DNA from: Polynucleobacter sp. HIN5
GTDB lineage: Bacteria > Pseudomonadota > Gammaproteobacteria > Burkholderiales > Burkholderiaceae
Assembly (NCBI RefSeq): GCF_030297555.1
Contig: NZ_AP028136.1
Location: forward strand, 496,001-560,000
Reading direction: 5' to 3'
DNA: 64,000 nt
Shown: in pieces, positions 1 to 64,000 of the stretch
Position numbering within the stretch: position 1 is the stretch's first letter
Layout of the letters: every line of letters begins with the position of its first letter
Program-made: the position numbers and the translations under genes
The notes under the pieces: generated by a model
Database searches by the model: none
Told to the model about the DNA's origin: nothing
The model's input: the letters and a program-made list of their open reading frames with translations, nothing else

Positions 1-1
1 T

Positions 2-529
2 TTGCCAGTAATCAATCAGAAAATCATTGAGATCGGTACCCCAAAACGGGGTGATGTGGTTGTCTTTCGTTACCCCAAAGATCAGTCAGTTGATTACATC
101 AAACGCGTGATTGCAATTCCTGGTGATGACATCCTCTATGAGGATAAAAAGGTCACGATTAACGGCAAGCCACTTCAATATGTGGGTGGAGCCCCCTACC
201 TTGATCCTGAGAGTATGCGGTATGCCAAGCTCTACCAAGAGAGCTTTCCAGCCGATCTTGGTGGTAATGTCCATGAGATTTTGAATGATCCTGATCGCAG
301 CACGATCTACCAAGGCGAGAGCTTCCCTGGATCGGAGAACTGCCAATACCAAGGAACTTCACTGCGCTGTAAGGTGCCAGCTGGTCATTATTTTGTGATG
401 GGTGATAACCGCGACAATAGTTTGGATTCACGGTTCTGGGGATTTGTACCCGATCAAAACTTAGTTGGTCGCGCCTTCTTCATTTGGCTGAACATGGGTT
501 CACTGGGCCGGATTGGAAGTTTTCAGTAA
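2..529 (+). CDS. lepB: Signal peptidase I, C-terminal part (5' end cut by window edge)
   Basis: Membrane-bound signal peptidase I, which removes signal peptides from exported preproteins on the periplasmic side. What is visible is the catalytic domain: the general-base lysine lies in [11 protein letters not shown] (about residue 34 of the visible part), and the conserved box [17 protein letters not shown] is near residue 135. The N-terminal membrane segments and the catalytic serine box lie before the window, so the TTG at position 2 is not the real start. The stop overlaps the start of rnc (TAATG), which shows translational coupling, and the gene heads the rnc-era-recO-pdxJ-acpS run. Identification is firm; only the length is unknown. 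Confidence 0.95.
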
Positions 530-1320
530 TGAATGCCCGGGCAACACTCGATCTTGGCCCACTGCAGGATCGCTTGGCATATCAATTTAAAAAGCCTGAT
601 TTATTAACTCAAGCCTTAACTCATCGCAGTCATAGTAAAAAGAATAATGAGCGTCTCGAGTTTTTGGGAGACTCTGTATTGAACTGTGTGGTTGCCGAGA
701 TTTTGTATGAGCGTTATGCCGATCTTGATGAGGGCGACCTATCACGAGTACGAGCCAACTTGGTAAAGCAACAAGCGCTGTATGAAATTGCTCAAGCCTT
801 GATGTTATCGGACTATCTCAAGCTTGGAGAAGGGGAGTTAAAAAGCGGTGGATTTCGTAGACCTTCAATCCTAGCAGATACACTCGAAGCCATTGCAGGC
901 GCGATTTTTATTGATGGAGGATTTGAGGCGGCGAAGGCAAGTCTGCGTAAACTGTATTCCACCATCTTGCAAAACGTGGATCCTAAAACCTTAGGTAAGG
1001 ACGATAAAACCTTGCTCCAAGAGTATTTACAGGGCTTTCAGTTACCCCTGCCCACATACAACGTGGTGGCTACGACTGGTGCTGCCCACAGTCAGCAGTT
1101 TGAGGTCGAGTGCATTGTCCCGAATCTCAAGGTGAGCGTGAAGGGTGAGGGCGCATCGCGGCGTGCTGCAGAACAGGGCGCTGCAAAAATTGCTTTGGTT
1201 GCTGTACAAAAAGCCTTGCCACAAGAGTCGCGTAAGCCCAAGAAGACTCGTGCTGCAAAAAAGAAAGCTGCCAAAGCTGACCCGGTTAAAGGCCAGCTCC
1301 CCCTGAAGTTAAAGGACTAA
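529..1320 (+). CDS. rnc: Ribonuclease III
   Basis: Endoribonuclease for double-stranded RNA; it processes rRNA precursors and structured mRNAs. The 263-residue protein has the family signature [13 protein letters not shown] near residues 38-50, with the metal-binding acidic residues in it, and a C-terminal double-stranded-RNA-binding domain (about residues 150-220). A Lys/Ala-rich tail follows, longer than in E. coli (226 residues). I chose the ATG at 529 because it overlaps the lepB stop by one base; the open frame reaches back to 484 inside lepB, but those extra residues do not look like RNase III. era begins one base after its stop. Confidence 0.95.
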
Positions 1321-1321
1321 T

Positions 1322-2284
1322 ATGTTTAGGTGCGGCACGATCGCATTAGTGGGCAGGCCCAATATGGGTAAATCCACTCTATTAAATGCACTCGTAGGGC
1401 AAAAAATTAGCATCACATCGCGCAAAGCGCAAACGACCCGCTACCGAATTGCTGGGGTGCAGACGCGTGATCAGGCGCAGTTTATCTTCATCGATACTCC
1501 TGGCTTTCAGACGCGCGTCATGAATACCCTTAATCAGACTCTCAATCGAACGGTAACTAGTACCTTGCATGATGTTGATGTCATCTGTTTCATTGTGGAG
1601 GCGGGTTACTGGGGTGCCGATGATGTCAACGTTTTGCGATTATTACCAAATGACAAGCCGGTACTATTAGTTGCAAATAAGCTGGATTTATTTGCGTCGC
1701 GTTTTGATAATTCCGACGCTCGTGATCTGGAACTTTTTGAGTTCATGAAAAAAATGGCACAGCCATGGGGGGCAATTGCCGAGCAAACCAAGGGTTGCGA
1801 AGCGCAAACAATTGCAAGTCCTGAACAAACCTTTGCTGAAGTGATTCCAATGAGTGGTAAGAATAAGGATGATATTGAGCGCTTATTAGATGTGATTGCA
1901 GAGTACTTACCAGAGGGCGAGGCGCGATACGAGCCCGATACGCTGACGGATCGTAGCGAACGCTTTATGGCTGCTGAGATCTTGCGCGAGAAGGTGTTTC
2001 GTTATACCGGTGATGAGTTGCCGTACTCAAGCTCTGTGGTGATAGACCAGTTCAAGCTAGATGGCAAAATGCGACGTATTGCTGCAACCATTCTGGTAGA
2101 TCGTGACAGTCATAAGGCAATGATCATTGGCCAGAAAGGTGAGCGGCTAAAGAAGATCTCGACCGAAGCTCGTTTAGACATGGAAGCATTGTTTGATAGC
2201 AAAGTTTTCTTAGAGACTTGGGTGAAGGTGAAGCGGGGATGGGCGGATGACCTTGCTGAACTACGTGCTCAGGGTTTGGAATAA
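1322..2284 (+). CDS. era: GTPase Era
   Basis: Ras-like GTPase with a KH RNA-binding domain that binds the 3' end of 16S rRNA and assists 30S subunit maturation. G1 is GRPNMGKS (residues 12-19; the usual form has V for M), G3 is DTPGF and G4 is NKLDL. The KH domain occupies roughly residues 210-300 ([19 protein letters not shown]). Length 320 residues, slightly above the usual 300 because of an insertion between G4 and the KH domain. It lies one base after rnc and one base before recO, so the genes are almost certainly co-transcribed with rnc, whose product also acts in rRNA processing. Confidence 0.95.
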
Positions 2285-3019
2285 ATGGCAGGAACTCGTG
2301 TTCTGGATGAGCCGGGATTTGTACTGCACAGTATTCCCTATAAAGAGACAAGCTTAATTCTGGATGTATTTACCCGTTCGCACGGACGACTGGCATTAAT
2401 CGCTAAAGGTGCGAAGCGCCCTCACTCGAGCTTACGACCAGTTCTGCAGCGCTTTCAGCCACTGCTCATCTCGTGGAGTGGTAAATCAGAGCTCAGAACC
2501 CTCACCAAATCAGAATGGGTCGGAGGTTCTCCAGCCTTAGTTGGAGACGCACTTTTATGTGGTTTCTATCTCAATGAGTTACTGGTGAAGTTTTTGGCTA
2601 GAGAAGATGCCTACGAGTCGCTCTACGACCATTACGCTGATACAGTTTATGCGCTCTCACAAATCGAGTCCGCCGGAACATCGATCGAGCAAACCTTAAG
2701 ACCCTTTGAGCTGGCCCTTTTGCGAGAGACTGGATATGCTGCAGCTCTTGATCATTGTGTGGAGACCCGCTCGCAACCAATGGATGGCGAGCGATATGTC
2801 TATCAGCCCGAGAAGGGGATCCGTCCATGGCAACCCGATGACCCCAGTCATTGGCCGGTACTTGAGGGCTCGGCATTGCGAGCTATGGCGCAGGGAGACT
2901 TTTCGGGATCAGAGACCCTAAGCCAGAGCAAACAATTGATGCGTTTCCTCTTGGGCATTCATCTGCAAGATCAGACTTTGACCACTCGTCAGATCTTGAT
3001 CGATCTAAAAAAGATCTAA
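2285..3019 (+). CDS. recO: DNA repair protein RecO
   Basis: RecO binds single-stranded DNA and SSB and, with RecR, loads RecA at gaps. The 244-residue protein opens with the typical OB-fold N-terminus ([19 protein letters not shown]) followed by [15 protein letters not shown], both hallmarks of the family; the remainder is the helical C-terminal domain. The start follows the era stop directly (TAA ATG). Size and operon position (after era, before pdxJ) match other Burkholderiales and E. coli. No zinc-binding cysteine cluster is visible, as in proteobacterial RecO. Confidence 0.93.
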
Positions 3020-3045
3020 ACGGAACGAAGGCTTTAATATTAGCT

Positions 3046-3774
3046 ATGGCCCCACTAGAGCTTGGAATTAATATCGATCACGTTGCAACCCTGCGTAATG
3101 CTCGGGGGACATCCTATCCCGATCCACTCATGGCGGCACAAATTGCCGAAGCAGCAGGCGCTGATTTGATCACCTTACATTTACGTGAGGATCGGCGTCA
3201 TATCAAAGATGCCGATTTATTTGCGCTTCGACCCTTGATTCGAACCCGTATGAACTTGGAATGTGCAATTACAGCGGAGATGCTGGGCATTGCGATTCAG
3301 GTTAAGCCGCAGGATGTGTGCTTGGTCCCTGAGAAGCGGACCGAAATTACTACTGAAGGCGGGCTCGATGTGATCACTCATCGGGATCAAGTGCACTCTG
3401 CCATCAAGCAACTGCAGGCTTCTGGTATTAGGGTCTCACTCTTTATTGATCCAGACCCTCGCCAAATTGATGTCGCTAAGGAGCTTGGAGCACATGTAAT
3501 TGAGTTACACACTGGAGCCTATGCAGATGCTCAAATAGAGCATCAATCATTCGAGCTGCAGCGAATTACAGAGGCTGCACGCTATGCAAAGAGTTTAGGT
3601 TTTCGAGTCAATGCCGGGCATGGTTTAAATGAGCAAAATGTTCAGCCCATCGCCAAAATCCCTGAAATTAGCGAACTAAATATTGGGCATGCGATCATTG
3701 CAGAGGCTATTTTTAAGGGTCTTCCCAATACGATTCGGGATATGCGCAGACTCATGAATGAGGCGCGTTCGTAA
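3046..3774 (+). CDS. pdxJ: Pyridoxine 5'-phosphate synthase
   Basis: Last ring-forming step of the DXP-dependent vitamin B6 pathway: condenses 3-amino-2-oxopropyl phosphate with 1-deoxyxylulose 5-phosphate to give pyridoxine 5'-phosphate. The TIM-barrel start [18 protein letters not shown] is diagnostic, as are [10 protein letters not shown] near residue 46 and the phosphate-binding NAGHGLN near residue 192. Length 242 residues is normal. Its TAA overlaps the acpS ATG by one base (TAATG), the same pdxJ-acpS coupling as in enterobacteria. Confidence 0.96.
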
Positions 3775-4208
3775 TGATTGTCGGGATCGGCACTGATCTC
3801 TTACAGATGGGTCGACTGCAGTCGGCTTATGAGCGCACCCAAGGTCGCTTAGCCAAGCGGGTTTTGGGTGATGAGGAGTATCAGGTGTTTCAACAGCGAC
3901 TTAGCCGTAATCACAAGCGGGGAATGGCCTACTTGGCTACCCGTTTTGCTGCTAAGGAGGCGTTTTCAAAAGCGATTGGCTTGGGTATGCATATGCCGAT
4001 GAGTTGGCGGTCTTTGCAAACACTCAATGAGCCTAGTGGCAAGCCTTATACAAAATATTCAGGGGCTCTGTTGCAGTTCATGGAAGATAAACAATGGCAT
4101 GCACATGTGACAGTGACTGACGAGCAAGAAATGGTGATGGCGTTTGTGGTCGTGAGTTATGGCACACCGATTGTCACTACCTTTGATCCACAAAACTATT
4201 TAGGTTGA
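3774..4208 (+). CDS. acpS: Holo-[acyl-carrier-protein] synthase
   Basis: Transfers the 4'-phosphopantetheine arm from CoA to apo-acyl carrier protein, activating fatty acid synthesis. The metal-binding Asp is in IGTDLLQMGR (residues 5-14) and the second catalytic acid in RFAAKEAFSKAIG (about residues 61-73). At 144 residues it is a little longer than the usual 125 or so, with the extra residues at the C-terminus. Translation is probably coupled to pdxJ through the overlapping stop and start; nagZ follows four bases after the stop. Confidence 0.95.
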   Translation: MIVGIGTDLLQMGRLQSAYERTQGRLAKRVLGDEEYQVFQQRLSRNHKRGMAYLATRFAAKEAFSKAIGLGMHMPMSWRSLQTLNEPSGKPYTKYSGALLQFMEDKQWHAHVTVTDEQEMVMAFVVVSYGTPIVTTFDPQNYLG

Positions 4209-4212
4209 GACC

Positions 4213-5289
4213 GTGGCAACTCAAAAAAAATCGACTCATAACCCAGGCCCCGTTATTTTGGATGTTGAGGGGCTTACCTTAAACCAACACGATATCCGAC
4301 GCATTAAAAATCCCTTGACGGGGGGCGTAATTTTATTTGGGCGGAACTTTCAATCTCGCAAACAAGTCACCGCTCTCACTAAATCAATCAAGCAAGTCCG
4401 CTCTGATATTCTGATTTGCATTGATCATGAGGGCGGACGAGTACAACGCTGTAAGACTGATGGGTTTATGCATCTTCCCGCCATGCACCGCCTGGGTGAT
4501 CTATGGATGCAAACTGGCACCGGGGCAAGCTCTGCTATTACTGCGATGAAAGCTGCAACCGCATGTGGTTATGTGCTTGCAGCTGAACTAAGGGCGTGTG
4601 GAGTTGACTTTAGTTTCACGCCCGTTTTGGACTTAGATTTTGGTCGCAGTGGGGTGATCGGCGATCGCTCATTTCATCGCAATCCAGAAATTGTGTATGT
4701 TTTAGCAAAGAGCTTGAATGAGGGACTCCGTTTGGGTGATATGGCCAATTGCGGTAAGCACTTTCCAGGGCATGGATGGGCTGAGGCAGACTCCCATATT
4801 GCGATTCCCAAAGACGAACGCTCACTGAATTCTATTGAGAGTGATGATATGAAGCCTTATGAGTGGCTTGATATCAGTCTTGCCTCAGTGATGCCTGCTC
4901 ACGTGATTTATCCAAAGGTGGATGCATTACCCGCCGGCTTTTCCAGAATTTGGTTGCAAACCATCTTGCGTAAAAAGCTAAAGTTTGGTGGTGTAATTTT
5001 TAGTGACGACCTCTCGATGGAGGGAGCCAGTGTCGCTGGTGATGTGGTGCAGGGGGCTCAATTAGCACTTAAGGCAGGATGTGACGCGGTACTGATTTGT
5101 AATCGACCCGATCTTGCTGATCGCTTACTCAAGGAACTAAGCGTTGCGCCAAAGAAATTCACGGAGTCTGCAACGCGACTCAAGAAATTATTTCCGAAGG
5201 GTGAATCCCAGTCCTGGGATGAATTGCAGAAAGACGCTGAGTATCTGCATGCCAAGGATTTATTAAAAACCCTTGGCCTTACTCATTAG
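4213..5289 (+). CDS. nagZ: Beta-N-acetylhexosaminidase (GH3)
   Basis: Cytoplasmic glycosidase of peptidoglycan recycling that removes N-acetylglucosamine from anhydro-muropeptides. The family motif KHFPGHG is near residue 182 and the nucleophile aspartate lies in SDDLSMEG near residue 265; [10 protein letters not shown] (about residue 75) is also conserved. The start is GTG at 4213, four bases after acpS. The 358-residue length is close to that of E. coli NagZ (341). Its stop interlocks with the stop of efp on the other strand (4-base overlap, TTAG), so there is no space for a terminator between the two operons. Confidence 0.93.
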
Positions 5290-5846
5290 TTAGCGCGACT
5301 ACGATATTCGCCGGTACGGGTATCGATTTCAATCTTGTCGCCGGTGCTGCAGAACAAGGGAACTTGAATCTCAAAGCCGGTTGCAATTTTGGCGCTTTTA
5401 AGAACCTTACCGGAGCTGGTGTCACCTTTTACAGCTGGCTCAGTATAGGTAATCTCACGCACAACCGAGGTAGGTAATTCAACAGAAATCGCGCGACCGT
5501 CATAGAACACTACCTCAACCGCCATGCCTTCCTCGAGATAATTGAGGGAATCGCCCATATTATCTTTCTCGACCTCATATTGGTTGTAGTCGCCGTCCAT
5601 AAAGGTGTACATCGGGTCTGCAAAATAGGAGTAGGTGCATTCCTTCTTCTCAAGAATCACAACATCGAATTTATCGTCCGCTTTGTAAACACCCTCATTT
5701 GGAGCCGCTGTTAATAGGTTCTTGTACTTCATTTTGACTACAGCCGAGTTACGGCCGGAGCGGCTGTATTCGTGTTTCTGGACCACCATAGGGTCACCGT
5801 TAATCATGACAACATTACCCACACGGAGTTCTTGAGCGATTTTCAT
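5286..5846 (-). CDS. efp: Elongation factor P (Arg32 type)
   Basis: Translation factor that rescues ribosomes stalled at polyproline stretches. The 186 residues give the usual three beta domains. The tip of domain I reads [10 protein letters not shown], which puts arginine at position 32, the residue modified in the EarP system; the lysine-type EF-P has KPGKG there instead. The start has a Shine-Dalgarno AGGA seven bases upstream. An inverted repeat GGCCC-N5-GGGCC (about 5872-5886) sits in the leader or promoter region. earP lies directly upstream on the same strand, supporting the modification type. Confidence 0.96.
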
Positions 5847-5925
5847 AATAATTCCTGATGTTTACAGATATTGGGCCCTAATGGGGCCGATTGATTCAAA
5901 CCCAACATTTTAACTGGTTAATGAT

Positions 5926-6969
5926 TTAACTGACAAACCGAACTAATCTGCCCGCCAGGCCGCCATCAGATTGGCGATTAATCAAAGTTTTTTGCCAGTG
6001 TTGGGCGTGTTCTGACCACATCGCTAGCTGGTCCCACCAGTCTTGAGCCTTCTGCCAAGCCATCGCATCTGTAATGAGGTCTTGCAGTTGTGGATCGACA
6101 CCCTCAAGGTACAGATCTAAAAATGCCTTGAGCTTCGTAAGATGGGCGCCGTCGTCTTGGGGATAGATATTCCAAATAAAGGGCTTACCTGCTAACTGCA
6201 CTCGAATAAACGAATCTTCCCCGCGCACAATGTTGAAATCACAGTGTGCCAAGAGCCAGTCGTAATCATCTTGGGGAATAAATGGCATCGAGATCAGATT
6301 TAAATTTGGCCAATGGTGCTGCTGCAGATTGAGCAGTTGCGCGTTACCAAATGCTAAAAAAATATCAAATGGCTCTTGCAGTTGATTGAGGTTCGCAAGC
6401 CATTCTTTAATTGGCGCTCCAGGATACGAAAAAATACTCATTTTTTTTGAATGGGGGCGAGACTGACTCCAGATTTTCTTTAGGCTTTTGGGGCAGTCTT
6501 CTTGATCATTTTTTGGAATGGGATCAAGTAATAAGCCTCCGGTATTGGTTTGAAATCCCGGAAAGAAGAAATACTTTTGTAAACCATGCGTATTAGGGGA
6601 TGGTTTGCCATGAAAGTCCGCAACCCATGGCTCTGCACTTAAATACTCGAGATGAATCAGAATCGGCTTTTGGGGGGCGACCAAAATACTATTGAGATAG
6701 CGGGTGGGTAGCTCACATGAAAATGCTTGGATTACAACATCGGGAAGCTCTGGCGGATGCCGGGCATTTTGATAACTGGCTTCCCAAGGGAGAACCTCAA
6801 TACCCTTAAGATGGGATTGCTCCATCATGATGAGTTGCAGGGTATACAAATCATCGCAAAATAGGCGTATATTTTGATCGTATTGAGTTGCCAGTGACCG
6901 TGCTAGACGCCAGCAAATACCCGCATCGCCATAGTTATCGATAATTTGGCAGAAAATATCCCAACGCAT
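5926..6969 (-). CDS. earP: EF-P arginine rhamnosyltransferase
   Basis: GT-B-fold inverting glycosyltransferase (DUF2331) that transfers rhamnose from dTDP-beta-L-rhamnose to Arg32 of EF-P. The N-terminal [16 protein letters not shown] (residues 11-26) holds the conserved aspartates, and the C-terminal [18 protein letters not shown] (near residue 245) is the nucleotide-sugar-binding signature. At 347 residues the length is somewhat below typical (about 380). It lies upstream of efp on the same strand with an 80-base gap. Its ATG overlaps the uvrC ATG on the other strand (shared CATG, 6967-6970). The donor-sugar genes (rml) are not in this window. Confidence 0.95.
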
Positions 6970-8848
6970 GACTAATTTACTTCCTGAATCCTTACGAATT
7001 GATTTAAAGGGACTTCCTGGACTACCAGGCGTCTACCGTTTTTTTGATGAGTCAGGTCATATCTTATATGTTGGCAAAGCTAAGGATCTTAAAAGGCGAG
7101 TCTCGAGCTATTTTCAGAAAAATAACCATTCCCCCCGAATTGAGCGAATGGTCAAGCGCATTATCCGTTTCGAAATTACGATTACTCGCACCGAAACTGA
7201 GGCGTTGATTCTTGAAAATAATCTGATTAAAGAATACAGCCCACCCTTCAATATTCTTTTTAGAGATGACAAATCCTATCCCTATCTAATGCTCACAGGG
7301 CATGATTATCCTCGTTTAGCCTCCTATCGCGGCAAGATTGATCGACGCAATCGTTACTTTGGACCCTTCCCGAACTCCTGGGCGGTTCGCAATAGTGTGC
7401 AAATTTTGCAAAAAGTGTTTCGCTTGCGAACTTGTGAGGATACGATTTTTCGTAATCGAAGTCGCCCCTGTCTCTTGCATCAAATTCATCGCTGTAGTGC
7501 ACCATGCGTTGGTAAGTTGACCAAGGAGCAATATTCTCAAGATGTTGGTCAAGCCCTGCGATTCTTGGAAGGTAACCACCAAGTTGTTTTGGCTGAACTA
7601 GAGCGTGAGATGGAAGACTACAGTACAGCTATGGAGTTTGAGATGGCTGCTGTGATTCGTGATCGTATTGCTGACTTGTCCAATGTTCTTCAGCAGCAGT
7701 CGATGGATGTAGCGGCCGAAGGGGAGGGCGACGTTGATATTTTGGCAGCCGCCGAAATCGATGGCCAAATTTGTGTCAATTTAGCGATGGTTCGTGGCGG
7801 CCGTCACTTGGGAGATCGTGCCTATTTTTCCAAGGGCGTTAAGGCATCCGAAGATGAGTCAATTGACCTGCAAATCATTCTTGAAACGTTTATTCAGCAA
7901 CACTATTTATCGACTGACTCATCTTCTGAGCTGGCGGTGATGACACCTCCTGTAATGATTACGAACGTTGCATTAAAGGGCGAACGTGCTGCAGTGATCT
8001 GCCAAGCGCTGGTGGAACGCTCCACACGAACTATTTCGTTTTTATATCAACCACAGGGTCAGCGCAAGCATTGGTTAGCGATGGCCGAGGGGAATGCCAA
8101 GATTGCCTTGCTGCGTCGCATCGCAGAAGCGGGTGGGCAGCTTGCTCGGGTTCGAGCACTCACAGATGCCCTTGGTATTGATTTGGAGCAACTTGATCAA
8201 TTACGCATTGAGTGCTTCGATATTAGCCACACATCCGGTGAAGCCACTCAAGCATCCTGCGTAGTCTTTGCTAAAAATGAACTCCAACCCAGTGAGTATC
8301 GACGCTTTAACATTACCGGTATTACAGCCGGAGATGATTACGCAGCGATGCAGCAAGTATTGCAACGCCGCTATGCAAATTTTCAGGAAATCCCAGCCGA
8401 TAAAGTGCCACAACTCGTTCTCATTGATGGCGGTAAGGGTCAGGTAGAAGTAGCCAGGAAGGTCTTTAGTGAGCTCGGTATTGATATTGGCCTAATTGTT
8501 GGTGTTGCCAAAGGCGAGGACCGTAAGGTTGGTCTAGAAACCCTGATCTTTGCTGATGAGCGGGAGCCCATCCGATTGGGTTCGGATAGCCAGGCGCTCA
8601 TGTTGATTGCACAGATTCGGGATGAGGCGCATCGTTTTGCAATTACAGGGATGCGCGCCAAGCGTGCTAAGTCAAGGACTGTTTCTAGACTTGAAGAGAT
8701 GGAGGGTATCGGGGCCAAGCGTCGTCAAAAATTATTGGCACGCTTTGGTGGACTCCGGGGAGTTACAAATGCAACGGTTGAGGAGTTAGCGAGCGTGGAG
8801 GGAATTTCTCAAACTCTCGCGGAGCAGATATACCGTCAGCTTCATTAA
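6968..8848 (+). CDS. uvrC: UvrABC excinuclease subunit C
   Basis: Makes both incisions in nucleotide excision repair after UvrA/UvrB damage recognition. Domains in order: N-terminal GIY-YIG nuclease ([20 protein letters not shown], residues 19-38), a UVR domain that binds UvrB (about residues 205-240), the RNase H-like endonuclease core ([21 protein letters not shown]), and C-terminal helix-hairpin-helix repeats ([17 protein letters not shown]). Length 626 is normal. No other start is possible near the N-terminus, so its start codon overlaps the divergent earP start by two bases and its promoter or ribosome site must lie inside earP. No LexA box was seen upstream. Confidence 0.96.
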
Positions 8849-8866
8849 TCGATCAATTAAATCGTT

Positions 8867-8872
8867 TATTCT
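8867..8872 (+). promoter_or_regulatory. Candidate -10 of leaderless pgsA promoter
   Basis: TATTCT ends six bases before the pgsA ATG at 8879, and no Shine-Dalgarno sequence is visible between. This matches the spacing seen at lexA, dnaB, prfB and others in this window. No convincing -35 element. Alternatively pgsA is simply read through from uvrC. Confidence 0.35.
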
Positions 8873-8878
8873 CCAAAA

Positions 8879-9448
8879 ATGCCATTTAATTTGCCCATCG
8901 CTTTAACCTGGCTTCGTGTAGCGGCTATTCCATTATTGGTAGGAATTTTCTATTTACCCAACGATTGGTTATCGCTCACTGAGAAAAATATCTTTTCAAC
9001 AGGCCTTTTTGTATTTGCCGCAATTACGGATTGGTTAGATGGATTCTTGGCAAGACGGATGAACCAAGAATCGGCCTTTGGTCAGTTTTTAGATCCTGTA
9101 GCCGATAAATTAATTGTGGCTGCTGCTTTGCTGGTATTGCTTAATTTGGATCGGGTGCAGGCCTGGGTCGCACTGGTCATTATTGGGCGTGAGATCACGA
9201 TTTCTGCGCTACGTGAGTGGATGGCGCAAGTTGGTGCCTCGCGGAGCGTTGCTGTCCATATGGTCGGTAAATTAAAAACGACTGCCCAGTTAATTGCGAT
9301 CCCCTTTTTGCTATTCAATGGGCAAATTTTGGGTATCCATAGCTCTCTTTTGGGAACTTGGCTGATTTGGATTGCAGCTTTTTTGACGCTCTGGTCCATG
9401 TTTTACTACCTACAAAAGGCGTTACCGCAATTAACCAATAAGCCGTAA
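8879..9448 (+). CDS. pgsA: CDP-diacylglycerol-glycerol-3-phosphate 3-phosphatidyltransferase
   Basis: Inner-membrane enzyme for the committed step of phosphatidylglycerol and cardiolipin synthesis. The CDP-alcohol phosphotransferase motif D-G-x2-A-R-x8-G-x3-D-x3-D is intact in DGFLARRMNQESAFGQFLD and the following DPVAD (about residues 54-75). Several hydrophobic spans make up the rest of the 189 residues. It lies between uvrC and tRNA-Gly/tRNA-Cys, the same arrangement as in E. coli (uvrC-pgsA-glyW-cysT), an old conserved neighbourhood. Confidence 0.95.
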   Translation: MPFNLPIALTWLRVAAIPLLVGIFYLPNDWLSLTEKNIFSTGLFVFAAITDWLDGFLARRMNQESAFGQFLDPVADKLIVAAALLVLLNLDRVQAWVALVIIGREITISALREWMAQVGASRSVAVHMVGKLKTTAQLIAIPFLLFNGQILGIHSSLLGTWLIWIAAFLTLWSMFYYLQKALPQLTNKP

Positions 9449-9490
9449 TACCGGGAAATTTTGCCAATTAGGCCCCCATTCCCGAATCTT

Positions 9491-9499
9491 TGCTAAACT
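9491..9499 (+). promoter_or_regulatory. Extended -10 promoter for tRNA-Gly/tRNA-Cys
   Basis: TGC followed by TAAACT (9494-9499) is an extended -10 element 14 bases before the first base of tRNA-Gly. No clear -35 is present, which is common for extended -10 promoters. It would place transcription start about 7 bases before the mature tRNA. Inferred from motif and position only. Confidence 0.45.
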
Positions 9500-9513
9500 G
9501 TCGATCCTGTAAT

Positions 9514-9589
9514 GCGGGAATAGCTCAGTTGGTAGAGCGCAACCTTGCCAAGGTTGAGGTCGCGAGTTCGAGCCTCGTTTCCCGCTCCA
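9514..9589 (+). tRNA. tRNA-Gly (anticodon GCC)
   Basis: 76-nt tRNA with encoded CCA. The acceptor stem GCGGGAA pairs with TTCCCGC. The anticodon arm is CAACC-TTGCCAA-GGTTG with anticodon GCC, and the T-arm contains GTTCGAGCC. The discriminator base is T. It is followed by an intrinsic terminator and then tRNA-Cys. Position after pgsA matches E. coli glyW. Confidence 0.97.
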
Positions 9590-9596
9590 TTCATTG

Positions 9597-9628
9597 ATGG
9601 GAAGCCCCAAAAGCTTCCCATTTTGTTT
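9597..9628 (+). terminator. Intrinsic terminator after tRNA-Gly
   Basis: Perfect 9-bp stem ATGGGAAGC / GCTTCCCAT with a 7-base loop, followed by TTTGTTT. It lies between the two tRNA genes. Either tRNA-Cys is made by partial read-through or it has its own promoter. Confidence 0.75.
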
Positions 9629-9661
9629 GAGTTGAAGTTTGGTGCATTCCAAACTAACAAG

Positions 9662-9735
9662 GGCGCGTTGGCCGAGTGGTTAGGCAGGAGCCTGCAAAGC
9701 TTCGTACGGGGGTTCGATTCCCTCACGCGCCTCCA
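9662..9735 (+). tRNA. tRNA-Cys (anticodon GCA)
   Basis: 74-nt tRNA with encoded CCA. The acceptor stem GGCGCGT pairs with ACGCGCC and the discriminator is T, as in other tRNA-Cys. The anticodon arm is GGAGC-CTGCAAA-GCTTC, giving anticodon GCA, and the T-arm has GGTTCGATTCC. Order after pgsA and tRNA-Gly parallels E. coli cysT; the leucine tRNA that follows there is absent here. Confidence 0.96.
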
Positions 9736-9745
9736 CCCATTATTG

Positions 9746-9773
9746 TTGACGAATTAACCCTCCGCCCTAAAAT
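9746..9773 (+). promoter_or_regulatory. Sigma-70 promoter of the 9817 lipoprotein gene
   Basis: TTGACG (9746-9751), a 16-base spacer and TAAAAT (9768-9773). It would give a leader of about 37 bases before the ATG at 9817, with a weak GGA ribosome site. Directly follows tRNA-Cys. Confidence 0.55.
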
Positions 9774-9816
9774 AGGAACAACTGCTACTTTTTATCCATT
9801 AGCCTTGGAACAAACC

Positions 9817-10275
9817 ATGAATCGATTAATGACTAAAACACATTTTGTTGCTCTTGCCGCTGCTGCAATGTTGGGTGCATGTGCCACTGGCGATAGCCCC
9901 ACTGGAACTCAGGAAGAAATCAATCAAATTCAGTCGCAGTTGCTGGGCGATATGCCCTTGCCAGCTGGAGCCAAAATTATTGGGTCTGATTCATTAATTA
10001 TTGGCCGTGGTGACGGCTGGGTGGGCCGTGTCAATATCAGTGCTTTACAAGGTGCAACGGATGTATACGCGTTCTTTCAATCCGAGTATCCCAAAGCGGG
10101 GTGGACCACAGTTACTGCCACGAAATCAAAAACCAGTTTCTTGGTGTTTACAAAGGGTGAACGTACCTGTGCGGTTGAAATCAATGAGGGATCGCTGACT
10201 GGTCCTAAATCGATTATCACAATTACTTCTTCGCCTAAAAATGCGAATGTGATTGCGCCAACCCGAAAACCTTAA
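9817..10275 (+). CDS. Small outer-envelope lipoprotein, function unknown
   Basis: 152 residues with a lipoprotein signal peptide: charged start, hydrophobic run, lipobox LGAC with the lipidated cysteine near residue 22. The mature part contains a block [21 protein letters not shown] and a pattern reminiscent of periplasmic proteins with one alpha/beta domain; I recognise no named family. I chose the ATG at 9817 because the upstream part of the frame runs through tRNA-Cys. It has its own promoter. Its stop interlocks with the lexA stop on the other strand (TTAA, 4-base overlap). Confidence 0.85.
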
Positions 10276-10976
10276 AGACCGTTTGCTCGGATTAGCCCAA
10301 CTGCTTGTCCTTCGAGGGCGAAGTTGGAATCTGCGCGAACGATGATGTTCTCAAAGTCAGGATTCTCAGCTTGAAGCTCGAGGTAGGAGCCATTAGCCCC
10401 CTTCTTTTGTTGAAAGCGCTTCACGGTGACTTCATCATCAATGCGAGCAACCACGATGTCACCATTGCGCGCGTCGACAGTCTTTTTAACGGCTAAATAA
10501 TCACCATCGAGAATACCTGCATCACGCATGCTCATCCCTTTGACGCGCAGTAGGTAATCCGCTCCCTTACTAAACAGGCTGGGGTCAACTGGAATATGTT
10601 TCTCAATGTGCTCGATTGCGGTAATGGGTGAGCCTGCAGCGACCCGACCAATCAATGGCAGGGTAAGTTGTTGCAAACTACCCGATGGTAAATTCAATTG
10701 ACGAAAATTTTTACCTTGCGAAAGCGGTTGCATATTTGTAACTCGAATGCCTCGTGAGGTTCCAGGACTTAATTCGATATAGCCCTTTTTGGCCAGAGCA
10801 CGCAAATGCTCCTCGGCAGCGTTGGCGGATGCAAAACCAAGTCGGTTTGCAATTTCAGCGCGGGTTGGAGGAAGTCCGCTTTCTTCGATGGCCAAGGTAA
10901 TGAGCCCCAAAATCTCTTCCTGCCGGGCAGTTAGTTTTGGTAGAGATGAGCTATCAATTACTGTATTTATGTTCAT
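10272..10976 (-). CDS. lexA: SOS repressor LexA
   Basis: Transcriptional repressor of the SOS regulon that self-cleaves when RecA filaments form. The winged-helix DNA-binding domain is at residues 13-80 ([27 protein letters not shown]). The Ala-Gly cleavage site is in GRVAAGSP, the catalytic serine in GMSMRDAGI and the lysine in DEVTVKRF. Length 234 against 202 in E. coli, with a longer N-terminal arm and linker. I chose the ATG at 10976 because the SOS box (10978-10993) and a full promoter lie right before it; the frame extends upstream to 11084 but those residues are not LexA-like. Autoregulated and probably translated from a leaderless mRNA. Confidence 0.95.
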
Positions 10977-10977
10977 A

Positions 10978-10993
10978 CTGGGATTGTATACAG
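10978..10993. promoter_or_regulatory. LexA-binding site (SOS box)
   Basis: CTGGGATTGTATACAG fits the CTG-N10-CAG SOS consensus. It begins one base upstream of the lexA ATG and covers the lexA -10 element, so LexA bound here would block its own promoter. It is also 47 bases upstream of the divergent asparaginase start. Confidence 0.85.
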
Positions 10994-11011
10994 TAAAAAA
11001 TGGCATTTCAA
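10983..11011 (-). promoter_or_regulatory. lexA promoter (leaderless)
   Basis: On the minus strand: -35 TTGAAA (11006-11011), exactly 17 bases, -10 TACAAT (10983-10988), then six bases CCCAGT and the lexA ATG. With transcription starting 7 bases after the -10, the start codon is at the 5' end of the mRNA. The -10 lies inside the SOS box. Confidence 0.7.
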
Positions 11012-11028
11012 GAACTTTTGCTTGGTTG

Positions 11029-11034
11029 GATAAT
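11029..11034 (+). promoter_or_regulatory. Candidate -10 of leaderless asparaginase promoter
   Basis: GATAAT ends six bases before the ATG at 11041, with no Shine-Dalgarno sequence between. A poor -35 (TTTCAA, 11006-11011) is 17 bases upstream and is the same block that serves as the lexA -35 on the opposite strand. Confidence 0.45.
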
Positions 11035-11040
11035 TCCAAG

Positions 11041-12027
11041 ATGTCAAATTTCTCTATTCCTTTACACATTTTGGTGATCGGCACCGGCGGTACGATCGCT
11101 GGCCTAAAGACCGTTTCAGGCAGGGGGTATCAAGCTGGTCAAGTGCCGATTTCAACCCTTTTGACCCAGATTAATAGCAAATTTCCCCTAAAAAACATGC
11201 AGTTATCAAATATTGATAGCTGTGATTTGAGTGAGCCCCTTCTAAGCGAATTAGGCATCCAGGTTCGCACGGGACTAGCAGACCCCGATGTAATAGGGAT
11301 CGTAATTACCCATGGCACCGATACGATGGAAGAAACGGCTACTTTCTTGGAGTTTGTTTGCGGTGGATCTGCCAGAAATTTCGGCAAGAAGGTCGTTTTA
11401 ACTGGAGCGATGCTCCCTTCTGATCATCGCGAGGCCGATGGCCCGCAGAATTTATCCAATGCAATTGAATTTGCTGGGAAAAGGGATGGTCAAAGTGGAA
11501 TTTGGGCTGTGATGGGCTCTGAGCCAATACCGGGCCTTGCTTTGGTCAAGGGACATAGCTCTCAGACGAACGCCTTTTTTGGGGAAGCGCTGCCTAATGA
11601 TTGGGTTCAAGTTAGCAATGACTTACCAATACCACTAGACAATCAATGGCCCTGGGTTGAAATTATTACAAGTCACGTAGGCGCCAGACCAGAAACCATT
11701 ACCTTTTTAAAGAATCATGGGGTTCAGGGCATTGTTCTAGCAGGCACTGGTGCTGGTACCGTGCATGAGAACCTTGCGCCCGCTCTGGAGCAGTTTATGA
11801 AGGCTGGTGGAGCCGTGGTGCGTGCCTCCCGAATCGGTAGGGGCTATATTGGTGGAAGTCTTGCCAATGGCCGATTAGCAAAGGCATTGAGCGCGGGTTA
11901 TTTAAATCCTGCAAAAGCCCGTATTGCTTTGCAGCTAGCCTTATTCGCTAGCACCCAATCAGGTGCTAATCCATTGAGTTGGCAGGATTATTTTGCTAGA
12001 ATAGTGGGCTTGCCGGAATTTCGGTAA
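11041..12027 (+). CDS. ansA: L-asparaginase
   Basis: Hydrolyses L-asparagine to aspartate and ammonia. The 328-residue protein carries both threonine active-site motifs: GTGGTIAG (residues 13-20) and [11 protein letters not shown] (about residues 85-95). No signal peptide is visible, which argues for the cytoplasmic form. I chose the ATG at 11041; the longer frame back to 10789 runs antisense through lexA and is not asparaginase-like. It is divergent from lexA with a 64-base gap holding the SOS box, so SOS control is possible but unproven. The symbol follows the bacterial type I convention and is tentative. Confidence 0.9.
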
Positions 12028-12129
12028 GTAATTTAAACAATTTGTTCCACCCTTGCTGCACTGGTGCTTGATTCTTGACAGCGGAATTAAGCAAGACGCC
12101 TAGGCAGTTTTATCCATAAGGAGTGATTA

Positions 12130-12501
12130 ATGCGTCATTATGAAATCGTTTTTATCGTCCATCCGGACCAAAGCGAGCAGGTTCCAGCGATGATTGATCG
12201 CTACAAGTCGATCCTAACCACCCATGGTGGCAAAGTGCATCGCATCGAAGATTGGGGCCGTCGTCAGATGGCTTACATGATCGACAAGCTTGCTAAAGCG
12301 CACTACGTTTGTATGAATATTGAATGCGATCAAAAAACGCTTGAAGAACTCGAGCATGCATTTAAGTTCAATGATGCGGTGTTGCGTCATCTCATTGTCA
12401 AGATGAAGAAGGCTGAGACTGAGCCATCCATCATGATGAAAGAGGTGCAGCGCGAGGAAGCTCGTAAGCTTGCCCAAGCTGACGCACCGGCAGCAGTCTA
12501 A
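12130..12501 (+). CDS. rpsF: 30S ribosomal protein S6
   Basis: Small-subunit protein that pairs with S18 on the platform of the 30S. The 123 residues start with the classic [19 protein letters not shown] and contain [18 protein letters not shown] strong AAGGAG Shine-Dalgarno lies seven bases before the ATG. A perfect TTGACA (12075-12080) is upstream, but I see no matching -10. First gene of rpsF-priB-rpsR-rplI, the usual proteobacterial order. Confidence 0.97.
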
Positions 12502-12546
12502 TTATTGTTGAAAAGGAGACTTTGATTCGTAAAAGTCGGTCTGATT

Positions 12547-12852
12547 GTGAAGCGTAGTTCAAACCTTCTCATCCTGACTGCTTCTCTGATCGCAAAAGAC
12601 GCCATTCGATATACCCCAGCAGGTTTGCCAGTCATTCATTGTCAGTTACATCATGACGGTGAGTTAAGTGAAGCAAAGCAAATTCGGCAAGTTCGGATGA
12701 ATGTTGAGGCAGTAGCGGTTGGTGATGTTCATCGAGAGTTACTAACGATGGATTTGGGAGCAGTGGCAGTTTTTGAAGGGTTCTTAACGCAAAAGACTTT
12801 ACGAAATGAGCGCCTCGTTTTTCATATTACGAAGATCACATTGAATGAATAG
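12547..12852 (+). CDS. priB: Primosomal replication protein N (PriB)
   Basis: Single-strand-binding OB-fold protein related to SSB, part of the PriA-dependent replication restart primosome. The 101 residues begin NLLILTASLIAKDAIRYTPAGLPV, typical of PriB. The start is GTG at 12547; only non-canonical CTG and ATT codons lie in frame between it and an upstream stop. The AAGGAG at 12513-12518 is too far upstream to serve it, so translation may be coupled to rpsF. Location between rpsF and rpsR is the conserved priB locus. Confidence 0.93.
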   Translation: MKRSSNLLILTASLIAKDAIRYTPAGLPVIHCQLHHDGELSEAKQIRQVRMNVEAVAVGDVHRELLTMDLGAVAVFEGFLTQKTLRNERLVFHITKITLNE

Positions 12853-12861
12853 GAAACCATT

Positions 12862-13143
12862 ATGGCTTTTGGAAAAATGAACAAAAAGACAGACTTCAAA
12901 AAGAAGCCTGCACAAAACCCACTTTTTAAACGGAAGCGTTATTGCCGCTTTACGGTTGGTGGCGTTGAGCAAATTGACTACAAGGATGTCGATACGCTCA
13001 AAGATTTTATTGGCGAGAACGCCAAGATTACCCCAGCTCGTTTAACGGGTACCAAGGCGTTGTATCAGCGTCAGTTGGATACCGCGATTAAACGCGCTCG
13101 CTTTTTGGCATTACTGCCATTCTCAGATCAACATAAGAAATAA
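12862..13143 (+). CDS. rpsR: 30S ribosomal protein S18
   Basis: Binds next to S6 on the 30S platform. The 93-residue protein has the S18 core ([38 protein letters not shown]). Compared with E. coli S18 (75 residues) it has a basic N-terminal extension of about 18 residues, as usual in Burkholderiales. Nine bases after priB, 13 before rplI. Confidence 0.97.
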
Positions 13144-13156
13144 TTAGGAGCCCACG

Positions 13157-13609
13157 ATGCAAGTTATTCTGCTTGAGAAGGTAACCAATTTGGGCAACCT
13201 TGGTGATGTCGTTCGAGTCAAAGATGGTTTTGCTCGCAACTTTTTAATTCCTCAGCGTAAAGCGCGTCGTGCAACCGAGGCAGCCATTGCTGACTTTGCT
13301 GCTCGTCGTGCCGAGCTTGAGAAGATTGCTGCTGAGAAGCTCGCAGCTGCGCAAGCGGTTGGTGAGAAGCTTAAAGGTTTAGTGTTGGAGATTAGTCAAA
13401 AGGCCGGCGTTGATGGTCGTTTATTTGGCTCGGTCACCAACCACGATATCGCTGAAGCCTTGGCTAAAAAGAGTTTTCAAATTGAAAAAGCGGCAGTTCG
13501 GATGCCAACCGGCCCATTGAAAGTGGTCGGCGACCACCCAGTGGCTGTTGCTGTTCATACAGACGTTGTGGTTGATATTAATATTCGTGTGATCGGTGAG
13601 CAGGCCTAG
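13157..13609 (+). CDS. rplI: 50S ribosomal protein L9
   Basis: Two-domain large-subunit protein at the base of the L1 stalk. The N-terminal domain reads [19 protein letters not shown] with the signature continuing to about residue 30; a long connecting helix rich in Ala, Glu and Lys follows, then the C-terminal domain ([16 protein letters not shown]). Length 150 is normal. Shine-Dalgarno AGGAG before the ATG. dnaB follows after 22 bases. Confidence 0.97.
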
Positions 13610-13619
13610 TTGACTTCGG

Positions 13620-13625
13620 TACACT
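13620..13625 (+). promoter_or_regulatory. Candidate -10 of leaderless dnaB promoter
   Basis: TACACT ends exactly six bases before the dnaB ATG (spacer AGTTCC). There is no Shine-Dalgarno sequence. The block is nearly the same as that before the MFS gene (TAAACT, AGTGCC, ATG). The -35 is not evident. Confidence 0.45.
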
Positions 13626-13631
13626 AGTTCC

Positions 13632-15077
13632 ATGGCTGAACCTCGCAACCGTCCCGTAGCAATGAACCCAGGCATGCCTGGGCCTGGCGATGCGGTTGTG
13701 CAGGCTCTCAAAGTCCCACCCCATTCCGTCGAGGCTGAGCAATCGGTTCTCGGCGGTTTGCTTTTGGATAACACTGCATGGGATCGTTTAGGCGGCATCC
13801 TCTCTGAGCGGGATTTCTATCGTAGCGAGCATGCCCTGATTTATCGGGTCATCGAGCGTTTAATCGGCGATAACCGACCGGCCGATGTGATCACTGTGTT
13901 TGAGGCGATCAAGAATGAGCCCGAGGCGGATCTCATCGGTATCGATTATTTAAATTCTTTAGCGCAAAACACCCCAAGTGCAGCCAATATCAAAGGCTAT
14001 GCAGAAATCATTCGGGATCGCAGTATCCTGCGGCGCTTGATTGAGGTCTCAGACAGTATTGTCAATACAGCATTTATGCCCGAGGGCCGCTCGGTTCGCA
14101 CTTTGCTGGATGAGGCAGAATCCCGCATTTTGCAAATTGGTGAAGAGGGTAGTCGCAAAGCCGATTACCTGGAAATCGAACCCCTCTTGAAAGCAGTGGT
14201 TGCGCGCATTGATGAACTGTATAACCGCGATGGTGGCAGCGACATTACTGGAATCGCAACTGGTTTTATTGATCTCGATAAACAAACCAGTGGTTTGCAA
14301 AAAGGCGATCTGGTCATTGTGGCTGGCAGACCCTCGATGGGTAAGACCGCGTTAGCCCTAAACTTTGCTGAGAATGTGGCTTTACATGAAGGTCTTCCAG
14401 TGGTTGTGTTTTCGATGGAGATGTCCGGAGCCCAACTAGCAACTCGTTTACTTGGATCCGTCGGTCGAGTTGACCAAAGTCGGATGCGGACTGGTAAATT
14501 AAACGATGATGAATGGCCACGTGTCACTGATGCGATTGCGCGTCTGAGTAATACCCAAATCCTCATTGATGAGACCGGTTCCTTAACCTGCCTTGAGTTA
14601 CGTGCGCGGGCACGCCGCATCGCACGTAATTATGGCGGCACCTTAGGAATGGTTGTGGTCGATTACCTACAATTAATGAGTGGAAGTTCGGGCGGTAGTG
14701 GAGAAAACAGAGCCACTGAAATTTCTGAGATCTCACGTTCTTTAAAGTCGCTGGCCAAAGAGTTGCAGTGCCCAGTGGTGGCTTTATCTCAGCTCAATCG
14801 TGGTCTTGAGCAACGTCCTAATAAACGACCTGTCATGTCGGATCTGCGAGAGTCTGGAGCCATTGAGCAAGACGCTGATTTAATCCTGTTTATTTATCGT
14901 GATGAGGTATATCACCCTGACACCACAACCGATAAAGGTGTTGCCGAGGTCATTATTGGCAAGCAACGTAATGGTCCAATTGGTACGGTTCGCCTGAGTT
15001 GGCAAGGGCAGTTCACCAAGTTCGATAATTTGGCCCCCAATACGCCTTCGTATGGCGGCGGCTTTAGCCCCTTTTAA
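13632..15077 (+). CDS. dnaB: Replicative DNA helicase DnaB
   Basis: Hexameric 5'-3' helicase of the replication fork. The N-terminal domain (about residues 25-130) starts VPPHSVEAEQSVLGGLLLDN. The RecA-like C-terminal domain has Walker A GRPSMGKT (near residue 233), Walker B VVVDYLQLMS (near residue 340) and the arginine-finger region near GKQRNGPIG. Length 481 is normal; the first 25 residues form a Pro/Gly-rich extension. Its stop interlocks with the stop of the NlpC/P60 gene (TTAA). Confidence 0.96.
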   Translation: MAEPRNRPVAMNPGMPGPGDAVVQALKVPPHSVEAEQSVLGGLLLDNTAWDRLGGILSERDFYRSEHALIYRVIERLIGDNRPADVITVFEAIKNEPEADLIGIDYLNSLAQNTPSAANIKGYAEIIRDRSILRRLIEVSDSIVNTAFMPEGRSVRTLLDEAESRILQIGEEGSRKADYLEIEPLLKAVVARIDELYNRDGGSDITGIATGFIDLDKQTSGLQKGDLVIVAGRPSMGKTALALNFAENVALHEGLPVVVFSMEMSGAQLATRLLGSVGRVDQSRMRTGKLNDDEWPRVTDAIARLSNTQILIDETGSLTCLELRARARRIARNYGGTLGMVVVDYLQLMSGSSGGSGENRATEISEISRSLKSLAKELQCPVVALSQLNRGLEQRPNKRPVMSDLRESGAIEQDADLILFIYRDEVYHPDTTTDKGVAEVIIGKQRNGPIGTVRLSWQGQFTKFDNLAPNTPSYGGGFSPF

Positions 15078-15607
15078 TTACTTGTAATTCGGCGGGCTTC
15101 GGTATAACGCGCTGCCCAGTACGGCGAATCAATCCGTTCAAGGCGGACCGTTCCTCCTGCGCTGGGAGCGTGCACAAAACGACCTTGGCCGACATAAATT
15201 CCAGCGTGAGAGTGGCGCTCACCAGTGGTATTAAAGAACACTAAGTCACCGGGCGCAGGAGCCTGTTGCCCAATACCTTTGCCAACATTACTCATTTGCT
15301 GAATCGTTCTTGGTAGCTTGATGCCCGAACTATTTTGATACACATAAACGATTAATCCACTGCAATCAAAACCGCCGGCTGGGGTATTGCCGCCATAGCG
15401 ATAAGGCACTCCTACTAAACCCATTGCAGCGATCGAAATACCCTCATTACCGGCGCTTGTATCGTTTTTAAAGTGGGCAATACGCGGGTTACTGACAACC
15501 CCCCCAGATTTATGCGTTGGGGTGGTGGAGCAAGCACTGAGTGTTAATACACTCAGTGCAACCACTACTGTAACTAGTAAATTGGTATTACAGTGCTTCA
15601 GCTGCAT
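15074..15607 (-). CDS. NlpC/P60-family lipoprotein, putative murein endopeptidase
   Basis: Lipoprotein peptidase of the NlpC/P60 family, likely cutting peptidoglycan cross-bridges in the periplasm. The signal peptide ends in LSAC (cysteine near residue 26). The catalytic cysteine is in GGFDCSGLIVYVYQ, the histidine in RHSHAGIYVGQG and the third polar residue in GRFVHAPSAGG, so the triad looks complete. 177 residues, similar to E. coli MepS/Spr. The start overlaps the end of the PhoH-like gene by 20 bases on the same strand, so the two are probably co-transcribed. Confidence 0.9.
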   Translation of the reverse strand: MQLKHCNTNLLVTVVVALSVLTLSACSTTPTHKSGGVVSNPRIAHFKNDTSAGNEGISIAAMGLVGVPYRYGGNTPAGGFDCSGLIVYVYQNSSGIKLPRTIQQMSNVGKGIGQQAPAPGDLVFFNTTGERHSHAGIYVGQGRFVHAPSAGGTVRLERIDSPYWAARYTEARRITSN

Positions 15608-17252
15608 GATCGGCTAGTCGCGAACGTTCGCCACGAGCCAAAGTGATATGACCGCTGTGACGCCAACCTTTAAAACGATCGACCACATAGGTAAGGCCGG
15701 ATGAGCCCTCGGTAAGATAAGGAGTATCAATTTGGGCAATGTTCCCAAGGCAAACAATTTTGGTTCCAGGGCCAGCTCGTGTAACAAGCGTTTTCATCTG
15801 TTTAGGTGTTAAGTTCTGCGCTTCATCAATAATCAGAAATTTACTCACAAATGTACGACCTCGCATGAAGTTCATGCTTTTAACCTTAATCCGAGAACGG
15901 ATCAGTTCTTGTGTGGCAGCGCGACCCCATTCTCCTGCAGTGTCGTCACTACGATGTAATACTTCTAAGTTGTCGTCAAAGGCACCCATCCAGGGCTGCA
16001 TTTTTTCTTCTTCGGTGCCTGGTAAAAATCCAATATCTTCACCGACTGGAACGGTTGCTCGAGTAATGATGATCTCGTTGTAGCGTTTACTATCCAATAC
16101 TTGCTCAAGACCAGCTGCAAGGGCAAGTAAGGTTTTGCCGGTACCAGCTTGACCGAGCAGGGTTACAAAATCAATATCTGGATTCATGAGGAGATTCATG
16201 GCAAAGTTTTGCTCGCGATTACGCGCGGTGATACTCCACACATTATTTTTCTGATGGGAGTAATCCTTCAGAGTTTGAAGCAAAGCGGTCTTACCATTGA
16301 TTTCTCGAACCAGGGCATAAAAGGGTGTCGTGCCGTCCGGATTTTCTTGATAAACAAATTGATTGATGAGCATGCTGGGCACCAGTGGGCCAGTAACCCG
16401 GTAAAACATGGTGCCGCTCTTGCCGTCCGCCCAGCTTTCCATAGCTTTGCCATGCTTAGGCCAAAAGTCACTCGGTAGTGCCATCACACCCGAGTACATT
16501 AAATCCCGATCTTCTAAAACCTGGTCATTAAAGTAATCCTCGGCCGGAAGACCCAGAGCTCTCGCCTTGATCCGCATATTGATATCTTTGGATACCAAAA
16601 CCACTTCTTGCTGAGGTTTGGCTTTTTGCAGATCACGCACTACCCCTAAAATGAGGTTATCGCCTTTACCCTCGGGCAGCCCTTCGGGAAGAGGCGAGGT
16701 GGAAAACTGGGTCTGGAAAAATAATCGTCCGGTTGCGTCTTGGTTACCCAATTTGTTGAGCGGAATTCCTTCATCAAGCTGACCGCTGGTACCGGCAATG
16801 AGCTGATCAAGCGAGCGACTCACCATGCGAGCATTACGTGCAACCTCACTCATTCCCTTTTTATGGTTGTCGAGTTCCTCAAGGGTTGTCATGGGCAGAT
16901 ACAAATCGTGCTCCTCAAACCGAAAGAGTGAGGAGGGATCATGCATTAATACATTGGTATCTAAGACAAATAGACTTGGTGGACCTGTGCGCACCGTGCG
17001 CTTTGGCCGCTCTGGCTTGGAGTCCAATTGCTTTTCAAGGTATTGGGCTGGAGCAATGGTCTTAATCTGTTCCAATGCTGCCTCGGCGGCTGACAGATCA
17101 TCGTCCATATCAATATTTGGTTCTACCTCTTCGGCCCAGCTTGGCGCCTGTACCTTTTTTACCTTCTTGGGAGGATTTTTGAGATCCGGCGTTTTCTGAC
17201 GACTTAAATTGACTTGATCGGCAATTTGGGTGGGCAGTGGAGGTAATGGCAT
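15588..17252 (-). CDS. PIN-PhoH family RNA-linked ATPase
   Basis: Two-domain protein: an N-terminal PIN nuclease domain (VLDTNVLMHDPSSLFRFEEH, about residues 95-114, with acidic residues through about 215) fused to a PhoH ATPase domain (Walker A GQAGTGKT near residue 367, DEAQNLT near residue 473). PIN-PhoH proteins are thought to unwind and cut RNA; no substrate is known here. 554 residues. The start has a Shine-Dalgarno AGGAGA, and an intrinsic terminator lies 20-54 bases upstream, so transcription must begin after it or pass through it. Shares its 3' end with the NlpC/P60 gene. Confidence 0.9.
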   Translation of the reverse strand: MPLPPLPTQIADQVNLSRQKTPDLKNPPKKVKKVQAPSWAEEVEPNIDMDDDLSAAEAALEQIKTIAPAQYLEKQLDSKPERPKRTVRTGPPSLFVLDTNVLMHDPSSLFRFEEHDLYLPMTTLEELDNHKKGMSEVARNARMVSRSLDQLIAGTSGQLDEGIPLNKLGNQDATGRLFFQTQFSTSPLPEGLPEGKGDNLILGVVRDLQKAKPQQEVVLVSKDINMRIKARALGLPAEDYFNDQVLEDRDLMYSGVMALPSDFWPKHGKAMESWADGKSGTMFYRVTGPLVPSMLINQFVYQENPDGTTPFYALVREINGKTALLQTLKDYSHQKNNVWSITARNREQNFAMNLLMNPDIDFVTLLGQAGTGKTLLALAAGLEQVLDSKRYNEIIITRATVPVGEDIGFLPGTEEEKMQPWMGAFDDNLEVLHRSDDTAGEWGRAATQELIRSRIKVKSMNFMRGRTFVSKFLIIDEAQNLTPKQMKTLVTRAGPGTKIVCLGNIAQIDTPYLTEGSSGLTYVVDRFKGWRHSGHITLARGERSRLADHAAEAL

Positions 17253-17271
17253 GCGAGAACTTCTCCTAAAT

Positions 17272-17306
17272 GAAAAAACCGCCTACTAAGAGCGAAAGGC
17301 GGTTTT
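17272..17306 (-). terminator. Intrinsic terminator upstream of phoH-like gene
   Basis: Minus strand: stem AAAACCGCC / GGCGGTTTT around a 14-base loop, running into TTTTTT. It closes the transcript of bcp and/or of the RNA candidate just upstream. Because it is only 20 bases from the phoH-like ATG, it could also act as an attenuator for that gene. Confidence 0.8.
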
Positions 17307-17472
17307 GAGGGGTGACGCAGTGGGCGGGGTAATATGCACGATTTACAAGGGGGCCGGTGTCCCATCGTGGTCTAGATAGACCCCGGTAAGGGTTTAATGG
17401 CATCCATCGCTTACGGTGCATATAGCCATACTGTAACCCAAATTGATGTCTTTGCAAGTACCGTATAAATCC
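17307..17472 (-). ncRNA. Candidate structured RNA between bcp and phoH-like gene
   Basis: 166 bases without a convincing coding frame, bounded by the bcp stop and a strong terminator. On the minus strand ATATGCAC and GTGCATAT, about 75 bases apart, form a perfect 8-bp long-range stem. Between them lies a hairpin GGTCT-ATCT-AGACC enclosed by CCGG/CCGG. With the terminator the RNA would be about 190-200 nt. I do not recognise the family; length and rod shape would suit a 6S-type RNA, but a bcp 3' UTR or a phoH leader are equally possible. No good promoter is visible at its 5' side. Confidence 0.4.
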
Positions 17473-17940
17473 CTAGGACATAGCCTTGGCGGCAGCGAGC
17501 ACTTCGGCCACATGGCCTGCAACCTTAATACCGCGCCACTCCTTTTGGAGAAGGCCTTTGCTGTCAAACAGGAAGGTGCTACGGTCAACACCACGAACTT
17601 GTTTGCCGTACATATTTTTCATTTTGATGACATTAAAGATCGTGCATAGTTTTTCTTCGGTATCGGCAACCAATTCAAAGGGTAGCCCTAATTTTTGGCG
17701 AAAGTTCTCATGTGAACGCAAATTATCCCGGGACACCCCAACCACCAAAGCATTGGCTTGATTAAATGCATCAATATGATCCCGAAATTCTCCTGCCTCC
17801 ACCGTGCATCCTGGTGTTGAATCTTTAGGATAAAAATAGAGCACTAGTTTTTTGCCTTGGTATGCTTTTGGCGAAAAGGTGAGGTTAGATGTTGCCGGGA
17901 TCTCACACATTGGCATCGTCTGCCCAATCTTAATCGTCAT
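17473..17940 (-). CDS. bcp: Thioredoxin-dependent thiol peroxidase (Bcp/PrxQ)
   Basis: Peroxiredoxin that reduces hydrogen peroxide and organic peroxides. The peroxidatic cysteine is in STPGCTVEAGEFRD (about residue 45). The resolving cysteine usually found five residues later in E. coli-type Bcp is glycine here, so the enzyme likely works as a 1-Cys type or uses another cysteine. I chose ATG 17940 (MTIKIGQ) because GAGGGG stands seven bases upstream; in-frame ATGs at 17946 and 17958 are alternatives. 155 residues. It is downstream of arnD on the same strand. Confidence 0.92.
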   Translation of the reverse strand: MTIKIGQTMPMCEIPATSNLTFSPKAYQGKKLVLYFYPKDSTPGCTVEAGEFRDHIDAFNQANALVVGVSRDNLRSHENFRQKLGLPFELVADTEEKLCTIFNVIKMKNMYGKQVRGVDRSTFLFDSKGLLQKEWRGIKVAGHVAEVLAAAKAMS

Positions 17941-17961
17941 CGTCATTCCCCTCGTCAATGG

Positions 17962-18897
17962 TTATGTGAAATTAGTTGCATGGCGCATTTGGATCATCAG
18001 TTCACCGCTGCGATTGGCAATACTGCCATACTGAAATGGCTCAGTGGCTATTTTATCGAGTTGCCCAGTCGCCAGCCAAGATTTGTGTAATTGGCCCATC
18101 GTAACCAGATCGTGACCTTGCGCCATCCACCCTTGGAGCAATGCCTTAAAGGCGGGCAACAACTTTTGTCCTTCTAGCTCGGCATGCAGGGTAAAGACTT
18201 GATCATTCGGATTGCTTTGAGTGAGCCCAAGAATTGTCTGGGCCGCCCCAAAGGCATCCCTTCCATCCACACCAATGAGCTCATCAAAGGTTGGAAGTGT
18301 GGTGGGGTATTGAACATGCTTACTTCGCTGATGATTAAATTGAATGCGGTAAGGCGCGAGATTTGGGGCGGAGCGCCCATCAGAGGCATATTGCATTCCC
18401 CAATCGTCGAGTTGTATCAGAGCAGCTTCATTCATTTGCCAGCCTGCAGCCCCGTGGGTTAACGGAGGGTGTTTGAAGATTTCGCAAAAACGATCATAGG
18501 CTTTTTGCATTTGGAGTCGAGTCCAAGCGGCATCACGTTGATAAACATGATCTTGCCAATAGACATGATCCCAGGTATGGATCCCGGTTTCATGACCAGC
18601 CTCATCAACAGCGCGCATTTCATGCGCAGCAGTTTTACCAATGTCAGGTGCCGGAAGAAGAACCCCGTATAAAAGCGTTTTGATGCCATAGTGCTCCACC
18701 ACCGAGGTGCGCGATACTTTTTTCAGAAAACCCGGCCGAAAAATTCGTTTTAATGCCCAACCGGTATGGTCTGGCCCAAGACTAAATAAGAAAGTGGCTT
18801 GAACGCCGAGCTCTGCAAAAAGCCTGGCTAGATTTGGAGTTCCAACTTGGGTTCCGAGTAAGGTATCAACATCAACCTTCAGAGCAATTTTTGCCAT
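17962..18897 (-). CDS. arnD: 4-deoxy-4-formamido-L-arabinose-phosphoundecaprenol deformylase
   Basis: Polysaccharide-deacetylase-family enzyme that removes the formyl group from undecaprenyl-phosphate-Ara4FN so that the Ara4N can be added to lipid A. The N-terminal ALKVDVDTLLGTQVGTPNL is typical of ArnD, the metal-binding pair is in ETGIHTWDH (near residue 104), and THGAAGWQMN (near residue 151) follows. 311 residues. Last gene of the arn cluster, 11 bases after the decarboxylase gene. Function assigned by family and cluster. Confidence 0.9.
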   Translation of the reverse strand: MAKIALKVDVDTLLGTQVGTPNLARLFAELGVQATFLFSLGPDHTGWALKRIFRPGFLKKVSRTSVVEHYGIKTLLYGVLLPAPDIGKTAAHEMRAVDEAGHETGIHTWDHVYWQDHVYQRDAAWTRLQMQKAYDRFCEIFKHPPLTHGAAGWQMNEAALIQLDDWGMQYASDGRSAPNLAPYRIQFNHQRSKHVQYPTTLPTFDELIGVDGRDAFGAAQTILGLTQSNPNDQVFTLHAELEGQKLLPAFKALLQGWMAQGHDLVTMGQLHKSWLATGQLDKIATEPFQYGSIANRSGELMIQMRHATNFT

Positions 18898-18908
18898 GGG
18901 ACTCAGCG

Positions 18909-19949
18909 CTATTCAACCAGATGCCGCGCTTTATCCACATCATGGCGATAGGCTTCAAATATCTTACTTAGTGCATCGTTCATCGCAATAGTGGGTTTCC
19001 AACCAAGTTCAGCCATCGTATTTTCGATGGCAGGAACTCGATTTTGAACATCTTGATATCCAGCACCATAGTAGTTTTTGGAGGTTGTTTCTACCAATTG
19101 GACTCGATCAGCTGTGACCGCATACTCTGGGATTTGCTTGGCAATCGCAAGCATCATGGTAGCCAACTCTTTGACCGAGTAATTATTTTTAGGGTTACCC
19201 ACGTTATAAATCTTGCCATTGGCAATATCACCTTCATTGGTGATGATGCGCATTAAGGCATCAATGCCATCGTCAATGTACGTAAAAGCTCGCTTTTGCG
19301 AGCCCCCATCGACAAGATTAATCGGCTCACCACGCACAATATGGCCCAGGAACTGGGTGACCACTCGCGAAGAACCCTCCTTGGGCGTGTAGATACTATC
19401 TAAACCAGGGCCAATCCAGTTAAATGGTCTAAATAAAGTAAAGCGCAAGCCTTCCATGCCATAGCCCCAGATGACTCGATCCATTAATTGCTTGGCGCAG
19501 GCATAAATCCAGCGCGGTTTATTGATGGGGCCATAAACCAAATTGGATGAGGCTGGATTAAATTCAGCATCTGAGCACATGCCGTAGACCTCGGAGGTTG
19601 AAGGGAAGACCAGGTGCTTGCCATACTTCACTGCCGAGCGCACGATGGGAAGATTGGCTTCAAAGTCAAGCTCAAAAACGCGCAGGGGTTGTTGTACATA
19701 GGTTGCTGGTGTGGCGATTGCAACGAGCGGTAGGATCACATCGCACTTACGAACGTGATACTCCACCCATTCACGATTAATGGTGATATCGCCCTCAAAG
19801 AAATGCATGCGAGGGTGGTTGAGAAGATCGCCAATTCGGTCGTTTTGCATATCCATGCCGTAGACTTCCCACGACGTGGTCTCCAATATGCGCTTTGAGA
19901 GGTGATGGCCAATAAAACCATTCACACCCAAAATCAAAATCTTTTTCAT
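18909..19949 (-). CDS. arnA: UDP-glucuronate decarboxylase (ArnA C-terminal activity as a separate protein)
   Basis: SDR-family oxidative decarboxylase making UDP-4-keto-pentose from UDP-glucuronate, the first dedicated step of Ara4N synthesis. The Rossmann motif GVNGFIGHH is at residues 7-15; the catalytic set is in PSTSEVYG and YACAKQLMD. The 346 residues match only the C-terminal half of E. coli ArnA (660 residues). I chose the ATG at 19949 (MKKILILG); an upstream in-frame ATG at 19982 gives 11 unlikely extra residues. The partner formyltransferase is the next gene upstream. Confidence 0.88.
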   Translation of the reverse strand: MKKILILGVNGFIGHHLSKRILETTSWEVYGMDMQNDRIGDLLNHPRMHFFEGDITINREWVEYHVRKCDVILPLVAIATPATYVQQPLRVFELDFEANLPIVRSAVKYGKHLVFPSTSEVYGMCSDAEFNPASSNLVYGPINKPRWIYACAKQLMDRVIWGYGMEGLRFTLFRPFNWIGPGLDSIYTPKEGSSRVVTQFLGHIVRGEPINLVDGGSQKRAFTYIDDGIDALMRIITNEGDIANGKIYNVGNPKNNYSVKELATMMLAIAKQIPEYAVTADRVQLVETTSKNYYGAGYQDVQNRVPAIENTMAELGWKPTIAMNDALSKIFEAYRHDVDKARHLVE

Positions 19950-19995
19950 AACACCATTCCTTTGATGAACTTCAAAAGCCAACGACTGACTACTC

Positions 19996-20889
19996 TTATG
20001 CTAAAAATAGCTCAAGAACCTTGCCATCGCCGCACAGGCCAAAGTAACGATTATCGACGAGATGCATCCCCAACCCGGATTTTGTGAGGAATGCTGCGAT
20101 TGAGGGGGGTAGGTCTGCCCCAAGGTCCAGTGGAAGCGAGCTTTTGGTAAGAATCACTTTTCCCCCGCTCAATTCGGTAAAGGCGCCAGGGTAGGGCGGC
20201 GCCACCGCTCGAATCAAGTTGTAAATCGACATGGCTGACTTGGTCCAATCGATGCGACCATCCTCGGGTTTGCGACCCCCAAAATAAGAACCTTCTGCCA
20301 ATCGATTGGCTTGGCGAGGAAGGTCTCCTTGCATGAGCTGGGGTAGCACATTCTCTATCACCTGTTTTGCGGCTTGACTAACCTTATCAAATACCTCTTT
20401 ACCCGTTTCATGAATTTCAATGGGAACAGCCACCTGCCCGACAATATCTCCAGCGTCGGGTTTTGCTTCCATGATGTGTAGGGTTGCACCCGTTTCAGTC
20501 TCGCCATGCAATACCGCCCAGTTCACAGGTGCGCGGCCGCGGTACTTCGGTAAGAGTGAGCCATGCATATTGAGAGCTGAAATGCTTGCAGTCTCAAGTA
20601 ACTCGGTGGGCAACATGAAGCGGTAATAAAAAGAAAAGAGATAATCGGGTGCAATCGCCTTCATCTCGGGCAGCAACGTTAATAATTCACTCTGTTGCAC
20701 GATTCGACATGGCAGCCCCCGCTGTTCACAGAGTTTTTGAACGCTGTTAAACCAAATCGTCTCGTTGGGGTCATTGGCATGGGTGATGACTAAATCAATT
20801 TGCATGCCCGCATCAATTAAAGCCTGTAAACAAACAACGCCGACGTCGTGGTAGGCAAAAACAACTGCGCGCTTTGGTGTTTGATTCAA
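19996..20889 (-). CDS. UDP-Ara4N formyltransferase (ArnA N-terminal activity as a separate protein)
   Basis: Folate-dependent transferase that formylates UDP-Ara4N, an obligatory step before transfer to undecaprenyl phosphate. The 297 residues contain the methionyl-tRNA-formyltransferase-like motif MHGSLLPKYRGRAPVNW (near residue 107) and the C-terminal domain; this corresponds to the N-terminal half of enterobacterial ArnA. It follows arnC by three bases and precedes the decarboxylase gene. It could be confused with fmt, but GRAPVNW and the neighbours point to Ara4N. Confidence 0.88.
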   Translation of the reverse strand: MNQTPKRAVVFAYHDVGVVCLQALIDAGMQIDLVITHANDPNETIWFNSVQKLCEQRGLPCRIVQQSELLTLLPEMKAIAPDYLFSFYYRFMLPTELLETASISALNMHGSLLPKYRGRAPVNWAVLHGETETGATLHIMEAKPDAGDIVGQVAVPIEIHETGKEVFDKVSQAAKQVIENVLPQLMQGDLPRQANRLAEGSYFGGRKPEDGRIDWTKSAMSIYNLIRAVAPPYPGAFTELSGGKVILTKSSLPLDLGADLPPSIAAFLTKSGLGMHLVDNRYFGLCGDGKVLELFLA

Positions 20890-20892
20890 GAT

Positions 20893-21855
20893 CTACGATT
20901 TAGATTGCTCTAAGACGGCGCTGACCATGTAGCGGGGCCGTTGACGAACCTGTTGGTAAATCCGGCCGATGTATTCCCCCAAAAGGCCAAGGCCAAATAG
21001 CATGACACCAATTAAAAAGAAGGTGAGTGCGAAGAGTGTGAACACACCCTCAACTTCAGCGCCTAGTACAAAGCGACGAATTAAAAGGAGAAGGAACAGC
21101 GAGCCTGCTGCTCCGGCTAATAGCATGCCGAGGATCGAAAAGAGTTGCAGTGGCATCACTGAGAAGCCAGTGACCAAATCAAAATTAAGTCGAATCAATT
21201 GATATAGGCTGTATTTCGATTCTCCAGCAAACCGTTCCTCATGTTTGACAGTAATTTCAATTGGATTGTTAGCAAAGGTGTACGCTAGTGCTGGAATGAA
21301 GGTATTTGCCTCCTCACACTGCCGCACTAAATCAATGATGCGACGATGGTAGCCACGCATCATGCAGCCTTGATCGGTCATGGTGATGCGAGTGAGCTTA
21401 TCGCGTAATCGATTCATGGCGCGCGAGGCCGTCTTTCGGAACCAGGAGTCTTGGCGGTTTTCTCGAATCGTGCCAACATAGTCATGACCTTCCTCGAGCT
21501 GACGCACAATTTTCCCAATCTCTTCGGGAGGATTTTGTAGATCCGCATCTAAGGTAATGACGTATTCACCACGCGCATATTCAAAACCGGCCATGATTGC
21601 CATGTGTTGGCCAAAGTTATTTGCAAATAAAACCACGCGTGTTACATCAGGCCGCTTTTCATACTGCATGGCGAGCATGGCAGCAGACCGATCTTTACTG
21701 CCATCGTTGATAAACACGAGTTCATAGCTCAGCGAATACTGACTCGCAACCTGGTCAAGCGCAGGGTATAGGCGATCAAATAGACCCTGTAACCCCTCTT
21801 CCTCGTTATAAACCGGGATCACGACACTTAAGCGTGGATGAGCAAAGCTGTTCAT
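20893..21855 (-). CDS. arnC: Undecaprenyl-phosphate Ara4FN transferase
   Basis: Inner-membrane GT2 glycosyltransferase that moves Ara4-formyl-N from UDP to undecaprenyl phosphate on the cytoplasmic face. The N-terminal catalytic domain has VVIPVYNEEEGL (residues 10-21) and the metal-binding TLDADLQNPPEEIG (near residue 98). Two C-terminal transmembrane helices (about residues 235-260 and 270-295) anchor it. 320 residues, as in E. coli ArnC. A dolichyl-phosphate-mannose-synthase-like role is the alternative, but the cluster makes ArnC most likely. Confidence 0.88.
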   Translation of the reverse strand: MNSFAHPRLSVVIPVYNEEEGLQGLFDRLYPALDQVASQYSLSYELVFINDGSKDRSAAMLAMQYEKRPDVTRVVLFANNFGQHMAIMAGFEYARGEYVITLDADLQNPPEEIGKIVRQLEEGHDYVGTIRENRQDSWFRKTASRAMNRLRDKLTRITMTDQGCMMRGYHRRIIDLVRQCEEANTFIPALAYTFANNPIEITVKHEERFAGESKYSLYQLIRLNFDLVTGFSVMPLQLFSILGMLLAGAAGSLFLLLLIRRFVLGAEVEGVFTLFALTFFLIGVMLFGLGLLGEYIGRIYQQVRQRPRYMVSAVLEQSKS

Positions 21856-21883
21856 GACACCATTTTGCCTGATCTAGAGGCGT

Positions 21884-23032
21884 TTACGCTAAAACCTCTT
21901 GTAGTGCCTTGACCACACGATCAACGTCGGCATTGGTCATGGTGGGAAAAAGCGGCAGAGTTAAGATGGATTGACCAATCGCATTGGCAACCGGAGTTGC
22001 TTGCACAGAGTATCCGCGCTCGCGATATAGTGCAAAGCCGGTAATGATTGGGTAATGCACCCCAGTACCAATGCCACGTTCTTTTAAGGCAAGCATGATT
22101 TGGCTGCGTGATTGACCTAAGCGCTCTAAGGGCAATACGACCTGGAACATATGCCAATTACTATTTACAAAATCGGCGACCGGTAGGCCTAAACCTATCT
22201 TGCTCAAACCTGATTGTTCGAAGCGATCAAAATAATGACGTGCGAGGGCGACACGTTGGGCTTGAAAACGATCCAATTGCTTTAATTGATGAAGGCCAAT
22301 AACGGCATTGACATCCGTTAAGTTGTCCTTGCCACCTAAAACATCGACTTCCATGCCATCCGCCCCATGACGCACCAATCCTTGCAGACGTAGTTTTTCA
22401 GCGAGACTCACTTGATCTCCGCCAAAGCGATCGGTATTGAAGACTAGACAACCACCTTCAATAGTCGTCAAATTTTTATTCGCCTGGAAACTAAAACTCA
22501 CTAAATCATGCCGGCCTTTAGCACCAATGCGCAATCCCTTCCAAGAAGATCCGAGCGCTTGAGCAGCGTCCTCGATCACACGTAATTGATGATTCTCTGC
22601 AATCGTATACAGGGCATCAATATCAAGAGGCAAGCCAGCCAAATATACCGGCATGATGGCTTTGGTCTTGGCGTTAATGGCAGAGCGGACTTGATTAAGA
22701 TCTAAATTACGGGTCTTTGGATCAATATCAACAAAAACAGGCTTTGCGCCTACAGCTAAGATCACATTGGAGGTTGCTACCCATGAAATTGGAGTCGTGA
22801 TCACCTCGTCGCCTGCACCAATCCCAGCAACTTGAAGGGCGATTTTCATGGTGGCTGTGCCGTTCGCAAAGCAACGAACAGTCGCGCCCCCTAAATAGTC
22901 ACTCAAGGCAGCTTCAAACTCTAAAACCTTTGGGCCGGACGTAATCCAGCCAGAGCGCAAAACGTCTGCCACCGCTGTAATAGTGGCTTCATCTATCGTC
23001 GGCTTCGTAAAGGGGATGAATGGCTGACTCAT
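21884..23032 (-). CDS. arnB: UDP-4-keto-pentose aminotransferase
   Basis: PLP-dependent sugar aminotransferase (DegT/DnrJ/EryC1 family) that converts the 4-keto sugar to UDP-Ara4N. The PLP lysine lies in FSFQANKNLTTIEGG (near residue 185), and the N-terminal PFTKPTIDEATI is typical of the family. I chose ATG 23032 because GGAG lies just upstream; ATG 23041 is also possible. The open frame reaching 23086 overlaps arnT and is unlikely. 382 residues, close to E. coli ArnB (379). Confidence 0.9.
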   Translation of the reverse strand: MSQPFIPFTKPTIDEATITAVADVLRSGWITSGPKVLEFEAALSDYLGGATVRCFANGTATMKIALQVAGIGAGDEVITTPISWVATSNVILAVGAKPVFVDIDPKTRNLDLNQVRSAINAKTKAIMPVYLAGLPLDIDALYTIAENHQLRVIEDAAQALGSSWKGLRIGAKGRHDLVSFSFQANKNLTTIEGGCLVFNTDRFGGDQVSLAEKLRLQGLVRHGADGMEVDVLGGKDNLTDVNAVIGLHQLKQLDRFQAQRVALARHYFDRFEQSGLSKIGLGLPVADFVNSNWHMFQVVLPLERLGQSRSQIMLALKERGIGTGVHYPIITGFALYRERGYSVQATPVANAIGQSILTLPLFPTMTNADVDRVVKALQEVLA

Positions 23033-23045
23033 TTGCTCCATCTGC

Positions 23046-24740
23046 CTATTGTCGCAAAGGCTCTTGTGGATGTCGAACCATAACACGTCGACTATCGCGA
23101 CCTAATTCCTCCATGGGAAGCCCGCGGGCTTTGAGTTCCTCATACTGGCCTGGGCTCATGAGTGCAAAGGCGTTGGGATCTTGATTCCAGGTTGAGATGA
23201 AGTCCGAAAGAGTTGGTACCCATTTCTCAGGTTCTTGCTTGGCTCCAAAGGTTAGTTCATCGGTAAACTCGACCATAATGGTATTGCGTTCAAGATAAAA
23301 CGGAACAGTGTGATCCAACAAACGAACCGAATAAATTTTGGCATCGCTTGGGATTTGTGATTTAACCTTTTGTGCTAGGTCATACCCAGACACTGCGCGA
23401 CCTAGAGTTTCATGCCCCGTTCCAGCAATGGTGGCGGTTAAGAAAAAGCCAAAAGCAAATAGGGCAATACTAAGTAGCGCATTGCGCTTCGCAAGGAGGC
23501 TTGCTGCCAAACTAAATGCCAATAAGCAGGACAGGGCGATGATAATCCAGAGGGTGTAAGCCTGATATGCATCCACTTCATCGGGCTGACCATTGCGTCC
23601 GACTTCGGACAAAAAGAAGAAACCGGTGATCGCGAGTAATGCAAAAAATAAGGTTTGCAATCGCCACCCAGTGGAAAGATGCGCATGCGACTCTAAGTAA
23701 TCGGCGATTGACTTAGCCGCCAAAATGGCTAAGGCTGGAAAAACCGGCATGATGTAGCCTGGTAATTTTGAGCGGGAGATGCTAAAGAAAATCAGGATGA
23801 CTGCAAACCATGCCCAAAGCATCCATGGCGCCGAGAATGAACCCATCCGGTACTTCCTGAGAGTTTGCCATGCAGACGTAAAGAACTGGGGCATCCACGG
23901 CAAAAAGCCAATTGCCACTAATGGCAGGAAAAAATAAGCTGGTGCCGTGCGCCCATGAGCTGTTGCTGTAAAGCGCTCGAAATGTTCGTAAATAAAAAAG
24001 AAGTGAGCAAACTCTGGATTTTGAATCGATACAGCAATAAACCAGGGAGCAGTGACGATTAAAAAAATTACGAGTCCGCTAACAATATGCAAGCGAGCCA
24101 GAATTTTCCAGTCAAAGCGCGTCACGATATAGGCAAATAGCACCATTCCTGGAATCACAATGCCGATCAGTCCTTTTGATAGGGTGGCAAGACCCATTGC
24201 CAACCAGCAGACCCACATCCAATAGCGACCCGATTGTGGGCGATGCTGTTCATAGGCATGTTGAGCCAGTAGAAGTGAGCACAGAGCTAAATTTAGAAAA
24301 GCCGATAGGCCCATATCGAGCGCATTGAAATGCCCGCCTACGACCCACATGGGACTCGATAACAAAATGAGTACCGCTAAATATCCGGTAACCCGCCCAA
24401 ATAATTTGGCCGCAGTAAATCCAACCAACAAAATGGTGAGATAACCAGTCAGCCCGCTCCAAAAGCGTGCTTGCCATTCCCCTAGTCCAAAAAGTTGAAA
24501 CGTTATCGCCGAGGCCCAAATATGCAATGGCGGCTTCTCAAAATATTTATAGTCGTTATAACGGGGTGTGATGTAATCCCCGCTCACCATCATCTCGCGG
24601 GCCATTTGCGCGTAGCGACCTTCGTCCGTCGGAATTAGATGCCGATAATCCAGGGTGGCAAACCATAAGAAGCTCGCAAGGACGAAGACAATCAACAATG
24701 CAACTGCATTGAGCGGTGTGAGTTGGCGCTCAGCAAGCAT
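23046..24740 (-). CDS. arnT: Lipid A 4-amino-4-deoxy-L-arabinosyltransferase
   Basis: Integral-membrane GT83 transferase that adds Ara4N from undecaprenyl phosphate to lipid A phosphates in the periplasmic leaflet, which lowers negative charge and blocks cationic peptides. The first periplasmic loop carries PTDEGRYAQMAREM with the acidic pair needed in this fold, followed by KYFEKPPLHIW. About 12 hydrophobic spans are visible across 564 residues, plus a soluble C-terminal domain. It lies at the head of the arn genes, five bases after the Mth938-domain gene. No arnE/arnF flippase genes are present in the cluster. Confidence 0.85.
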   Translation of the reverse strand: MLAERQLTPLNAVALLIVFVLASFLWFATLDYRHLIPTDEGRYAQMAREMMVSGDYITPRYNDYKYFEKPPLHIWASAITFQLFGLGEWQARFWSGLTGYLTILLVGFTAAKLFGRVTGYLAVLILLSSPMWVVGGHFNALDMGLSAFLNLALCSLLLAQHAYEQHRPQSGRYWMWVCWLAMGLATLSKGLIGIVIPGMVLFAYIVTRFDWKILARLHIVSGLVIFLIVTAPWFIAVSIQNPEFAHFFFIYEHFERFTATAHGRTAPAYFFLPLVAIGFLPWMPQFFTSAWQTLRKYRMGSFSAPWMLWAWFAVILIFFSISRSKLPGYIMPVFPALAILAAKSIADYLESHAHLSTGWRLQTLFFALLAITGFFFLSEVGRNGQPDEVDAYQAYTLWIIIALSCLLAFSLAASLLAKRNALLSIALFAFGFFLTATIAGTGHETLGRAVSGYDLAQKVKSQIPSDAKIYSVRLLDHTVPFYLERNTIMVEFTDELTFGAKQEPEKWVPTLSDFISTWNQDPNAFALMSPGQYEELKARGLPMEELGRDSRRVMVRHPQEPLRQ

Positions 24741-24744
24741 CTAA

Positions 24745-25122
24745 CTAATTTTTCTCCAGGATGATGGCGGCAAGCACTTTGCGCCCCTCGCCCATCAAAA
24801 TGTTGTAGGTTCGGCATGCTGCTTGGGAATCCATCATTTCAAAACCAATTTTGGCCTTAATCAGCGGTTGCAGAATTTGGGGGTTCAGAAACACCTGTCT
24901 CTTACCGGTGCCCACAATCACCAACTCGGGTTGCAGGGCGCCAATCATCGAGAAATGATCTTCCGTGAGCTCGCGGCTTTCTTCAACTGGCCACGCTATC
25001 ACTACGTTATCTGGCTGAACGATCAGGGCGTGCGAATACGGGGTTTTATTGACCTCAATAAAGCCAATTCCGTAGCCGGTAATCGTATTTTGGCTAGATT
25101 GTGGGTCAGAATGTAACTTCAC
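24745..25122 (-). CDS. Mth938-like domain protein (DUF498)
   Basis: 125-residue protein of the Mth938 / NDUFAF3-like family; the fold is known but the bacterial function is not. Conserved stretches seen here are GYGIGFIEVN near the start, PELVIVGTGKRQVFL in the middle and EGRKVLAAIILEKN at the end. Start is GTG at 25122. It is the first gene of the arn transcript, four bases before arnT, and has TATAAT upstream (25148-25153). A short ATG frame of 10 codons overlaps its start region in another frame. Confidence 0.8.
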   Translation of the reverse strand: MKLHSDPQSSQNTITGYGIGFIEVNKTPYSHALIVQPDNVVIAWPVEESRELTEDHFSMIGALQPELVIVGTGKRQVFLNPQILQPLIKAKIGFEMMDSQAACRTYNILMGEGRKVLAAIILEKN

Positions 25123-25147
25123 GCTGAGGCTCTGTCATAATTGAGGG

Positions 25148-25153
25148 ATTATA
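25148..25153 (-). promoter_or_regulatory. -10 element of the arn operon promoter
   Basis: Perfect TATAAT on the minus strand, 25 bases upstream of the GTG of the Mth938-like gene. A TTGAAA lies 20 bases further upstream, which is longer than the optimal spacing. It is the only strong promoter signal seen before the arn cluster. Confidence 0.5.
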
Positions 25154-25206
25154 GCTAGCAAATTATCCCTAAATTTCAATGGCTTAACCCTGTAGAAGAT
25201 CCGATT

Positions 25207-26463
25207 GTGAAACCCATACAAAAGTCCGACAAACTAAACAACGTCTGCTACGACATTCGTGGCCCTGTCCTAGAGCTTGCACAACGCATGGAGGAGGAGG
25301 GGCACAAGATCATCAAGCTCAATATTGGTAATGTCGGTGTGTTCGGCTTTGATCCCCCGGAAGAAATCCAGCTCGACATGATTCGCAATCTGGGAAATGC
25401 GTCTGCTTATTCGGATTCCAAAGGGATTTTTGCAGCCCGCAAAGCCATCATGCAGTACTGCCAAGAAAAGGGTATCGAGGGCGTTACCTTAGATGATATT
25501 TACACCGGCAATGGGGCATCTGAACTAATTGTTCTGGCGATGAATGCACTCTTGAACAATGGCGATGAGGTGTTGGTACCAGCACCCGATTACCCGCTAT
25601 GGACTGCGGCCGTCTCATTATCAGGTGGGACTCCGCATCATTATTTGTGTGATGAGTCGAAGGATTGGCAACCCGACTTAAACGATATTCGCTCCAAGAT
25701 TACGCCGCGCACCAAGGCCATCGTGGTGATTAATCCCAATAATCCAACGGGTGCTTTGTATTCCAAAGAGGTATTGCTGGAAATCATTGCGGTTGCACGT
25801 CAGCATAATTTGATTCTGTTTGTCGATGAGATCTACGACAAGATGCTCTTTGATGGTGCGAAGCATATTTCGTTGGCATCGTTATCGACCGACGTGGTCA
25901 CCATTACCTTCAATGGTTTGTCAAAGAACTACCGCTCCTGTGGTTACCGCTCTGGCTGGATGGTTGTTTCTGGCGATAAGGCGATGGTTGCCGATTACAT
26001 TGAGGGTTTAAATATGCTGTCCTCGATGCGGCTTTGCGCCAATGTTCCAGGGCAATATGCGATTCAAACGGCATTAGGCGGCTACCAAAGTATTAATGAT
26101 TTGGTTGCCAAGGATGGTCGTTTAACTCGTCAACGTGACTTGGCCTATAAGCTCATGAGTGAGATTCCTGGGGTTAGTGTCGCTAAACCGAAGGCAGCTT
26201 TATATCTGTTTCCGAAGCTCGATCCGCAGATGTATCCGATTAAAGACGATCAACAATTTATTGCCGATCTCCTCAAAGAGGAAAAAGTTCTTCTGGTGCA
26301 GGGCACGGGTTTTAATTGGCCCAAACCAGATCATTTCCGGATTACCTTCTTGCCCCATGAAGATACCTTGCGTGAGGCCATCAAGCGGATCGCTCACTTT
26401 CTTGAGCGTTATCGCACGAAACACGCAACCAATTCGGTCGCCGCAACCACAGTAAAAGCATGA
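25207..26463 (+). CDS. alaA: Alanine aminotransferase AlaA-type
   Basis: PLP-dependent class I aminotransferase making alanine from pyruvate and glutamate. The sequence follows E. coli AlaA closely from the start (KSDKLNNVCYDIRGPVLE), with INPNNPTGALYS near residue 178 and the PLP lysine in FNGLSKNYR (near residue 240). 418 residues; a short polar tail follows the fold. The start is GTG. Its end overlaps hom by four bases (ATGA), so aminotransferase and threonine genes form one operon. Confidence 0.92.
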   Translation: MKPIQKSDKLNNVCYDIRGPVLELAQRMEEEGHKIIKLNIGNVGVFGFDPPEEIQLDMIRNLGNASAYSDSKGIFAARKAIMQYCQEKGIEGVTLDDIYTGNGASELIVLAMNALLNNGDEVLVPAPDYPLWTAAVSLSGGTPHHYLCDESKDWQPDLNDIRSKITPRTKAIVVINPNNPTGALYSKEVLLEIIAVARQHNLILFVDEIYDKMLFDGAKHISLASLSTDVVTITFNGLSKNYRSCGYRSGWMVVSGDKAMVADYIEGLNMLSSMRLCANVPGQYAIQTALGGYQSINDLVAKDGRLTRQRDLAYKLMSEIPGVSVAKPKAALYLFPKLDPQMYPIKDDQQFIADLLKEEKVLLVQGTGFNWPKPDHFRITFLPHEDTLREAIKRIAHFLERYRTKHATNSVAATTVKA

Positions 26464-27773
26464 TGAAACCTATTCAAGTTGGACTTCTTGGCATTGGTAC
26501 CGTTGGCAGCGGAGTCTTTACCGTTCTCGCTCGTAATCAAGAAGAGATTCAGCGGCGCGCAGGTCGCGGCATTCGGATTCATACGGTGGCAGATTTAAAT
26601 ACCCAGCGGGCTCAAGAGCTTGTGCAGGGCCATGCCGAGGTGGTTAATGACGCACGAAAGGTGATTCAGAACCCCGAGATTGATATTGTGGTCGAGCTGA
26701 TTGGCGGCTATGGCATTGCTAAGGACTTGGTTCTTGAGGCAATTGCACACGGAAAACATGTGGTGACTGCCAACAAAGCATTGATTGCTGTGCATGGCAA
26801 TGAAATCTTTAAAGCGGCGCATGCCAAAGGAGTGATGGTGGCATTTGAGGCTGCTGTCGCTGGCGGGATCCCCATCATTAAGGCGTTGCGTGAGGGCTTG
26901 AGTGCCAATCGGATCGAATGGATTGCTGGGATCATTAATGGCACCACTAACTTCATCTTGTCAGAAATGCGCGACAAGGGTTTGGACTTTAATACGGTAT
27001 TAAAAGAGGCGCAACGCTTGGGCTACGCTGAGGCGGATCCAACCTTCGATATTGAAGGAATTGATGCAGCCCATAAAGCAACCATCATGAGTGCCATCGC
27101 CTTTGGGGTGCCGATGCAATTTTCGCAAGCACATGTTGAAGGAATTACCAAGCTATCCGCTATCGACATTCGGTATGCTGAGCAATTGGGCTATCGCATT
27201 AAGCTTTTAGGGATTACCAAGAAAACCCCGAGTGGAATTGAGTTACGCGTTCACCCGACTCTGGTCCCCGCGAAGCGTTTGTTGGCTAATGTTGAAGGCG
27301 CGATGAATGCAGTACAAGTTTTTGGTGATGCCGTAGGCACCACTCTCTATTACGGCAAAGGCGCTGGTTCGGAGCCAACCGCTTCAGCCGTGATTGCCGA
27401 TTTAGTTGATGTCACGCGTTTACAAACGGCCGATCCTGAAAATCGGGTACCCCATTTGGCGTTTCAGCCTGATGCTCTGCAAAATACCCCAATCCTGCCG
27501 ATCGCAGAAGTAACGACGAGTTATTACTTGCGCTTAGCAGTTGCTGATCAAGCTGGCGTTTTAGCCGATATCACACGGATCTTGGCTGCGCATGGCGTAT
27601 CCATCGATGCACTGTTACAAAAAGAGGCCGCGGAAGGGGAGAGTCAGACCGACCTCGTGATCTTGACCCATGAGACCAAAGAAAAGAATATGACCGCCGC
27701 TTTGCTGGAGATGCAAGATCTCAAAACAGTGATCGGTGAAATTGTGAAAATTCGTCTTGAAAATCTTTCCTAG
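26460..27773 (+). CDS. hom: Homoserine dehydrogenase
   Basis: NAD(P)H-dependent reduction of aspartate semialdehyde to homoserine, the branch toward threonine and methionine. The Rossmann motif GLLGIGTVGSG is at residues 8-18, the catalytic region GIINGTTNFILSEM near 160, and a C-terminal ACT domain (about residues 355-430) for threonine feedback control. 437 residues. The start is ATG 26460 or the adjacent ATG 26463. Single-function enzyme, not fused to aspartokinase. thrC follows after 15 bases. Confidence 0.96.
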   Translation: MMKPIQVGLLGIGTVGSGVFTVLARNQEEIQRRAGRGIRIHTVADLNTQRAQELVQGHAEVVNDARKVIQNPEIDIVVELIGGYGIAKDLVLEAIAHGKHVVTANKALIAVHGNEIFKAAHAKGVMVAFEAAVAGGIPIIKALREGLSANRIEWIAGIINGTTNFILSEMRDKGLDFNTVLKEAQRLGYAEADPTFDIEGIDAAHKATIMSAIAFGVPMQFSQAHVEGITKLSAIDIRYAEQLGYRIKLLGITKKTPSGIELRVHPTLVPAKRLLANVEGAMNAVQVFGDAVGTTLYYGKGAGSEPTASAVIADLVDVTRLQTADPENRVPHLAFQPDALQNTPILPIAEVTTSYYLRLAVADQAGVLADITRILAAHGVSIDALLQKEAAEGESQTDLVILTHETKEKNMTAALLEMQDLKTVIGEIVKIRLENLS

Positions 27774-27788
27774 ACCCAGTTTTTACAT

Positions 27789-29231
27789 ATGCGTTATCAA
27801 TCCACTCGAGGCGCAAGCCCAGAACAAACTTTTCAGGGAATCTTATTAGGGGGCTTGGCACCTGATGGGGGTTTATATTTACCAACTCACTATCCCCAAG
27901 TAACCAAAGCGCAGTTGGATTCTTGGAGGGGTCTGTCTTACCCTGACTTAGCATTTGAAATTATTCGGTTGTATTGCGACGATATTCCCGCTGATGACTT
28001 AAAAGTCTTGCTTCACAAGACCTACACTCCGCAGGTCTATTGCAATGGTCGTCCCACTGACGCAGCAAGTGACATTACCCCGGTGCATTGGTTGGGTCAG
28101 GAGCAGGGAGCACAGTTAGGGCTCTTGAGTTTATCGAATGGCCCAACCCTTGCCTTTAAAGACATGGCCATGCAGTTATTGGGCAATCTCTTTGAGTACG
28201 CATTAAAGCGTGCCAAGCAAGATCTCAATATTTTGGGGGCTACTTCTGGCGATACTGGAAGTGCTGCTGAGTACGCCATGCGAGGCAAAGAGGGTATTAA
28301 AGTATTTATGCTGTCGCCGCGTGGCAAGATGAGCCCGTTCCAGTCGGCACAAATGTATTCCTTGCAAGATCCTAATATTTTTAATCTGGCCGTTGATGGG
28401 GTGTTTGATGATTGCCAGGATATCGTTAAAGCGGTTAGTAATGATTTGGAGTTCAAAGCCAAATATCGAATTGGGACAGTGAACTCAATTAATTGGGGAC
28501 GTGTTTTAGCGCAGGTGGTGTATTACTTTCAGGGCTACTTGTTAGCAACTGCGTCGAGTGAGGAAAAAATCTCCTATGCGGTGCCATCTGGTAATTTCGG
28601 AAACGTTTGCGCAGGACATATTGCCCGGATGATGGGTTTACCGATTGCGCAATTAGTAGTTGCAACCAATGAAAACGACGTGTTGGACGAGTTCTTTAAA
28701 ACAGGTGTTTACCGAGCACGAAAATCAGCAGAGACTTTGCATACCTCAAGCCCGTCGATGGATATTTCTAAGGCCAGCAATTTTGAGCGTTTTATTTTTG
28801 ATCTACTTGGTCGAGATGGTAAGCGCACCGCTCAATTATTTAAACAAGTCGAGACGGAGGGTGGATTTGATTTATCGAATGATCCGGCATTTAAAACCAT
28901 CTCTTTATTTGGATTTGTCTCTGGTCGAAGTACCCATCAAAATCGTCTAGAGACGATTTGCGATATTGATCAGCGCTACGGAGTCATGATTGATACCCAT
29001 ACTGCCGATGGAATTAAAGTGGCGCGCGAGCATTTGCAAGAAGGGATTCCGATGTTGGTGCTTGAGACCGCCTTACCAATTAAGTTTGAAGAGACGATTC
29101 AAGAGGCATTGGGTCGTCCGGCAGATTGCCCAGCCGCATTTCAGGATATTAAAAATAAGCCACAGCGTGTGACGAATGTGCCGGCTAGCACCTCGACGGT
29201 AAAAATCTTTATCCAAGATCACGTTCATTGA
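27789..29231 (+). CDS. thrC: Threonine synthase
   Basis: PLP enzyme converting O-phosphohomoserine to threonine, acting right after hom and homoserine kinase. N-terminal YQSTRGASPEQTFQGILLGG and the PLP-lysine motif NGPTLAFKDMAMQ (near residue 117) identify it; GATSGDTGSAA binds the PLP phosphate. 480 residues, typical of the long Burkholderiales form. Homoserine kinase is not in this window. The stop overlaps the region just before moeA. Confidence 0.96.
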   Translation: MRYQSTRGASPEQTFQGILLGGLAPDGGLYLPTHYPQVTKAQLDSWRGLSYPDLAFEIIRLYCDDIPADDLKVLLHKTYTPQVYCNGRPTDAASDITPVHWLGQEQGAQLGLLSLSNGPTLAFKDMAMQLLGNLFEYALKRAKQDLNILGATSGDTGSAAEYAMRGKEGIKVFMLSPRGKMSPFQSAQMYSLQDPNIFNLAVDGVFDDCQDIVKAVSNDLEFKAKYRIGTVNSINWGRVLAQVVYYFQGYLLATASSEEKISYAVPSGNFGNVCAGHIARMMGLPIAQLVVATNENDVLDEFFKTGVYRARKSAETLHTSSPSMDISKASNFERFIFDLLGRDGKRTAQLFKQVETEGGFDLSNDPAFKTISLFGFVSGRSTHQNRLETICDIDQRYGVMIDTHTADGIKVAREHLQEGIPMLVLETALPIKFEETIQEALGRPADCPAAFQDIKNKPQRVTNVPASTSTVKIFIQDHVH

Positions 29232-29233
29232 TC

Positions 29234-30496
29234 ATGGCTATCAGCCCATCCCCAGTCTCTAGTAATAAACCACCGCTGCTGAGTGCAGCCGACGCTTTGT
29301 CGCATCTACTGAAGAACCCTGTGCCCGTTGAGGCCCAAGAGTTAGTGCCAACCCAAGAAGCGCTCGGGCGGGTGCTTGCTAAGGATATTGTGAGTACAGT
29401 TGATGTGCCCCCCTTGGATAACACGTCGATGGATGGTTACGCGCTAGCTACTCAGGATATTTCGGAGCCAGGCGTGATCTTAAAAGTGGATCAACGTATT
29501 CCGGCAGGATCGGTCGGTGAGCCGCTCAAGCCCAAGACGATTGCTAGGATCTTCACTGGTGCGCCGATACCACCAGGGGCAGATGCGGTTGTGATGCAAG
29601 AAGATTGTGTACCTCAGGCTCAATCGGATTTGGTGCAAATTAACACCATCCCTAATGCAGGGCAGTGGATTCGTCGACGCGGCGAGGATTTGAGTGTCGG
29701 AAAAGTCGCTTTATCGGCTGGTACCGTTTTGAGACCTCAACACCTGGGCGTTGCTGCCTCTGCTGGTTATGCACTGCTACCTGTCAAGCGTAAGGTGAAG
29801 GTGGCAGCTTTTTTTACGGGCGACGAACTGTCCTTACCCGGCGAACCTTTAAAGCCCGGCGGTATTTATAACTCGAACCGGGATACCTTATTGGGTCTCA
29901 TTCGGAGCATGGGATGCGTTGGGACAGATTACGGGATTGTTCCCGATCGATTGGAGTCAACCCGGCAAGCCTTACGGACTGCCAGCGAAGATCATGATCT
30001 GATTATTACGTCGGGTGGGGTGTCGGTCGGGGAAGAGGATCACATTAAGCCAGCCGTTCATGCGGAAGGTCGATTGGATTTGTGGCAGATTGGCATTAAG
30101 CCAGGTAAACCACTGGCATTTGGGGCGGTTCGCAAACAAAATCAGGCAAATCACGAAGCATGGTTTATTGGCCTTCCGGGCAATCCAGTATCAAGCTTTG
30201 TGACCTTCATTCTATTTGTTCGCCCATTTATCTTAAAACTTCAAGGGCGATCCGATTTAACGCCACCATCTTTTCAGGTGAGAGCGGATTTTGATTGGTT
30301 AAAGCCAGATCGTCGTAATGAGTTTTTGCGAGTCAAAATGAACGCAGAAGGTGGCCTTGACCTGTTTCCCAATCAGAGCTCGGGTGTCCTGACGAGCGCA
30401 GCTTGGGGGGATGGCTTGATTGATTGCCCTGCGGGACAGGGATTTAAAAAGGGTGATATGGTTCGGTATATCCCCTTTAGCGGACTACTTTACTAA
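29234..30496 (+). CDS. moeA: Molybdopterin molybdenumtransferase
   Basis: Inserts molybdate into adenylated molybdopterin to give the molybdenum cofactor. Conserved MoeA blocks: DNTSMDGYAL (near residue 66), IFTGAPIPPGADAVV (near 106), TSGGVSVGEEDHIKPA (near 257) and GLPGNPVSSFV (near 315). 420 residues from the ATG at 29234; a TTG at 29228 inside the thrC stop is less likely. The molybdopterin genes moeA-moaD-moaE follow hom-thrC directly and are probably read from the same transcript. Confidence 0.95.
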   Translation: MAISPSPVSSNKPPLLSAADALSHLLKNPVPVEAQELVPTQEALGRVLAKDIVSTVDVPPLDNTSMDGYALATQDISEPGVILKVDQRIPAGSVGEPLKPKTIARIFTGAPIPPGADAVVMQEDCVPQAQSDLVQINTIPNAGQWIRRRGEDLSVGKVALSAGTVLRPQHLGVAASAGYALLPVKRKVKVAAFFTGDELSLPGEPLKPGGIYNSNRDTLLGLIRSMGCVGTDYGIVPDRLESTRQALRTASEDHDLIITSGGVSVGEEDHIKPAVHAEGRLDLWQIGIKPGKPLAFGAVRKQNQANHEAWFIGLPGNPVSSFVTFILFVRPFILKLQGRSDLTPPSFQVRADFDWLKPDRRNEFLRVKMNAEGGLDLFPNQSSGVLTSAAWGDGLIDCPAGQGFKKGDMVRYIPFSGLLY

Positions 30497-30505
30497 TCCA
30501 TCGCC

Positions 30506-30763
30506 ATGAAACTGCATCTACGTTTTTTTGCCTCGATTCGGGAGGGCTTAGGTGTGTCGCAAGAAGAGATTGTGATTCCCGACTCGGTCAAAACTATTGC
30601 AGATCTTCGCGCTTTCTTAACGATGCGAGGTGCGCCATGGTCCGATGTATTGTCTATAGACCGAGTGTTGCGCTGCGCCCTCAATCAGCAAATGGTCGGT
30701 GCGGACACCACTCTATTAGAGGGTGCTGAGATTGCTTTCTTTCCTCCAGTAACAGGAGGCTAA
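30506..30763 (+). CDS. moaD: Molybdopterin synthase sulfur carrier subunit
   Basis: Small ubiquitin-like protein whose C-terminal glycine carries the thiocarboxylate sulfur used to build the dithiolene. The 85-residue chain ends in FFPPVTGG, with the essential Gly-Gly terminus intact. It lies nine bases after moeA and one base before moaE, its partner in molybdopterin synthase. Confidence 0.94.
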   Translation: MKLHLRFFASIREGLGVSQEEIVIPDSVKTIADLRAFLTMRGAPWSDVLSIDRVLRCALNQQMVGADTTLLEGAEIAFFPPVTGG

Positions 30764-30764
30764 G

Positions 30765-31220
30765 ATGCCAGTTCGTATTCAAGAGCAGGATTTTGATCTA
30801 ACGACTGAAATCGCCAATTTACGCAGTGGTGACGGTACCGTTGGCGCAGTCGCTATTTTTGTTGGCACGGTTCGAGATTTAAATGAGGGTACTGCTGTAC
30901 GGCAAATGACTTTGGAGCATTATCCGGGAATGACTGAAGTAGCCTTACAGTCAATTATTGATCAGGCCAAGGGTCGCTGGGATCTTCATCAAGCACTAAT
31001 TATTCATCGGGTCGGCCCCTTGCAACCGCTCGATCAGATTGTGCTGGTGGCCGTCACCAGCGCTCATCGCGGAGAGGCCTTTGCCGCATGCGAGTTCATC
31101 ATGGACTACCTAAAGACGCAGGCACCATTTTGGAAGAAAGAAGACACCCCAAATGGTGCGCGCTGGGTTGATGCTCGCATTTCAGACGATGAGGCTTTGG
31201 CCCGCTGGACTAAAAACTAG
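30765..31220 (+). CDS. moaE: Molybdopterin synthase catalytic subunit
   Basis: Converts cyclic pyranopterin monophosphate to molybdopterin using sulfur from MoaD. Conserved stretches: GAVAIFVGTVRDLNEG (near residue 28), LEHYPGMTE, IIHRVGPLQP and the lysine-containing KTQAPFWKKE (near residue 120). 151 residues. The stop interlocks with that of the GIY-YIG gene on the opposite strand through CTAG. Confidence 0.95.
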   Translation: MPVRIQEQDFDLTTEIANLRSGDGTVGAVAIFVGTVRDLNEGTAVRQMTLEHYPGMTEVALQSIIDQAKGRWDLHQALIIHRVGPLQPLDQIVLVAVTSAHRGEAFAACEFIMDYLKTQAPFWKKEDTPNGARWVDARISDDEALARWTKN

Positions 31221-31465
31221 GACTGACTACCAAAGAATGTTCTTTTTTGTGAGCGCGGCAGACGCTTAACAGCACTTTCTGCTTTAGATGCGCCCGAGCG
31301 GTCAGGATAGGTCTTTACTTCTAGCAACTTCACCGGCCCTCGTCCGCGCGTATAGCGTGCACCAACCCCTTGGTTATGCGCGACGATCCGCTCCTCAAGT
31401 CTATTGGTAATGCCTGCGTAGTAGCTACCATCGGCGCATTCGAGTAAGTAAAGGTACCAAGCCAT
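31217..31465 (-). CDS. GIY-YIG domain protein (UPF0213 type)
   Basis: 82-residue single-domain GIY-YIG nuclease of the YhbQ/UPF0213 group. The motif halves YLYLLECADGSYYAGIT (residues 4-20) and RLEERIVAHNQG are intact, with GARYTRGRGPV following. Physiological role unknown; related proteins have been linked to DNA repair or structure-specific cutting. I chose ATG 31465 (MAWYLYLLE); ATG 31477 adds four residues. Convergent with moaE, divergent from clpB. Confidence 0.85.
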   Translation of the reverse strand: MAWYLYLLECADGSYYAGITNRLEERIVAHNQGVGARYTRGRGPVKLLEVKTYPDRSGASKAESAVKRLPRSQKRTFFGSQS

Positions 31466-31489
31466 CGCACGTTGCATTGAAATAAAAAA

Positions 31490-31517
31490 CTTGAATAATG
31501 GGGTTTTACCCCCATAT
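31490..31517 (+). promoter_or_regulatory. Sigma-32 heat-shock promoter of clpB
   Basis: CTTGAA (31490-31495), a 14-base spacer and CCCCATAT (31510-31517), a near-perfect match to the RpoH consensus. Start of transcription would fall near 31525, some 35 bases before the clpB ATG. Confidence 0.85.
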
Positions 31518-31559
31518 TCTAAGTAGACTTATTAATTAGTAAATAAATTCATTTAAATC

Positions 31560-34163
31560 ATGCGGATAGATAAATTAACCACTAAATTCCAAGAAGCATT
31601 AGGGGATGCACAAAGTCTTGCCCTAAGTAACGATAACCAGTTCATTGAGCCCGAGCATTTGCTCCTTGCTATGCTGCGCCAGCAAGATGGAGGGGCGCGT
31701 AGCTTACTAACCCGCGCTGGTACTAATGTTGCCGGCCTTGAAAAAGCGGCCGAGGCAATGATTGCCAAATTGCCTCAGGTGCAGGGTACCGGAGGTGATG
31801 TTCAGATTGGCCGAACTTTATTAAGCTGGCTCAATCAAACTGAAAAAGAAGCAAGTAAGCGCGGCGATCAATATATTGCGGGTGAGTTATTCCTATTGGT
31901 TTTGGCAGACGATAAAGGTGAGCTTGGCAAAGCAGCTCGTGAGAATGGTCTGAGCCGCAAGGCCTTGGAGGCCGCAATTGACTTAGTTCGTGGTGGGGAG
32001 TCGGTGAGTTCAGCCGATGCTGAAGGGCAGCGCGAGGCTCTAAAGAAATACACCCTTGATCTAACCGAGCGCGCTAGACTTGGCAAGCTCGATCCGGTGA
32101 TCGGGCGGGATGACGAGATCCGTCGCGCGATTCAGATACTTCAGCGGCGTAGCAAAAACAACCCAGTCTTAATTGGTGAGCCGGGGGTCGGTAAGACCGC
32201 CATCGTTGAAGGTCTTGCGCAGCGTATTGTGAATGGTGAGGTACCTGAAACCTTAAAAGACAAGCGCGTCCTGGTCTTGGATATGGCTCTATTGCTAGCG
32301 GGTGCCAAGTATCGTGGCGAGTTTGAAGAACGCTTAAAAGCCGTTCTTAATGATGTGGCAAAAGACGAAGGCCGCACCATTATGTTTATTGATGAAATCC
32401 ACACGATGGTTGGGGCCGGCAAGGCCGATGGAGCGATGGATGCGGGCAATATGTTAAAGCCCGCACTGGCGCGGGGTGAGCTCCACTGTATTGGTGCCAC
32501 CACGCTGGATGAGTATCGTAAATACATTGAAAAAGATGCCGCTCTAGAGCGTCGCTTCCAAAAAGTGATGGTTGATGAGCCAAGTGTTGAGGCAACGATT
32601 GCAATTCTGCGTGGCTTACAAGAGAAATATGAACTGCATCACGGCATTGAGATTACCGATCCAGCGATTGTGGCCGCGGCTGAGCTTTCTCACCGCTATA
32701 TTACTGACCGGTTTTTACCCGATAAGGCGATTGATTTAATCGATGAAGCAGGCTCTCGCATCAAAATGGAAATTGATTCAAAGCCTGAGGTGATGGATAA
32801 ATTGGATCGTCGTCTGATCCAGCTAAAGATTGAGCGTGAAGCGGTCAAGAAAGAGAAGGACGATGCTTCTAAGAAACGCCTAGACCTCATTGAAGAGGAA
32901 ATCACCCGTTTGGGTGCTGAGTATGCCGACCTTGAAGAAATTTGGAAGGCAGAAAAGGGTGCAGCTTTGGGTGCTGCTTCCGTGAAGGAAGAGATTGAAC
33001 GCGTTAAAGCAGAAATTACAAAGCTGCAGCGTGAGGGTAAGCTCGAGAAGGTAGCTGAACTTCAATACGGTAAATTGCCTGAGCTCGAGCAAAAGCTGAA
33101 GTCAGCGGCCGCTGCTGAAGCAAAAGCAGAGCAAAACGATACTAGCCGGCCAAAATTACTTCGTACGCAAGTTGGTGCCGAAGAGATTGCTGAGGTGGTC
33201 TCGCGCGCCACTGGTATCCCTGTTTCCAAAATGATGCAAGGTGAGCGTGACAAGCTCTTAAAGATGGAAGAGCATTTGCACGAACGCGTAGTGGGGCAAG
33301 ATGAAGCCATCCGGGCGGTCTCGGATGCGATTCGTCGCTCGCGTGCCGGTCTTTCTGAAGAAAATAAACCCTATGGCTCATTTATGTTCTTAGGGCCTAC
33401 TGGTGTTGGCAAAACGGAGCTTTGCAAAGCATTGGCTGAGTTTTTGTTTGATAGTGATGACCGACTCATCCGTATTGATATGAGTGAGTTCATGGAAAAA
33501 CACAGTGTCGCTCGCTTAATTGGCGCACCTCCTGGATATGTTGGCTATGAGGAGGGTGGTTATCTTACCGAGCAGGTGCGTCGCAAACCTTATAGTGTGA
33601 TTTTGTTTGATGAGATCGAAAAAGCGCATCCTGATGTGTTTAATGTTTTGCTGCAGGTATTAGATGATGGACGCTTAACCGACGGTCAGGGTCGTACGGT
33701 TGATTTTAAAAATACCGTGATTGTGATGACCAGTAACATTGGTTCCCATTTGATCCAGTCCATGACAGGCAAAAATCAAGCCGAGGTGAAAGAAGCAGTT
33801 TTTGGCGAACTTAAGAATCACTTCCGTCCTGAGTTCTTAAACCGGGTCGATGAGATTGTGGTATTCCATGGACTTGATCAAAAGAACATTGCCTCAATTG
33901 CAAAAATCCTCTTGCAAAACCTCTCCGAGCGCTTAGCGCGTCTTGATATGCAGTTGGATATTAGTGATGCAGCGTTGAATAAATTAGCCGAGGTTGGTTT
34001 TGACCCCGTTTTTGGAGCTAGACCACTCAAGCGAGCGATTCAGCAACACATTGAAAATCCGGTGTCGAAGATGATTTTGGAGGGTAAATTTGGCCCACAG
34101 GATGTGATTCCGGTGGATGTGGATAAAAAAGGCGATTTCAGCTTTTCGCGTCTCGTGCATTAA
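31560..34163 (+). CDS. clpB: ATP-dependent disaggregase ClpB
   Basis: Hsp100 ring ATPase that, with DnaK, pulls apart protein aggregates. Domains in order: N-terminal Clp_N repeats (residues 1-145), AAA1 with Walker A GEPGVGKT (near 207), the coiled-coil middle domain (about 410-530, rich in Glu/Lys), AAA2 with GPTGVGKT (near 612) and the C-terminal D2-small domain. 867 residues, standard. No IGL/F loop for ClpP is apparent, as expected for ClpB. Preceded by a clear sigma-32 promoter. Weak or absent ribosome site before the ATG. Confidence 0.96.
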
Positions 34164-34191
34164 GCATTTTGGAGGATTGGGCGACTGGCGC

Positions 34192-34197
34192 TAAACT
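34192..34197 (+). promoter_or_regulatory. Candidate -10 of leaderless MFS-gene promoter
   Basis: TAAACT, then AGTGCC, then the ATG at 34204. TTGGAG (34169-34174) is 17 bases upstream as a weak -35. No ribosome site is present. Same geometry as dnaB and lolC. Confidence 0.5.
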
Positions 34198-34203
34198 AGT
34201 GCC

Positions 34204-35451
34204 ATGTCGCTTGCCCAAGGCAGTTTTTACTCCAGTGATAATCGTACGATTGGCTTGATTAGCCTCGCGCACGGTACATCTCATTTTTACCATTTAGTTC
34301 TTCCCCCACTATTTCCTTGGCTCAAGATTGAATTCGGCTTGTCATATGCCGAGCTTGGTTTGTTGATGACCGTGTTTTTTGTGGTCTCATGCATCGTGCA
34401 AGCATCTTCTGGTTTTCTAGTCGATCATAAAGGCGCGCGCCCAGTCTTATTCGCTGGGATTGGATTATTGGCCTTATCGGCAGTGACCTATGCTGTGAGT
34501 TCAAGCTATTTAGGATTAATGATCGGTGCGATTTTGATGGGGTGTGGTAACGGTGTTTTTCATCCAGTTGATTACACACTCATTAACCATAAGATTTCAC
34601 CAAAACGACTGCCCTATGCGTATTCCTTCCATGGGGTCACCGGTTATCTAGGCTGGGCTCTAGCCCCAGTTTTTATGGTGGCTATCGCGGAGCTTGCAAA
34701 CTGGCGCACAGCGATGATGGCAGCAGCCATCTTGGCGATATCGGTTCTGATATTACTTTGGTTTAACCGTGACTTGTTAACCGATGATGCAAAAGAGCGT
34801 CAAGCTAGCAATTTAGCAAATGCGCGTAAGGATGACCCAAGCCATACCCCCTTGGGAACCTTTGATTTCTTAAAGTTGCCTGCTGTTTGGTTATGCTGGC
34901 TTTTCTTCTTCTTTAGCATGGTGGCCATGTCGGGTATTCAATCGTTTGCCCCTAGTGCCTTGTTTAAGACCTATGAAATCTCGGTTGCCTCCGGAAACTT
35001 TTTTCTAACTCTGTTAGCCCTTGGTACTGCAGGCGGTATGCTGTTGGGTGGCTATTTGGCAAGTCGTTTTGCTGCGCCAGAACGCACGGTCGTGATCTGT
35101 TTATTTGTTAGTGCACTCATGTCGGTAATTATTGGTGCAGAGTTGGTGTCGGCCGCCTTGATTCCAAGTTTGTTTGTTGTGATTGGTATTGGCTTAGGTA
35201 TCGCTGCACCATCACGCGATTTAATGATTCGGTCAGCAACGCCGCAAGGCGCCTCTGGTCGAGTCTATGGCATTGTCTACTCAGGCATCGATCTTGGTGC
35301 CTCAGTCGGTCCCCTCGCCTTTGGTATTTTGCTCGATGCTGGTAGACCCAATTGGCTTTTCTTAGGTGTTGCCTTTATTCAATGCTTGATTATTTTTACG
35401 GCATTCAAAGTTGCCAGCAAAACTCCAACTCGACAAGCTCAGTCTATTTAA
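34204..35451 (+). CDS. MFS transporter, fosmidomycin-resistance (Fsr)-like
   Basis: Major facilitator with about 12 predicted transmembrane spans in 415 residues. The start region HGTSHFYHLVLPPLFPWLKIEFGLS with LGLLMTVFFVVS resembles the Fsr drug-efflux group (fosmidomycin resistance). The MFS loop motif is recognisable as DHKGARPVL after span 2. Substrate unknown; drug export is a family-based guess. It stands alone between clpB and a convergent hydrolase gene, with an 8-base tail overlap. Confidence 0.82.
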   Translation: MSLAQGSFYSSDNRTIGLISLAHGTSHFYHLVLPPLFPWLKIEFGLSYAELGLLMTVFFVVSCIVQASSGFLVDHKGARPVLFAGIGLLALSAVTYAVSSSYLGLMIGAILMGCGNGVFHPVDYTLINHKISPKRLPYAYSFHGVTGYLGWALAPVFMVAIAELANWRTAMMAAAILAISVLILLWFNRDLLTDDAKERQASNLANARKDDPSHTPLGTFDFLKLPAVWLCWLFFFFSMVAMSGIQSFAPSALFKTYEISVASGNFFLTLLALGTAGGMLLGGYLASRFAAPERTVVICLFVSALMSVIIGAELVSAALIPSLFVVIGIGLGIAAPSRDLMIRSATPQGASGRVYGIVYSGIDLGASVGPLAFGILLDAGRPNWLFLGVAFIQCLIIFTAFKVASKTPTRQAQSI

Positions 35452-36286
35452 TTTCACTGTTTTTTGAAGTTCCGGTCAGAATAATTTCGCGAATAGTCTG
35501 CATTACTTCCAATTCTTTGCCTCTAAAACCATGTTCAGTAAATGCATTACAGGGATTACCTTGAAAATTACTACCTCCAAAAACAGTAATTAAAGGAACC
35601 CCATACTTATCACTAATGGATTTTGCGCCAGACCATGTTGTTAAATAGCAAGGATCATCTTTATGATGAATAAAGAATTGAGGAGCCCCTGATTTTTTAT
35701 AGTCAAAATTAATTAATTCGCGATACGAATTTCTCGCATAAGGTTCCGTAATCGCTGCCGTATGAATTGCGCCAGTGTATGCTCTTGGAGCATATGTTGG
35801 CATAAAAGATGATGATATGGTTCCCATACTAGTGCCAACTAGCCACACCTCTTGAATGGTTGGATACCTTTTTTTAACCTCATTTATTAATTTTTGGACA
35901 TGTGCTTGACGCTCATTACTTGCCTGATAGCTACTTGAACAGACATCACCACTTTCAGATTGGCAATCAATAGTGAGAATTGCGATTGATTCATCAGCAA
36001 GATGACGTCTTGATCGAATTAAAAAATTTCCACTGAGTTTTGTGCTGATCATTACTCCATTTTCAACAACTGGCCTAAAGACGGAGGGATAGCCCGGTAT
36101 CAATACAGCCAATCTCGGGTGATTTTTAGAACCGCTTTTAATTGAAAATAATCCGGTTTGTTTTGCATCCTTATCCAGGTCAACTGTGATTAGTTCTTCT
36201 TGTAAACCGTCTGATGCATTAGGCAGCTGTTGTGCGTTACTCGTGTTTGAGAGTAAAAGTAGAGCAATCAATAGGGCACGGAACAT
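35444..36286 (-). CDS. Secreted alpha/beta-hydrolase-like protein, function unknown
   Basis: 280 residues with an N-terminal signal peptide (FRALLIALLLLSNTSNAQQ). The body looks like an alpha/beta hydrolase: LAVLIPGYPSVFRP early, a nucleophile elbow VGTSMGTISS (near residue 150), an acidic DDPCYLT region and the histidine-containing FTEHGF near the end. Four or more cysteines suggest periplasmic disulfides. I chose ATG 36286; the frame to 36331 adds 15 residues before the signal. No Shine-Dalgarno. The gene appears AT-richer than its neighbours, possibly acquired. Substrate unknown. Confidence 0.75.
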   Translation of the reverse strand: MFRALLIALLLLSNTSNAQQLPNASDGLQEELITVDLDKDAKQTGLFSIKSGSKNHPRLAVLIPGYPSVFRPVVENGVMISTKLSGNFLIRSRRHLADESIAILTIDCQSESGDVCSSSYQASNERQAHVQKLINEVKKRYPTIQEVWLVGTSMGTISSSFMPTYAPRAYTGAIHTAAITEPYARNSYRELINFDYKKSGAPQFFIHHKDDPCYLTTWSGAKSISDKYGVPLITVFGGSNFQGNPCNAFTEHGFRGKELEVMQTIREIILTGTSKNSEIK

Positions 36287-36370
36287 TGTGTTTCTTGCGA
36301 AGTGAATTGATAGAAGGATCTTAATACGCAATAAGGGGTGGTTTATTATTTTCGTATTATGAAATCAATC

Positions 36371-36450
36371 TTTCATATGATAAAAAATAGAACTTAAGTT
36401 GGAACCCTAAAAATTTCATTTTCTAATTCAACGTTTCGTATGATAAAAAT
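36371..36450. repeat. Pair of direct repeats upstream of aceA
   Basis: TTTCATATGATAAAAAAT (36371-36388) and TTTCGTATGATAAAAAT (36434-36450) differ at one central base plus one A in the A-run, 63 bases apart. A weaker relative, TTTTCGTATTATGAAAT, starts near 36350. They lie in a 330-base AT-rich gap between the hydrolase start and aceA, and could be operators for either gene. The rest of this gap shows no gene. Confidence 0.5.
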
Positions 36451-36615
36451 TTACCTATAAGTAATTGAATAAATTGATTTAATTTATTTGTTGAATCAAA
36501 GTCATTTTTGCCATTATTGATAAGTTACTTTCTAAACTCTTGTATAAGACATAAGAGTTTTGGCTTATCAGGCCCTCGTCGATATCTATTTTTATCGTGA
36601 ATGAAGGAGAGCAAT

Positions 36616-37914
36616 ATGGTGACTCGTAAAGCAGAAGCAGCAATTATTCAGAAAGATTGGGATACCAATCCACGTTGGCAAGGGGTAAAGCGTGGCTACA
36701 CCGCAGAAGATGTCGTTCGTCTTCGTGGTTCTGTTCGCCCGGAGTACACCTTGGCGAAACAGGGTGCCGAGAAATTATGGAATTTAGTGAATAACGAAGC
36801 CTATGTAAATTGCTTGGGGGCATTGACCGGTGGTCAAGCCATGCAGCAAGTGAAGGCAGGCGTTAAAGCAATCTATTTGTCAGGCTGGCAAGTAGCTGCT
36901 GATAACAATACCTATGCAGCAATGTATCCTGATCAATCCCTCTATCCAGTGGATTCAGTACCTAAGGTGGTTGAGCGGATTAATAATACCTTTGAGCGCG
37001 CAGACCAAATTCAGTGGTCTAAAGGAATCAATCCAGGCGATCCTGGCTACATCGATTACTTTGCACCAATCGTTGCCGATGCTGAAGCAGGCTTTGGTGG
37101 GGTTCTGAATGCTTACGAATTAAGTAAGGCATTAATTAAAAATGGCGCAGCCGGCGTGCACTTTGAAGATCAATTGTCATCCGTTAAAAAATGCGGACAT
37201 TTAGGTGGCAAGGTACTATTGCCGACTCAAGAGTCTGTGCAAAAATTAATTGCTGCTCGCTTAGCTGCTGATGTCATGGGTGTGCCAACCATAATTTTGG
37301 CGAGAACTGATGCTGAGGCTGCTGACCTATTAACCTCGGATTACGATGAAAACGATAAACCGTTCTTAACAGGCGAGAGAACCCCTGAAGGTTTCTATAA
37401 AACTCGCAAAGGTCTAGGACAGGCGATTTCTCGTGGTTTGGCGTATGCAGAATATGCCGATATGGTCTGGTGTGAGACTGGTACTCCGGATTTGGATTTT
37501 GCGAAGAAGTTTGCTGAAGCCATTCGTGAGAAGTTCCCCGGAAAAATGTTGGCCTACAACTGCTCGCCGTCCTTTAACTGGAAGAAGAACTTAGACGATG
37601 CAACGATTGCTAAGTTCCAGCGCGAGTTAGGTGCGATGGGTTATAAGTACCAGTTCATCACCTTGGCCGGTATCCACTCGATGTGGTACAACATGTATGA
37701 CCTTTCACAAGACTACGTCAAGCGCGGTATGACAGCCTATGTTGAGAAGGTTCAAGAGCCAGAGTTTGCAGCGCGCGATCGGGGCTATACCTTTGTTTCC
37801 CATCAGCAAGAGGTTGGTACTGGCTACTTCGATGACGTTACGACCGTGATTCAAGGGGGTAAATCATCGGTAACTGCCTTGACTGGATCGACCGAAGAAG
37901 AGCAATTTCATTAA
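36616..37914 (+). CDS. aceA: Isocitrate lyase
   Basis: Glyoxylate-shunt enzyme splitting isocitrate into glyoxylate and succinate, needed for growth on acetate and C2 units from fatty acids or PHA. The catalytic loop [12 protein letters not shown] (near residue 193) is intact, as are [11 protein letters not shown] and the C-terminal [13 protein letters not shown]. 432 residues. I chose ATG 36616 because AAGGAGA lies five bases upstream; the frame start at 36601 is inside that ribosome site. Malate synthase is not nearby. The long AT-rich upstream region with direct repeats suggests regulated expression. Confidence 0.96.
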
Positions 37915-37953
37915 TCATTTATCCGCCTAATCGGCGGCTAATGCAGTTATGGC

Positions 37954-38001
37954 AGGCGCCTGAAGCATCCCAAAAGGGTGACTTAGGCGCCTTTCTGTTT
38001 T
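37954..38001 (+). terminator. Intrinsic terminator after aceA
   Basis: Long imperfect hairpin: AGGCGCC ... CATCCC-AAAA-GGGTG ... GGCGCCT, followed by TTCTGTTTT. A smaller hairpin CCGCC-TAATC-GGCGG (near 37923-37937) precedes it. The run of T overlaps the -10 region of the next gene. Confidence 0.8.
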
Positions 38002-38006
38002 ACAGT
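38001..38006 (+). promoter_or_regulatory. Candidate -10 of HIT-gene promoter
   Basis: TACAGT ends seven bases before the ATG at 38014, with no Shine-Dalgarno between. It follows the aceA terminator directly, so the HIT gene needs its own start. Confidence 0.4.
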
Positions 38007-38013
38007 AGTAACT

Positions 38014-38442
38014 ATGAATCATTGCATTCTTTGCCAAGACGAGGGCGGACATCTAGTGTGGCGCGGCGATGATGCGCGCGTTGTTCTGGTTGATGATCCC
38101 AATTTGCCTGGCTTTTGTCGAGTGATTTGGAATCGACATGTTGCTGAGATGAGTGAGTTATCTCGAGTTGAGCGTGAAATCTTGCTAGCCTTAGTCGATG
38201 TAGTTGAGTTTGCCGTCCGCCGCGTCATGCGGCCCCAAAAAATAAACTTAGCATCATTGGGTAATCAAGTCCCGCATCTTCATTGGCATGTGATTCCCCG
38301 TTTTGCCGATGACCCATACTTTCCAGATTCAATTTGGTCGCCAAGACAACGCGATACGGCTGACACTGTGCTGAAGTCGCGACGTGAGCTTGCTAAGGGG
38401 ATACCCGAGGCGATCCGATCCGGTATTGCCGACTTAGCTTAA
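38014..38442 (+). CDS. HIT-family nucleotide hydrolase/transferase
   Basis: Histidine-triad protein; these hydrolyse or transfer nucleotides from phosphoramidates and dinucleoside phosphates. The triad HLHWHVIPRF is near residue 90, with conserved SLGNQVPH before it. An N-terminal CILCQDEGG resembles the zinc-binding start of many HIT proteins. 142 residues. Exact substrate unknown. Convergent with the methyltransferase gene, overlapping nine bases. Confidence 0.88.
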   Translation: MNHCILCQDEGGHLVWRGDDARVVLVDDPNLPGFCRVIWNRHVAEMSELSRVEREILLALVDVVEFAVRRVMRPQKINLASLGNQVPHLHWHVIPRFADDPYFPDSIWSPRQRDTADTVLKSRRELAKGIPEAIRSGIADLA

Positions 38443-39144
38443 GCGTTGATAGGCCCGGGCTTGATGAAAACCGTGGGCATCCAGTAAAGCTTCCTGATGA
38501 AAGCCTGCTTGGCGAGCAAGCGATTGATATTCAGAGGGACTCAAAGGAAAGTCATTGCCTCGCACATGCTCAGCAATACGGGTGCGCTCGATGGAGTTGA
38601 TCGCCACCCAGTCCTTTTCAACCATGAATAAATATTGATCGAGATAATTATTTCGACTTTGCCCATCATTACGCATCACATCGATCAACACAAACGACCC
38701 TGAGTGTTTTAAGACCCGAAAGCATTCTTTAAAAAGAGCCAATTTGGATTGATCGGTCAAATGATGAATGGCATAACTTGAAAATACCAGATCAAGTGTT
38801 CTGCCTGGTATTTGCCCAAGTTGCTCGAGCATATCCAAGCAATTTAATTCCAATTGCGAGGACCAGGGCGCCAAATTAGCTTTAGCAAGCTGCAGTGCTG
38901 GTTGGGATAGATCGCATGCTATGTAGCGTGAGATTTGATTATTCTTAAAAAGTGCTTGACTGAGCGAGGCGTCTCCACAACCAAGATCTACTAGAGACAG
39001 TGGTTGATCAATTGATTGAATTAGCTGTTGACTTGCATGAACTAATTCGTGATGAAACATGTAGTTATGCTCAAGTAGTTTTTGATAGGTTGCCCAATTG
39101 GAACGAAATAAAGTAATTGGGTCGGATTCGGCTGCCTGATTCAT
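38434..39144 (-). CDS. SAM-dependent class I methyltransferase
   Basis: 236 residues with a Rossmann-like methyltransferase core. Motif I is LVDLGCGDASLSQALF (near residue 56), an acidic residue follows in ACDLSQPALQLA, and the YAIHHLTDQSK region is like motif IV/post-I. No substrate-specific signature is recognised. It is eight bases downstream of the DUF1841 gene on the same strand and ends the nth-rsxB transcript. Confidence 0.82.
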   Translation of the reverse strand: MNQAAESDPITLFRSNWATYQKLLEHNYMFHHELVHASQQLIQSIDQPLSLVDLGCGDASLSQALFKNNQISRYIACDLSQPALQLAKANLAPWSSQLELNCLDMLEQLGQIPGRTLDLVFSSYAIHHLTDQSKLALFKECFRVLKHSGSFVLIDVMRNDGQSRNNYLDQYLFMVEKDWVAINSIERTRIAEHVRGNDFPLSPSEYQSLARQAGFHQEALLDAHGFHQARAYQRLS

Positions 39145-39152
39145 TGCGTAAG

Positions 39153-39581
39153 CTAGATTAATTTTCGGATGGAATCAATGTATGCTACCGCATCTAAAGC
39201 TTGACCGTTACGCTGCGATTCCCAAAGCGCACGCCCTAAGCATTCCATGATTTGATGCTGGGCTTCATGCTCTGAATCTAATTTACGACTAAGTTGCTCA
39301 GCGACTAATTTAATTCCTGGGGGCTGATCAATTGAAATTTGCTCACTAATCGATAGGTGCATGGATAAATGCAAAAAAGGGTTGGTTTGCCCTTGTTCGG
39401 GCGTGAATTCATGAGAGAGCACTTCGTTGCTTGTCAAAATAGCGTGATACTCAGGGTGAAGCTTGATCCATGAGCAGGCCATCATCTCAAGGGGCGTTAA
39501 TACACCCCCGGTTAACTGTTTTTGCCACGCTCCGCAAAAAAATTGTCGAACCTCATCACGACTTGGGTTGAACAGTGCCAC
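39153..39581 (-). CDS. DUF1841 family protein
   Basis: 142-residue protein recognised by ALFNPSRDEVRQFFCGAWQK at the N-terminus and LHPEYHAIL / NPFLHLSMHLSISEQ further on, the conserved blocks of DUF1841. Function unknown; the family is mostly betaproteobacterial. I chose the GTG start at 39581, placing FNPSRD at the N-terminus as in relatives and with AAGGA seven bases upstream. It overlaps the end of nth by 26 bases. The longer frame to 39680 is inside nth. Confidence 0.82.
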   Translation of the reverse strand: MALFNPSRDEVRQFFCGAWQKQLTGGVLTPLEMMACSWIKLHPEYHAILTSNEVLSHEFTPEQGQTNPFLHLSMHLSISEQISIDQPPGIKLVAEQLSRKLDSEHEAQHQIMECLGRALWESQRNGQALDAVAYIDSIRKLI

Positions 39582-40224
39582 GTATTTTTCCTTGATTGGT
39601 TTTATATCGATAGGAGCATAAAGGCTCGACGATGCACTGCGCACATTCCGGATTGCGAGCTTTGCATACATAGCGGCCATGCAAAATCAGCCAATGATGG
39701 GCATCCATGAGGTAGTCCTTGGGGATGCGTTTCATGAGTTTGTTTTCAACTTCAAGGACATTGTTACCAGGGGCAAGACCTGTGCGATTCGATACTCGGA
39801 AAATATGGGTATCCACTGCAATTGTTGGTTCGCCAAATGCCGTATTGAGGATGACATTGGCAGTTTTGCGTCCAACGCCAGGAAGTGCCTCAAGGTCAGA
39901 TCGGTTTCTGGGCACTTCACCGCCATGGCGCTCAAGTAAGATTTGGCAGGTCTCCTGCAAATGTTTGCCTTTTGTTCGATACAGTCCAATATGTTGAATG
40001 TAAGGACGCACCCCTTCTTCACCAAGCGCCAGGATGGCTTTGGGAGTATTGGCGACTGCGAACAACTGGCGAGTTCCCTTATTCACCGACACATCGGTTG
40101 CTTGCGCAGATAGTAAGACCGCAGTTAATAGTTCGAACGGTGAGCTGTATTCGAGTTCGGTAGTCGGCTTGGGATTATTTGCCTTCAATTGCTCAAAAAA
40201 GGCAATGCGCTGCTCCAGATTCAT
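39556..40224 (-). CDS. nth: Endonuclease III
   Basis: DNA glycosylase/AP lyase for oxidised pyrimidines in base excision repair. The helix-hairpin-helix LPGVGRKTANVIL holds the catalytic lysine (near residue 120), the catalytic aspartate is in AVDTHIFRVSNRTG (near 138), and the [4Fe-4S] loop is C-x6-C-x2-C-x5-C in CKARNPECAQCIVEPLC (near 187). 222 residues, standard with a short tail. It overlaps the ferredoxin gene by four bases; the nth-rsxB pairing is common in proteobacteria. Confidence 0.95.
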   Translation of the reverse strand: MNLEQRIAFFEQLKANNPKPTTELEYSSPFELLTAVLLSAQATDVSVNKGTRQLFAVANTPKAILALGEEGVRPYIQHIGLYRTKGKHLQETCQILLERHGGEVPRNRSDLEALPGVGRKTANVILNTAFGEPTIAVDTHIFRVSNRTGLAPGNNVLEVENKLMKRIPKDYLMDAHHWLILHGRYVCKARNPECAQCIVEPLCSYRYKTNQGKIRGTVQPKS

Positions 40225-40901
40225 GATGTTGATGAGCCCGATTGCTTGACTCGCGCAATCGCTGCAGCAATAATCGCTCGTTTTCGTTCGATTTCATCGA
40301 GTTGCGCTTGGCTTGTGGCTTGATTCTGATCCAATGCGGCCAATTTCGCTTTGGCTTTAGTGGCCAATCGCTCCTGTTGGTCATGCTCCTCACGTTCCAA
40401 TCGATTTAAATGCGACTCATAGCGAGCTCTCGCAAGATCGGCTTGGGCGGGTGACCAGGCATTCCAGCCGGTCTGCTTACCCGTTACATTCAGCATGTGA
40501 ATGCAATCCACTGGGCAGGGGGCAACGCATAAATCACAGCCGGTACACCACTCAGGAAGAACGGTATGCATTTGTTTTGACGCGCCAACGATCGCATCGA
40601 CCGGGCATGCCTGGATACACAGCGTGCAGCCAATGCAGGCTTGCGGATCAATCCAAGCGACTGGACGTGGCCGTTCAACTCCGCACTCTGGATCAATCGT
40701 GCGAGTTTCTTCATTTAATCGGTAATTCAGGATTTGGCTAAGACGAATGATTCCTTGTACACCGCCCGGGGGGCAGCGATTAGGTTTCTCGCCCTCAGCG
40801 AGCGCCTCTGCGTAACCGCGGCAATCGGGATAGCCGCACTTAGTACACTGTGTTTGCGGAAGTGCGTCTTCGAGTAGGTCGGCCAGCTTGGGTGAGGGCA
40901 T
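40221..40901 (-). CDS. rsxB: RsxB/RnfB-type ferredoxin
   Basis: Electron-transfer iron-sulfur protein. The N-terminal Fe-S domain has C-x2-C-x4-C (TKCGYPDCRGY, near residue 20) plus a fourth cysteine in RCPPGG; two [4Fe-4S] ferredoxin motifs follow (CIGCTLCIQACPVDAI and CTGCDLCVAPCPVDCI, about residues 91-140). A charged, coiled-coil-like tail rich in Arg, Glu and Gln ends the 226-residue chain. No N-terminal membrane helix, unlike full-length RnfB, and no other rsx/rnf genes are nearby, so its partner is unclear. Confidence 0.85.
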   Translation of the reverse strand: MPSPKLADLLEDALPQTQCTKCGYPDCRGYAEALAEGEKPNRCPPGGVQGIIRLSQILNYRLNEETRTIDPECGVERPRPVAWIDPQACIGCTLCIQACPVDAIVGASKQMHTVLPEWCTGCDLCVAPCPVDCIHMLNVTGKQTGWNAWSPAQADLARARYESHLNRLEREEHDQQERLATKAKAKLAALDQNQATSQAQLDEIERKRAIIAAAIARVKQSGSSTS

Positions 40902-40922
40902 GGACTTTAAATCCGATGCAAT

Positions 40923-42194
40923 TTAATTCGCGTCTTGATTGCTGGGGTTCGATGAGTGGTGAGCGCGAATAAATTGTTGGATACGAGGATAGACCTTATT
41001 ACGCCAGCGACTTCCAGAAAAAATACCGTAATGTCCAGCACCGCTCACTTCGTAATGCTCTTTCCTCGACTCCTCGATTCCCTTACATAATTTATGGGCC
41101 GCACGCGTTTGACCGCTCCCCGAAATATCATCCATCTCGCCCTCAATCGTGAGCAAGGCAGATCTTTGAATATCTTGCGGCTTAACGAGCTCACTACGAA
41201 TCATCCAAGTCCCATTGGGTAGCGCATAGTCTTTGAAGACGGTACGAATAGTATCTAAATAATAGTGGGCATCCATATCTAGCACTGCGTTGTATTCATC
41301 ATAAAAGCGGATATGGGCTTGTGCATCTTGTTCGTCGCCCCGAACCAAGTTTTGAAAATAATCCCAGTGGGATTGAAGATGATTACTTGGGTTCATAGCA
41401 ATAAAACCCATGTGCTGCAAGAACCCCGGATAAACTCGTCGTCCGACTCCGGGGTGGGGTGGAGGTACATTGTGAATCGTATTCGCCTCAAACCACTCAA
41501 TCGATTTACTCATCGCCAGAGAGTTCACCGCGGTTGGTGATTTACGGGCGTCAATTGGGCCGCCCATCATGACCAGAGAGCGGGGCGTGTTTTCACCACG
41601 CGAAGCCATCAGAGAGACGGCACCCAGTACTGGTACGGTTGGTTGGCACACCGATATCACATGCAAGTTTTCAGCGCCAATGTGGCGAATGAAATCTTCA
41701 ATGTATTGAACGTAATCATCTAAACTAAAGACACCCTGATCATTTGGAACCATCCGGGCATCGATCCAATCAGTAATGTAGACCTTATGATCTTGTAACA
41801 TGGTGCGGACGGTATCACGCAATAAGGTCGAGTGATGACCCGAGAGCGGGGCAACAATTAAAACGATCGGGTCTTGCTTCATCTTCGAGATGACTTCAAC
41901 ATCATCTGAAAAACGCTTAAAGCGCACCAAATTACAAAAGGGCTTGGCTAGAGCAGTCAGTTCTTGGACAACAACCTCTTTGCCGTGTGCTTTGACACAG
42001 CGAATTCCAAATTCGGGTTTTTTATAGTCTTTGCCAAGACGGTGTAACAGTTCATAACTCGCTGCTAGACGCTCAGCACCTGGCACCAAAGAGAGTGGGT
42101 TCGCGGGATTGACAAAAGTCTCAGCGGTCGTTTTTGCCCACTCCGTTAAGGGTTGCAATAATGCTTTTTGGAAATCGTAGATTTGATAAAGCAT
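40923..42194 (-). CDS. phaZ: Intracellular polyhydroxyalkanoate depolymerase
   Basis: Mobilises stored polyhydroxybutyrate granules. The alpha/beta-hydrolase core carries a cysteine in place of the usual serine at the nucleophile elbow (VISVCQPTVPVLGA, near residue 183), as in PhaZ1 of Ralstonia/Cupriavidus. The C-terminal histidine is in GAGHYGIFSGSRWR. 423 residues from ATG 42194, which has GGAGAG six bases upstream. No PHA synthase gene lies in this window. C2 units from PHA would feed aceA, which is encoded nearby, though not in the same operon. Confidence 0.92.
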   Translation of the reverse strand: MLYQIYDFQKALLQPLTEWAKTTAETFVNPANPLSLVPGAERLAASYELLHRLGKDYKKPEFGIRCVKAHGKEVVVQELTALAKPFCNLVRFKRFSDDVEVISKMKQDPIVLIVAPLSGHHSTLLRDTVRTMLQDHKVYITDWIDARMVPNDQGVFSLDDYVQYIEDFIRHIGAENLHVISVCQPTVPVLGAVSLMASRGENTPRSLVMMGGPIDARKSPTAVNSLAMSKSIEWFEANTIHNVPPPHPGVGRRVYPGFLQHMGFIAMNPSNHLQSHWDYFQNLVRGDEQDAQAHIRFYDEYNAVLDMDAHYYLDTIRTVFKDYALPNGTWMIRSELVKPQDIQRSALLTIEGEMDDISGSGQTRAAHKLCKGIEESRKEHYEVSGAGHYGIFSGSRWRNKVYPRIQQFIRAHHSSNPSNQDAN

Positions 42195-42222
42195 CGAATA
42201 CTCTCCAGAACCCGCAAAGATT

Positions 42223-43428
42223 CTATTTTGACATGAGAACCCGGGCAATGGCCTGAGCGACCCGATCTATATTTTTGGTATTTAGGGCGGCAACACAAAT
42301 TCGTCCTGTGGATAGGGCATAAATGCCATCCTGTTCTTGCAGTTTGGCGACTTGGTCAGAAGTCAACCCTGAGTAGGAGAACATTCCCCGCTGCGCCTCA
42401 ATAAATGAAAAGTCTTGCGATACACCAGCTGCTGCCAGCTTCCCTTTTAAACCCTGGCGCATGGATTTAATTCGATCGCGCATCTGGGCTAGCTCATCCT
42501 CCCACATTTGACGCAGTTTAGGAGAGTTGAGAACCGTCGCCACAATCGCAGCACCATGGGTTGGCGGGTTTGAGTAATTGGTTCGAATCACACGTTTGAG
42601 TTGAGAAAGTACGCGGGTGGATTCCTCTTTGCTTTGTGTCACGATAGACAGGGCGCCAACGCGCTCACCATATAAAGAGAAGGATTTGGAGAAAGAGCTT
42701 GATACAAAGAACGACATTCCTGAATCAGCAAACATGCGCACAGCAGCGCCATCTTCCTCAATGCCGTCTGCAAAACCTTGGTAGGCAATATCAAGAAATG
42801 GAATTAGCTGTTTTTGTTGGCAAATCGAAATAATGGTTTGCCATTGATCTTTGGTGAGATCTGCCCCCGTTGGATTGTGGCAGCACGCGTGCAGGATGAC
42901 TAGGGTTTTCGCAGGAAAAGACTCGAGCGACTTCACCATGCCATCAAAGTCTACGCCCCGTGTTTTTGGGTCAAAGTAGGTGTATTCCAAAACGTCGTAT
43001 CCGGCAGCCTCAAAAATACCGCGATGGTTTTCCCAGCTTGGGGAGCTAATTGCTGCTTTTGCAGTAGGTTCAAGACGTTTTACAAAATCTCCACCGACGC
43101 GGAGGGCCCCGGTGCCACCAAGGCACTCTGCAGTGACCACTCGCCCAGCCTGAATCAATGCCGAGTCTTTGCCAAAAAGTAAGTTCTGGACTGCTGAGTT
43201 GTAGGGATTGGGTCCTTCAATCGGAATGTAGGCGCGCGGCGCTTCTTTGGCAACGACTTCTTTCTCGGCCTCAAGGACAGCGCGTAATAGTGGAACTTTG
43301 CCTTCATCGGTGTAGTAAACCCCCACCCCTAAATTAACTTTGTTTGGTCTTTGGTCGGCGTTATAAGCCTCGGTCAGGCCAAAAATTGGATCTTTGGGAG
43401 CAAGCTGGACGGAAGAAAACAGATTCAT
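42223..43428 (-). CDS. tyrB: Aromatic-amino-acid / aspartate aminotransferase
   Basis: Class I fold PLP aminotransferase of the TyrB/AspC group. Landmarks: KVNLGVGVYYTDEGKVPLL (near residue 30), HACCHNPTGADL (near 183) and the PLP lysine in SSSFSKSFSLYGERVG (near 246). 401 residues. Substrate preference between aspartate and aromatic amino acids cannot be read from the sequence, so the symbol is tentative. It is 28 bases upstream of phaZ. A -10-like GATATT (43435-43440) ends six bases before its ATG. Confidence 0.88.
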   Translation of the reverse strand: MNLFSSVQLAPKDPIFGLTEAYNADQRPNKVNLGVGVYYTDEGKVPLLRAVLEAEKEVVAKEAPRAYIPIEGPNPYNSAVQNLLFGKDSALIQAGRVVTAECLGGTGALRVGGDFVKRLEPTAKAAISSPSWENHRGIFEAAGYDVLEYTYFDPKTRGVDFDGMVKSLESFPAKTLVILHACCHNPTGADLTKDQWQTIISICQQKQLIPFLDIAYQGFADGIEEDGAAVRMFADSGMSFFVSSSFSKSFSLYGERVGALSIVTQSKEESTRVLSQLKRVIRTNYSNPPTHGAAIVATVLNSPKLRQMWEDELAQMRDRIKSMRQGLKGKLAAAGVSQDFSFIEAQRGMFSYSGLTSDQVAKLQEQDGIYALSTGRICVAALNTKNIDRVAQAIARVLMSK

Positions 43429-43549
43429 GGTGGAAATATCGATTAGTTGTTGTAAATCAGGCCCTTAGAGGCGGTTGGTGTAAATGGAATAAAAACGGCA
43501 AAATTGAAAATTATTTATAAATTGCTAGATAGTTCATCCCTAGCCGTAA

Positions 43550-45724
43550 ATGATAGCCGAGATGCCAAAGCTCACCCCAAAATCAACCAGCAAAAAAAAG
43601 AATCTAGATACAGTCGTTTTTACCGATTCGACTGGAGTTGCAGAGGATATTGCTCTAAAGATTGAGCAGGCAGCGACTCTCGATGAGTCGAAGTTTGTTT
43701 CTTTTCCCAATTCACCATATCAACTCTATCAACCATTTCCTCCGGCCGGTGATCAACCGGCTGCGATTGATCAGTTGTGCGAAGGACTCGAGGATGGATT
43801 GTTATTTCAAACTCTGTTGGGGGTTACGGGTTCGGGCAAAACGTTCACGATGGCCAATGTCATTGCGAGGATGGGGCGACCGGCGATTATCTTTGCACCC
43901 AATAAAACACTTGCAGCACAGTTGTACTCTGAGTTTCGGGAATTTTTCCCCAGAAATGCGGTTGAATATTTTGTGAGTTATTACGACTACTATCAGCCCG
44001 AAGCCTACGTTCCTCAGCGCGACTTATTTATCGAAAAAGACTCATCGATTAATGAGCATATTGAGCAGATGCGTTTATCCGCTACGAAAAGTTTATTAGA
44101 ACGTCGAGATGTGGTGATCGTGGCTACCGTATCGGCCATTTATGGCATTGGTAATCCAGGCGATTATCACAGCATGGTCTTGACCTTACGTCCTGGTGAT
44201 AAATTAAGTCAACGGGATATTGTGACGCGACTCATTTCAATGCAGTATGAGCGCAATGAAATGGACTTTCAGCGAGGCATTTTTCGGGTCCGCGGCGATA
44301 CGATCGATATTTTCCCAGCAGAGCATAACGAGCTGGCGATTCGGGTTGAGCTATTTGATGACCAGGTTGAATCACTCCATTTCTTTGACCCCTTAACCGG
44401 AAAGATTAAGCAGAAATTACCCCGTTTTACGGTCTATCCAAGTTCGCATTATGTGACCCCAAGAGAAACGGTTTTAAAAGCCATTGAAACCATTAAAGCC
44501 GAGTTACGGGAACGCTTAGATGAGTTTGTCAAAGGCAATAAATTAGTCGAGGCGCAGCGTTTAGAGCAGCGTACCCGATTTGACCTTGAGATGCTCGCGG
44601 AACTTGGGTTTTGCAAAGGGATTGAAAACTATTCACGTCATTTATCAGGTGCGAAACCGGGTGAAGCGCCACCGACTTTAGTCGATTATCTGCCTGATGA
44701 CGCACTGATGTTCTTGGATGAGAGCCATGTTTTGATTGGGCAGCTCAATGGGATGTACAACGGGGACCGCTCTCGCAAGCACACCTTGGTGGAGTACGGC
44801 TTTCGTTTGCCATCAGCAATGGATAATCGCCCACTGAAATTTCCAGAATTTGAGACCAAGATGCGTCAAGCAATTTTTGTCTCAGCAACCCCAGCCGATT
44901 ATGAAAATCAAAAAACGGGCCAAGTCGTTGAGCAAGTCGTGCGTCCCACAGGTCTGGTCGATCCTGAAATTGAGGTTCTACCTGCCAGCTCTCAGGTGGA
45001 TGATTTACTGGGTCAAATTCATGAGCGTGTGAAAGCGGGTGAGCGTGTGTTAGTCACAGTGCTTACTAAGCGCATGGCCGAGCAATTAACAGAATATTTG
45101 GCTGATAACGGCGTCAAAGTACGCTATGTTCACTCGGATATTGATACGGTCGAGCGTGTCGAAATTATTCGTGATTTACGTTTAGGTGTTTTCGATGTAT
45201 TAGTAGGTATCAATTTATTGCGCGAGGGTCTTGATATCCCCGAGGTATCGCTTGTCGCAATCTTGGATGCGGATAAAGAGGGATTTTTACGAGCAGAGCG
45301 GAGTTTGATTCAGACCATTGGAAGAGCGGCGCGAAATGTTCATGGCAAAGCGATTTTGTATGCCGACAAAATAACGGACTCGATGAAAAGAGCGATGGGG
45401 GAAACTGAGCGTCGCAGAAATAAGCAAATTGCGTTTAACTTGAAGCATGGTATTAAGCCGAAAGGGGTACAAAAACGGATTAAAGACATTATTGATGGCG
45501 TCTACGATGTTCAAGAAAAGCGCGTAGAGTTGCAAGTTGCTCAGCGTAAGGCGCAATACGAGATGATGAGTGAGCGTGAGTTGGCAAATGAGATTAGCCG
45601 CCTTGAGAAGCAAATGATGGCTGAGGCTAAAAATCTCGAGTTTGAGAAGGCTGCCGCGACTCGAGACCAGATTGCTAAAATTAAAGAGTTGGCATTCGGT
45701 GCGCTGGCAAAAGATTCAATATAA
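43550..45724 (+). CDS. uvrB: UvrABC excinuclease subunit B
   Basis: DNA-helicase-like damage-verification subunit of nucleotide excision repair. Walker A is GVTGSGKT (near residue 90), the beta-hairpin region [12 protein letters not shown] (near 145), helicase motifs VSATPADYE and QTIGRAARN, and a C-terminal UVR motif (near 690) that binds UvrC. Length 724 against about 673 in E. coli: residues 1-50 are a Lys/Ser/Thr-rich extension before [16 protein letters not shown] at 43562 is an alternative start. No SOS box was found upstream. Confidence 0.95.
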
Positions 45725-45799
45725 ATCAAGCGCTTACCCTTTCATATCCCCACATGACCCCTATGGCTTATTCCTGATAAAAATACTCGGGAATATGTT

Positions 45800-45824
45800 A
45801 TACTTGACCAGAATTGTCAGGTAT
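45800..45824. promoter_or_regulatory. IscR-binding site (type 1) at the isc promoter
   Basis: 25-bp site starting ATACTTGAC, with six central bases and ending TTGTCAGGTAT, a close match to the type 1 IscR consensus. It overlaps a -10-like TATACT (45799-45804). The iscR ATG is 50 bases downstream. It implies repression of the operon by [2Fe-2S]-IscR, as in E. coli. Confidence 0.75.
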
Positions 45825-45873
45825 TACCCCTCTGGCAATGGCTGTCCATATCAACCCACAACCAAGGTGATTT

Positions 45874-46443
45874 ATGAGACTTACTACTAAAGGTCGTTTT
45901 GCTGTAACCGCGATGATTGATTTAGCCCTGCGTGAAGCGCATGGCCCCGTAACCCTTGCTGGAATTAGTCAGCGCCAGAAGATTTCTCTGTCGTATTTGG
46001 AGCAACTCTTTGGAAAATTGCGTCGCTTCAACATTGTTGAAAGCACACGCGGTCCAGGCGGAGGCTATACCTTAGCTCGTAAAGCCGAGGAGGTCAGTGT
46101 GGCCGACATTATTGTGGCTGTAGATGAGCCTTTAGATGCAACCCAGTGCGGTGGCAAGGGAAATTGCCATAGCGAGGAAGACACTCATAGTCGCTGTATG
46201 ACCCATGATTTATGGACCAATTTGAACGCCAAGATGGTTGAATATTTAGATTCAGTTACCTTACGCGATTTGGTGAAGCAGCAAGAAAGCCGCGGAGTGG
46301 TGATTGCTGATATGCGCGAGAAAAAAGTGCGTGTTGAGCCTGCGAAGTTGAAAAAGCCCGCAGTTACTGCAGTTGCTAAAAAAGAAGAGGCTCCTAAGCG
46401 GCCCTTAATTAATTCAGTATTCAATTTAGCAAGACAAGGTTAA
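45874..46443 (+). CDS. iscR: Iron-sulfur cluster regulator IscR
   Basis: Rrf2-family repressor that senses Fe-S status through a [2Fe-2S] cluster. The winged helix is [19 protein letters not shown] onward, with the recognition region [15 protein letters not shown] (near residue 37). Cluster cysteines are in [20 protein letters not shown] (three cysteines, near residues 92-109). Length 189; the C-terminal 40 residues form a Lys/Ala-rich tail. Ribosome site AAGGTG. It controls the operon it heads through the site at 45800-45824. Confidence 0.96.
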
Positions 46444-46445
46444 GT

Positions 46446-47705
46446 ATGAACGCTCCACTAAAGGCAGCATTGCAACCCGTTTCGATTTATAGCCCGAAGC
46501 ATTTCCCGGTCTATATGGATTACTCGGCCACGACGCCGATTGATCAGCGCGTGGTTGACAAAATGCTGCCATATTTGCGGGAGCAGTTTGGTAATGCGGC
46601 CTCCCGTAGCCACGCATTTGGATGGGCGGCTGAAGAAGCCGTCGAAGAGGCGCGGGTTGAGGTGGCTAAATTAGTTCATGCTGATCCCCGTGAGATCGTA
46701 TGGACGAGTGGTGCGACCGAGAGCATTAACTTGGCCCTCAAGGGTGCAGCTCATTTTTATAAAGAAAAAGGCAAGCACATCATTACGGTAAAGACCGAGC
46801 ACAAAGCGACGCTTGACACCTGCCGCGAGCTCGAGCGCGAGGGATATGACGTTACTTACCTCGACGTCATGGAAAACGGCCTAATTGATTTTGCTCAGTT
46901 TGAAGCCGCTATGCGTCCAGACACCATCTTGGCATCGGTGATGTATGTCAATAACGAAATTGGAGTGATTCAAGACATTCCACGACTTGGCGAATTGTGC
47001 CGCTCGCGCGGAGTTATTTTTCATGTGGATGCTGCGCAAGCAACCGGCAAGGTTGAGATTGACTTAGAAAAGCTCAAAGTCGATCTGATGAGTTTCTCAG
47101 CACATAAGACCTATGGCCCCAAAGGGATTGGTGCTCTATATGTGCGACGCAAGCCCCGAGTGCGAATTGAAGCGCAGATTCATGGCGGTGGTCACGAGCG
47201 CGGAATGCGTTCGGGAACTTTACCTGTTCACCAAATTGTTGGCATGGGTGAGGCATTCCGGATTGCTCGGATTGAGATGACTGATGAAGCCGCGCGGATT
47301 CGCAAATTGCGTGATCGTTTGTTAGCTGGTCTAAAAGACATTGAAGAGGTTTATGTCAATGGCGATATGGACCAACGTGTTGCCCATAACCTCAATATCA
47401 GTTTTAACTATGTTGAAGGTGAATCGATGCTGATGGCATTAAAAGACATTGCAATCTCTTCTGGATCTGCATGCACCTCAGCATCTCTAGAGCCTTCTTA
47501 TGTGTTACGTGCCTTGGGGCGTAACGATGAGCTTGCCCATAGCTCGATTCGTTTTACGATTGGTCGCTTTACCACTGAAGAAGAAGTTGACTTCACGATT
47601 GCTTTGGTCAAAGACAAGATTGCAAAATTGCGGGAACTTTCTCCCTTATGGGAAATGTACAAAGACGGCATTGATCTCAATACGATTCAATGGGCTGCTC
47701 ATTAG
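46446..47705 (+). CDS. iscS: Cysteine desulfurase IscS
   Basis: PLP enzyme that provides sulfur from cysteine for Fe-S clusters and tRNA thiolation. The PLP lysine is in [12 protein letters not shown] and the sulfur-carrying cysteine in [20 protein letters not shown] (near residue 343). 419 residues; about 15 extra residues precede the usual [11 protein letters not shown] start. AAGG lies seven bases upstream of the ATG. Second gene of the isc operon, two bases after the iscR stop. Confidence 0.97.
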
Positions 47706-47738
47706 TGATGTTGGTTGTTCTAAACGAGGTAAATTGAA

Positions 47739-48125
47739 ATGGCATATAGCGATAAAGTAATTGATCATTATGAAAATCCCCGAAACGTTGGCTCCTTTGC
47801 CAAGGGTGATGAGCAGGTTGGCACCGGAATGGTTGGTGCGCCCGCATGTGGCGACGTGATGAAATTGCAAATTCGCGTGAATGATCATGGTGTCATTGAG
47901 GATGCGAAATTCAAGACCTATGGTTGCGGTTCTGCGATTGCATCCTCCTCATTGGTGACCGAATGGGTAAAAGGTAAAACGCTTGATCAAGCCTTGGAGA
48001 TTAAGAATTCCCAAATTGCTCAAGAGTTGTCGTTGCCACCCGTGAAAATTCATTGTTCGATCTTAGCTGAAGATGCCATCAAGGCAGCAGTAAAAGATTA
48101 CAAAGACAAGCATCCTGTTAAATAA
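47739..48125 (+). CDS. iscU: Fe-S cluster scaffold IscU
   Basis: Scaffold on which [2Fe-2S] and [4Fe-4S] clusters are assembled. All three cluster cysteines are present: [21 protein letters not shown] and [11 protein letters not shown]. The HscA recognition motif LPPVK is intact just before the last. 128 residues, standard. Confidence 0.97.
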
Positions 48126-48133
48126 AAACTACT

Positions 48134-48457
48134 ATGCCCATTACCCTGACTGAAAAGGCCGCTAACCACGTCAACCGTAGTTTGCAAAAACGCGGTAAAG
48201 GCTGTGGTTTGCGTTTGGGCGTGCGTACCACTGGCTGCTCAGGCCTTGCCTATCAATTGGAATATGTTGATGAGGCCGCTCCAGAAGATCAAGTATTTGA
48301 ATCTCATGGCATCAAGATTTTTGTTGATCCAAAGAGCCTGACCTATATCGACGGCACCGAGCTTGATTTTGTCCGCGAGGGCTTAAATGAAGGATTTAAG
48401 TTTCAGAATCCCAATGTGAAAGATGAGTGTGGTTGTGGCGAATCTTTCCGCGTCTGA
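48134..48457 (+). CDS. iscA: A-type Fe-S assembly protein IscA
   Basis: A-type carrier for Fe-S cluster delivery. The conserved cysteines are in [14 protein letters not shown] (near residue 35) and the C-terminal [11 protein letters not shown]. 107 residues. The end of the gene overlaps the proposed hscB start by 35 bases. Confidence 0.96.
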
Positions 48458-48959
48458 CAACTACTTCACTTTTTTTGGCCTTACCCCCCGATTCGTATTT
48501 GATACGTCGGCTTTGGACCAAGCCTATTTAGCAATTCAAAAAGAAGTACACCCCGATCGTCACGCCTCGGGATCTGATGCCGAGCAACGCTTGGCGATGC
48601 AAATGGCGACTTATGCCAATGGCGCGTATCGAACCCTCAAAGACCCCATCGCGCGCGGCCTCTACCTCTGCCAGCTCCAGGGCGTTGAAGCTGATCTCGA
48701 GACTAATACTGCAATGCCAGCCCAGTTTCTCATGAAGCAAATGGAGTGGCGCGAAGCTTTGGATGACCATGCCGATGATTTGGAGGCTCTGGAGCAACTT
48801 GCAACTGAGGTTGAAGCCTCTCGTAGCGATTCATTACGGCAGCTTACCAATGCATTTGAGCAGTCCTCTTATTCCAAAGCGGTCGATATCTTGCGTGGCT
48901 TACTGTTTATCAACAAATTTGCTACTGAGCTCGATGATGCAATCGCGCAACTGGTCTAA
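48423..48959 (+). CDS. hscB: Co-chaperone HscB
   Basis: J-domain partner that brings IscU to HscA and stimulates its ATPase. The J domain holds the HPD motif ([10 protein letters not shown], near residue 43), and the C-terminal helical bundle is HscB-like. 178 residues from ATG 48423, which overlaps iscA by 35 bases; GTG codons at 48429 and 48435 are alternative starts. Fits the conserved isc order. Confidence 0.93.
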
Positions 48960-48970
48960 GACAAACAAAT

Positions 48971-50833
48971 ATGGCTCTACTACAAATTGCTGAACCTGGA
49001 ATGGCATTGGCGCCCCATGAGCGCAAGGTGGCCATTGGAATCGATTTAGGAACGACGAACTCCTTGGTTGCGGTCGTTCGTGATGCCTTACCAAAAGTCT
49101 TAACGGATGCTGCTGGTCAGGCTCTATTTCCCTCGGTAATTCGGTATTTGCCAAATGGCAGAACGCAGGGTGGATTTGAGGCTTTGACTCACGTGATTGA
49201 GGATCCAAAAAATACGATTGTCTCGGTAAAGCGTTTCATGGGACGCGGGTTAAACGATTTTTCGAGTCACGATTTCCCCTACACGTTCATCGATGAGCCG
49301 GGCATGGTTAAGTTACGAACTGCTGCAGGGGATAAAAGCCCGGTGGAGGTGAGCGCAGAGATCTTGGCGCGATTACGACAGTTAGCCGAAGATTCCGTAC
49401 AAGATGAAATCGTCGGCGCAGTCATCACAGTGCCTGCTTACTTTGATGATGCCCAACGTCAGGCCACGAAAGACGCTGCTAAGCTTGCCGGACTCCATGT
49501 CCTGCGGCTATTAAACGAACCTACAGCAGCTGCGATTGCGTATGGCCTAGATAATGCCTCAGAAGGTATTTATGCCGTCTATGATCTTGGCGGCGGAACC
49601 TTTGATATTTCGATTCTACGAATGAGTAAGGGCGTGTTTGAAGTTTTATCCACCGGTGGAGATTCTGCCTTGGGTGGTGATGACTTTGATCGATCAGTGT
49701 ATGACTGGGTTATTGAAGAAGCTAAGCTGATAAACCTTGAGCCTAAGGATCAGCGGGCGCTACTGAGCGCAGCCAAGCGCGCCAAAGAAGAGTTAAGTAA
49801 TGTGACCGAGACCTCTATTGAGCTCACGCTCATGAACGGACAGTCCATTTCCCTAATTCTGACTCGCGATACGTTCGGATCGCTTACAAAGCCATTGGTG
49901 GATAAGACCATGGTTTCAGTTCGTAAAGCACTGCGTGACGCTCAACTCCAAGTGGGTGACGTGAAGGGTGTCGTGATGGTTGGCGGTGCTACGCGTATGC
50001 CGCAAGTCCAAGTAGCGGTTGGGGCATTTTTTAAGACCCAGCCCTTAAATAACCTTGACCCCGATCAGGTGGTTGCCCTTGGTGCGGCGATGCAGGCCGA
50101 TCTTCTAGCAGGCAATCAAAGCAAGAATAATGAGTGGTTATTGCTTGATGTTATCCCGCTATCCCTTGGTTTGGAAACCATGGGTGGACTCGTAGAAAAA
50201 ATTATTCCGCGCAATACGCCCATTCCCGTCGCTAGGGCGCAAGATTTCACGACTTTTAAAGATGGTCAGACCGGCCTATCTCTCCACATTGTGCAGGGGG
50301 AGCGCGAGGTCGTCGATGCTTGCCGATCCCTAGGGCGATTTGAGCTCAAGGGCATTCCTCCAATGGCTGCTGGTGCTGCGCGGATTCGTGTTACGTTCCA
50401 GGTCGACGCAGATGGACTTTTATCGGTACATGCGATCGAGCAAAGTTCTGGGGTTCAAGCATCCATTGAAATCAAACCCTCCTATGGACTCAGTGATTCA
50501 GAGATTGCTCGCATGCTGCAAGATGGATTCCAGGCCGCTGGGGATGATATGCGCGCTCGCGCATTACGTGAGGAGCAGGTGGAGGCAAGGCGCTTATTAG
50601 AGGCAGTAACTGCAGCACTGCAGGAGGATGGTGATCTATTAACCGATGTCGAGCGAGCCCTGATTCGTAAGGAAATGGCTCAGTTGCAGGCACTTTTAGA
50701 ATCGGAAACAAGCAGTGATGTGTTGCGTAAAGCGATTGAAAAAGCTGCGAAGACCACCGATCCGTTTGCTGAAAAGCGCATGAATGCGAGTATTCAGCGT
50801 GCATTGACTGGAAAAAATGTTGCTGAAATTTAA
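48971..50833 (+). CDS. hscA: Fe-S chaperone HscA
   Basis: Specialised Hsp70 that drives cluster release from IscU. The ATPase domain has [14 protein letters not shown] (near residue 23), [13 protein letters not shown] (near 204) and [11 protein letters not shown] (near 337); the substrate domain follows with [22 protein letters not shown]. 620 residues, matching E. coli HscA (616). Paired with hscB and fdx. Confidence 0.96.
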
Positions 50834-50850
50834 CTATCGAGATAAATGTA

Positions 50851-51189
50851 ATGACCCAAATTGTTGTGTTGCCACACTCTGAGTATTGCCCCGATGGTGC
50901 AGTGATTGAAGCTGAGCCAGGGACTAGTATTTGTGAGACCTTGCTTGCTAATGATATTGAAATTGAACATGCGTGCGATATGGTGTGCGCTTGCACCACA
51001 TGTCATGTCATTGTGCGCGAGGGCTTTGCAAGTCTTAATGAGCCTGATGAAAATGAAGAGGATATGCTCGATCGCGCCTGGGGTCTGTCGCCTCAGTCCC
51101 GTCTGTCGTGTCAAGCCATTGTTGCTAAAACAGATTTAGTGATTGAAATCCCCAAGTATTCAATCAATCATGCTAAAGAAAATCATTAG
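50851..51189 (+). CDS. fdx: ISC-type [2Fe-2S] ferredoxin
   Basis: Adrenodoxin-type ferredoxin supplying electrons for cluster assembly. Cluster ligands: CDMVCACTTCHVI (C-x5-C-x2-C pattern near residues 42-51) and the distant cysteine in RLSCQAIV (near 88). 112 residues. No iscX follows; an HNH gene is next. Confidence 0.95.
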   Translation: MTQIVVLPHSEYCPDGAVIEAEPGTSICETLLANDIEIEHACDMVCACTTCHVIVREGFASLNEPDENEEDMLDRAWGLSPQSRLSCQAIVAKTDLVIEIPKYSINHAKENH

Positions 51190-51200
51190 TTCTCAAATCT

Positions 51201-51548
51201 ATGTTGGGTCGAATTCGCCAAAAGCAAATTGATTCAATCGAAGCGCCATCAGTCACCCCTAATCCGATTATTTGTCCGATTTGTGAGCGCGAGATTCCTT
51301 CTGCACAAATGGATGCGCATCATCTGATTCCACGCTCTAAGGGTGGCAGGGAAACACAGTATTTGCATCGGATCTGCCATCGTCAGATCCACGCTTTATT
51401 TACCGAGACCGAATTAGCAAGACGTTTGAACTCGGCAGAAGCGATTCGCCAACATCCGCAGATGCAACGCTTCATTGAGTGGGTGAAAAATAAGCCAGAT
51501 GGCTTTTATGAGCGAGTTGCTAAAAGCTCTCGCTTAAAAGAGCATTAG
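51201..51548 (+). CDS. HNH endonuclease-like protein
   Basis: 115-residue protein with a zinc-knuckle pair CPICEREIP (near residue 26) and the HNH-like core DAHHLIPRSKGGRE ... LHRICHRQIHALF (near residues 39-70). The central asparagine of the classical motif is not obvious, so catalytic activity is uncertain. Conserved in Burkholderiales but no known role. It starts 12 bases after fdx, so it may be the last gene of the isc transcript; the following lysS is convergent with two bases between stops. Confidence 0.82.
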   Translation: MLGRIRQKQIDSIEAPSVTPNPIICPICEREIPSAQMDAHHLIPRSKGGRETQYLHRICHRQIHALFTETELARRLNSAEAIRQHPQMQRFIEWVKNKPDGFYERVAKSSRLKEH

Positions 51549-51550
51549 GT

Positions 51551-53095
51551 TTATTCGTCTTCCCGACGTAAATGAGGAAACAGGATCACATCACGAATAT
51601 TGGGTACGTCGGTCAGTAACATCACTAATCGATCAATGCCAATCCCGCAGCCTCCGGTAGGGGGCATACCGTACTCAAGCGCCCGAATGAAGTCGTGGTC
51701 AAAATACATGGCCTCCTCGTCGCCGGCATCCTTTTGCGCCACTTGTTTTCGAAAACGCTCGGCTTGATCCTCGGCATCATTGAGTTCCGAGAAACCATTT
51801 GCAATTTCACGGCCTGTAATAAAAAGCTCAAAACGCTCGGTTACTCCTTTGCGAGTGTCAGACTCGCGCGCCAACGGACTCACTTCGATGGGGTAGTCAA
51901 TAATGTACGTCGGATCCCAAAGGTGCTCTTCAGCTACCAGTTCAAATAAGGCAAGCTGTAGGGCTCCTAAGCCAGCATTTTTTAGTGACGGAGCATTGAG
52001 GTCTTCACCACCTTTCTTAAGCTCACCACGAATAAATTCAGGATCCTCTAGCTGAGTAGCGGTATAGGATTTTTTCGAAAGTGGGCTGTACTTTAAGATC
52101 GCCTCGGTAATGGTCAGACGGTCAAAGGGTTTGGCAAGATCCAGTGGGCGGCCTTGGTGGGTGAGGGTCGCAGTCCCCTGGGCATCGATGGCTACACTGC
52201 GAATCAGATTCTCCGTGAAATCCATCAGCCACCGATAATCCGTATAGGCCGCATAAAACTCCATCATGGTGAACTCGGGGTTATGGCGGGGGCTTACACC
52301 TTCGTTACGGAAATTACGATTAATCTCAAAAACGCGTTCAAAGCCGCCTACGATCAGGCGCTTTAGATACAACTCCGGAGCGATACGCAAAAACATTTGC
52401 ATATCGAGTGCATTGTGGTGAGTAATAAATGGTTTCGCTGCGGCACCACCCGGAATCGGATGGAGCATGGGTGTCTCGACTTCCATGAACTGTGCTTCGG
52501 TCATGTGACGACGTAGTGAAGTGATCACCTTGCTGCGTGCCAAGAACGTATTTCGACTATCCGGATTCACAATCAGATCCACATAGCGTTGCCGATACTT
52601 TAATTCTTGATCGGCAAGCCCGTGAAATTTATCGGGTAGTGGGCGTAAGGACTTACTTAAAAGTCTTAGTGTCGAACACTCAATCGATAACTCGCCCTTA
52701 TTGGTTTTAAATAAATAGCCTTCGGCAGCAATGATGTCGCCTAAATCCCAATGCTTAAAGGCCGCATGAACATCACTGCCAGTGACATCATCGCTGATAT
52801 AAAACTGAATTTGTCCACTACGATCTTGAATGGTCGCAAAACTAGCCTTGCCCATGACGCGCTTGAGTACCATCCGGCCGGCAACTTTGACATGAACACG
52901 TTTGCCGGCTAATTCTTCTTTATTAAATGAGTCGTAATGCTGATGAAGGTCAGCTGCCAGGTGAGTTGGTACAAAATCATTGGGGTATGCAACTCCTGCT
53001 TGGCGTAGCTTTGCTAACTTCTCACGTCGCTCGGCAATGATGTGATTTTCATCCTGTGCTGGAATTGATGGGTCTTGTTGGTCTAAATTACTCAT
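51551..53095 (-). CDS. lysS: Lysyl-tRNA synthetase (class II)
   Basis: Charges tRNA-Lys. The N-terminal OB-fold anticodon domain (about residues 65-165, [18 protein letters not shown]) precedes the class II core with motif 2 [20 protein letters not shown] (near residue 265) and motif 3 [15 protein letters not shown] (near 485). 514 residues. It follows prfB by nine bases, the same prfB-lysS order as in E. coli. A -10-like TAAGAT overlaps the prfB stop six bases before the ATG. Confidence 0.96.
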
Positions 53096-53104
53096 AGCAG
53101 AATC

Positions 53105-54209
53105 TTACACGCCCTGTTTAAGGCTGGCCTCAATAAATGCGTCAAGATCACCATCCAAGACTTTCTGGGTATTCGAGATCTCAACATTGGTTCGTAAATC
53201 TTTAATGCGACTTTGATCAAGTACGTAAGAGCGGATTTGATGCCCCCAGCCAACATCGGTTTTGCTGGCCTCTAACTTGTCTTGCTCGGCACGGCGTTTA
53301 CGCATCTCATGCTCGTAAAGACGTGATTTGAGCATGCTCATTGCCTCAGCCCGGTTGCGATGCTGGCTGCGGTCGTTTTGACACTGCACCACAATACCCG
53401 TTGGAATATGAGTGAGGCGAACTGCAGAGTCAGTTTTGTTAATGTGTTGACCACCAGCGCCCGATGCGCGATACGTGTCGGTTCGAATATCAGCGGGATT
53501 GACCTCAATCTCGATCGAGTCATCAATTTCGGGATAGACATAAATACTGGCAAATGAGGTATGGCGACCACCCGAGGAGTCGAATGGTGATTTACGGACT
53601 AAGCGGTGCACACCCGTTTCGGAGCGAAGGTGACCATACGCATATTCCCCATCAACCTTAATCGTGGCGCTTTTAATACCGGCAACGTCACCATCGGACT
53701 CTTCCAAAATCTCTGTTTTATAGCCTTTGCGCTCGCAGTATTTGAGGTATTGGCGATATAGCATACTGGCCCAATCGCAAGCTTCGGTACCGCCAGCCCC
53801 CGCCTGAATATCAATAAAGCAATTGCAAGGATCCATTTCATTATGAAACATCCGCCTAAATTCGAGGTCAGCAATAATCTTTTCATACGAGGCAGCATCA
53901 GCCTCAAGGGATAGCAGAGTATCTAAGTCATTCTCGGCGCGAGCAAGATCCATTAGCTCCATGCTGCTAATAATGTTTTGCTGCAAATCAGTTAGGGTGC
54001 TCACTATGCCTTCAAGTAACTTTTTTTCTTTCCCAAAGGCTTGGGCTTGTTTTGGATCGTCCCAAATTTTGGGATCCTCCAAAATACGATTGACTTCAAT
54101 TAGGCGGTTTGATTTGGCATCAAAGTCAAAGATACCCCCGAAGGGCTTGCTCGCGAGCAAGGAGATCTTTAAAGGCGTTGGTAATTTGATTGAGTTGTTC
54201 GGCTTCCAT
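53105..54209 (-). CDS. prfB: Peptide chain release factor 2 with programmed +1 frameshift
   Basis: RF2 terminates translation at UGA and UAA. It is encoded in two frames: complement 54209-54129 gives 27 codons ending CTT, followed by an in-frame TGA (54128-54126); a +1 shift then reads GAC and continues from 54127 to the stop at 53105, giving 367 residues. The slip site GGGGGTATCTTTGAC matches the classic one, with the internal Shine-Dalgarno-like G run. Downstream motifs are the anticodon-like [13 protein letters not shown] and the catalytic GAGGQHINK. The frameshift is autoregulatory: low RF2 favours it. The start ATG has TATAAT six bases upstream and no ribosome site. Confidence 0.95.
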
Positions 54210-54215
54210 GTGCAA

Positions 54216-54221
54216 ATTATA
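54216..54221 (-). promoter_or_regulatory. -10 element of leaderless prfB promoter
   Basis: Perfect TATAAT on the minus strand ending six bases before the prfB ATG (spacer TTGCAC). No ribosome site is visible, and no clear -35 can be found. The element is in the short gap after the recJ stop. Confidence 0.55.
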
Positions 54222-54232
54222 CGGCTAAGCGT

Positions 54233-55975
54233 CTATTGGAGTGGATCATCAATGGCTTCAATGATTAGCTGAATCCGAGCCTCTTCACGAAAACGATCAC
54301 TCACTAGACGAAATGCCAAAAATGCAAGTTGCGGTAGTGTTTGAGTGCGATTAAACCAAACTGCTGAAGCGACGGGGGCAACGCTTTCGCCCTTCACCAT
54401 CGGGCGCAGCAAAAGACGTAAGTGCTTATCCTTCATCAGCGACTGCTGGAGTATCTCAAATTCACCATAAAAGAGGGGTTGCGGAAAACCTTGTCCCCAG
54501 ATCTCTTGCATTAACCGGTCAGCGACCTCAACGGTGAATTGGTCTGGACCCAAAGAGCCATCATGGATACAGCGCCGTTGCAAAATCTCATCATCGAGTA
54601 GGCTTGAGCTGATTTCTCGAAAGTAATTATCAAAGTCATCAAAGTCGGACTGGTGAATGGTGAGGCCTGCAGCCATAGCATGACCGCCAAACTTCAAAAT
54701 GAGCCCAGGGTATTTTTTGGACACTAAGTCAAGGGCATCACGCAGATGAAAGCCCTGAATCGATCGACCAGAACCGCGTAGCAATCGAGTACCAGAATCA
54801 TCATCGGCAGGTGCAAAAACAATCGTTGGGCGATTAAAGCGTTCCTTTAGTCGCGAGGCAACAATGCCCACTACACCCTGATGCCAATCAGGATGCCATA
54901 AGCAGAGTGCTGGTTGTTCATTAACGGATAAATTAGCAAGGCTCGCAAGCGCGGATTCTTGCATACCGGACTCGATCACGCGCCGCTCTCGATTAATGCG
55001 ATCAAGTTCCTGTGCAAGCGATGTTGCGCGAACCTGATCGTCACATAGCAGTAATTGAATTCCTAAGCTCATATCGGCTAAGCGACCAGCAGCATTTAGG
55101 CGAGGCCCAATGGCAAATCCTAGATCAAAGGGGCTGGCAGCTCTGGGATCTCGTCCAGCCACCTCAAATAAGGCGAGTAATCCCGCTGGCGCGAGACCCT
55201 GACGTATTTTTCTGAGACCTTGTGAGACCAGGATGCGGTTATTGCGATCGAGTTGGGCAACGTCTGCCACTGTGCCAAGCGCTACTAAGCTAAAGAGCTG
55301 CTCGAGTTTTGGCTGGGTCTCGACAGTAAATACACCACGTTCGCGTAATAGGGCTCGTAAGGCAATCAAAATGTAAAACATCACCCCAACACCTGCGAGT
55401 GCCTTGCTTGAAAACGCACACTCCGGCTGATTGGGATTGACGATTGCAAGAGCGTTTGGTAGCTGATCGCTGGGTAGGTGATGATCAGTGACCAGAACAT
55501 CGATGCCGTGTATCTTGGCATAGTCAATTCCTTGATGGCTAGCAATCCCGTTATCAACCGTAATTAAGAGCGATGGTCTTGGATTGAATTCAAGCGCCAT
55601 ATCAACTACCTCTGGGGTTAGTCCATACCCCATCGTGAAGCGATTTGGAACCAAGTAGCCCAATTGCTCCTCTGAAGCCCCCAGCATACGTAACCCTCGC
55701 ATTCCAACGGCACAGGCGGTTGCGCCATCACAGTCGTAATCAGCGACGATCACCATCGATCGTTTTGAGGCAATCGCATCGGCCAATAATCTGGCCGCTG
55801 TCTCACACTCCTTCAGTGAAGAGGGCGGTAGTAAATGCTTTGCCTCAAGACTTAAGTCGGAGTACTCCTGAATACCTCGAGCAGCGTATAAGCGGGCAAA
55901 GAGAGGGTCTATGCCATGCCCTTCTAAGCTTGCAGTAACTTCATTTGGGTAGGTACGTTGGCTAAAAACACTCAT
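54233..55975 (-). CDS. recJ: Single-stranded-DNA exonuclease RecJ
   Basis: 5'-3' exonuclease of recombination and mismatch repair, DHH phosphoesterase family. Motifs: VIVADYDCDGATA (near residue 75), VTVDNGIAS, VTDHHLPSDQLPNA (near 160) and the DHHA1 region GGHAMAAGLTI (near 425). 580 residues, normal. It starts inside the stop of the upstream gene (ATGA, 4-base overlap). recJ upstream of prfB-lysS is the same order as in E. coli. Confidence 0.95.
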   Translation of the reverse strand: MSVFSQRTYPNEVTASLEGHGIDPLFARLYAARGIQEYSDLSLEAKHLLPPSSLKECETAARLLADAIASKRSMVIVADYDCDGATACAVGMRGLRMLGASEEQLGYLVPNRFTMGYGLTPEVVDMALEFNPRPSLLITVDNGIASHQGIDYAKIHGIDVLVTDHHLPSDQLPNALAIVNPNQPECAFSSKALAGVGVMFYILIALRALLRERGVFTVETQPKLEQLFSLVALGTVADVAQLDRNNRILVSQGLRKIRQGLAPAGLLALFEVAGRDPRAASPFDLGFAIGPRLNAAGRLADMSLGIQLLLCDDQVRATSLAQELDRINRERRVIESGMQESALASLANLSVNEQPALCLWHPDWHQGVVGIVASRLKERFNRPTIVFAPADDDSGTRLLRGSGRSIQGFHLRDALDLVSKKYPGLILKFGGHAMAAGLTIHQSDFDDFDNYFREISSSLLDDEILQRRCIHDGSLGPDQFTVEVADRLMQEIWGQGFPQPLFYGEFEILQQSLMKDKHLRLLLRPMVKGESVAPVASAVWFNRTQTLPQLAFLAFRLVSDRFREEARIQLIIEAIDDPLQ

Positions 55976-56874
55976 GCCTGTAACTCTTCCCAGGTCGGTG
56001 GCTGATTTTTATGCCAAAACTTCCATGCGGGGCCCTGATAGTCTTTGGCTCGAAGTGTGCGTTTGCGGATGCCTTGCGGAAAATCAATTAGCGTGATTTC
56101 TAGATCGTGTTCGAGCATCGCTTGCATTAGGCCTGGCCATTGCTTATGAATATCGTCTACCCACACAAAGGTATTGCTTGCTTGTTGTTCCCATTGAATA
56201 GACTCTGAGCTCAAAAGAGGGATGCCGCGCTGTGCAGCAATCGATATCATCCAGGGATGATCGCTAATCATTTGAGTTGCATTCATTAATTCAGGCGAGT
56301 AAGCAATATCGGTTGTTTTACCAATCCCATAGACCCATACTGAATTAATTCGGGCTAATCCTTGCGCCTCCCGCGCTTCATTAATGGGGTGAATATGCCA
56401 GTGCATTTGGATTTCGTTCTGAATCCGGCGCCAACGTTTAGCTAAACCTGACACAACAGTGTCTTTGGGAAGCCACCAATCGATATTACGTCCTGTAGCC
56501 TGTGCCACACTGTGGGTGTAGAGTGATTCATAATCGTTTGCAGCATAAATCCAAGCATTTGGACCACGCGAGATTGGAATAATTCCTTCTTCATTCAGAA
56601 TGGTATTTGCCTCTTCCATCAAGATCATGATTTCATTAGTGGGTATCGATAACTCTGATAATGGAAGCAGAACAAGATGATCGCGTGTCGCATGCAAATG
56701 AACCGGTTCAATGCACAGTTGAATTTGATCATTTGGGTTTGCATGAAGGGCGCTGCCAAGAGCAAAGGAGTCGCCAATCAAATAGCGTTCATGCGGCAAG
56801 GCTTTGGGTGCATACGCAATGTCGTGGTTGAGCTGATCCTCGCCGGATAGAAGAATGCTAATTTGTCGACTCAT
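55972..56874 (-). CDS. Conserved protein of the betaproteobacterial family often labelled phosphoglycerate mutase; function unknown
   Basis: 300 residues. Recognisable family blocks are QLCIEPVHLHATRDHLVLL (near residue 54), the NIDWWLPKD and RWRRIQNEIQMHWHIHPINEAREAQ region (about 125-165) and INSVWVYGIGK. Relatives in Burkholderiales often carry a phosphoglycerate mutase label, but I see no phosphohistidine or alkaline-phosphatase-type metal motif, so I do not assign that activity. Most relatives I recall sit next to recJ and the lol genes. I chose ATG 56874; a TTG at 56895 would add seven residues. It overlaps recJ by four bases. Confidence 0.7.
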   Translation of the reverse strand: MSRQISILLSGEDQLNHDIAYAPKALPHERYLIGDSFALGSALHANPNDQIQLCIEPVHLHATRDHLVLLPLSELSIPTNEIMILMEEANTILNEEGIIPISRGPNAWIYAANDYESLYTHSVAQATGRNIDWWLPKDTVVSGLAKRWRRIQNEIQMHWHIHPINEAREAQGLARINSVWVYGIGKTTDIAYSPELMNATQMISDHPWMISIAAQRGIPLLSSESIQWEQQASNTFVWVDDIHKQWPGLMQAMLEHDLEITLIDFPQGIRKRTLRAKDYQGPAWKFWHKNQPPTWEELQA

Positions 56875-56881
56875 GACCCTA

Positions 56882-56887
56882 ATTTTA
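56882..56887 (-). promoter_or_regulatory. Candidate -10 of leaderless promoter for the recJ-upstream gene
   Basis: TAAAAT on the minus strand ends seven bases before the ATG at 56874. No ribosome site. It faces the lolC promoter in a 68-base divergent gap. Confidence 0.4.
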
Positions 56888-56930
56888 GGTGGCAATTACT
56901 CAACTTGCTCAGTAGGTGGTGCTAATTGCT

Positions 56931-56936
56931 TAAACT
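56931..56936 (+). promoter_or_regulatory. Candidate -10 of leaderless lolC promoter
   Basis: TAAACT ends six bases before ATG 56943 (spacer GTGAAG). TTGCTC lies 20 bases upstream, too far for a good -35. Confidence 0.45.
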
Positions 56937-56942
56937 GTGAAG

Positions 56943-58205
56943 ATGTGGAAGATTCCGATTGAACTGGAGATTGGCCTAAAGTACACGCGCTCGCGGCGTA
57001 GGAAGGCGGTTGGTCAGCGCGATGGGTTTCTATCCTTCATTTCTGGAATCTCCATGGCTGGGATCGCACTAGGGGTTGCAGCCCTAATTGTGGTGCTCTC
57101 AGTCATGAATGGATTTCAGAAGGAGGTGCGAGACCGCATGCTTTCCGTTCTCTCCCATATTGAAATTACCTCACCCAATGGCTTATCGGATTGGGAGCCA
57201 ATCGCCGAGACACTCGCAAAGCAAGCTCATGTTCTAGGGGTTGCCCCAATGGTGAGCTCGCAGGGTCTTCTCTCTCGAGCTGAATCGATGCGTGGGGTTG
57301 TTCTGCGGGGTGTTGATCCAGCCTTAGAGGGTCGAGTGTCCGATCTACCCAAGCAATTAATCGTGGGCTCAATCAGCGATCTGAAGCCCGGGCAATTTGG
57401 GGTTGTGCTTGGAACGCAGCTGGCAGGCACGCTTGGTGTACGAGTTGGTGATCGTGTAAACCTATTAGTTCCAGAAGGTGACCTAACTCCTGCAGGAATG
57501 ATGCCGCGAATGAGGGCTCTTCAGGTTGTTGGTATGGTGGATAGCGGCCATTATGAATACGATAGTACTTTGGCGGTAATGCACTGGAAAGATGCTGCTG
57601 CTTTATTGCGAATGACCGACCCGACTGGTTTGCGCGTCAAGGTCGATGACATGCAAAAGGCCCCTGAAATTGCGGTGCGCTTAGCGCAAGTCGTACCGCA
57701 AGCGCTTTGGGTCAGTGATTGGTCACGCTCAAATCGCAATTGGTTTGCTGCAGTTCAAACCGAGAAAAAAATGATGTTCATTATCTTGACCTTAATTATT
57801 GCGGTAGCGGCATTCAACTTAGTTTCCACTCTAGTCATGTCGGTGACGGATAAGCAGGCAGACATTGCAATTTTGCGAACTATGGGAGCGAGTGCTGGAC
57901 TGGTACAACGCATATTTTTAGTGCAAGGTTTGGCAATCGGCCTATTGGGCTCACTGCTTGGGGTGGCGTTTGGATTACTCATTGCTCTTAATATTGATGT
58001 GATCGTACCGTTTATCGAAACCCTCTTCCGAGTACAGTTCTTGCCCAGAGATATTTATTTCATTAGTCAGTTACCATCGGATGTACGTCTCGATGACGTG
58101 CTAAAGGTAGGAATCATGGCGTTTGTTCTATCGATTCTTGCAACGATTTACCCAAGCCGTAGGGCGGCACAGGTCAAACCAGCTGAGGCGCTGCGTTATG
58201 AGTAA
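56943..58205 (+). CDS. lolC: Lipoprotein-releasing ABC transporter permease LolC/E
   Basis: Inner-membrane subunit that releases mature lipoproteins from the inner membrane to LolA. The N-terminal helix (about residues 28-52, ISGISMAGIALGVAALIVVLS) is followed by a large periplasmic domain and three C-terminal spans (about 275-400), the MacB/FtsX-like layout. The C-terminus IYPSRRAAQVKPAEALRYE is typical. 420 residues from ATG 56943; GTG 56937 is possible. Only one permease gene is present, so it probably forms a homodimer as in LolF-type systems. lolD overlaps its end by eight bases. Confidence 0.92.
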   Translation: MWKIPIELEIGLKYTRSRRRKAVGQRDGFLSFISGISMAGIALGVAALIVVLSVMNGFQKEVRDRMLSVLSHIEITSPNGLSDWEPIAETLAKQAHVLGVAPMVSSQGLLSRAESMRGVVLRGVDPALEGRVSDLPKQLIVGSISDLKPGQFGVVLGTQLAGTLGVRVGDRVNLLVPEGDLTPAGMMPRMRALQVVGMVDSGHYEYDSTLAVMHWKDAAALLRMTDPTGLRVKVDDMQKAPEIAVRLAQVVPQALWVSDWSRSNRNWFAAVQTEKKMMFIILTLIIAVAAFNLVSTLVMSVTDKQADIAILRTMGASAGLVQRIFLVQGLAIGLLGSLLGVAFGLLIALNIDVIVPFIETLFRVQFLPRDIYFISQLPSDVRLDDVLKVGIMAFVLSILATIYPSRRAAQVKPAEALRYE

Positions 58206-58884
58206 GCCAGTACTAAAAGCGTCTCAGCTTGCTAAAACCTATGGAACAGGTGTGAATGCAGTAGAGGTGCTTAAATCGGTTGACTTGGAGTTAAGCCCAG
58301 CCGAGAAGGTGGCCATTGTCGGATCATCGGGATCTGGTAAGAGCACCTTACTTCACCTTTTGGGGGGATTGGATACAGCCAGTGCTGGTGAGGTGGAATT
58401 GGCCGGTCAATTACTCAATCGGATGAGCCCGAAGGAGCTTGATCGAATTCGCAATCAACATCTAGGCTTTGTATATCAGTTTCATCATCTGCTTGACGAA
58501 TTAACAGCACTTGAGAATGTGGCCTTACCTTTGCGCATTAGAGGTTTGAGTCAGGAAGAGGCAGAAGCGCCAGCAAGGATCCTATTGGATGCAGTTAGCT
58601 TAGGAAAGCGTCTGCATCATACCCCGGCGGAGTTATCGGGAGGTGAGCGTCAACGGGTTGCCGTGGCGCGTGCTTTGGTTGGAAAACCGGATTGTGTATT
58701 GGCCGACGAGCCAACCGGTAACTTGGATACTGAGACTGCTGATCGGGTATTCGATTTAATGCTCGATATTGCCAAAGAGCAGGGCACCGGATTTTTGATT
58801 GTGACCCATGATCCCGTTCGGGCCAAACGGTGTGATCGTATTTTGCGTTTGACCCGCGGTGTACTCGAGCCATTTAGGGAATAG
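58198..58884 (+). CDS. lolD: Lipoprotein-releasing ABC transporter ATP-binding protein LolD
   Basis: ATPase of the Lol export system. Walker A is GSSGSGKST (near residue 41), the signature LSGGERQRVAVARAL (near 146), Walker B CVLADEPTGNLD. 228 residues from ATG 58198, which overlaps the lolC stop (ATGAGTAA). The open frame back to 58123 is inside lolC and not ABC-like. Confidence 0.94.
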   Translation: MSKPVLKASQLAKTYGTGVNAVEVLKSVDLELSPAEKVAIVGSSGSGKSTLLHLLGGLDTASAGEVELAGQLLNRMSPKELDRIRNQHLGFVYQFHHLLDELTALENVALPLRIRGLSQEEAEAPARILLDAVSLGKRLHHTPAELSGGERQRVAVARALVGKPDCVLADEPTGNLDTETADRVFDLMLDIAKEQGTGFLIVTHDPVRAKRCDRILRLTRGVLEPFRE

Positions 58885-58890
58885 TGATCG

Positions 58891-59703
58891 ATGTGGCTTG
58901 ATACCCATTGCCACCTCGATGCCCCAGAATTTTTGAGTGATATCGGGAGTATCGTAGAGCGTGCAAAATGCGCTGGCGTAGTAGGCCTCTTATTACCTGC
59001 GGTTCGAGCTCAGGATTTTGAGAGCGTTCGAGAACTTACCCATCGGTTCAAGCATGAGATTCCATATTTGGTCTACACCCTAGGCATTCATCCCCTGTAT
59101 ACCGATCGTGCTAGCGAACGTGATCTAAAAACCTTAGAGACTGCAGTAGTCAATGCTAAAAATGATCCTCACTTTGTGGGTATTGGTGAAATTGGTCTAG
59201 ATTATTTTGTGGCAGAGTTGGATCCACATCGACAAGCATTCTTTTTTCATGCGCAACTGGACCTAGCCCAACACCATCAACTTCCGGTGATTTTGCATGT
59301 CCGTCGTTCGCAAGATATGATTTTGAAGGCTCTTCGCCAACGAAATTTAAGTGGCGGCATTGCCCATGCATTTAATGGCAGTTTTCAGCAGGCCCACCAA
59401 TTTATTGAGCTGGGATTTAAATTGGGGTTTGGGGGTGCTGCGACCTATGAGCGAGCTCTACAAATTCGTAGGCTCATTCAAGAGCTACCGATCGATGCTA
59501 TTGTGACCGAGACCGATTCGCCAGATATTCCACCGGCATGGTTGCGCTCTGAACAAGAGCGACGCAATGAGCCAGCATTTTTACCTCGTATTGCCCATGT
59601 CTTGGCAGAAATCCGTGGCGTGCAGCCAAACTCTCTTTCAGAAGCTGTCATTCACAATATGAGTCAGGCCCTACCGCGTTGGGGCCAACTTCTGAACCAA
59701 TAA
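58891..59703 (+). CDS. tatD: TatD-family metal-dependent hydrolase
   Basis: TIM-barrel metal-dependent DNase/hydrolase (YcfH/TatD group). Metal ligands are in DTHCHLD (residues 4-10), GIGEIGLDYF (near 96), VILHVRRSQD and TETDSPDIPP (near 209). 270 residues. Substrate in vivo is uncertain; TatD proteins have DNA 3'-exonuclease activity. Six bases after lolD, two before comEC. Confidence 0.9.
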   Translation: MWLDTHCHLDAPEFLSDIGSIVERAKCAGVVGLLLPAVRAQDFESVRELTHRFKHEIPYLVYTLGIHPLYTDRASERDLKTLETAVVNAKNDPHFVGIGEIGLDYFVAELDPHRQAFFFHAQLDLAQHHQLPVILHVRRSQDMILKALRQRNLSGGIAHAFNGSFQQAHQFIELGFKLGFGGAATYERALQIRRLIQELPIDAIVTETDSPDIPPAWLRSEQERRNEPAFLPRIAHVLAEIRGVQPNSLSEAVIHNMSQALPRWGQLLNQ

Positions 59704-59704
59704 C

Positions 59705-62155
59705 GTGCTACGCATCGCAATTACGGCATGGATTGCCGGAGGGACAGCTTTTCTCTTTTTACCCAAATTGCCGAATCATGGCCTGGAAGTAAGCGTTCTT
59801 TCCGGAATCTTTTTGCTGATCATTAGCTATTATTTACTTAATCGTAATCGCATTCTCTCGCCCCTCGCAGTTTCACTGGCCTTGGCATTATTGGGATGGG
59901 GCTATCACTTTCATTATGCAAAGGAGAGACTTGCATCGCCCTTACCAATTTTTCTTGAAGATCAGGAGTTAACGATTCGGGGATATGTCGATCAACTACC
60001 TAGTGGTGATCATCAACATCAGCGCTTTGCCTTTGAGGTAGTTGACTGGAATGATGTTCAATCTGAGTCCTTGCCAAGAAAAATCTACTTAAGTTGGAGT
60101 GGGGTGTGGCAAAAAAATCGTTTGATTCCAGAGATTGCTCCGGGTGAAGAGTGGCAATTTGTTGTCAAACTTAAAAGACCGCACACCTTAATGAATGAGC
60201 ATGGCTTTGATTTTGAACGATGGATGTTTCATCAAGGCTTTGGAGCGCATGGCTCGGTTAGGTCAGGTAAGCGAATTCAAGAATCTCAATGGATTTCATT
60301 AAAAACAGCCGTCGAGTATCAACGTTGGCGACTTCGCAATAAGATCAAAGCGGCTCTAGAGCCCTCTGCACCTTATGTTGGGGTATTAATTGCCTTGGTG
60401 ATTGGCGATCAAAATGCCATCGCGCAATCCGATTGGCGGGTATTTAATGCTACTGGTGTCGGGCATTTAATTTCGATATCGGGTTTACATGTCACGATGC
60501 TTTCTGGATTAGGTGCGATGCTGGGGGCTTGGATATGGCGTCGTCGTGAATGGCCGCTCATCATTCCTGTTCAAAAAGTTGCAGCTGCCACTGGGTTGTT
60601 GACTGCGTTTTTATACGCCTGGTTAGCTGGATTTCAAATACCAGCTCAACGAACACTCTACATGGTTGGGATCGTGGCTTTTGCGCTCTGGACTTCCCGA
60701 ATCCCACGCGCCTTTGATATTTGGTGGATTGCCCTCTTTTTGGTTCTGGTAATTGATCCTATGGCTCCTTACACCCCAGGATTCTGGTTGTCGTTTGGCG
60801 CGGTAGCCATTATTTTGTATGGCATGGGCTCCTCATCAAGTCTCATTGGTATCCCGAATGGGAGTGAGTGGGAACGCAGTCGACTCGAACAACTCAAACA
60901 AGCCTTTTTTGAATCTTGCCGCTTGCAATGGATTGTGACCATTGCGTTGATACCGTGCACTTTATATTGGTTTTACCAGGTATCCATCGTGTCGCCATTC
61001 GCCAATGCAATAGCAATCCCGGTGATTAGTTTTATTGTGACCCCCTTAGCGATTGCTGGCGCGATTCTTCCCGAATGGTTTGCACCAATCCTTCTCCAGC
61101 TTGCGCATGGAGCAATGGAGTGGACCGCAAAATACCTGAATTGGCTAGCAAAATTTGATTGGGCAGTCCATTGGTCCCACCAACCGACCCTATGGGCTAT
61201 AGCTTTATCGACTGTGGGGATCTATTGGCATATTCGTCCGGGTCCGATGGCAAGTCATCTGATGAGTCGGATTGTGGGACTTGCACTTTGCGCCCCATTA
61301 TTTTGGCAAGCGGCCCACACGATCAATCATGGTCAATTTAGGGCCTATGTATTTGATATTGGGCAGGGCACCGCAGTCCTCATTGAGACAAAATCGCATC
61401 GGCTCTTATATGATGCTGGCCCACTTTCCGGAAAAAATGACAATGCTGGGGAGCGGTTATTGCTACCGTACTTTCGTGGAGAGGGGATTGATCGACTAGA
61501 TCGATTAGTCATTAGCCATAAAGACTTAGATCACATTGCTGGCGCCAGCACACTAATGAAGAGCCTAAAGATCCAATCATTTTTGGGTACGATGCCAGAA
61601 CATCATCCATTAATGAATGACCTCAAACAATCATCCATACCAGCACTGCCATGTCAGTTTGGTCAAGAATGGCAATGGGATGGTGTGGACTTTAAAGTCT
61701 GGCATCCGTCTGAGGAAGTAAGCTTTAAAGCAGATACGCACCGAGGAAAGCCTAATGAAAATAGTTGTGTGCTGGAGATCCGCAATTCCCACACAAGTTT
61801 TTGGTTAACAGGCGACATTGAAAAACGAGGAGAGCATGAGCACGCTCGGCGTCTAGAGGATGTGGGTTACCAAAAGCCCAAGAGGGTGGTGGTCATGGTC
61901 CCACATCACGGTAGCAAAACATCATCATCACAGATATGGCTAGATGCCATCCAGCCAACCGCGGCGTTTTCTCAGCACGGATACCGAAATCGGTATGGTC
62001 ATCCACATAGCGTTGTGAAGGAACGGTATCGAGACAATCAAATTCCGTTTCTTGAAACCACGCATACTGGCGCACAGCATTGGCGCACCACTACTGACGA
62101 CCTTACCGTTGAGTTCCTAAGACCCAAGCAAAAGCGATTGTGGCATCACGAATAG
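59705..62155 (+). CDS. comEC: ComEC/Rec2 DNA-uptake channel protein
   Basis: Inner-membrane channel for single-stranded DNA uptake in natural transformation. Order: N-terminal membrane spans and a DUF4131/OB region (residues 1-190), a ComEC competence domain with multiple spans (about 220-520, including HLISISGLHVTMLSGLGA), and a C-terminal metallo-beta-lactamase domain (about 545-800) with ISHKDLDHIAG and PHHGSKTSSS metal motifs. 816 residues, complete. GTG start two bases after tatD. It is the last gene before the tRNA-fMet fragment. Confidence 0.92.
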   Translation: MLRIAITAWIAGGTAFLFLPKLPNHGLEVSVLSGIFLLIISYYLLNRNRILSPLAVSLALALLGWGYHFHYAKERLASPLPIFLEDQELTIRGYVDQLPSGDHQHQRFAFEVVDWNDVQSESLPRKIYLSWSGVWQKNRLIPEIAPGEEWQFVVKLKRPHTLMNEHGFDFERWMFHQGFGAHGSVRSGKRIQESQWISLKTAVEYQRWRLRNKIKAALEPSAPYVGVLIALVIGDQNAIAQSDWRVFNATGVGHLISISGLHVTMLSGLGAMLGAWIWRRREWPLIIPVQKVAAATGLLTAFLYAWLAGFQIPAQRTLYMVGIVAFALWTSRIPRAFDIWWIALFLVLVIDPMAPYTPGFWLSFGAVAIILYGMGSSSSLIGIPNGSEWERSRLEQLKQAFFESCRLQWIVTIALIPCTLYWFYQVSIVSPFANAIAIPVISFIVTPLAIAGAILPEWFAPILLQLAHGAMEWTAKYLNWLAKFDWAVHWSHQPTLWAIALSTVGIYWHIRPGPMASHLMSRIVGLALCAPLFWQAAHTINHGQFRAYVFDIGQGTAVLIETKSHRLLYDAGPLSGKNDNAGERLLLPYFRGEGIDRLDRLVISHKDLDHIAGASTLMKSLKIQSFLGTMPEHHPLMNDLKQSSIPALPCQFGQEWQWDGVDFKVWHPSEEVSFKADTHRGKPNENSCVLEIRNSHTSFWLTGDIEKRGEHEHARRLEDVGYQKPKRVVVMVPHHGSKTSSSQIWLDAIQPTAAFSQHGYRNRYGHPHSVVKERYRDNQIPFLETTHTGAQHWRTTTDDLTVEFLRPKQKRLWHHE

Positions 62156-62210
62156 TCAACAAGAATGAATACCTAAAAATAGATATTTTGATTGGAAAAA
62201 CTTGAGAGAC

Positions 62211-62255
62211 TGGTTGCGGGGATAGGATTTGAACCTATGACCTTCGGGTTATGAG
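62211..62255 (-). pseudogene. 3' fragment of initiator tRNA-fMet (attachment-site remnant)
   Basis: Exactly 45 nt corresponding to tRNA positions 32-76: anticodon loop CTCATAA with anticodon CAT, anticodon stem 3' strand CCCGA, T-arm ATAGG-TTCAAAT-CCTAT, acceptor 3' strand CCCCGCA, then ACCA. The CCC run in the anticodon stem and the match to E. coli fMet (CTCATAACCCGAAGGTC) identify the initiator type. The 5' half is absent on the upstream side, where sequence diverges right at position 32. This is the typical residue of integration by a tRNA-targeting integrase. Confidence 0.88.
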
Positions 62256-62270
62256 TGCGTAAATCCCGAA
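62243..62270. other. Candidate attachment-site core
   Basis: TTCGGG (62243-62248) and CCCGAA (62265-62270) form an inverted repeat around 16 bases that include the anticodon. One arm is the tRNA anticodon stem, the other lies on the island side. Such imperfect inverted repeats around a crossover region are what tyrosine recombinases bind. Inferred from arrangement. Confidence 0.55.
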
Positions 62271-62323
62271 TGACATAGGTATAAACTCCTTTTAAATATT
62301 GGCTTACAGGTCGGTAGTCTAAA

Positions 62324-62347
62324 TACCATCAAACTTACCATCAAACT
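62324..62347. repeat. Perfect tandem 12-bp repeat, candidate integrase arm sites
   Basis: Two adjacent copies of TACCATCAAACT, 69 bases from the end of the tRNA fragment. Short direct repeats next to a tRNA-borne core site commonly are arm-type binding sites for integrase or excisionase. The stretch 62156-62388 otherwise holds no gene. Confidence 0.6.
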
Positions 62348-62388
62348 AAGAAGCTGTCCAATACCCATTTTTTTAGCCAAAATGACGG

Positions 62389-63801
62389 TTAATATTCCGC
62401 ATGAATTCTGAAGGAGAGAATATTTACGGGTCCACGAGCAGCGTTATATGCTGGATTTTGAATGTGCTGTAAGTTCACGCCAGCCAAGACCCTTTTGATA
62501 ACTGTGGCGTTATAGTAAATCTCAGCTATTTGCTCAGGTTTATAGGTAATTGTTTGTCCTGGTCCTGCGTAGTCGCCGATGAAAAATGACACCCCACCAG
62601 CCTTTAGATATTGTTGACGAGCGTTTGATAATCCATTACGCATTAAAGATATTCCGAGGGTATCCGCTGGTCTAGACCACGAATTACCATTAATTCCAGC
62701 ACCAATAGAGATGGAATTATCAGCCTCAGCAAACGCCATTGTCTCCGTTTGTCCGTCGGATTTAAATATACGCATATAAACACCAGCATCATTGGTAATC
62801 GCTTGTTCAGCATTAAGACCAAAACCTGTCTTAAATTGTTCATTAGTACGAACATTGTTAATAGCTTGAGTACCTTGAGCGTTATTTTGAATAACGTAAT
62901 TTGTCGCATCAGCAAAGCGAGCCAGTACCATTTTGTTACGATACGCTAAGACGCTAACTTTCCCAGGTAAATTGCTAATTGAATGTCCGCGCTCTACTTC
63001 AATTTGATCGCCGTAGTGCTTCATGATGTTCCAGTCGATCGGTAAACCATTTGGATCTCTCGGTGTCGTCATTCGTGACGCACGTAAAACCCAGTTTTCC
63101 AAATACCATTCCCCAGCTAAACCCCAACCGTAGCCTCTACTATCCGCAGCGTAGTCATAAGCAAGATAAGTTAAATTACCCCAGTTCATAAACTGCGTTC
63201 TCGGATCTTTAGCGTATCGACTATCGTCAAAAATATCCAAAGCAGAAAATTGACCAGCAGTTATAACAACACGATTAGTACTTACCGTTTGCGCAATTTG
63301 ATTCGCCTCATCTTCAAGGTAAATTTTTTCACCATCTTGATTAAAGGTTGATCGTAAAAAAGCCCGAGCGGAATAAAACTTCGCTTGTGACCCTGTGGCT
63401 TTATTTGCTTCACCGTTACTCAACCCACCCAAACCCACCAAGCCTGAAAATGGTACGCCTGAGATCACCTCCGGGTTGAAGTAAACATCAGTGTTTGGAG
63501 CTATTCTGGCGCCTAAAAATAGCGTTCCAGACCATGTATAACTTAGCGAGTGATTACTTTTTAGGCTATTCGGACCGCTATATTGCGCATTAAAGTTTGG
63601 ATAGCGTTGGTTGATGTAGGTTGTTTGACCGTGTACGTTGACTGGAAATCCAAAGATTTCATACTCCGTGGGTATTAGTTTTTGTCCCGCTGTTTCTTTT
63701 GGTGCTTCGTACGTTGCTGGCTCGGGACGATAACTCTCAACCCTTTGAGCAAAAACAGGTAGACAGGTAAACAACAGGAGAGCTATTACTAAAAGACGCA
63801 T
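62389..63801 (-). CDS. OprB-family carbohydrate-selective porin
   Basis: 470-residue outer-membrane protein with a signal peptide (LVIALLLFTCLPVFA, cleavage near residue 19). The mature part reads as alternating beta strands with family blocks VHGQTTYINQRYPNFNAQYSG and ARIAPNTDVYFNPE near the start, DDSRYAKDPRTQFMNWG in the middle and a C-terminal strand ending in an aromatic residue (FRIHAEY). It should let sugars or other small solutes pass; the substrate cannot be told. It lies on the island side of the att site and appears AT-richer than comEC. Confidence 0.85.
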   Translation of the reverse strand: MRLLVIALLLFTCLPVFAQRVESYRPEPATYEAPKETAGQKLIPTEYEIFGFPVNVHGQTTYINQRYPNFNAQYSGPNSLKSNHSLSYTWSGTLFLGARIAPNTDVYFNPEVISGVPFSGLVGLGGLSNGEANKATGSQAKFYSARAFLRSTFNQDGEKIYLEDEANQIAQTVSTNRVVITAGQFSALDIFDDSRYAKDPRTQFMNWGNLTYLAYDYAADSRGYGWGLAGEWYLENWVLRASRMTTPRDPNGLPIDWNIMKHYGDQIEVERGHSISNLPGKVSVLAYRNKMVLARFADATNYVIQNNAQGTQAINNVRTNEQFKTGFGLNAEQAITNDAGVYMRIFKSDGQTETMAFAEADNSISIGAGINGNSWSRPADTLGISLMRNGLSNARQQYLKAGGVSFFIGDYAGPGQTITYKPEQIAEIYYNATVIKRVLAGVNLQHIQNPAYNAARGPVNILSFRIHAEY

Positions 63802-63852
63802 AAATCGTTTATTTGATAATCCGCCACATTATGATGTTTTCATTACGGTTTC

Positions 63853-64000
63853 ATGTATTTGTTTGTACTTTTGTCTGCGGTAGTGTGTTGTTTGGTGGAT
63901 GGTGATGAGCCGAGGTACGTCAAAATAGAGCTAAAATACCCGAAGGTTTTACCGAAAAAAGTCCAACAAAAGACTGGGCTAGAGTCAAGGATTACGCTAC
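63853..64000 (+). other. Open frame running off the right edge, unassigned
   Basis: From ATG 63853 a frame stays open to the window end (49 codons) with a hydrophobic start MYLFVLLSAVVCCLVDG like a signal or membrane segment. A second frame is also open from a stop at about 63899 and contains EGFTEKSPTKDWARVKDYA, which looks more protein-like but has no start codon. Only one can be real, or the region is a remnant. No ribosome site in either case. Confidence 0.25.

Follow-up and report, generated by a model that had tools for sequence, protein, structure and literature searches.

An integrative island of 19.9 kb has almost certainly entered the initiator tRNA gene of Polynucleobacter sp. HIN5 by site-specific recombination, with tRNA-fMet being restored by the element itself. 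The left end of the island lies in the stretch of 64,000 nucleotides that was analysed (the window, G000:C1:496001-560000, G000 being the genome studied, a single contig of 1,880,609 bases). An island boundary inside an initiator tRNA gene had been proposed from the window alone (the original prediction), and this interpretation is now supported by a tRNA fragment, a restored gene, an empty site in relatives and an integrase. The positions of the features are collected in Table 1.

The fragment, CTCATAACCCGAAGGTCATAGGTTCAAATCCTATCCCCGCAACCA, is 45 nt long and runs from C32, the first base of the anticodon loop, to A76. It had been described as exactly positions 32-76 of tRNA-fMet on the minus strand, with similarity ending at the first base of the anticodon loop. 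Both points hold: the match to the 3' part of the intact gene is 45/45, and the bases ahead of C32 diverge from that gene at once. Neither ARAGORN nor Rfam calls the fragment, as expected for half a gene; in the window ARAGORN reports only tRNA-Gly and tRNA-Cys, and Rfam the same two places. A complete tRNA-fMet had been predicted on the minus strand beyond the right edge of the window, at a distance of up to several hundred kb. ARAGORN finds an intact tRNA-Met(CAT) on that strand at G000:C1:578141-578217 (4141-4217 of locus L004), 19.9 kb away; 19,885 bp (558256-578140) separate the two 45-nt copies, which have the same orientation. A search of the whole genome with CTCATAACCCGAAGGTC, allowing at most one mismatch, returns two places, the fragment and G000:C1:578169-578185 (minus strand), while a 16-nt piece of the tRNA-fMet 5' half, again with at most one mismatch, occurs once. 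The gene at 578141-578217 is therefore the only intact initiator gene found; a second, diverged copy could also exist in the genome.

Table 1. Features at the left end of the island and their positions (window coordinates unless marked G000).
Feature	Position	Strand	Remarks
comEC-like host gene, 816-aa ORF, left flank of island	59705..62155	+	collinear with the empty site of G127 and G001
Displaced tRNA-fMet 3' half, positions 32-76 (host-derived half of attL)	62211-62255	-	45/45 identical to G000:C1:578141-578185
Anticodon loop CTCATAA, inferred 7-bp crossover region	62249..62255	-	attL/attR identity begins at C32
Left 1.7 kb of island	62256..64000	.	continues past the window to G000:C1:578140
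Element-derived bases by the crossover, inferred core site C	62256..62264	-	first nine beyond tRNA identity
Mirror site M on the element side, repeating tRNA 39-46 in inverted form	62265..62272	-	7/8 bases; longer arm reaches 62285
Inferred arm-type integrase site ACCATCAAACT, tRNA-nearer copy	62325..62335	+	exact; also at this place in G154 and, with one mismatch, in G085
Inferred arm-type integrase site ACCATCAAACT, second copy, 12 bp on	62337..62347	+	exact; same place in G085 and G154
OprB-type porin gene, cargo between arm sites and integrase	62389..63801	-	Pfam PF04966, E 1.1e-20
Tyrosine integrase, 447 aa	G000:C1:560013-561356	+ (antisense to tRNA)	1.76 kb from the break

Four relatives were compared with G000, and two of them, G127 and G001, carry comEC followed by an intact tRNA, as had been predicted for genomes lacking the element. 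The gene order in G127 is comEC, intact tRNA and a kup-like gene (the names comEC and kup-like are read from the sequence). Bases 1-1527 of the G127 site match the left flank of the island up to and including the fragment, and the restored gene and the right flank are covered by bases 1483-5098, so that the alignments overlap at 1483-1527, exactly 45 nt; an identical 45-nt overlap is found in G001 (1473-1517). As these island-free genomes overlap by exactly the 45 nt in question, the duplication is real. On the original prediction, relatives without an island should not share the fragment and its flank, and in G127 and G001 the site is empty. G060 is diverged yet collinear, and its tRNA match continues through about 54 bp of the element-borne sequence that flanks the restored gene; G050 matches the right side and the 45 nt alone, the comEC side having no match. 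tRNA halves can arise through deletion, and in G036 and on the second contig of G045 there are fragments remote from the tRNA, which might suggest that the HIN5 fragment is a chance match or a decayed tRNA pseudogene with no link to insertion. This explanation is extremely improbable: it is already contradicted by the empty-site alignments of two relatives, with their overlap of 45 nt, and it sits badly with the perfect identity of the fragment and with the integrase and repeats that adjoin it.

Because both 45-nt copies are identical, the origin of each was judged from its flanks. The sequence flanking the fragment in G000 (GTCTCTCAAG...) is similar to that beside the tRNA of G127 and G001 (ATCTCTCA...), while that flanking the restored gene is not. 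Thus, the fragment is the half that belonged to the host, and the 3' half of the restored gene arrived with the element. Behind the restored CCA lie an inverted repeat and a T run, AGCCCTTATTTTATAAGGGCTTTTTGC, the folded stretch having an energy of -15.0 kcal/mol, so that the element seems to provide a terminator-like flank for the tRNA too. This flank looks as though it was taken from another Polynucleobacter.

Tyrosine integrases are well known to act in the anticodon loop and to restore the tRNA (available text of PMC4383910 and PMC8371274), and the anticodon-loop rule given in the latter would place the crossover in HIN5 within this loop. In the proposed mechanism, the integrase would have exchanged strands in the 7-bp loop, so that the chromosome's own 3' half (32-76) stayed beside comEC, at the far end of the island. 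The chromosomal 5' half would have been joined to the attP copy of the 45 nt and, behind it, the terminator-like repeat that the element carries. The outcome would be an unchanged tRNA-fMet; the restored tRNA-fMet of G000 is identical to that of G127.

The island has a GC content of 0.391, compared with 0.469 and 0.485 in its flanks. Its ORFs of at least 90 aa encode, from left to right, the OprB porin (minus strand), the 447-aa integrase (plus strand), unknowns, the type I restriction proteins HsdR, HsdS and HsdM, a 543-aa protein (AlbA_2 domain, weak HsdS match), a 218-aa serine resolvase and further unknowns. In the 543-aa protein of the restriction cluster (L003 16628-18256) an HsdS-like part is fused to the AlbA_2 (Schlafen) domain. 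Of 17 ORFs of this size that were taken as genes, 13 (all but those of 117, 122, 141 and 179 aa) were scanned with Pfam, and no relaxase or conjugation genes were seen among them. The island may still be mobile.

A tyrosine recombinase had been predicted beside the intact tRNA. The recombinase is present, but it sits at the fragment end and not by the restored gene. It has a PHROG integrase match (E 1.2e-21); in Pfam only Phage_int_M is matched, below the cut-off, and there is no arm-domain match at E 1e-3. The predicted model has the lambda-Int fold (compared with PDB 1z1g, 1z1b and 5j0n). Residues R239, K275, R384 and Y417, invariant in 36 sequences, would correspond to the catalytic R-K-HxxR-[H/W]-Y set, with Tyr381 in the place of the first His of HxxR. 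Residues 23-73 are predicted to form three strands and one helix, and the lambda chains align from residue 8 or 9. In G154, G007 and G086 the integrase begins within about 220 bp of the fragment, straight after the arms, leaving no space for a porin gene.

Repeats are found at common places on both ends of the island. The left end of G000 has two exact copies of ACCATCAAACT at a distance of 12 bp, the first bases being -92 and -80 from C32, and at the right end copies stand at +114 (minus), +129 (plus) and +167 (minus). The left-end places are the same in G085 and G154, the right-end ones in G085 being +112/+127. G007 and G086 have another motif (TTTGGTGC/TTTAGTGC) at the corresponding places, -90/-78 and +92/+108. 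As sequence repeats, the arm-type sites therefore flank the core on both sides, and the integrase would be expected to bind them. With at most one mismatch, ACCATCAAACT occurs six times in L003 and nine times in L004, where 0.51 would be expected in each; these loci overlap by 2 kb and have one match in common, and three of the L004 matches are in host flank. Just ahead of its integrase start, G000 has a further copy, ACCATCTAACT, whose letters recur near the integrase start of G154; such a position would suit autoregulation.

Another tandem pair of the arm motif, degenerate but likewise 12 bp apart, is found inside the island at G000:C1:576263-576285 (L004 2263-2285), 1.9 kb from the right end, and is perhaps the seam of an older element. 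This inner pair raises the question of whether two elements entered the site one after the other, making the island a composite of which only part belongs to the present integrase. The serine resolvase in the island would be in keeping with such a history, as would G068, in which two fragments follow each other at this site, each with its own integrase. When the inner pair was inspected by eye, however, no tRNA fragment was seen beside it, and a composite origin is considered rather unlikely.

The 12-bp-period pair of the att site recurs in the family of the HIN5 integrase. Seventeen sites were compared, 16 with an integrase in the locus and that of G085 without one. When direct pairs with periods of 11-13 were sought in the stretch from -40 to -230, the best pair had a period of 12 and started at -90 to -94 in all 17, its score being reached by at most 5% of shuffles in 16 of them and by a fraction of 0.267 for G086. 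The 17 sites are not 17 independent cases, as several are near relatives. Duplicate loci (L094-L104, L106-L108, L112 and L182) were dropped. Outside the count stand L082 (intact tRNA-Arg beside the integrase), L087, equal to L183 of G055 (intact tRNA-fMet), L093, equal to L110 (a tRNA-Arg 5' part on the other strand, by eye), L092, equal to L184 (match 660 bp away), and relatives of about 36% identity or less, in which the search pattern places no fragment at the expected position.

Among integrase relatives of about 39-86% identity, the T-arm of a tRNA 3' half lies 117-249 bp from the estimated integrase start, with the integrase antisense, the search having covered this orientation only. The search for related loci kept 80 of 133 relatives; a separate protein search gave 560 homologues, of which 120 were listed. 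The targets are fMet, Lys and Met, the intact partners for Lys and Met being called by ARAGORN, and reading of the anticodons adds Asn and two more. In wider searches, no member of the integrase family was found outside the genus at E 1e-60 among 398 genomes sampled at family level; among 399 sampled at order level there were six matches outside it, none with a tRNA 3' fragment in the expected place. Plasmids yielded no close relative. Viral contigs yielded no match by pattern and, by profile search, one distant relative, likewise with no tRNA 3' fragment in the expected place. Some distant relatives (L089, L090, L091 and L193-L196) stand beside apparent porin genes, read from sequence, and not beside tRNAs.

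An inverted repeat bracketing the break had formed part of the original prediction. It exists, at 62228-62248 and 62265-62285 (21 nt, 81%, arms 16 nt apart), but it does not belong to the general scheme of tRNA insertion. Instead it is, as judged from sequence comparison, a feature of part of one integrase family's att sites, and is partly beyond chance. Folded as RNA, the strand with the repeat has an energy of -23.4 kcal/mol (z = -3.36; the mean for shuffled sequences is -14.1). The outer part of the repeat is not common to the nearest relatives, G154 and G085, and a covariation of this long outer arm with the host T-arm, apparent from G000 and G085, is broken by G154. The inner part, TCGGG-N16-CCCGA, occurs exactly in five of 186 genomes, each time at a tRNA-fMet fragment. 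When up to one mismatch is allowed, the reversed control also matches in five of 186, and thus the pattern search alone proves nothing past placement. The 16-nt spacing of M recurs in G154, G085, G007 and G086.

At the 17 family sites, the reverse complement of tRNA 39-46 was sought on the element side at spacings of 8-25 nt. It is matched at 7/8 bases or better in eight sites, with spacings of 15-18 nt in all eight, and at 6/8 in four (spacings 16, 16, 9 and 25); the remaining five are lower, four of these at 4/8 or less. When sites are grouped by lineage, 5 of 11 reach 7/8. Mispaired controls between groups do so in only 2 of 228 cases, both between Lys-type sites, and among 15 sites of the other integrase group at tRNA-fMet none reaches 6/8 or exceeds 5. 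Set against these controls, the counts indicate that part of the family genuinely has the mirror pattern, which is missing elsewhere. The idea that M is a relic of the tRNA's own 5' strand was rejected, since the reverse complement fits better; scored by hand, it matches at 8/8 as against 6/8 for Lys, 7/8 as against 5/8 for Met (G077 and G087) and, at the fMet sites, 7/8 as against 6/8 in G007, 7/8 as against 5/8 in G000 and 6/8 as against 5/8 in G154.

There is a serious chance, if not quite an even one, that M has no function and arose by template switching, or by coincidence, at a quasi-palindrome beside the tRNA stem. Nine of the 17 sites fall below 7/8, four of them to 4/8 or less, and the long outer arm of G000 is absent from G154 and G085, all of which would be natural for a site of no consequence. 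Less easily explained are the excess over the mispaired sites and the other integrase group, and the narrow range of spacings among the eight best sites. In the fMet group, the nine bases between the loop and M differ between G000, G154 and G085 on the one hand and G007 and G086 on the other, and yet the inner part of M is kept. Between G077 and G087, a G/A difference in the tRNA stem is accompanied by the matching C/T in M. Tentatively, M may be a target-matched third core-type site, or a foldback element, which is used by the integrase and follows its tRNA (fMet, Lys, Met or Asn). If M does have such a role, it would perhaps let the integrase tell attP and attL from attB, so setting the direction of the reaction, and it would show how elements keep pace on moving to a new tRNA.

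The use of tRNA-fMet as a target is not confined to HIN5. The core pattern has matches in 179 of 186 congeneric genomes, with at least two in 32, one in 147 and none in 7 (these counts were made by hand, and some of the 32 are incomplete assemblies); the second match in G021 has an altered anticodon loop. The loci of 20 of the 32 multi-match genomes were examined in detail. All 20 have exactly one intact tRNA-fMet gene, and they contain 22 fragments in total, 18 of which have an integrase antisense beside them on the element side. Three of these integrases belong to the group of G000 (G000, G007 and G086) and 15 to a second group (PF00589, with PF13356 Arm-DNA-bind_3 in the four that were scanned), the two groups having no blastp similarity at E 1e-3. 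On the sequence evidence, the tRNA-fMet gene is an insertion hotspot in the genus, used by at least two integrase groups.

Exceptions to this arrangement are of several kinds. In G055 a related integrase (32% identical) stands beside the intact tRNA instead of the fragment. In G085 an island of 2.2 kb (L046 1501-3724) occupies this tRNA gene and has both of its att ends. Its arm repeats resemble those of G000, its single cargo gene has TPR-like repeats (read from sequence) and its tRNA fragment is starting to decay; the island has no integrase and the genome no relative of the G000 integrase at E 1e-20. It may have moved in trans or lost its integrase. Far from the tRNA, fMet 3' halves with a terminator-like flank are found in G036 (L057 1637, 400 kb away) and on contig 2 of G045 (L055 2651); the two have the bases just ahead of them in common, and no PF00589 match is listed within about 15 kb. 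G068 (L043-L044) contains three core copies, two fragments in a row followed by one intact tRNA, and the integrases of its two fragments are 40% identical. In every pair across the 20 genomes, the T-arm of the restored gene equals that of the fragment (ATAGG or GTAGG type, by clade), the decayed G085 fragment being the sole exception, which suggests clade-bound elements or conversion.

The HIN5 island resembles the class A tRNA-gene islands of Islander, as set out in the available text of PMC4383910, where an intact tRNA at one end and a 3' fragment at the other enclose a tyrosine integrase, and the att block runs from the anticodon loop to the 3' end. By the count given there, 2083 islands are anticodon-centred and 3760 have a 3' fragment. 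HIN5 shows the corresponding features: an intact tRNA and same-orientation fragment, a non-Xer tyrosine integrase and an uninterrupted site in G127 and G001. It differs in its target, the one initiator tRNA found, a hotspot of which the same text makes no mention. In the KplE1/HK620 modules the integrase, intS, reads away from attL with arm and core sites in front; according to the available text of PMC2951348, this module is widespread among prophages in tRNA genes, and intS autoregulation has been shown. The likeness is one of layout, with attL at the front of the integrase, and it fits G007, G086 and G154, whereas in G000 1.7 kb with the porin gene intervenes.

Lambda provides a further comparison. 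The predicted model of the island integrase is alike in fold, with a small N-terminal domain before the core-binding and catalytic domains, and in both systems repeats lie on both sides of the core. However, identity is about 14-15%, the island integrase has YxxR for HxxR and its own arm motif, and its arms comprise a tandem pair of 12-bp period on one side and an inverted pair on the other. What the second group of integrases shares with that of G000 is the tRNA gene and, in 15 places, the antisense position beside the fragment; it differs in sequence, as noted above, and has no mirror site. Prophages carrying tRNA-fMet genes, but inserted in other tRNA genes, appear in the available parts of PMC11476347 and PMC12429752. 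Among the titles and abstracts searched, whose coverage is incomplete and sparse for subscription papers, none was found on tRNA-fMet islands in Polynucleobacter, on such a mirror site, or on a genus in which an apparently single initiator tRNA is targeted repeatedly.

The common geometry of these sites, with a pair of 12-bp period at -90 to -94 and, where present, M at 15-18 nt, would define an att site for a family found at several tRNAs. If there is no diverged second copy of the initiator gene, the initiation of protein synthesis in HIN5 would rely on a tRNA whose 3' half and terminator-like flank derive from a mobile element. The repeated use of this gene in the genus, by at least two integrase groups, shows that an essential and apparently single-copy tRNA is a workable hotspot, provided that the element rebuilds the tRNA exactly.
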